Assembly: GCA_003697105.1 (NCBI GenBank)
Contig: RFFQ01000048.1
Location: forward strand, 1 to 18,434
Direction: 5' to 3'
Length of the DNA stretch: 18,434 nucleotides
DNA from: Gemmatimonadota bacterium
GTDB lineage: Bacteria; 4572-55; J002
Below are positions 1 to 18,434 of this stretch, in pieces. The position numbers and the translations under genes are program-made. Positions within the stretch are counted from its first letter, which is position 1. Every line of letters starts with the position of its first letter. The notes under the pieces are model-generated. The model ran no database searches, was not told where the DNA came from, and saw only the letters and a list, made by a program, of their open reading frames with translations.

Positions 1-53
1 ACAATGGGCAATGGATAGGGAAAATCCAGGAAACGTAAGGATGAATGATTCCA

Positions 54-79
54 TAGGGGCGAATAATCATTCGCCCCTA
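54..79. repeat. Short perfect inverted repeat (GGGGCGAAT-type palindrome)
   Basis: An 11-bp arm TAGGGGCGAAT (54-64) and its exact reverse complement ATTCGCCCCTA (69-79) flank a 4-nt loop AATC. The hairpin lies just upstream of the hsdR ribosome-binding site (AGAAGG, 81-86). It has no T-run, so it does not look like a terminator. From memory, near-identical palindromes recur as dispersed intergenic repeats in several environmental phyla. That recurrence cannot be shown inside this window, where only one copy is seen. In RNA it would form a stable hairpin that could affect hsdR translation. Confidence 0.75.
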
Positions 80-93
80 CAGAAGGATGAACC

Positions 94-3000
94 ATGGCGC
101 ATCTAACCGAAAACGCCATCGAACAGATGGCATTGGAACAATTGCAAACGCTGGGTTGGCAGATCGCCTTCGGGCCGGACATCGCCCCGGATGGGGATCG
201 ACCGGAACGGGAGACCTACGGCGAGGTGGTGCTGAAAAAACGGCTGCGGGAGGCGCTGGCGCGCATCAATCCTACCCTGCCGGAGGCGGCCATCGAGGAG
301 GCTTTACGCCAGGTGCTCACCCCGGATAGCCCGGCGCTGATCGAAAACAACCGCCGGTTCCACCGCATGCTTACCGATGGGGTGGATGTCTCTTGGATGG
401 GGCCGGAAGGGGAGCGGCACGGCAAGGTGTGGCTGCTCGACCTTGAGAACCCGGAGAACAACGACTGGCTTGCGGTCAATCAGTTCACCGTGATCGAGAA
501 CAAGCGCGAGCGCAGGCCGGATATCGTGCTCTTTATCAACGGCCTGCCGCTGGTGGTCATCGAGCTGAAGAACCCGGGGGCCGAACAGGCCACGCTGCTG
601 ACGGCGTTCAAGCAGTTGCAAACATACAAGCAAGATATCCCGTCGCTCTTTGCGTACAACGAAGTACTGGTGCTCTCCGACGGCATGCAGGCGCGCTTCG
701 GCACGCTGACGTCCGGCTGGGACCGGTTTATGCCCTGGCGTATGATTGACGGCACCGATCTCTACCGGGAGCCGGGCAACGAAAAGCAGAGCGAAGGCAT
801 GCTGCAGCCCGGCATGGAGACCCTGATCCGCGGCGTGTTCGAGCCGCGGCGCTTCCTGGACTACGTGATCAACTTCATCACCTTCGAGCAGGCGGAGGAG
901 GGCACGGCGGGCATCGCCAAGAAGGCGGCGGGGTATCACCAGTACCACGCGGTCAACCAGGCGCTTCGTTCCACACTGCTTGCCTGCGGCATCGAGGCGG
1001 ATGCGCAAGCGCTCTACGCACGGTTTCAGGAGGCCGAGGCAGCCGATCCCTTTGCGGTTCGCGAGCCGGAAGCCGCGTACCATGCGCAGCTCGGCGACCG
1101 GCGAGCCGGTGTCATCTGGCATACGCAGGGCTCGGGCAAGAGCCTCTCCATGGTCTTTTACGCCGGCAAGGTGATCCGTCATCCGGCCATGCAAAATCCC
1201 ACCATCGTTGTTATCACCGACCGCAACGACCTGGACAACCAGCTCTTCGGTACCTTTGCGGCGAACCGGCGGGTGCTGCGGCAAACGCCGGTGCAGGCGG
1301 AAAGCCGTGCGCATTTGCAGGAGCTGTTGCAGGTGGCCTCCGGCGGTGTGATTTTCACGACGATCCAAAAGTTTTTTCCTCAGAACACGGGCGATGCCTA
1401 TCCGCTGCTTTCTGAGCGCAGCAACATCGTGGTGATTGCCGACGAGGCGCACCGCAGCCAGTACGACTTCATCGACGGCTTCGCCCGCCACATGCGCGAC
1501 GCCCTGCCCAACGCCTCGTTCATCGGCTTCACCGGCACGCCCATCGAGAAGGAGGACAGGAACACCCGCGCGGTCTTCGGCGACTACATCTCCATCTACG
1601 ACATCCAGCGCGCCGTCGAGGACGGCGCGACCGTGCCCATCTACTACGAGAGTCGCCTTGCCAGGATCGAGCTCGATGAGGCAGAGAAGCCGCGCTTGGA
1701 CGAAGCGTTCGAGGAGATCGCCGAGGCCGAGGAGGATGCACTCCGGCGCGAGCGGATGAAGAGCAAGTGGGCGTCTCTGGAAGCCCTGGTGGGCGCCGAG
1801 AAGCGTATCCGGCTCGTTGCGGAAGACCTGGTGGCTCACTGGGAGCGGCGGCGTGAGGCGATGCTGGGCAAGAGCCTGATCGTCTGCATGAGCCGCCGCA
1901 TCTGCGTGGAGATGTCCAAGGCCATCACTGCGCTTCGCCCAGACTGGCACAGCGACGACGACGCCAAGGGCAGGATCAAGGTGGTGATGACCGGCTCGGC
2001 GTCCGATCCGCCCGACTGGCAGCCGCACGTGCGCAACAAGCAGCGGCGAGATTTCCTGGCACGGCGCTTGAAGGATCCCGAAGACGAGCTGGAACTGGTG
2101 ATCGTGCGCGATATGTGGCTCACGGGGTTCGACGCGCCGCCGCTGCACACGATGTACATCGATAAGCCCATGAGCGGCCACAACCTGATGCAGGCCATCG
2201 CCCGCGTAAACCGCGTGTTTCGCGACAAGCCCGGCGGGTTGGTCGTGGACTATCTGGGCATCGCCGACTCACTCAAGAAAGCTCTTGCGGTCTACGCAGA
2301 CAGCGGCGGCCGGGGCAAGGCCGCCATCGACCAGGCCGAGGCGGTGGCGGTCATGAAGGAGAAGTACGAGGTGGTCTGCGGCATCCTGCACGGATTCGAC
2401 TACCGGCGGCTGCTTGTCGCTGCCCCAGAAACCCGCCTGCAGGGCATCGCCGAGGCGATGGACTTCATTCTGGCGCAGGCGGACGGCAAGAAGCGCTACC
2501 TCCAGGCCGTGGCGGCGCTCTCCAAGGCCTTTGCCCTGGCGGTGCCGCACGAGGAGGCGCTCGCCATCCGCGACGCGGTGGGCCTTTTCCAGGAGATCAG
2601 GGCATCCCTGATCAAGGCCACGGTGAGTTCGGCGAAGCGCACGCCGGAGGAGATCGAGGCGGCGGTGCGGCAACTTGTTTCGGAGGCGGTCTCCGGCCGC
2701 GAGGTGGTGGACATCTTATCCGCGGCGGGTCTAGATAAGCCAGATATCTCCATCCTTTCTGATGAGTTCCTCGCGGAAGTCCGGGCGATTCCTCAGAAGA
2801 ACCTGGCTGTCGAGACACTGAAAAGGCTCCTTGAGGACGAAATACGGGTGCGCCTGCGCAAGAACGTTGTGCAATCGCGCGCCTTCTCGGAGCTACTGGA
2901 GCAGGCGCTCATTAAGTATCACAACCGCGCCATCGAGGCGGCGCAAGTGATCGAAGAACTCATCGCCATTGCCAAGCAGATGCGGGAGGCCGCGCAGCGC

Positions 3001-3303
3001 GGCGAGACGCTCGGGCTGTCTGAAGACGAAGCGGCCTTCTACGATGTGCTGGCTTCCAATGACAGCGCGGTGCAGGTCCTGGGGGACGAGATGCTCAAGA
3101 AGATCGCCCAGGAGTTGGTGGAACGGGTGCGCAGGAGTGTCTCGGTGGATTGGAGCAAACGGGAGAATGCCCGGGCGCAGCTTCGGGTGCTGGTCAAACG
3201 CATTCTGCGCAAGTACGGCTATCCGCCGGACAAACAGGAGCAGGCCACCGAGCTTGTCTTGGAACAGACGGAGGTTCTGTGCGAGGACTGGGTGACGGCG
3301 TGA
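94..3303 (+). CDS. hsdR: Type I restriction-modification system motor/endonuclease subunit HsdR
   Basis: This is a complete 1069-aa HsdR, the subunit that gives a type I restriction complex its ATP-driven DNA translocation and cleavage. The N-terminal PD-(D/E)xK nuclease shows D143 and E157-L-K159, preceded by an NQFTVIENK segment and followed by a Q-x-x-x-Y segment (KQLQTY). The SF2 helicase core has Walker A TQGSGKS (K349), DEAH (450-453), FTGTP (479-483), a TGFDAP segment (677-682) and motif VI Q700/R704/R707. The C-terminal helical part resembles the DUF3387 region ([19 protein letters not shown]). The start is supported by AGAAGG 7 nt upstream. Length and motifs are normal and nothing looks inactivated. 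The gene is clearly GC-richer than everything after 3600, which suggests horizontal acquisition. HsdM and HsdS are not visible; only 93 bases lie upstream. Some methylase-linked helicases share this core, but the nuclease plus DUF3387 architecture favours HsdR. Confidence 0.96.
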
Positions 3304-3589
3304 GAGCGGCTGGTCGCAAGCTCTCGTCTTCCTTAAGCGATCTCTTCCCGAATCTCAGCTATCCCGGGGTCGCGGCGCTCGACCGGGCTGATTTCGTGCG
3401 GGCGGGTGAAACCCTGTACGCACGCATGAACGGTTCTGCCGCTATCAAGGGCATCTTGACAACCCAAGCATTTTCCCATTTCATCTGGCTCATGTCTCAG
3501 CCGAGCATGTGGCATCCCTCTCTCCTCGCTTGAACATCCTGCACCACGGTCTGGATGACGATCTGGTGATGCTGCGAGAAGAGGGCTAG
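3300..3589 (+). pseudogene. Possible frame-broken coding relic downstream of hsdR
   Basis: The 309 bases between hsdR and the next gene keep the GC-rich composition of hsdR and hold no convincing intact gene. A GTG overlapping the hsdR stop (GTGA, 3300-3303) opens a 77-codon frame to 3533 with a plausible first half (LSDLFPNLSYPGVAALDRAD). From about 3410 another frame becomes more protein-like (HERFCRYQGHLDNPSIFPF ... NILHHGLDDDLVMLREEG) and ends at 3587-3589. Joining the two frames near 3415-3425 would give one uninterrupted short protein of about 95 aa, so a single frameshift is a simple explanation. I do not recognise the product. It could instead be a real 77-aa ORF translationally coupled to hsdR, or non-coding DNA. 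Confidence 0.35.
3456..3484 (+). promoter_or_regulatory. Candidate sigma70-type promoter for the 3613 gene
   Basis: A consensus -35 box TTGACA (3456-3461) is followed after 17 nt by a weak -10 TTTCAT (3479-3484, 4/6). Transcription would begin about 120 nt before the saccharopine dehydrogenase-like gene. It lies inside the presumed relic, so chance is a real alternative. Confidence 0.3.
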
Positions 3590-3612
3590 AGTTCAAAAGA
3601 AAGGAATTCATA

Positions 3613-4722
3613 ATGAAAACCATTGTTGTACTCGGTGCCGGATTAGTCGGCAAAGCGATGGCGCTGGATTTGGCACACGATTATGCCGTTACCGTCGCGG
3701 ATATTAATCCGGTAAATTTGAAACCCTTACGCAATCAAAATATAAAAACGATTGAAATCGATCTCTCCCAACCGGAGAATATCAAGACGGTTGTTCAGGA
3801 GGCGGCGCTGGTGATTGGCGCAATACCGGGCTTTATGGGGTTTGATACGCTCAAAACCGTCATTGAAGCCGGCAAACCTATTGTGGATATTTCCTTTTTT
3901 GATGAAGACCCCTTTACGCTCGATCAACTCGCAAAAGAGAAAAATGTGACAGCAATTGTCGATTGTGGGGTTGCACCGGGCATGAGTAACGCTATTTTGG
4001 GCTATCATAACGCCCGGATGACTGTAAACCGGTTTGAATGCTACGTGGGCGGACTACCCCACGTGCGCACCCAACCCTATGAATACAAAGCCCCCTTTTC
4101 GCCACTGGATGTAATAGAAGAATACACCCGTCCCGCCCGATGGGTCGAACATGGAAAGCTGGTGACCCAACCGGCACTTTCTGAACCCGAATTAATGGAA
4201 TTTGAAGGCATCGGCACGTTGGAAGCGTTCAACACGGACGGGTTGCGCTCCTTGCTAAAAACGATGAATATCCCTTACATGAAAGAAAAAACGTTACGCT
4301 ACCCGGGACACCGCCGGTTGGTGGAAATTCTGCGCGAAACCGGCTTTTTCCGCAAGGATGAGATCGAAGTCCGCGGTACCCGCGTCCGCCCGCTCGATGT
4401 GACCGCCCAGTTGCTGTTTCCCATCTGGCAATTGCAACCGGAGGATGAAGAATTTACGGTGATGAAGGTTCGGCTAGAAGGGGAAGGCAAAATCCTTGAA
4501 TACAACTTGCTAGACCGGTACGATCCGCTCACCCGGACCCGTTCAATGGCACGGACTACCGGCTATACTGCCACCGTCACGGCACGATTAGTCTTGGATG
4601 GACATTTTCAGCGCAAAGGAATTTCCCCCCCAGAATTCATCGGTACCGATGAAAACTGCTTCCAACGGCTGTTGGCAGGGCTGGCGGAACGCGGTGTTTA
4701 TTACCACGTTACCACTCGTTGA
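3613..4722 (+). CDS. Saccharopine dehydrogenase / L-lysine 6-dehydrogenase family oxidoreductase
   Basis: A 369-aa NAD(P)-dependent oxidoreductase of the saccharopine dehydrogenase family. A Rossmann fold begins at once: GAGLVG at residues 8-13, then an acidic residue at the end of strand 2 (VADINPVN). DCGVAPGMSN and TLRYPGH are hallmarks of the saccharopine reductase / lysine 6-dehydrogenase branch, and the length fits the single-domain lysine dehydrogenases. Likely chemistry is oxidation of an amino-acid side-chain amine or reduction of an imine in lysine or polyamine metabolism; the substrate cannot be decided from sequence. AAGGA at 3601-3605, 7 nt before the ATG, fixes the start. There is no signal peptide, so it should be cytosolic. 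Its stop abuts the stop of the opposing gene. Composition matches the downstream genes and not hsdR. Confidence 0.9.
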   Translation: MKTIVVLGAGLVGKAMALDLAHDYAVTVADINPVNLKPLRNQNIKTIEIDLSQPENIKTVVQEAALVIGAIPGFMGFDTLKTVIEAGKPIVDISFFDEDPFTLDQLAKEKNVTAIVDCGVAPGMSNAILGYHNARMTVNRFECYVGGLPHVRTQPYEYKAPFSPLDVIEEYTRPARWVEHGKLVTQPALSEPELMEFEGIGTLEAFNTDGLRSLLKTMNIPYMKEKTLRYPGHRRLVEILRETGFFRKDEIEVRGTRVRPLDVTAQLLFPIWQLQPEDEEFTVMKVRLEGEGKILEYNLLDRYDPLTRTRSMARTTGYTATVTARLVLDGHFQRKGISPPEFIGTDENCFQRLLAGLAERGVYYHVTTR

Positions 4723-5214
4723 TCAGTGCCAATAGAGGTCTCCTTTCATCAAACCGACAATGGTACGGAGATGCTGGACATCCGCATAATGGCGGGCATC
4801 GGCAATTGCGTCGGAAGCATTCAAGTGGTATGCAACTACATCATAATGGGGATGGGGTTTGGGTTCATGTAGAACGACAAATAGGCGGTCGATCCACTGC
4901 TCGCGTTCAATTTCAGCTGGGTATTCAGGATTCAGCCACGCGGGATTGGGATGTGGGGAGGGTTTTCCGGCGACCGGATGCGCCACATATCGCTTTTCAA
5001 ACAGCCACAATTGGGTGTAGCCCGCCGGAATTTTTTCGTACGCCTCCTGAAGGTCAAATTCCGGCGCGAGCAAATAGCTCCACCGGTGCTGGCGACGATT
5101 GGTCATATAAATGAAGGTGTAGCCATCTGAGCAAACACCGGCAACGTCAAATGGGGTCTGGGGGGGTTGAAGGATCGCTTCGATATAGGGGATGTACAAT
5201 TCTGTTTTCGGCAT
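4723..5214 (-). CDS. Hypothetical protein, second gene of the GNAT unit
   Basis: I do not recognise this 163-aa protein. It has no signal peptide, membrane segment or cysteine cluster, and is rich in aromatic, Pro and His residues (PSPHPNPAWLNPEYP; HEPKPHPHYD). A cytosolic globular protein is likely. Two starts are possible. An ATG at 5229 overlaps the stop of the upstream gene, but GGAGG (5224-5220) sits after it and 5 nt before the ATG at 5214, so 5214 is preferred (MPKTELYIPY). The gene follows the acetyltransferase with only an 11-nt gap, so the two are almost certainly co-transcribed and translationally coupled. It may act on or with the same substrate, but nothing in the sequence names one. 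Its stop codon is directly back-to-back with that of the opposing dehydrogenase gene. Confidence 0.75.
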   Translation of the reverse strand: MPKTELYIPYIEAILQPPQTPFDVAGVCSDGYTFIYMTNRRQHRWSYLLAPEFDLQEAYEKIPAGYTQLWLFEKRYVAHPVAGKPSPHPNPAWLNPEYPAEIEREQWIDRLFVVLHEPKPHPHYDVVAYHLNASDAIADARHYADVQHLRTIVGLMKGDLYWH

Positions 5215-5225
5215 GATTGCCTCCA

Positions 5226-6275
5226 TCAATAAAGATCAGCATCACCCATTGTATAAAACCAGTTTGCCGTCATCCATTCTAAGGTAATATCGGGGCGGAA
5301 GGGTAACGCCACTAATTTATATTCGGTCTCTTCCCGGTGAAAACCGTGTCCGGTAAACACCGCTTCAAATTGGGGGTAATGGGGTGGTAGCCACGTTTCT
5401 AAGCGCTCACTACCAGCAATTCGGGCGGAATTTTCTATCCCCCGGAACAGCACCCGTAGCACTACGGCATCTGCCGGGTCAAACAGCCAATCCACAAGCA
5501 ACCCATTTTTCTGGGCGGGATAATTCGCTCGGAAAATTGCCCATCCCAACAGTTCGCCTGTCGATTTTTCAAACACACCTATCGGTAAATACTCCACTAC
5601 CGGACAGTCACAGTAGCGCCAATTTAAGTATGTCGCATCACGAATAATACCCAACCGGATATGATGTTGGACCCGGTTCCACAGGGTATCGGCACGGGCA
5701 TCAAATCGATCTATTTTACGGATATCATAGCGCCGTTTTTGGGTTTTGAAGAAGAGGCGCTCCGGCAGGGAAAGCTGTTCCCCAGCCGGAATCCGCTTGA
5801 CCATTGCCTGTACCTGATGGATAAATTGGTACGGGTACTTAAATCGTTTTTTAGCGATCCGGTACGCGCGGGAGTTGGGAAATCCGTAACAAAAGTGGTT
5901 CAATGGGCCCCGTGCCACACCGGCATAATCCACAAGCTGTTCAAATAACGGTTTTTTGGTCAGGCTTTTGCGATACTTCGGGTCAACCGCCGTGTCCACG
6001 ATTTGGCTGGAGATAATCGTTTGCTCCTGATAACGGTAGCGAGCGCAAACCGTAGCATACTGTGCCGCCATTTTTCCATCGGGCGCTTGCGCGATGAGGG
6101 TTTGATTTCCAGCGGGATTTTCGCCAAACTTCCATTGCCAATGTGCCATAGTACGTTCCTGCTGGAAGACACGCCGGTACAATGCTACCAACTCCGCCTC
6201 ATCGCCGGGACGGTACGGGCGCAAGGTGATACCACCCGCAATTTGCAAAGGATCATCTTGGAGAACAATTGACAT
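5226..6275 (-). CDS. Double-GNAT-fold N-acetyltransferase family protein
   Basis: A 349-aa protein whose first half is a GNAT-type acyltransferase. ITLRPYRPGDEAELVALYRRVF is the usual first strand-helix; a WKFGENPAG segment and the MAAQYATV strand follow. The second half (from about residue 150) looks like another GNAT-like domain: LLGWAIFRA, then a strand-helix segment ending in GFHREETEYKL, the usual GNAT C-terminal 'GF...' strand. Two-domain GNATs of this size are widespread and often of unknown specificity. The expected role is transfer of an acyl group from acyl-CoA to an amine; the acceptor is unknown. CGGAG stands only 2 nt before the ATG, close for a ribosome site, so translation may be modest. 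It is the first gene of a two-gene unit and is divergent from the STAS gene. Confidence 0.8.
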   Translation of the reverse strand: MSIVLQDDPLQIAGGITLRPYRPGDEAELVALYRRVFQQERTMAHWQWKFGENPAGNQTLIAQAPDGKMAAQYATVCARYRYQEQTIISSQIVDTAVDPKYRKSLTKKPLFEQLVDYAGVARGPLNHFCYGFPNSRAYRIAKKRFKYPYQFIHQVQAMVKRIPAGEQLSLPERLFFKTQKRRYDIRKIDRFDARADTLWNRVQHHIRLGIIRDATYLNWRYCDCPVVEYLPIGVFEKSTGELLGWAIFRANYPAQKNGLLVDWLFDPADAVVLRVLFRGIENSARIAGSERLETWLPPHYPQFEAVFTGHGFHREETEYKLVALPFRPDITLEWMTANWFYTMGDADLY

Positions 6276-6296
6276 AACTCCGAATCCAAATTTTGC

Positions 6297-6326
6297 TTGA
6301 CAGAGTGATAAAATCTCGTTTAGAAT
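6297..6326 (+). promoter_or_regulatory. Sigma70-type promoter of the STAS gene
   Basis: TTGACA (6297-6302, 6/6) is separated by 18 nt from TAGAAT (6321-6326, 5/6). Transcription should begin near 6333, leaving about 40 nt of leader that contains AGGAAG (6361-6366) before the ATG at 6374. This location argues against the upstream in-frame starts TTG 6293 and ATG 6335. Confidence 0.65.
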
Positions 6327-6333
6327 GGCTCAA
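6305..6333 (-). promoter_or_regulatory. Candidate promoter of the GNAT-hypothetical unit
   Basis: On the minus strand TTGAGC (6333-6328, 4/6) lies 17 nt before TATCAC (6310-6305, 4/6). Transcription would start near 6298, giving a leader of about 22 nt before the acetyltransferase ATG at 6275. Both boxes are moderate. The element overlaps the STAS promoter on the other strand. Confidence 0.35.
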
Positions 6334-6373
6334 TATGACCTTGTTTATCGACCTTGATTCAGGAAGCCCCCCC

Positions 6374-6769
6374 ATGCAACTCATTGAAACCCTAACAGCT
6401 CCAGAAGCCACAATTCAGGCAAAACAACCGGTAGATGATGCCGCCACACTGGTACTTGAATTTTCCGGAAGTTTGAACACCATCACTACCGGGATTTTTT
6501 TTCTGGAAAACGCCGGGTTTTTCACCAGTTGGCTGAATCAAAAATTGAAAAAAACCGTAATCGATTTACGCCAAGTGGAGTATCTCAATTCCATGGCGAT
6601 TGGGCATATCACCCAATATTGCATCGCGTTGGACAAAGAGCAGATCATTGTTGAGGTTGTGGTGATCAAGGGTTCAGAAGTCCATAGTATTTTGCAATTT
6701 TGCGGCTTTTTTGATCTGCCGGGAATTCGCCTTCAGGAAATGGAAGCCCTCCCTGAAACGCAACCTTAA
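6374..6769 (+). CDS. STAS-domain protein (anti-sigma factor antagonist-like)
   Basis: A 131-aa single-domain protein. After a short N-terminal tail it has the STAS pattern: a first strand LVLEFSGSLN, then VIDLRQVEYLNSMAIGHI, which matches the 'DLs.v..iDSsglg.L' segment of SpoIIAA-like antagonists. In those proteins a Ser/Thr in the 'DS' position is phosphorylated by an anti-sigma kinase; here the equivalent is probably S in YLNSMAIG, with Asn in place of the usual Asp. It would act in the cytosol as a partner-switching regulator. No cognate RsbW-type kinase or sigma factor is in the window. The chosen ATG has AGGAAG 7 nt upstream and lies downstream of the promoter at 6297-6326. Longer in-frame extensions (from 6293 or 6335) would begin within or at the start of the predicted transcript. 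Its stop overlaps that of the converging gene. Confidence 0.7.
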   Translation: MQLIETLTAPEATIQAKQPVDDAATLVLEFSGSLNTITTGIFFLENAGFFTSWLNQKLKKTVIDLRQVEYLNSMAIGHITQYCIALDKEQIIVEVVVIKGSEVHSILQFCGFFDLPGIRLQEMEALPETQP

Positions 6770-7875
6770 TCTGCATCCTTTACACACCGGAACCCAACCA
6801 CAAAATCCCGATAATCCACTGGAACGCCCTGCCGGGATGCCACAATTGCCAAATGATAATTATTGAGATACGAGCCACCGCGCAATACTCGTAAGGGAGA
6901 TTCCTCTAAAGGTATGTGTGGATTTCGGGTATCTGCTCGTTTCAGATAATCCGGTAGATAGGCATCCGCACACCACTCCCACAAATTTCCGGCTAAATCC
7001 TCCACCCCATACGGGCTGGCCCCTTTCGGAAACGTCCCCACCGGCGCAAGCCCCAGATACGTATCATCCACATCACTTGTGTTTGCCCGATCCGGTTCAA
7101 ATGTACTGCCCCACGGGAAGAGTTGAATGTGGTCCCCGCGTGCCGCTTTTTCCCACTCTGCCTCGGTCGGTAAGCGCTTACCCGCCCACGCGGCAAAGGC
7201 TTGTGCCCCGGCAAACGTAACATACACCACCGGATAGTTTTCATATCCTTTTCGGACAACATATTCCGCGCCGGAAGGATAAATCCGGGTATAGGTTTTA
7301 TCATATTTGATCAATTGATCAATCGTATCAGGCTTGACCGCATTGAGAAAACGGGCAAAATCCGCATTGGTAACTTCATATTTATCGATGTAAAACGCAT
7401 CCACATATACCCGTTTCGCCGGTGTTTGGTTCGCAAACCATTCCCGCTGAAACGTCTCATCACGCGCCAACAGAGAATCAATTTGGTCTTCCCGTAAACC
7501 CATGGTAAACTCACCCGCCGGAATGTAGATCATCTCCACATCTGTTTTTTCGTCACCCTGCATCTCACGATGTCGCAATTGTTCCAAATCGATTTTGACT
7601 CGTGTCGTCTGCCCGGGTTCGACACGCACCATCTGGCTGTGAGCCGGATAATTCGCTTTATTCAGTTGCAAAAAATAAAGTCCCGGGACGATGTCCTGCA
7701 GTTGAAGTGGTGTTTCACCTTTGAGATGACCTTGAAACTGAACGGTTGCCCCAGAAGGTATCGACTCGATGACCACCTGACCGGGTTCAATTTTGGGGGA
7801 CATTGTCCCCCGCCAGTAGATTAATCCCCCTACAACGAGGGCAAGAACAGCAATGGTGATTAGCACCTGTTTCAT
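6766..7875 (-). CDS. Membrane-anchored PEGA + SUMF1/formylglycine-generating-enzyme-like protein
   Basis: A 369-aa protein with one N-terminal membrane segment (about residues 4-22) and no lipobox, so most of it should face the periplasm or exterior. A PEGA domain follows (about 33-95; IPSGATVQFQG, GETPLQL). The FGE-sulfatase/SUMF1 fold then runs to the C-terminus: MIYIPAGEFTMG, YIDKYEVTNADFARFL, RLPTEAEWEKAARG, FPWG, GNLWEWCADAY, VLRGGSY, VGFRC. Genuine formylglycine-generating enzymes carry active-site cysteines shortly after GGSY (pattern GGSYxCxxSYC). Here the residues are NNYHLAIVASR with no Cys, so sulfatase activation is unlikely. A binding, structural or other non-FGE role fits better, as for many SUMF1-like proteins. 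The weak GGAAAA upstream is the only ribosome-site candidate. A good promoter at 7926-7954 opposes the MCP promoter. Confidence 0.88.
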   Translation of the reverse strand: MKQVLITIAVLALVVGGLIYWRGTMSPKIEPGQVVIESIPSGATVQFQGHLKGETPLQLQDIVPGLYFLQLNKANYPAHSQMVRVEPGQTTRVKIDLEQLRHREMQGDEKTDVEMIYIPAGEFTMGLREDQIDSLLARDETFQREWFANQTPAKRVYVDAFYIDKYEVTNADFARFLNAVKPDTIDQLIKYDKTYTRIYPSGAEYVVRKGYENYPVVYVTFAGAQAFAAWAGKRLPTEAEWEKAARGDHIQLFPWGSTFEPDRANTSDVDDTYLGLAPVGTFPKGASPYGVEDLAGNLWEWCADAYLPDYLKRADTRNPHIPLEESPLRVLRGGSYLNNYHLAIVASRQGVPVDYRDFVVGFRCVKDAD

Positions 7876-7898
7876 TCGTTTTTTCCATATTTAAGTTG

Positions 7899-7927
7899 TT
7901 GATGTTTCGTAAAGAGTAGGTTATAAT
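7899..7927 (+). promoter_or_regulatory. Promoter of the chemotaxis receptor gene
   Basis: TTGATG (7899-7904, 4/6) and a perfect TATAAT (7922-7927) are separated by exactly 17 nt. Transcription should start near 7934, leaving about 64 nt of leader before the ATG at 7998. Its -10 box overlaps the -10 box of the opposite-strand promoter. Confidence 0.6.
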
Positions 7928-7954
7928 AGTAGCCAGCGTTTTTCTGGATGTCAA
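7926..7954 (-). promoter_or_regulatory. Promoter of the PEGA-SUMF1 gene
   Basis: On the minus strand a perfect TTGACA (7954-7949) lies 17 nt before TACTAT (7931-7926, 4/6). Transcription should start near 7919, about 44 nt before the gene's ATG at 7875. Confidence 0.55.
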
Positions 7955-7997
7955 TAGGTATTCCACTAGGTATCAGCCTCTTCTGAAAGTTCTTACG

Positions 7998-9605
7998 ATG
8001 CGTCACACTATTCTATCGGTCACCTTTAGCGGGTTTATCATTTTTCTGATTGTTTTACAAACCTTTCGATTATACGCTACCGTTCAAGACCTCAACCGGA
8101 ACGCCATTCAAGAGGTGAAAACACATGCCTTTCTTTTGGGGAATTTGGCAGAAGAACTCTATCTTCAGGGTCGTTTTGAGGCATTAGAAAACCGGTTGAA
8201 CGAAAGTTTAGAGAAAACAGCGGTCAGCGCCCTTTTTTTCGGCTCGAATATCTCCTTTTTAGATGACTTTAAAACCACGTATGGGGATTGGGGAGAAATA
8301 TCACCGGAATTTTCACCGCATGATTCATTAGCAGTGGTTCATCCCCATCTGGTTCAAGCCGATTACTTTTATTTTGATTATCGTGAATCCAGCAATACCG
8401 GTATCTGGGTGAAGTTACCGGTCAATTATCGTCCGGTGGTTTATCAGGAACTTCGGTTTTTGTTCGGCGCCATCGTGTTCGGTTTAATTGTCATCGGCTT
8501 GATACAATTTTTTTTAGAACGGGTTGTCATCAAACCCGTCCGGCGCATCACCCAACAAATGAAGATAATGGCACAGGGTAAAGGTGACCTCACCCAACGG
8601 CTCGGCATTACCGCGAAAGGAGAAATTGGGGCACTGGCACACGCATTTGACCAGTTGATGGATCATTACCACCATCTGATTTCGGAAGTTATTCGCACTG
8701 CGGAGGAAGTGCGGATGGACATCACCAATTTAAGTGCAGTTAGCGAGGAGATTAACACGAGTTCCCAACAAATGGTGATAACCATCCAAGAGATTTCCGA
8801 TGGGGCACAACACCAATCCGAACAAACCGGAAGTATTTTTAAGAGTTCTTCTGAAGTTGCCGGTGTTTCGGATCAAGTCTATCAGGCGGCAAAATCTGCC
8901 CAAGACGCCGCCACACTGGTGGCAGAAGCGGCACACAACAGCGAGCAGTCTATGGAAGAAATCAATAGCCGCATCAGCGAAATCTCTCACGTTTCCCGCC
9001 AAGCGGTAGGGATTGTGCAACACCTCAGCGAAAAAACGCGACGCATCCGGTTAATTGTCCGGACGATTGATGATATTTCACGCCAAGTGAATTTACTCGC
9101 ACTCAACGCCGCCATTGAAGCCTCCCACGCCGGCGAGCACGGACGGGGATTCGCCGTGGTGGCAGAAGAAATTCGGCGATTAGCCTCCCAAACCGATGAG
9201 TCAACCCATGAAATTGCCCAACTTATTGAAGAAATTGAAGAAACCACACAAGAAACAGCAACCCAAACCGACCGCGTGACGGATCGCGTTGTCGCCGGTG
9301 AGCGGGTCATCCGCCGCAGTACGTCTATTTTGGAAACCATTGTTACCGAAGCGAAACGATCCACCACCTTAGTGCAATCCATTCGGCAACTCGCGTCAGA
9401 GCAAAAAGAGATTGTTCAAGCACTGGTCAATAATCTGGAAGAGATTTCCCGGGTGGCAGAAGTCAATGCGGCTAATTCCGAAGAAGTCTCTGCCGCCAGC
9501 GAACAACAAACCGCCTCGATGGAAGAAATTGCCGCGACCGTGCAAAGTGTGCTGGATCGGGTCAATGTGTTGACAGAATTGGTACAACGCTTTAAAATTA
9601 CGTGA
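7998..9605 (+). CDS. Methyl-accepting chemotaxis protein
   Basis: A 535-aa inner-membrane chemoreceptor. The order is: TM1 (about 5-27), a periplasmic sensor of about 120 residues with no family I recognise, TM2 (about 152-171), HAMP (about 172-223; [19 protein letters not shown]), then a long coiled-coil signalling domain. The hairpin tip that contacts CheA/CheW is near-canonical: [11 protein letters not shown] at 365-375, then [19 protein letters not shown]. Ser-Glu/Gln-rich helices around the tip offer methylation sites. There is no C-terminal CheR-docking pentapeptide; the protein ends VQRFKIT. No che genes are nearby, so it must signal to a distant pathway. The ribosome site is weak (GAAAG at 7985-7989), but the start is set by the membrane segment immediately after Met. 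It has its own promoter upstream and a strong hairpin terminator downstream. Confidence 0.95.
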
Positions 9606-9628
9606 GGAACAAGAGGCGTCATCGATCC

Positions 9629-9666
9629 AAAAAACCCGTCTTTTCCGGTGAGAAGACGGGTTTTTT
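9629..9666. terminator. Bidirectional rho-independent terminator
   Basis: A perfect 14-bp stem (AAAAAACCCGTCTT, 9629-9642; complement 9653-9666) closes a 10-nt loop. The stem has A-rich and T-rich ends, so it provides a U-tract on either strand. It lies 24 nt after the chemoreceptor stop and 27 nt past the stop of the converging metallopeptidase gene, so it can end both transcripts. Confidence 0.9.
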
Positions 9667-9692
9667 GTTGTGAGCATACCACCATTTTACGT

Positions 9693-12600
9693 TTACTGCA
9701 ACAGCACCATCCGGCGGGTTTGGGAAAACTCACCCGCTTCCAAGCGATAAAAATAGATACCACTCGCGACCGGCTGCCCCTCATCCGTGGTGCCCTCCCA
9801 ACTTACCGTGTATGACCCGGCGGTTTGGGACTGCTGAACTAACGTCCGCACCAACCGTCCACTACTATCGTATATCTTCACGCTGACCGGACTATCCTGC
9901 GGGAGTTGGTAGCGGATACTCGTCCGTGGGTTGAACGGGTTGGGCACGTTTTGAGATACAGCAAAATGAGCCGGTATCATGGTACTATTGGCAACTGGGG
10001 TTACTCCGGTGGAGGGGTCTTCCAGCCAATCTAATACTTCCTGCAAAACCTCCTCACGGGTGCTAAATTGAGGCTGGGCATTGTTGATCGCTTCTAAGCC
10101 AAATCCAAAATAGACCAGTTGGTAGTCCCCATTATAGTTGATTGCCCCTATTGCCTGATCGGGACCATGATAATAAAATGTTGCTTCCGCCCCGTTGATG
10201 GGTTCAATTTGGTTGGGGAACACCTGATTATTGGCACCGCCGTCTGCCCCAGAGATACGAATCAGTAGGTCATGGCTGATGGGATGCGCCGGGATACCTC
10301 TCAATACCGGCAAGCGATACTGTGCCACAACAAATTCGGTATGAAGGTAACTGGTATAAAAATCAAGTCCATTTTCATGTTCTACCAGATCAACACCAAT
10401 CCCTTGCCCGGTGAGGAACAGTTTCCCCCCTTGATCCAGATACGCCGCCAGCATCTCCTGATCGGCGGCGGTCAAGGTTTCCTCAAACTCGCTGCCGGTG
10501 TACCAAATGATCAGGTCATACAACCGTGCTTCTTCCAACGTCAACATGTCGCGGTCTAAATCGCGCCGTTCCGCCAAGACGTCAATATTATCCAACGCGC
10601 TCATATAGTATTGTTCCAAATCATCTCCGCCGTCATCATCCACCAATAAAATAGAGGGTCTGCCGATGTAGGTTTCCACGGTGAAAGCGCGGGATTCGTT
10701 GAAATTATCGCCTTCAATGGTGATGGTGAAAAACACCCGTTGGACATCCGCTTCAGGGTCAATAAAAAATTCAAAGGGGTTATCCACATTATCAACTTGT
10801 GCCGCAGTCTCAATGGTGCCCATCTCAATTTCGGCGGTGAGGAGTTCGATATCCGGATTTTCGGTAGAGAGGGTCGCCCGGGCATTTTCCACAATCAACC
10901 AGTTATCATTTTGCACCGCAAAGATCAACTGACCGGTTTCGCCGGCATCCAAGCGACCGTCATCATTGCCATCGGCATCATCGAAAAGCCAATTAATGAG
11001 GGTCAACATGGGGCGAGTTCCATCGGGACCGATACCGTGACGGTTGAAGGCGGTAAAAATCGCCTCGGTGTTGGGGGTGCCGTCGGAGACATCCCCATTA
11101 TCATCATCGGCAACCAAGACCTCGATCATATATTCCTCAAAGGCGACGCAGTCATCATCAGGGTCATCTGGCGTACCCCACCGGGCAAATTGGTGCAATG
11201 TATCTGCTCGTGAGCCGATCATTTGCCGCAAATCCCACATCGCGCCGCCAATCACTTGTCCACTAAAATGAACTTCCTGATTACCGGCAATTTCGCAAAT
11301 CAAGTTATTATCCAGATTGCGCAGGTGGGTACCGATCCCATCAAAGCCACGTCCCACAAGGGGTTGCTCTTCCATGAAACACCCTACCACGTCGGCAAGA
11401 CCTTCATGCATTGCCCCGTTGGTCATCCCCCACGGTGCCCCGGCTTCCTGATATACTTTATGATTGATGCCGTGACCGTACTCGTGATACACCACATTGG
11501 GAATCAGGGCGGTGTTGGGACAGCCATTGCCTGCCCGGAAAAAATTGATACCGGTACCGTTCCAAAAGGCGTTACAGGTATTGTCGATATTTACCGCACA
11601 CGGCATGGAATAATCCAAATAGGTAATTGAGGTATCGATGGTATTGATCCATTGGTACACTTTGTTGGTATGGTAAAAACCGTTTCGTTCCGCTTCATGG
11701 GAATTTTCATTGGTCCATTCGATGTTCACCGTGTCGCCCGGAGTCACTTCTACGGAGATAGCGGCATCCGCCCCATCTTGACGGTTGACATCCACAAAAT
11801 GACCCCGCAGTTGGGCATTGAGCACCCCGGATTCTTCGAGTTCCACCTCATAAAAACCGCTTTCATCGGTGTAGGTGGGGCTACCACTGATGGTAAGGCG
11901 CTCATCGCGGAACGGTTGTACCTCATCTGGGTCGGTGGGAAGTACCATTTTCACCCCGCCACTTACTGTACCGGAAACGGTATCGTAGCGTACTTGATTA
12001 AATCGCCAAATGATCTCACCACTGTGGGCATCCACAAAGGTGACCCAATTGCCGAGGGGTTGCTGGGTCATCATTTGCACTTCATACACCAGATGATACT
12101 GCATTCCGGCAGCTTGTTTCACCGGCAAAATCCAAAGATGACCACTTTCGGTGACAAAATCGGTTTGCGGGTCAAAGGCGAGGCCGGCGCGGGCGGCAAT
12201 TTCCGCTTCGGGCACACTCAGGTGCGGTGTGGTATCCACGGTGATCGCTGGATGGTAATCCGAACCGAACATCATCACCCGAGCATCCGGGGCGAGCCTT
12301 AACTCAATTTCGGAGTGAATCACCGGGATACCCTGATAGACCTGCTGGTACCCGACATACCAGACATTCCGTTTGCGAAATGCTTTGGTTTGCCGAATGT
12401 GATCGGTATCCACGTGGAGCACATCCGCATGATCCTGCAAAAATTGGCGGCTGGCGGCATCCACATTGGTTGCCGTGATAGCTGAAAAACCAGCAATGGG
12501 GATGCTCGGTCCAATCGCCCGGTGGGGATTCTCTGTAGCCACATTCCAGCGGTAAACCTGCCAATCCCCGTGCTGTTGGCGAAAAGTCTGCCATTGGGGA

Positions 12601-12743
12601 GACTGGTTCAAGGCGCGAATTTGAGCTGGATCAGGTGTCTCACAACACTCTCGCTGAGATAACGGGATTTCGCCTTCCGCAGCCACTAGCTGGGTTGCGT
12701 AAAAGCTGGCCAGCATAACCAAAACAATCAACAAACGGGACAT
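9693..12743 (-). CDS. Secreted thermolysin/fungalysin-like zinc metallopeptidase with C-terminal sorting domain
   Basis: A 1016-aa secreted peptidase. Domains: signal peptide (about 1-22), FTP/PepSY-type propeptide (about 60-230), and a catalytic domain with zinc motif HEYGH (420-424) plus the third ligand Glu447 in GAMHEGLADVVG, the gluzincin pattern of the M4/M36 families. An EF-hand-like loop DADGNDDGRLDAGE lies at about 586-600, with a beta-sandwich region after it. A GATase/ThuA-like alpha-beta domain (about 698-910) starts ILLVDDDGG. The last ~85 residues are a FlgD-Ig-like sorting domain (VPNPFNP, VKIYDSSGRLVRTL, GIYFYRLEAG, QTRRMVLLQ). The start chosen is the ATG at 12743: AAGGAGG (12759-12753) lies 9 nt before it but touches the upstream in-frame ATG at 12752. 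All catalytic residues are present, so it is probably an active exoprotease for protein scavenging or surface maturation. M4 versus M36 is not settled. Confidence 0.9.
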   Translation of the reverse strand: MSRLLIVLVMLASFYATQLVAAEGEIPLSQRECCETPDPAQIRALNQSPQWQTFRQQHGDWQVYRWNVATENPHRAIGPSIPIAGFSAITATNVDAASRQFLQDHADVLHVDTDHIRQTKAFRKRNVWYVGYQQVYQGIPVIHSEIELRLAPDARVMMFGSDYHPAITVDTTPHLSVPEAEIAARAGLAFDPQTDFVTESGHLWILPVKQAAGMQYHLVYEVQMMTQQPLGNWVTFVDAHSGEIIWRFNQVRYDTVSGTVSGGVKMVLPTDPDEVQPFRDERLTISGSPTYTDESGFYEVELEESGVLNAQLRGHFVDVNRQDGADAAISVEVTPGDTVNIEWTNENSHEAERNGFYHTNKVYQWINTIDTSITYLDYSMPCAVNIDNTCNAFWNGTGINFFRAGNGCPNTALIPNVVYHEYGHGINHKVYQEAGAPWGMTNGAMHEGLADVVGCFMEEQPLVGRGFDGIGTHLRNLDNNLICEIAGNQEVHFSGQVIGGAMWDLRQMIGSRADTLHQFARWGTPDDPDDDCVAFEEYMIEVLVADDDNGDVSDGTPNTEAIFTAFNRHGIGPDGTRPMLTLINWLFDDADGNDDGRLDAGETGQLIFAVQNDNWLIVENARATLSTENPDIELLTAEIEMGTIETAAQVDNVDNPFEFFIDPEADVQRVFFTITIEGDNFNESRAFTVETYIGRPSILLVDDDGGDDLEQYYMSALDNIDVLAERRDLDRDMLTLEEARLYDLIIWYTGSEFEETLTAADQEMLAAYLDQGGKLFLTGQGIGVDLVEHENGLDFYTSYLHTEFVVAQYRLPVLRGIPAHPISHDLLIRISGADGGANNQVFPNQIEPINGAEATFYYHGPDQAIGAINYNGDYQLVYFGFGLEAINNAQPQFSTREEVLQEVLDWLEDPSTGVTPVANSTMIPAHFAVSQNVPNPFNPRTSIRYQLPQDSPVSVKIYDSSGRLVRTLVQQSQTAGSYTVSWEGTTDEGQPVASGIYFYRLEAGEFSQTRRMVLLQ

Positions 12744-12940
12744 ATGATTCATCCTCCTTAAATATTATATAGAAGTAACGTAACGGTCGGCGTCGCCGTC
12801 ACATCGGAATTGCGTGGAAGTGTGATAGTGTCTCGATGGAGAGTCAAAGCGGGGCGTAAATCAAAACACTGTGTGGGAGTGCGTATAGTTAATATGGGGA
12901 ATAAGCGTCTGTCAATCTCTTTTTCCTGCCGAATGCACAT
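12744..12940. other. Intergenic region upstream of the metallopeptidase
   Basis: This ~200-base stretch separates the giant repeat gene's terminator from the metallopeptidase start. It holds the strong ribosome site AAGGAGG (12759-12753). On the minus strand there is a perfect TTGACA (12915-12910), but no good -10 box at 16-18 nt from it. A TATAAT on the minus strand (12769-12764) is too close to the ribosome site to make sense as a promoter. A 63-codon minus-strand ORF here shows no protein-like features. The metallopeptidase promoter should lie here but I cannot place it confidently. Confidence 0.4.
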
Positions 12941-12982
12941 AAAAAACACCCGGCCCCGTCGTCAGTTGCCGGGGTCGGGTGT
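12941..12982 (-). terminator. Rho-independent terminator of the giant repeat-protein gene
   Basis: Read on the minus strand, ACACCCGACCCCG (12982-12970) pairs with CGGGGCCGGGTGT (12958-12946) over 13 bp with one G-U pair across an 11-nt loop, and is followed at once by TTTTTT. It sits 28 nt after the stop codon at 13011. It separates this transcript from the metallopeptidase gene. Confidence 0.88.
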
Positions 12983-13010
12983 GGAATTATACCACCGTAT
13001 CCAATAGACT

Positions 13011-16000
13011 TTATTTGACAATGGTCAAGCGGTCGATCTTTTCCTGTGTACTTCCGCTGGTAGTTAATTCAATGCGGTAAACATACAACCCACTGGCGAT
13101 GCCGCTCACCTCCCACGGGGTTTCATGCCAGCGTTGGCCGGTGATCTGCCCTTCGTATTCCCAAATGAGGTCACCCAGCACGTCAAACACCGTGATGGAA
13201 ACCGACCCCGCCGCATCTTCACAAAAATAGCGGAAAATCACATGATTCGGGGCAGGGGTGCCGTCTTCCATTACCGCTGCCGCTAAGGGGGCGGGGTTGG
13301 GATAGACATAGGAGTCGTCAAAACTATCGGTCAAGAGGCTGATGGTAACCTCTTGCAAGCCGCCATCTCCTACGGCGGTATCGGCGCCGAAACCCCCGTC
13401 GCCATCGGTATCTGCCGCATAGACCCGGTACACAAACCGGTCTTCCGGCGTGAGGGGGGGTAACGGGCGTACCGTGCGGTACGTTTCCATCACTTGGGCA
13501 ATACCATTGACGGTCACTTTTTCCATTGCCAATTCCTGGTGATCTTCCCTTAACTCACCATCGGTATCCCAATGAAGAACAACACTTGCCGGATCGATGC
13601 CCGTATCATCGGAGATGTCACACTGAATGAAAAATTCTTGAAACGCCGGAATTTCTGCCGGCTGGAAGTTGCTAAATTGTGGCGGACTGGAATCATCATC
13701 CAAAACGGTAACCGTCTGAAGGGCACTGATTCCGATCTGGCGGTCTTGATCCGAATCCTGATCCCGATCATTATCATAAGCAACAACCTGATAGACAAAA
13801 TCTTTGGGAGGTTGTCCGGGCAAGAGTTCGTCGGTGATAAAATCGACGGCTTCCATTGGGGTTCGCAGTCCGGAAATTGCCTTTGTACCCCGTGTGATAC
13901 CCGCTTTATGGCGGTCTGGAACCGGACTCATTGTAACCAGATTATAATCGAGGGTCAATTCCCCGTCATTATCCCACATCAGGTAAACACCCTGACCCTC
14001 AATACCGGTGTTATCATCGTAAATACCGGAGGCATCCTCAATCGTTACGGTGATATGGAATGGTTCGGTTTCGTTGACTTCAGCCGGAGCAAAATTGCGG
14101 AATACTGGCGGATCGGCGTCATCATCACCAATCGTCAGGAATTGCTCGGCGCTACTACCTTGCATTTGGTCTGCCGGATCGTTGTTATCGCGGTCGTCAT
14201 CGGTGGCATAAACGATGTACTTCACCATCCATCCGGCAGGGGCTGTGGGAACAGGGGTTGTGGTGCGATACTGGTCACCGGTATTCAGTGCCTCCATTGG
14301 GAAGGTACCGACATCATTAAAGGTTGATCCCCCATCGTTACTGATAAAGACCTGTGCCGAAGCCGTGCTAATCCCAGAGGGGTCGGTAATGACACAACGG
14401 ATATAAAAGTCGGTGGCATCATCAATTTGTAACGGGGCGAAGTCACTGAACACTGGCGGGGCGGCATCATCATCATTCAAGGTGATGGATTGGGTCGCGC
14501 TTATACCGGTTGTTGGGTCATCGGTATAACCGCCATCCATATCGTTATCGGTGGCTTCCACGCGATAGACAAACTCGGCGGAAATTGCTTGTGCCGGAAT
14601 CAAATCTACCGTGCGATACATATTATTTTCCACCCATTCCATCGCCATGGATTGGCTGTTTTCGTCCAATTCGCCATCATTATCCCAATAGAGCGTGGCG
14701 GCGGCAATTCCAGAGGGGTCCGTAATGGTGCAGGTGATGTAGAACGGTGCCGTATCTTCCACGCTGGCGGGCGCAAAATCGGCAAACTGGGGCGCATCGG
14801 TGTCATCATCGCTGAGCGTGATGGTTTGTATGGCGCTAATTCCCGGCATCCGGTCACTTGCCCGCCCCTGATCGGCATCATCATCAAAGGCAAATACCTG
14901 ATACACCAGATCGGCATTCAGTGCTTGCACCGGTAGGGGTTCATCACTGGCAAACGTATCGCCTTGCCAACGGGAAAGCTGAATTTCGTTCGCACCGTTG
15001 TTTAGGTTGCCGTCATTATCCCATAACAGGTAAACGCCTTGCCCCTCACTGCCGGAATCATCATCAAAAATACCCGACGCATCCGTGATATTGACACGGA
15101 TGGTAATTTCCTCTCCGTCCACGGCTTCCAACGGGGCAAAATTGCTGAAACTCGGCGGTGTGATGTCATCATCCGCCACGATAATGATTTGGGGTTCGCT
15201 AACCCCGGATGTCCGGTCGGCGTCATTTTGGTTATCAAAATCGTTGTCATTGGCTTCAATGGTAAATGTCAGGGTTTCGGCAAACTCCGTTAGAGTGATG
15301 GCTTCGGTCTGGTATAGACCGCTATTATCATCGAAGGTCATCGGATACCGGGTACCTTCCAATACCGCGACGGCTTCGTAAATACCGGATTCATCCTCAA
15401 TGCGGCATTCAACCATAAACGACTGGTTGTCTTCAATTGAAGTTGGGGCAAAATCAGAGAATGTTGGCGGTGTGGTATCGTCATCAACGACTTCAATGGA
15501 TTGAATATCACTGGTAGATGTTGTGCGGTCGTCTTCATTTTCCGCATCAAAATCGCCATCGGTGGCGATGACTTGATAGACAAAATCCACGCCCCACATC
15601 TGAGCCGGAATCGGGTTCGCCGTTTGGAACATTTCGGCACGTAAGGTCGCGCCGGCTTTGCTAACACGGCTCGAACGTCCGGGTGAGATGACCTCTAGCG
15701 GCACTTGATTGTAATCTTCGTCCAATTCACCATCATTATCCCAAATCAGATTGGCATCGTAAATACCGCTGGGATCGTCGATGGTAACAAAAATATCAAA
15801 ATCGTTGGCGTCGGTGACTTGTGCCGGTTCAAAATCGCTGTAAGTAGGACCTTCGGTATCATCATCTTCAATCCAAATCGATTGCTCGGCGCTGATCGAC
15901 TGGGTGCGGTCATCACTGCCGCTGTCGTTATCATCATCATAGGCATAGACACGGTAGGTCAGTGTCGAACCGGCGGGTTGTTGCGGGATCATCCGGTCAC

Positions 16001-18434
16001 TTTCAAATTGGTCACTATTGCCCACCCGGCTCATCTGGTATTCGGAGCCATCCCCTAGCACCAGATAAACGCCTTGCCCCTCACTGCCGCTATCGTCATC
16101 ATACACGCCGCTTTCATCGGTGATGGTACACCGGATCGTGAATGGGGCGCCGTCCAAGGTGGTGGTAGGGGCAAAATTGCTGAAGAGGGGACCATCACGG
16201 TCATCATCGTAAATGACAACTGCCTGAATCGCGCTAATCAATTGGCGGCGGTCTTGGGGTAGCCCGTTATCCGAATCATCATCAAAAGCATAAATTTGAT
16301 AGACAAAATCGGCATTCACATCTTGGCGCGGAATCGGATCAGCCGTGCGGAACGTCATTTCAATGAAGCGATTATGGTACACCCGGATCGGGTGGGCGAT
16401 GCGCCCACTACCACTACTGACACTCATGGAGACTTCGTTATAATCTTGCGAGAGTTCACCGTCGTTATCCCAGCGTAAGTAAACCGCGCTTTCATCAATG
16501 CCGGACTCATCATTGAGGGTAGCAAAAATGTAAAAATCACTGCCGTCATCCATTTCTTCTGGTTCGGTACTGACCAGCACTGGCGGATTGACATCGTCAT
16601 CCAAAATGGTAATACTGCGGATGTTGGAAACCGCCGAAAGAACGTCGCCGGGGTGATCCTGATCCCCATCCATGGCAAAAATCTGATAGACAAAGTTTGT
16701 ACCGGTGGGTTGGCTGGGGATGGGTGTCACCGTTACCCATGTATCACCGCTCTCTAATGCCAGATCCACGCGGAGACCGCCACCCGGTGTCCCGTCATCG
16801 TCCCACAAAATGTAAGCGTCGGAGATGCCGCTGGCATCGGTCAGCTCGACGGAAATATGAATCTCTTCATCATCAAACACTTGCGATGGTGTGGAATTGC
16901 CGATTACGGGAGGCTCTATATCATCATCCACAACCGTGATATTCTGCATGAAGGTCACCATTGTTTCCATATCCCCGGGATGGTCATTATCGGCATCGGT
17001 GGCATACACCCGAAAGACGACGTCTGCTCCGGTACGTTGGCGAGGTATTTGAGTAATGGTGCGATAGGTACTGCCGGAGAGCAAGACCAAATCCAATTGA
17101 TTGGCATCCTGCACCAGTTCACCATCGTTATCCCATTCTACATAGGCTTCGGATAAGCCGCTTTCATCGGTGATGTCTGCCGTGATATAGAATGGATCGC
17201 CATCGGTGACTTGCACCGGTAACATATTCGTAATGACCGGCGGTTCGGTATCATCATCACTGACCAAAATGGTCTGGATAGCGGATTCTGCCACCAATTG
17301 ATCATTTTCGTGATCCTGATCGCCATCGATTGCCGTCACCTGATAGACAAAATCCACCTCTGGGGCTTGGGCGGGAATTGGGGTCACCGTGCGATAGTTG
17401 AGGTCATCAATGGTGGAAAGATTGACCCGCGTACCGCCTTCAATAGTACCGTCATCATCCCAAATTAAAAACGCCTCATCAATACCGCTGGCATCGGTAA
17501 TTTGGCAGGTGATGGTGAACGCGGCATTGTCCAGCACAGCGGTTGGGGCAAAACTGCTAATTTCCGGAGGAGCGGCATCATCATCCTGTACAATCAGTGT
17601 CCGCAAATTGGAAAAGGACTCGCTTTCATCATCCGCATGGTCGGCGTCCGCATCCGTGGCATAAATACGAAATACGAATGCCGTACCTGCCGCTTGTGAC
17701 GGGATCAAACTAACAGTACGGTAGTGGTCACCGGTTTGCAACGCCATTTGCGTCACGCGGTAATTATCTTCCAGACTGCCGTCATTATCCCAGTGAACTT
17801 CCACCTGTTGGACACCGCTTTCATCGGTGACATCCGCTTCAATATGGAACGGGGCATTATCCTGCACACTGGTGGGCAAAATACCGGTAATGGTGGGACC
17901 CTGCGGGTCATCATCCAGCACCGTGATCGACTGCAACGCCGAAACGCCCAGCGTTCCATCCCCCGGATGGTCCGCATCGCCATCCACCGCATACACCTGA
18001 TAGACAAACGGTGTACCGGCCGGTTGGGCTAACATCTGATTTTCGGTCTGGTACACATCGTTGCCAATTAAGACCAGCTCGATTTCATTATAATCGGTTT
18101 GTAACTCGCCGTCGGTATCCCAACGCAAGTAGCTTTCCGCAATATCGTTTTCATCGGTGATGGTCACGCTGATATGGAAGTTCTGATCATCCGTGACCTG
18201 TGAGGGGGCAAAATTGCTGAACGTGGGGGGTGTACGATCATCATCAATAATGACCACGTTCTGCGGAGGCGAAATGGTCTGGAGCGGGTCGCCCGGAAAG
18301 TCATTATCGGCATCAACCGCAATAACGATATAGGCAAAGGGTGTTCCGGCGGCAAACGTACCAAAAGCGGTGGTGGAGTAGTAATTGATACCGTCGTCGG
18401 TTTCCAACGGTACCACCGTACCATCGGAGGGGTC
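13011..18434 (-). CDS. Giant acidic Ig-like tandem-repeat secreted protein (5' end off window)
   Basis: The frame is open through the right edge (DPSDGT precedes the first in-window GTG), so the N-terminus lies outside and the start is unknown; 1807 residues are visible. There are 14 complete repeats of 104-142 aa plus part of another. Each begins DDDxxPP and contains 'F.I...ItD.SGI..a.l.WDNDGEl', 'YrT...IPaQ' and 'fVYqvyA.D.D.D...D', ending in a beta strand before the next DDD. The many DxDxDG and DDD clusters suggest calcium-stabilised Ig-like beta-sandwiches. The last ~105 residues form a C-terminal sorting-type domain (VYPNPAP, ITVFDVLGDLIWEYEG, GLYVYRIELTTSG, LTIVK), so the protein is probably exported and held at the cell surface or released. 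An adhesin or filamentous surface spacer is my inference. No catalytic motif is seen. It is followed by its own terminator. Confidence 0.85.
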   Translation of the reverse strand, partial: DPSDGTVVPLETDDGINYYSTTAFGTFAAGTPFAYIVIAVDADNDFPGDPLQTISPPQNVVIIDDDRTPPTFSNFAPSQVTDDQNFHISVTITDENDIAESYLRWDTDGELQTDYNEIELVLIGNDVYQTENQMLAQPAGTPFVYQVYAVDGDADHPGDGTLGVSALQSITVLDDDPQGPTITGILPTSVQDNAPFHIEADVTDESGVQQVEVHWDNDGSLEDNYRVTQMALQTGDHYRTVSLIPSQAAGTAFVFRIYATDADADHADDESESFSNLRTLIVQDDDAAPPEISSFAPTAVLDNAAFTITCQITDASGIDEAFLIWDDDGTIEGGTRVNLSTIDDLNYRTVTPIPAQAPEVDFVYQVTAIDGDQDHENDQLVAESAIQTILVSDDDTEPPVITNMLPVQVTDGDPFYITADITDESGLSEAYVEWDNDGELVQDANQLDLVLLSGSTYRTITQIPRQRTGADVVFRVYATDADNDHPGDMETMVTFMQNITVVDDDIEPPVIGNSTPSQVFDDEEIHISVELTDASGISDAYILWDDDGTPGGGLRVDLALESGDTWVTVTPIPSQPTGTNFVYQIFAMDGDQDHPGDVLSAVSNIRSITILDDDVNPPVLVSTEPEEMDDGSDFYIFATLNDESGIDESAVYLRWDNDGELSQDYNEVSMSVSSGSGRIAHPIRVYHNRFIEMTFRTADPIPRQDVNADFVYQIYAFDDDSDNGLPQDRRQLISAIQAVVIYDDDRDGPLFSNFAPTTTLDGAPFTIRCTITDESGVYDDDSGSEGQGVYLVLGDGSEYQMSRVGNSDQFESDRMIPQQPAGSTLTYRVYAYDDDNDSGSDDRTQSISAEQSIWIEDDDTEGPTYSDFEPAQVTDANDFDIFVTIDDPSGIYDANLIWDNDGELDEDYNQVPLEVISPGRSSRVSKAGATLRAEMFQTANPIPAQMWGVDFVYQVIATDGDFDAENEDDRTTSTSDIQSIEVVDDDTTPPTFSDFAPTSIEDNQSFMVECRIEDESGIYEAVAVLEGTRYPMTFDDNSGLYQTEAITLTEFAETLTFTIEANDNDFDNQNDADRTSGVSEPQIIIVADDDITPPSFSNFAPLEAVDGEEITIRVNITDASGIFDDDSGSEGQGVYLLWDNDGNLNNGANEIQLSRWQGDTFASDEPLPVQALNADLVYQVFAFDDDADQGRASDRMPGISAIQTITLSDDDTDAPQFADFAPASVEDTAPFYITCTITDPSGIAAATLYWDNDGELDENSQSMAMEWVENNMYRTVDLIPAQAISAEFVYRVEATDNDMDGGYTDDPTTGISATQSITLNDDDAAPPVFSDFAPLQIDDATDFYIRCVITDPSGISTASAQVFISNDGGSTFNDVGTFPMEALNTGDQYRTTTPVPTAPAGWMVKYIVYATDDDRDNNDPADQMQGSSAEQFLTIGDDDADPPVFRNFAPAEVNETEPFHITVTIEDASGIYDDNTGIEGQGVYLMWDNDGELTLDYNLVTMSPVPDRHKAGITRGTKAISGLRTPMEAVDFITDELLPGQPPKDFVYQVVAYDNDRDQDSDQDRQIGISALQTVTVLDDDSSPPQFSNFQPAEIPAFQEFFIQCDISDDTGIDPASVVLHWDTDGELREDHQELAMEKVTVNGIAQVMETYRTVRPLPPLTPEDRFVYRVYAADTDGDGGFGADTAVGDGGLQEVTISLLTDSFDDSYVYPNPAPLAAAVMEDGTPAPNHVIFRYFCEDAAGSVSITVFDVLGDLIWEYEGQITGQRWHETPWEVSGIASGLYVYRIELTTSGSTQEKIDRLTIVK
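13014..13335 (-). other. C-terminal type IX-type / FlgD-Ig-like sorting domain
   Basis: The final ~105 residues of the repeat protein leave the repeat pattern and adopt the layout of secretion C-terminal domains: YPNPAP, a FRYFCEDAAGSVSITVFD strand pair, WEYEG, then SGLYVYRIEL and a closing LTIVK. Compared with the metallopeptidase's NPFNP domain it lacks the NPFNP signature and carries an extra loop (AVMEDGTPAPN). Assignment to a type IX-like route is by family resemblance only; no secretion genes are in the window. Confidence 0.6.
13336..18245 (-). repeat. Fourteen tandem ~330-nt coding repeats (Ig-like domains)
   Basis: The repeat boundary is the DDD codon triplet. Its minus-strand first base lies at 18245, 17915, 17585, 17258, 16928, 16601, 16208, 15866, 15485, 15173, 14810, 14474, 14126 and 13700; the end of repeat 14 near 13336 is approximate. 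The first five units are 330, 330, 327, 330 and 327 nt. Later ones vary from 312 to 426 nt because of inserts. Copies are clearly diverged at the DNA level, so this is an old expansion and not a recent slippage array. Confidence 0.85.

Follow-up and report, generated by a model that had tools for sequence, protein, structure and literature searches.

Calcium-clamped extender rods made of Ig-like domains are already known from the RTX adhesins exported by T1SS, whose extender domains are very different in sequence and yet carry Ca2+ in the linkers of all the tandem structures compared (PMC7493085). In MpAFP, the junction ligands are Asp104 and Glu106 of the linker, together with Asp191 and, via water, Asp142 of the next repeat (the last two being positions 87 and 38 of the 104-residue repeat), and every domain accounts for ~45 angstrom (4.5 nm) of the chain (PMC4083281); in SiiE, the type I site takes a single Asp from the domain before the junction and two from the domain after it (PMC5466336). 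Another giant surface protein, SprB of Flavobacterium johnsoniae, comprises 6,497 aa (PMC9870892) and measures about 200 nm (PMC12635249). The protein which is the focus of the present analysis is best explained, with a probability of about 0.66, as a T9SS-exported cell-surface rod, attached by its C-terminal end and made of Ca2+-clamped Ig-like domains.

The window, that is the whole stretch of 18,434 nucleotides analysed here, corresponds to a complete contig (C115); its minus strand, from 18434 to 13011, is an open frame running from the contig edge to the stop at 13011 and encoding the C-terminal 1807 residues of a giant repeat protein, the probable N-terminal half of which lies on a second contig of this genome, C196. 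All the features of this gene lie on the minus strand. A partial unit at the contig edge (18246–18434; model positions 53–113 of the unit HMM, 27 bits) is followed by 14 complete units, delimited by alignment and by the HMM (88–134 bits each) and starting at residues 64, 174, 284, 393, 503, 612, 743, 857, 984, 1088, 1209, 1321, 1437 and 1579: C1 (17916–18245), C2 (17586–17915), C3 (17259–17585), C4 (16929–17258), C5 (16602–16928), C6 (16209–16601), C7 (15867–16208), C8 (15486–15866), C9 (15174–15485), C10 (14811–15173), C11 (14475–14810), C12 (14127–14474), C13 (13701–14126) and the last one, C14 (13350–13700), whose HMM match extends to about 13341. Over the whole sequence, 200 shuffles of the window protein reached at most 6.3 bits, a control of composition only; since the HMM was built from these very units, independent support for the unit comes from its matches in other genomes. 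The preliminary description had counted at least 14 repeats between 13700 and 18434: the 14 are indeed there, the count being low with respect to the ~28 obtained together with C196, while the interval rightly contains repeats but cuts off the last unit and the sorting domain which follows it.

The 27 complete units of the protein (14 in the window and 13 on C196) are 104–142 aa long and share 24–53% pairwise identity (mean 36%). Adjacent units are not more alike than distant ones, and therefore a recent tandem duplication was rejected as the origin of the array. Three motifs had been attributed to every unit; the DDD linker (DED in one case) and the D.D.D...D segment are present in all of them, but the WDNDGE segment is not universal, its D43, D45 and G46 being kept in 78–85% of the own units. 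Considered as a W-D-x-D-G pattern, this C-D loop is found in about four fifths of the own units, C9 being one of those without it, and in nearly all relatives. Six own units display a longer B-C loop of the YDDDSGSEGQG type, the commonest form among the relatives read; in the window it occurs in C7 (with this very sequence), in C10 and in C13, which carries another long insertion. The tree is compatible with a single origin of all own units and also with more than one: in its best form it needs 4 changes, and strongly supported branches force only 1. The length of the F-G loop varies in blocks along the chain (window 13350–18434, C196 3–4600), being long in N1, short in N2–N6, long in N7–N11, short from N12 to C5 and long in C6–C14; these blocks might record block duplications or segments of the rod.

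The sorting domain expected at the end of the protein was recovered at 13014–13325, and both sequence and Foldseek assign it to the T9SS type. Scanned alone, this tail matches Por_Secre_tail with E 6.4e-6 and 26.8 bits against a Pfam cut-off of 27 bits, and stays below the cut-off of TIGR04183; it matches the tail region of NF052323, an NCBIfam T9SS family, with E 8e-9, and two paralogous sorting tails of its own genome, both above the TIGR04183 cut-off, with E 3e-8 and 4e-7. Its model (pLDDT 80.5, the first 20 residues being poor) has seven strands, the number given for T9SS C-terminal domains in PMC11285876. The best Foldseek match of the model is PorU, while by VIA PorU (Z 9.4) is tied with GH2 Ig-like domains, which reach a Z of 10.4, so that the class of the tail rests on sequence and on the Foldseek order and not on VIA. 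On these grounds, the tail is assigned to the T9SS type A-like sorting domains, as a divergent and weak member of the class. The genome itself encodes a T9SS machinery, with a SprA_N match, a PorU sortase at 650 bits against a 420-bit cut-off and members of the PorV family above cut-off (11 or more matches), and about 100 T9SS sorting tails are found in it; because of these SprA, PorU and PorV homologues and of the ~100 cargo tails, export of the giant protein by T9SS is likely.

According to the proposed mechanism, the protein of ~3,460 residues would be exported by Sec via its putative signal peptide and would then cross the outer membrane by T9SS via the C-terminal domain, this end staying attached so that the N-terminal module would be outermost; the ~28 Ig-like domains in series would form the shaft, probably stiffened by calcium, which, at ~4.5 nm per domain, would be ~0.1 micrometre long (0.12–0.13 at 28 domains). 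The likely function of such a rod would be to keep the N-terminal module at a distance from the cell, with a view to attachment or to contact between cells. Adhesion is the usual role of rods of this kind, and by analogy an adhesin role of the giant protein is plausible. Since no ligand-binding domain or tip was recognised by Pfam in the first 125 residues, some weight is left to a matrix or coat role, in which the same Ca2+-binding chain would be a released or surface-coating acidic polymer, belonging to a biofilm or surface-layer matrix or to a Ca2+- or mineral-binding coat, instead of a tip-bearing adhesin. The charge of the protein would suit such a polymer, amounting to about -558 net when the two halves (3,454 residues read) are added up; moreover, the sequence of the tail is compatible with either retention or release. 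No sequence feature points to lateral assembly, however, and the conserved aspartates are placed at the junctions between domains, as fits the stiffening of a single chain, so that the polymer is considered unlikely and the attached rod is preferred. The extreme acidity already reported for the chain turned out to be specific to the giant protein: the window half has a net charge of -287, 13.9% Asp and a pI of 4.05 (a pI shared by the combined protein), the eight other window genes checked having pI values of 4.4–9.2; an adaptation of the whole proteome to salt was rejected as its source, because the other window proteins are far less acidic.

With regard to the building block of the rod, the preliminary description had been unable to name its family and had proposed an Ig-like fold with clustered Asp sites, and both statements are supported. 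Searches with the full protein, the single units and the relatives gave only weak or isolated matches, no Pfam or NCBIfam model covering the unit and no named domain of known function matching it cleanly. Big_7 and DUF5707 of Pfam exceed their cut-offs for the whole protein via one stretch in unit C2; on single units they match 1 and 2 of 27, respectively, at E<=0.1, and none of the 13 relatives. When the PDB was searched by sequence with the profile of the own units, nothing but antibody constant regions came up; their best E was 2.5e-4 when several domains were summed, but no better than 7.9 per single domain among the alignments listed, and these matches were put down to general Ig resemblance or chance. 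The profile of the relatives found nothing in the PDB at E<=1. In a scan of named genomes with a profile from a 9-unit subset, 11 loci were identified in WOR-3/Stahlbacteria, Mcinerneyibacteriota, Zixibacteria, a genome labelled Planctomycetota (weakly) and unplaced bacteria; these relatives have one or two units per long secreted protein, and most of those read also possess other Ig-like domains and a T9SS-type tail. Among 241 genomes from a relatives sample, seven (this one included) match at E<=1e-8, with no array in the other matching genomes; the phylum of the source organism, a poorly sampled lineage, counts two genomes in the collection, the other having weak single matches only. The profiles of own and foreign units align over their full length with E 4.6e-43, eight Asp columns being common to both. 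Judged from these comparisons, the units constitute an undescribed Ig-like domain family missed by current Pfam and NCBIfam, for which a usable profile spanning several uncultured phyla is now at hand.

The fold was modelled by AlphaFold on units C3 and C4 jointly (22 alignment rows), with a mean pLDDT of 95.6 and a pTM of 0.77, the latter not fixing the angle between the domains; an Ig-like sandwich is confidently predicted, each domain with its own strands. The best PDB match by Foldseek is titin Z1Z2 (E 6.1e-9). By VIA, where rows within 1 of each other count as equal and a Z of around 8 may reflect no more than a common arrangement, the model was aligned to titin Z1Z2 (Z 10.4, rmsd 5.7, 179 residues aligned), to the FN3-like modules of C. 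thermocellum CbhA (Z 10.0, rmsd 11.5, 172 aligned), to protocadherin 10 (Z 8.9, rmsd 9.7, 192 aligned) and to cadherin-23 EC6-8 (Z 8.3, rmsd 9.9, 186 aligned).

The eight Asp columns, conserved at >=90% over 27 own and 21 foreign units, are D1–3, D31, D87, D89, D91 and D95, and all of them fall in the linker (1, 2, 3), in the B-C loop (31) or in the F-G loop (87, 89, 91, 95) of the model; with the 48 units mapped onto the C3 strands, neither the strands nor the remaining loops include an Asp column at >=90%, and the strands contain 3–21% D/E. In an Ig-like sandwich, the linker and the B-C and F-G loops are located at one and the same pole, at which the chain arrives from the domain before. By strand topology, the near-universal Asp columns of the predicted fold are thus clustered at one pole, beside the linker. 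By analogy with the ligand positions of SiiE and MpAFP, we infer that Ca2+ is bound at the inter-domain junctions: the DDD linker would close, together with D31 of the B-C loop and D87, D89, D91 and D95 of the F-G loop of the following domain, around at least one Ca2+, and this ion would lock neighbouring domains end to end in the manner known from SiiE, MpAFP and further RTX extender domains. The optional second acidic loop (WDNDGE, the C-D loop) would be at the other pole, where it may provide an additional site. It could be argued that the array is an ordinary structural spacer, flexible and free of Ca2+, in which the conserved Asp and Gly residues maintain the Ig-like fold (by turns and capping) or solubility; indeed, well conserved Asp/Asn-like residues which are not ligands are found in MhLap (PMC7493085). 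Such a spacer is distinctly improbable here, considering that the eight Asps are conserved in spite of the low identity between units and are restricted to the loops that provide the Ca2+ ligands of SiiE and MpAFP, that the strands are poor in D/E, and that the other proteins of the window do not approach this acidity. Junctions clamped by Ca2+ are thus the favoured reading of the conserved aspartates.

The N-terminus, which had been noted as missing from the window, was located by searching the same genome with the window protein: seven matches fall in one open frame of C196 (3–4943, minus strand). This frame starts with MNRKLWVCLGLLLGLLPVAGGTAGAQ, signal-peptide-like by eye, followed by ~90 residues that look fibronectin-III-like, also by eye; a Pfam scan of the first 125 residues gave no match at all. 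Thirteen complete units come next, and a partial 14th at the contig edge, covering model positions 1–35, is complementary to the partial unit of the window; the two are probably one split unit, about 14 model positions being missing between them. Although the contigs are not physically joined, the simplest reading is that of one gene of ~3,460 codons extending across both, with 27 units that are complete and one split between the contigs, hence ~28 in all. That C196 instead carries the beginning of one repeat protein and the window the final part of a second, with further units or a gene in between, is very doubtful. No sequence joins the two contigs, and whole units could be absent together with the missing model positions; a search of the genome, however, found no other such array, and a single open start and a single open end exist, each located at the edge of its contig, the orientations matching and the partial units being complementary. 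Upstream of the start of the giant gene, C196 encodes a protein with HAMP and a SpoIIE-type phosphatase domain (5801–7042, minus strand), beside a 4HBT thioesterase.

Directly downstream in the window and on the same strand (9693–12752, minus), a secreted thermolysin-like metalloprotease is encoded, with a HEYGH motif and only a weak match to Peptidase_M4 of Pfam; it has its own T9SS tail, above the TIGR04183 cut-off. A consensus scan between the two secreted-protein genes returned no promoter or terminator; a likely intrinsic terminator (12940–12982, minus strand) was spotted by eye and confirmed by folding to have a 12-pair stem of -23.3 kcal/mol, with six U behind it; it had escaped the scan because its 11-nt loop exceeds the limit of the latter. 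The rest of the window includes a protein that combines a PEGA and a formylglycine-generating-enzyme-like (FGE-sulfatase) domain and has a hydrophobic stretch at its N-terminus (6766–7875, minus strand), a STAS protein, a chemoreceptor and, at 94–3303 of the plus strand, a Type I restriction R subunit (HSDR_N, T1RH-like_C); with 61–64% GC against about 46–54% elsewhere in the window, the latter stretch looks recently acquired, and no S or M subunit was seen in the window.

As far as the known systems are concerned, the domain family is shared with proteins of WOR-3/Stahlbacteria, Zixibacteria and Mcinerneyibacteriota, which have one or two copies, mostly amid other Ig-like domains, and no array. 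Titin Z1Z2, protocadherin 10 and cadherin-23 EC6-8 are likewise end-to-end pairs of Ig-like or cadherin sandwiches, at 17–19% identity a match at the level of the fold only; Pfam, scanned with the window half and with single units, returned no cadherin family. SprB is likewise a very long, T9SS-exported surface adhesin, and demonstrates that T9SS adhesins of ~200 nm exist; it is, however, a type B substrate with a SprF carrier, whereas the tail described here is type A-like, and Pfam gave no match to the SprB repeat in the window half. SiiE of Salmonella enterica, with its 53 BIg domains, is also a giant Ig-like chain with an inter-domain Ca2+ site, but it is exported by T1SS, has fewer conserved Asps per junction than the eight observed here, and the PDB chains show no sequence match to the own units beyond the general Ig resemblance. 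MpAFP/MpIBP region II, MhLap and AhLap likewise consist of tandem Ig-like domains of ~100 residues, a feature of RTX extender adhesins which the unit HMM and the model reveal in the present protein as well, and the junction ligands of MpAFP, which belong to the linker and to positions 38 and 87 of the repeat that follows, are comparable to the linker, D31 and D87–95; those proteins are RTX/T1SS proteins with ligand-binding modules, and the repeats of MpAFP are identical, in contrast with a highest pairwise identity of 53% here. As to C-terminal RTX nonapeptides and a T1SS signal, no RTX family was listed when the window half was scanned against Pfam at E<=1; with this result and a T9SS-type C-terminus, the giant protein would work like an RTX adhesin without being one. 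A broader proposal, to which we assign even odds, is that the DDD-P / W-D-x-D-G / D-x-D-x-D-x3-D unit represents a calcium-clamped family present in the secreted proteins of several candidate phyla and expanded here to a homopolymer of ~28 units, a T9SS-exported calcium rod of separate origin from the T1SS RTX extenders with the same junction chemistry. If so, the same junction design would be found behind a T9SS-type tail, making it independent of the secretion route and offering a ready test of convergence; taken together, these comparisons identify the giant protein as the putative T9SS counterpart of the calcium-clamped extender adhesins, built from a previously undescribed Ig-like family.
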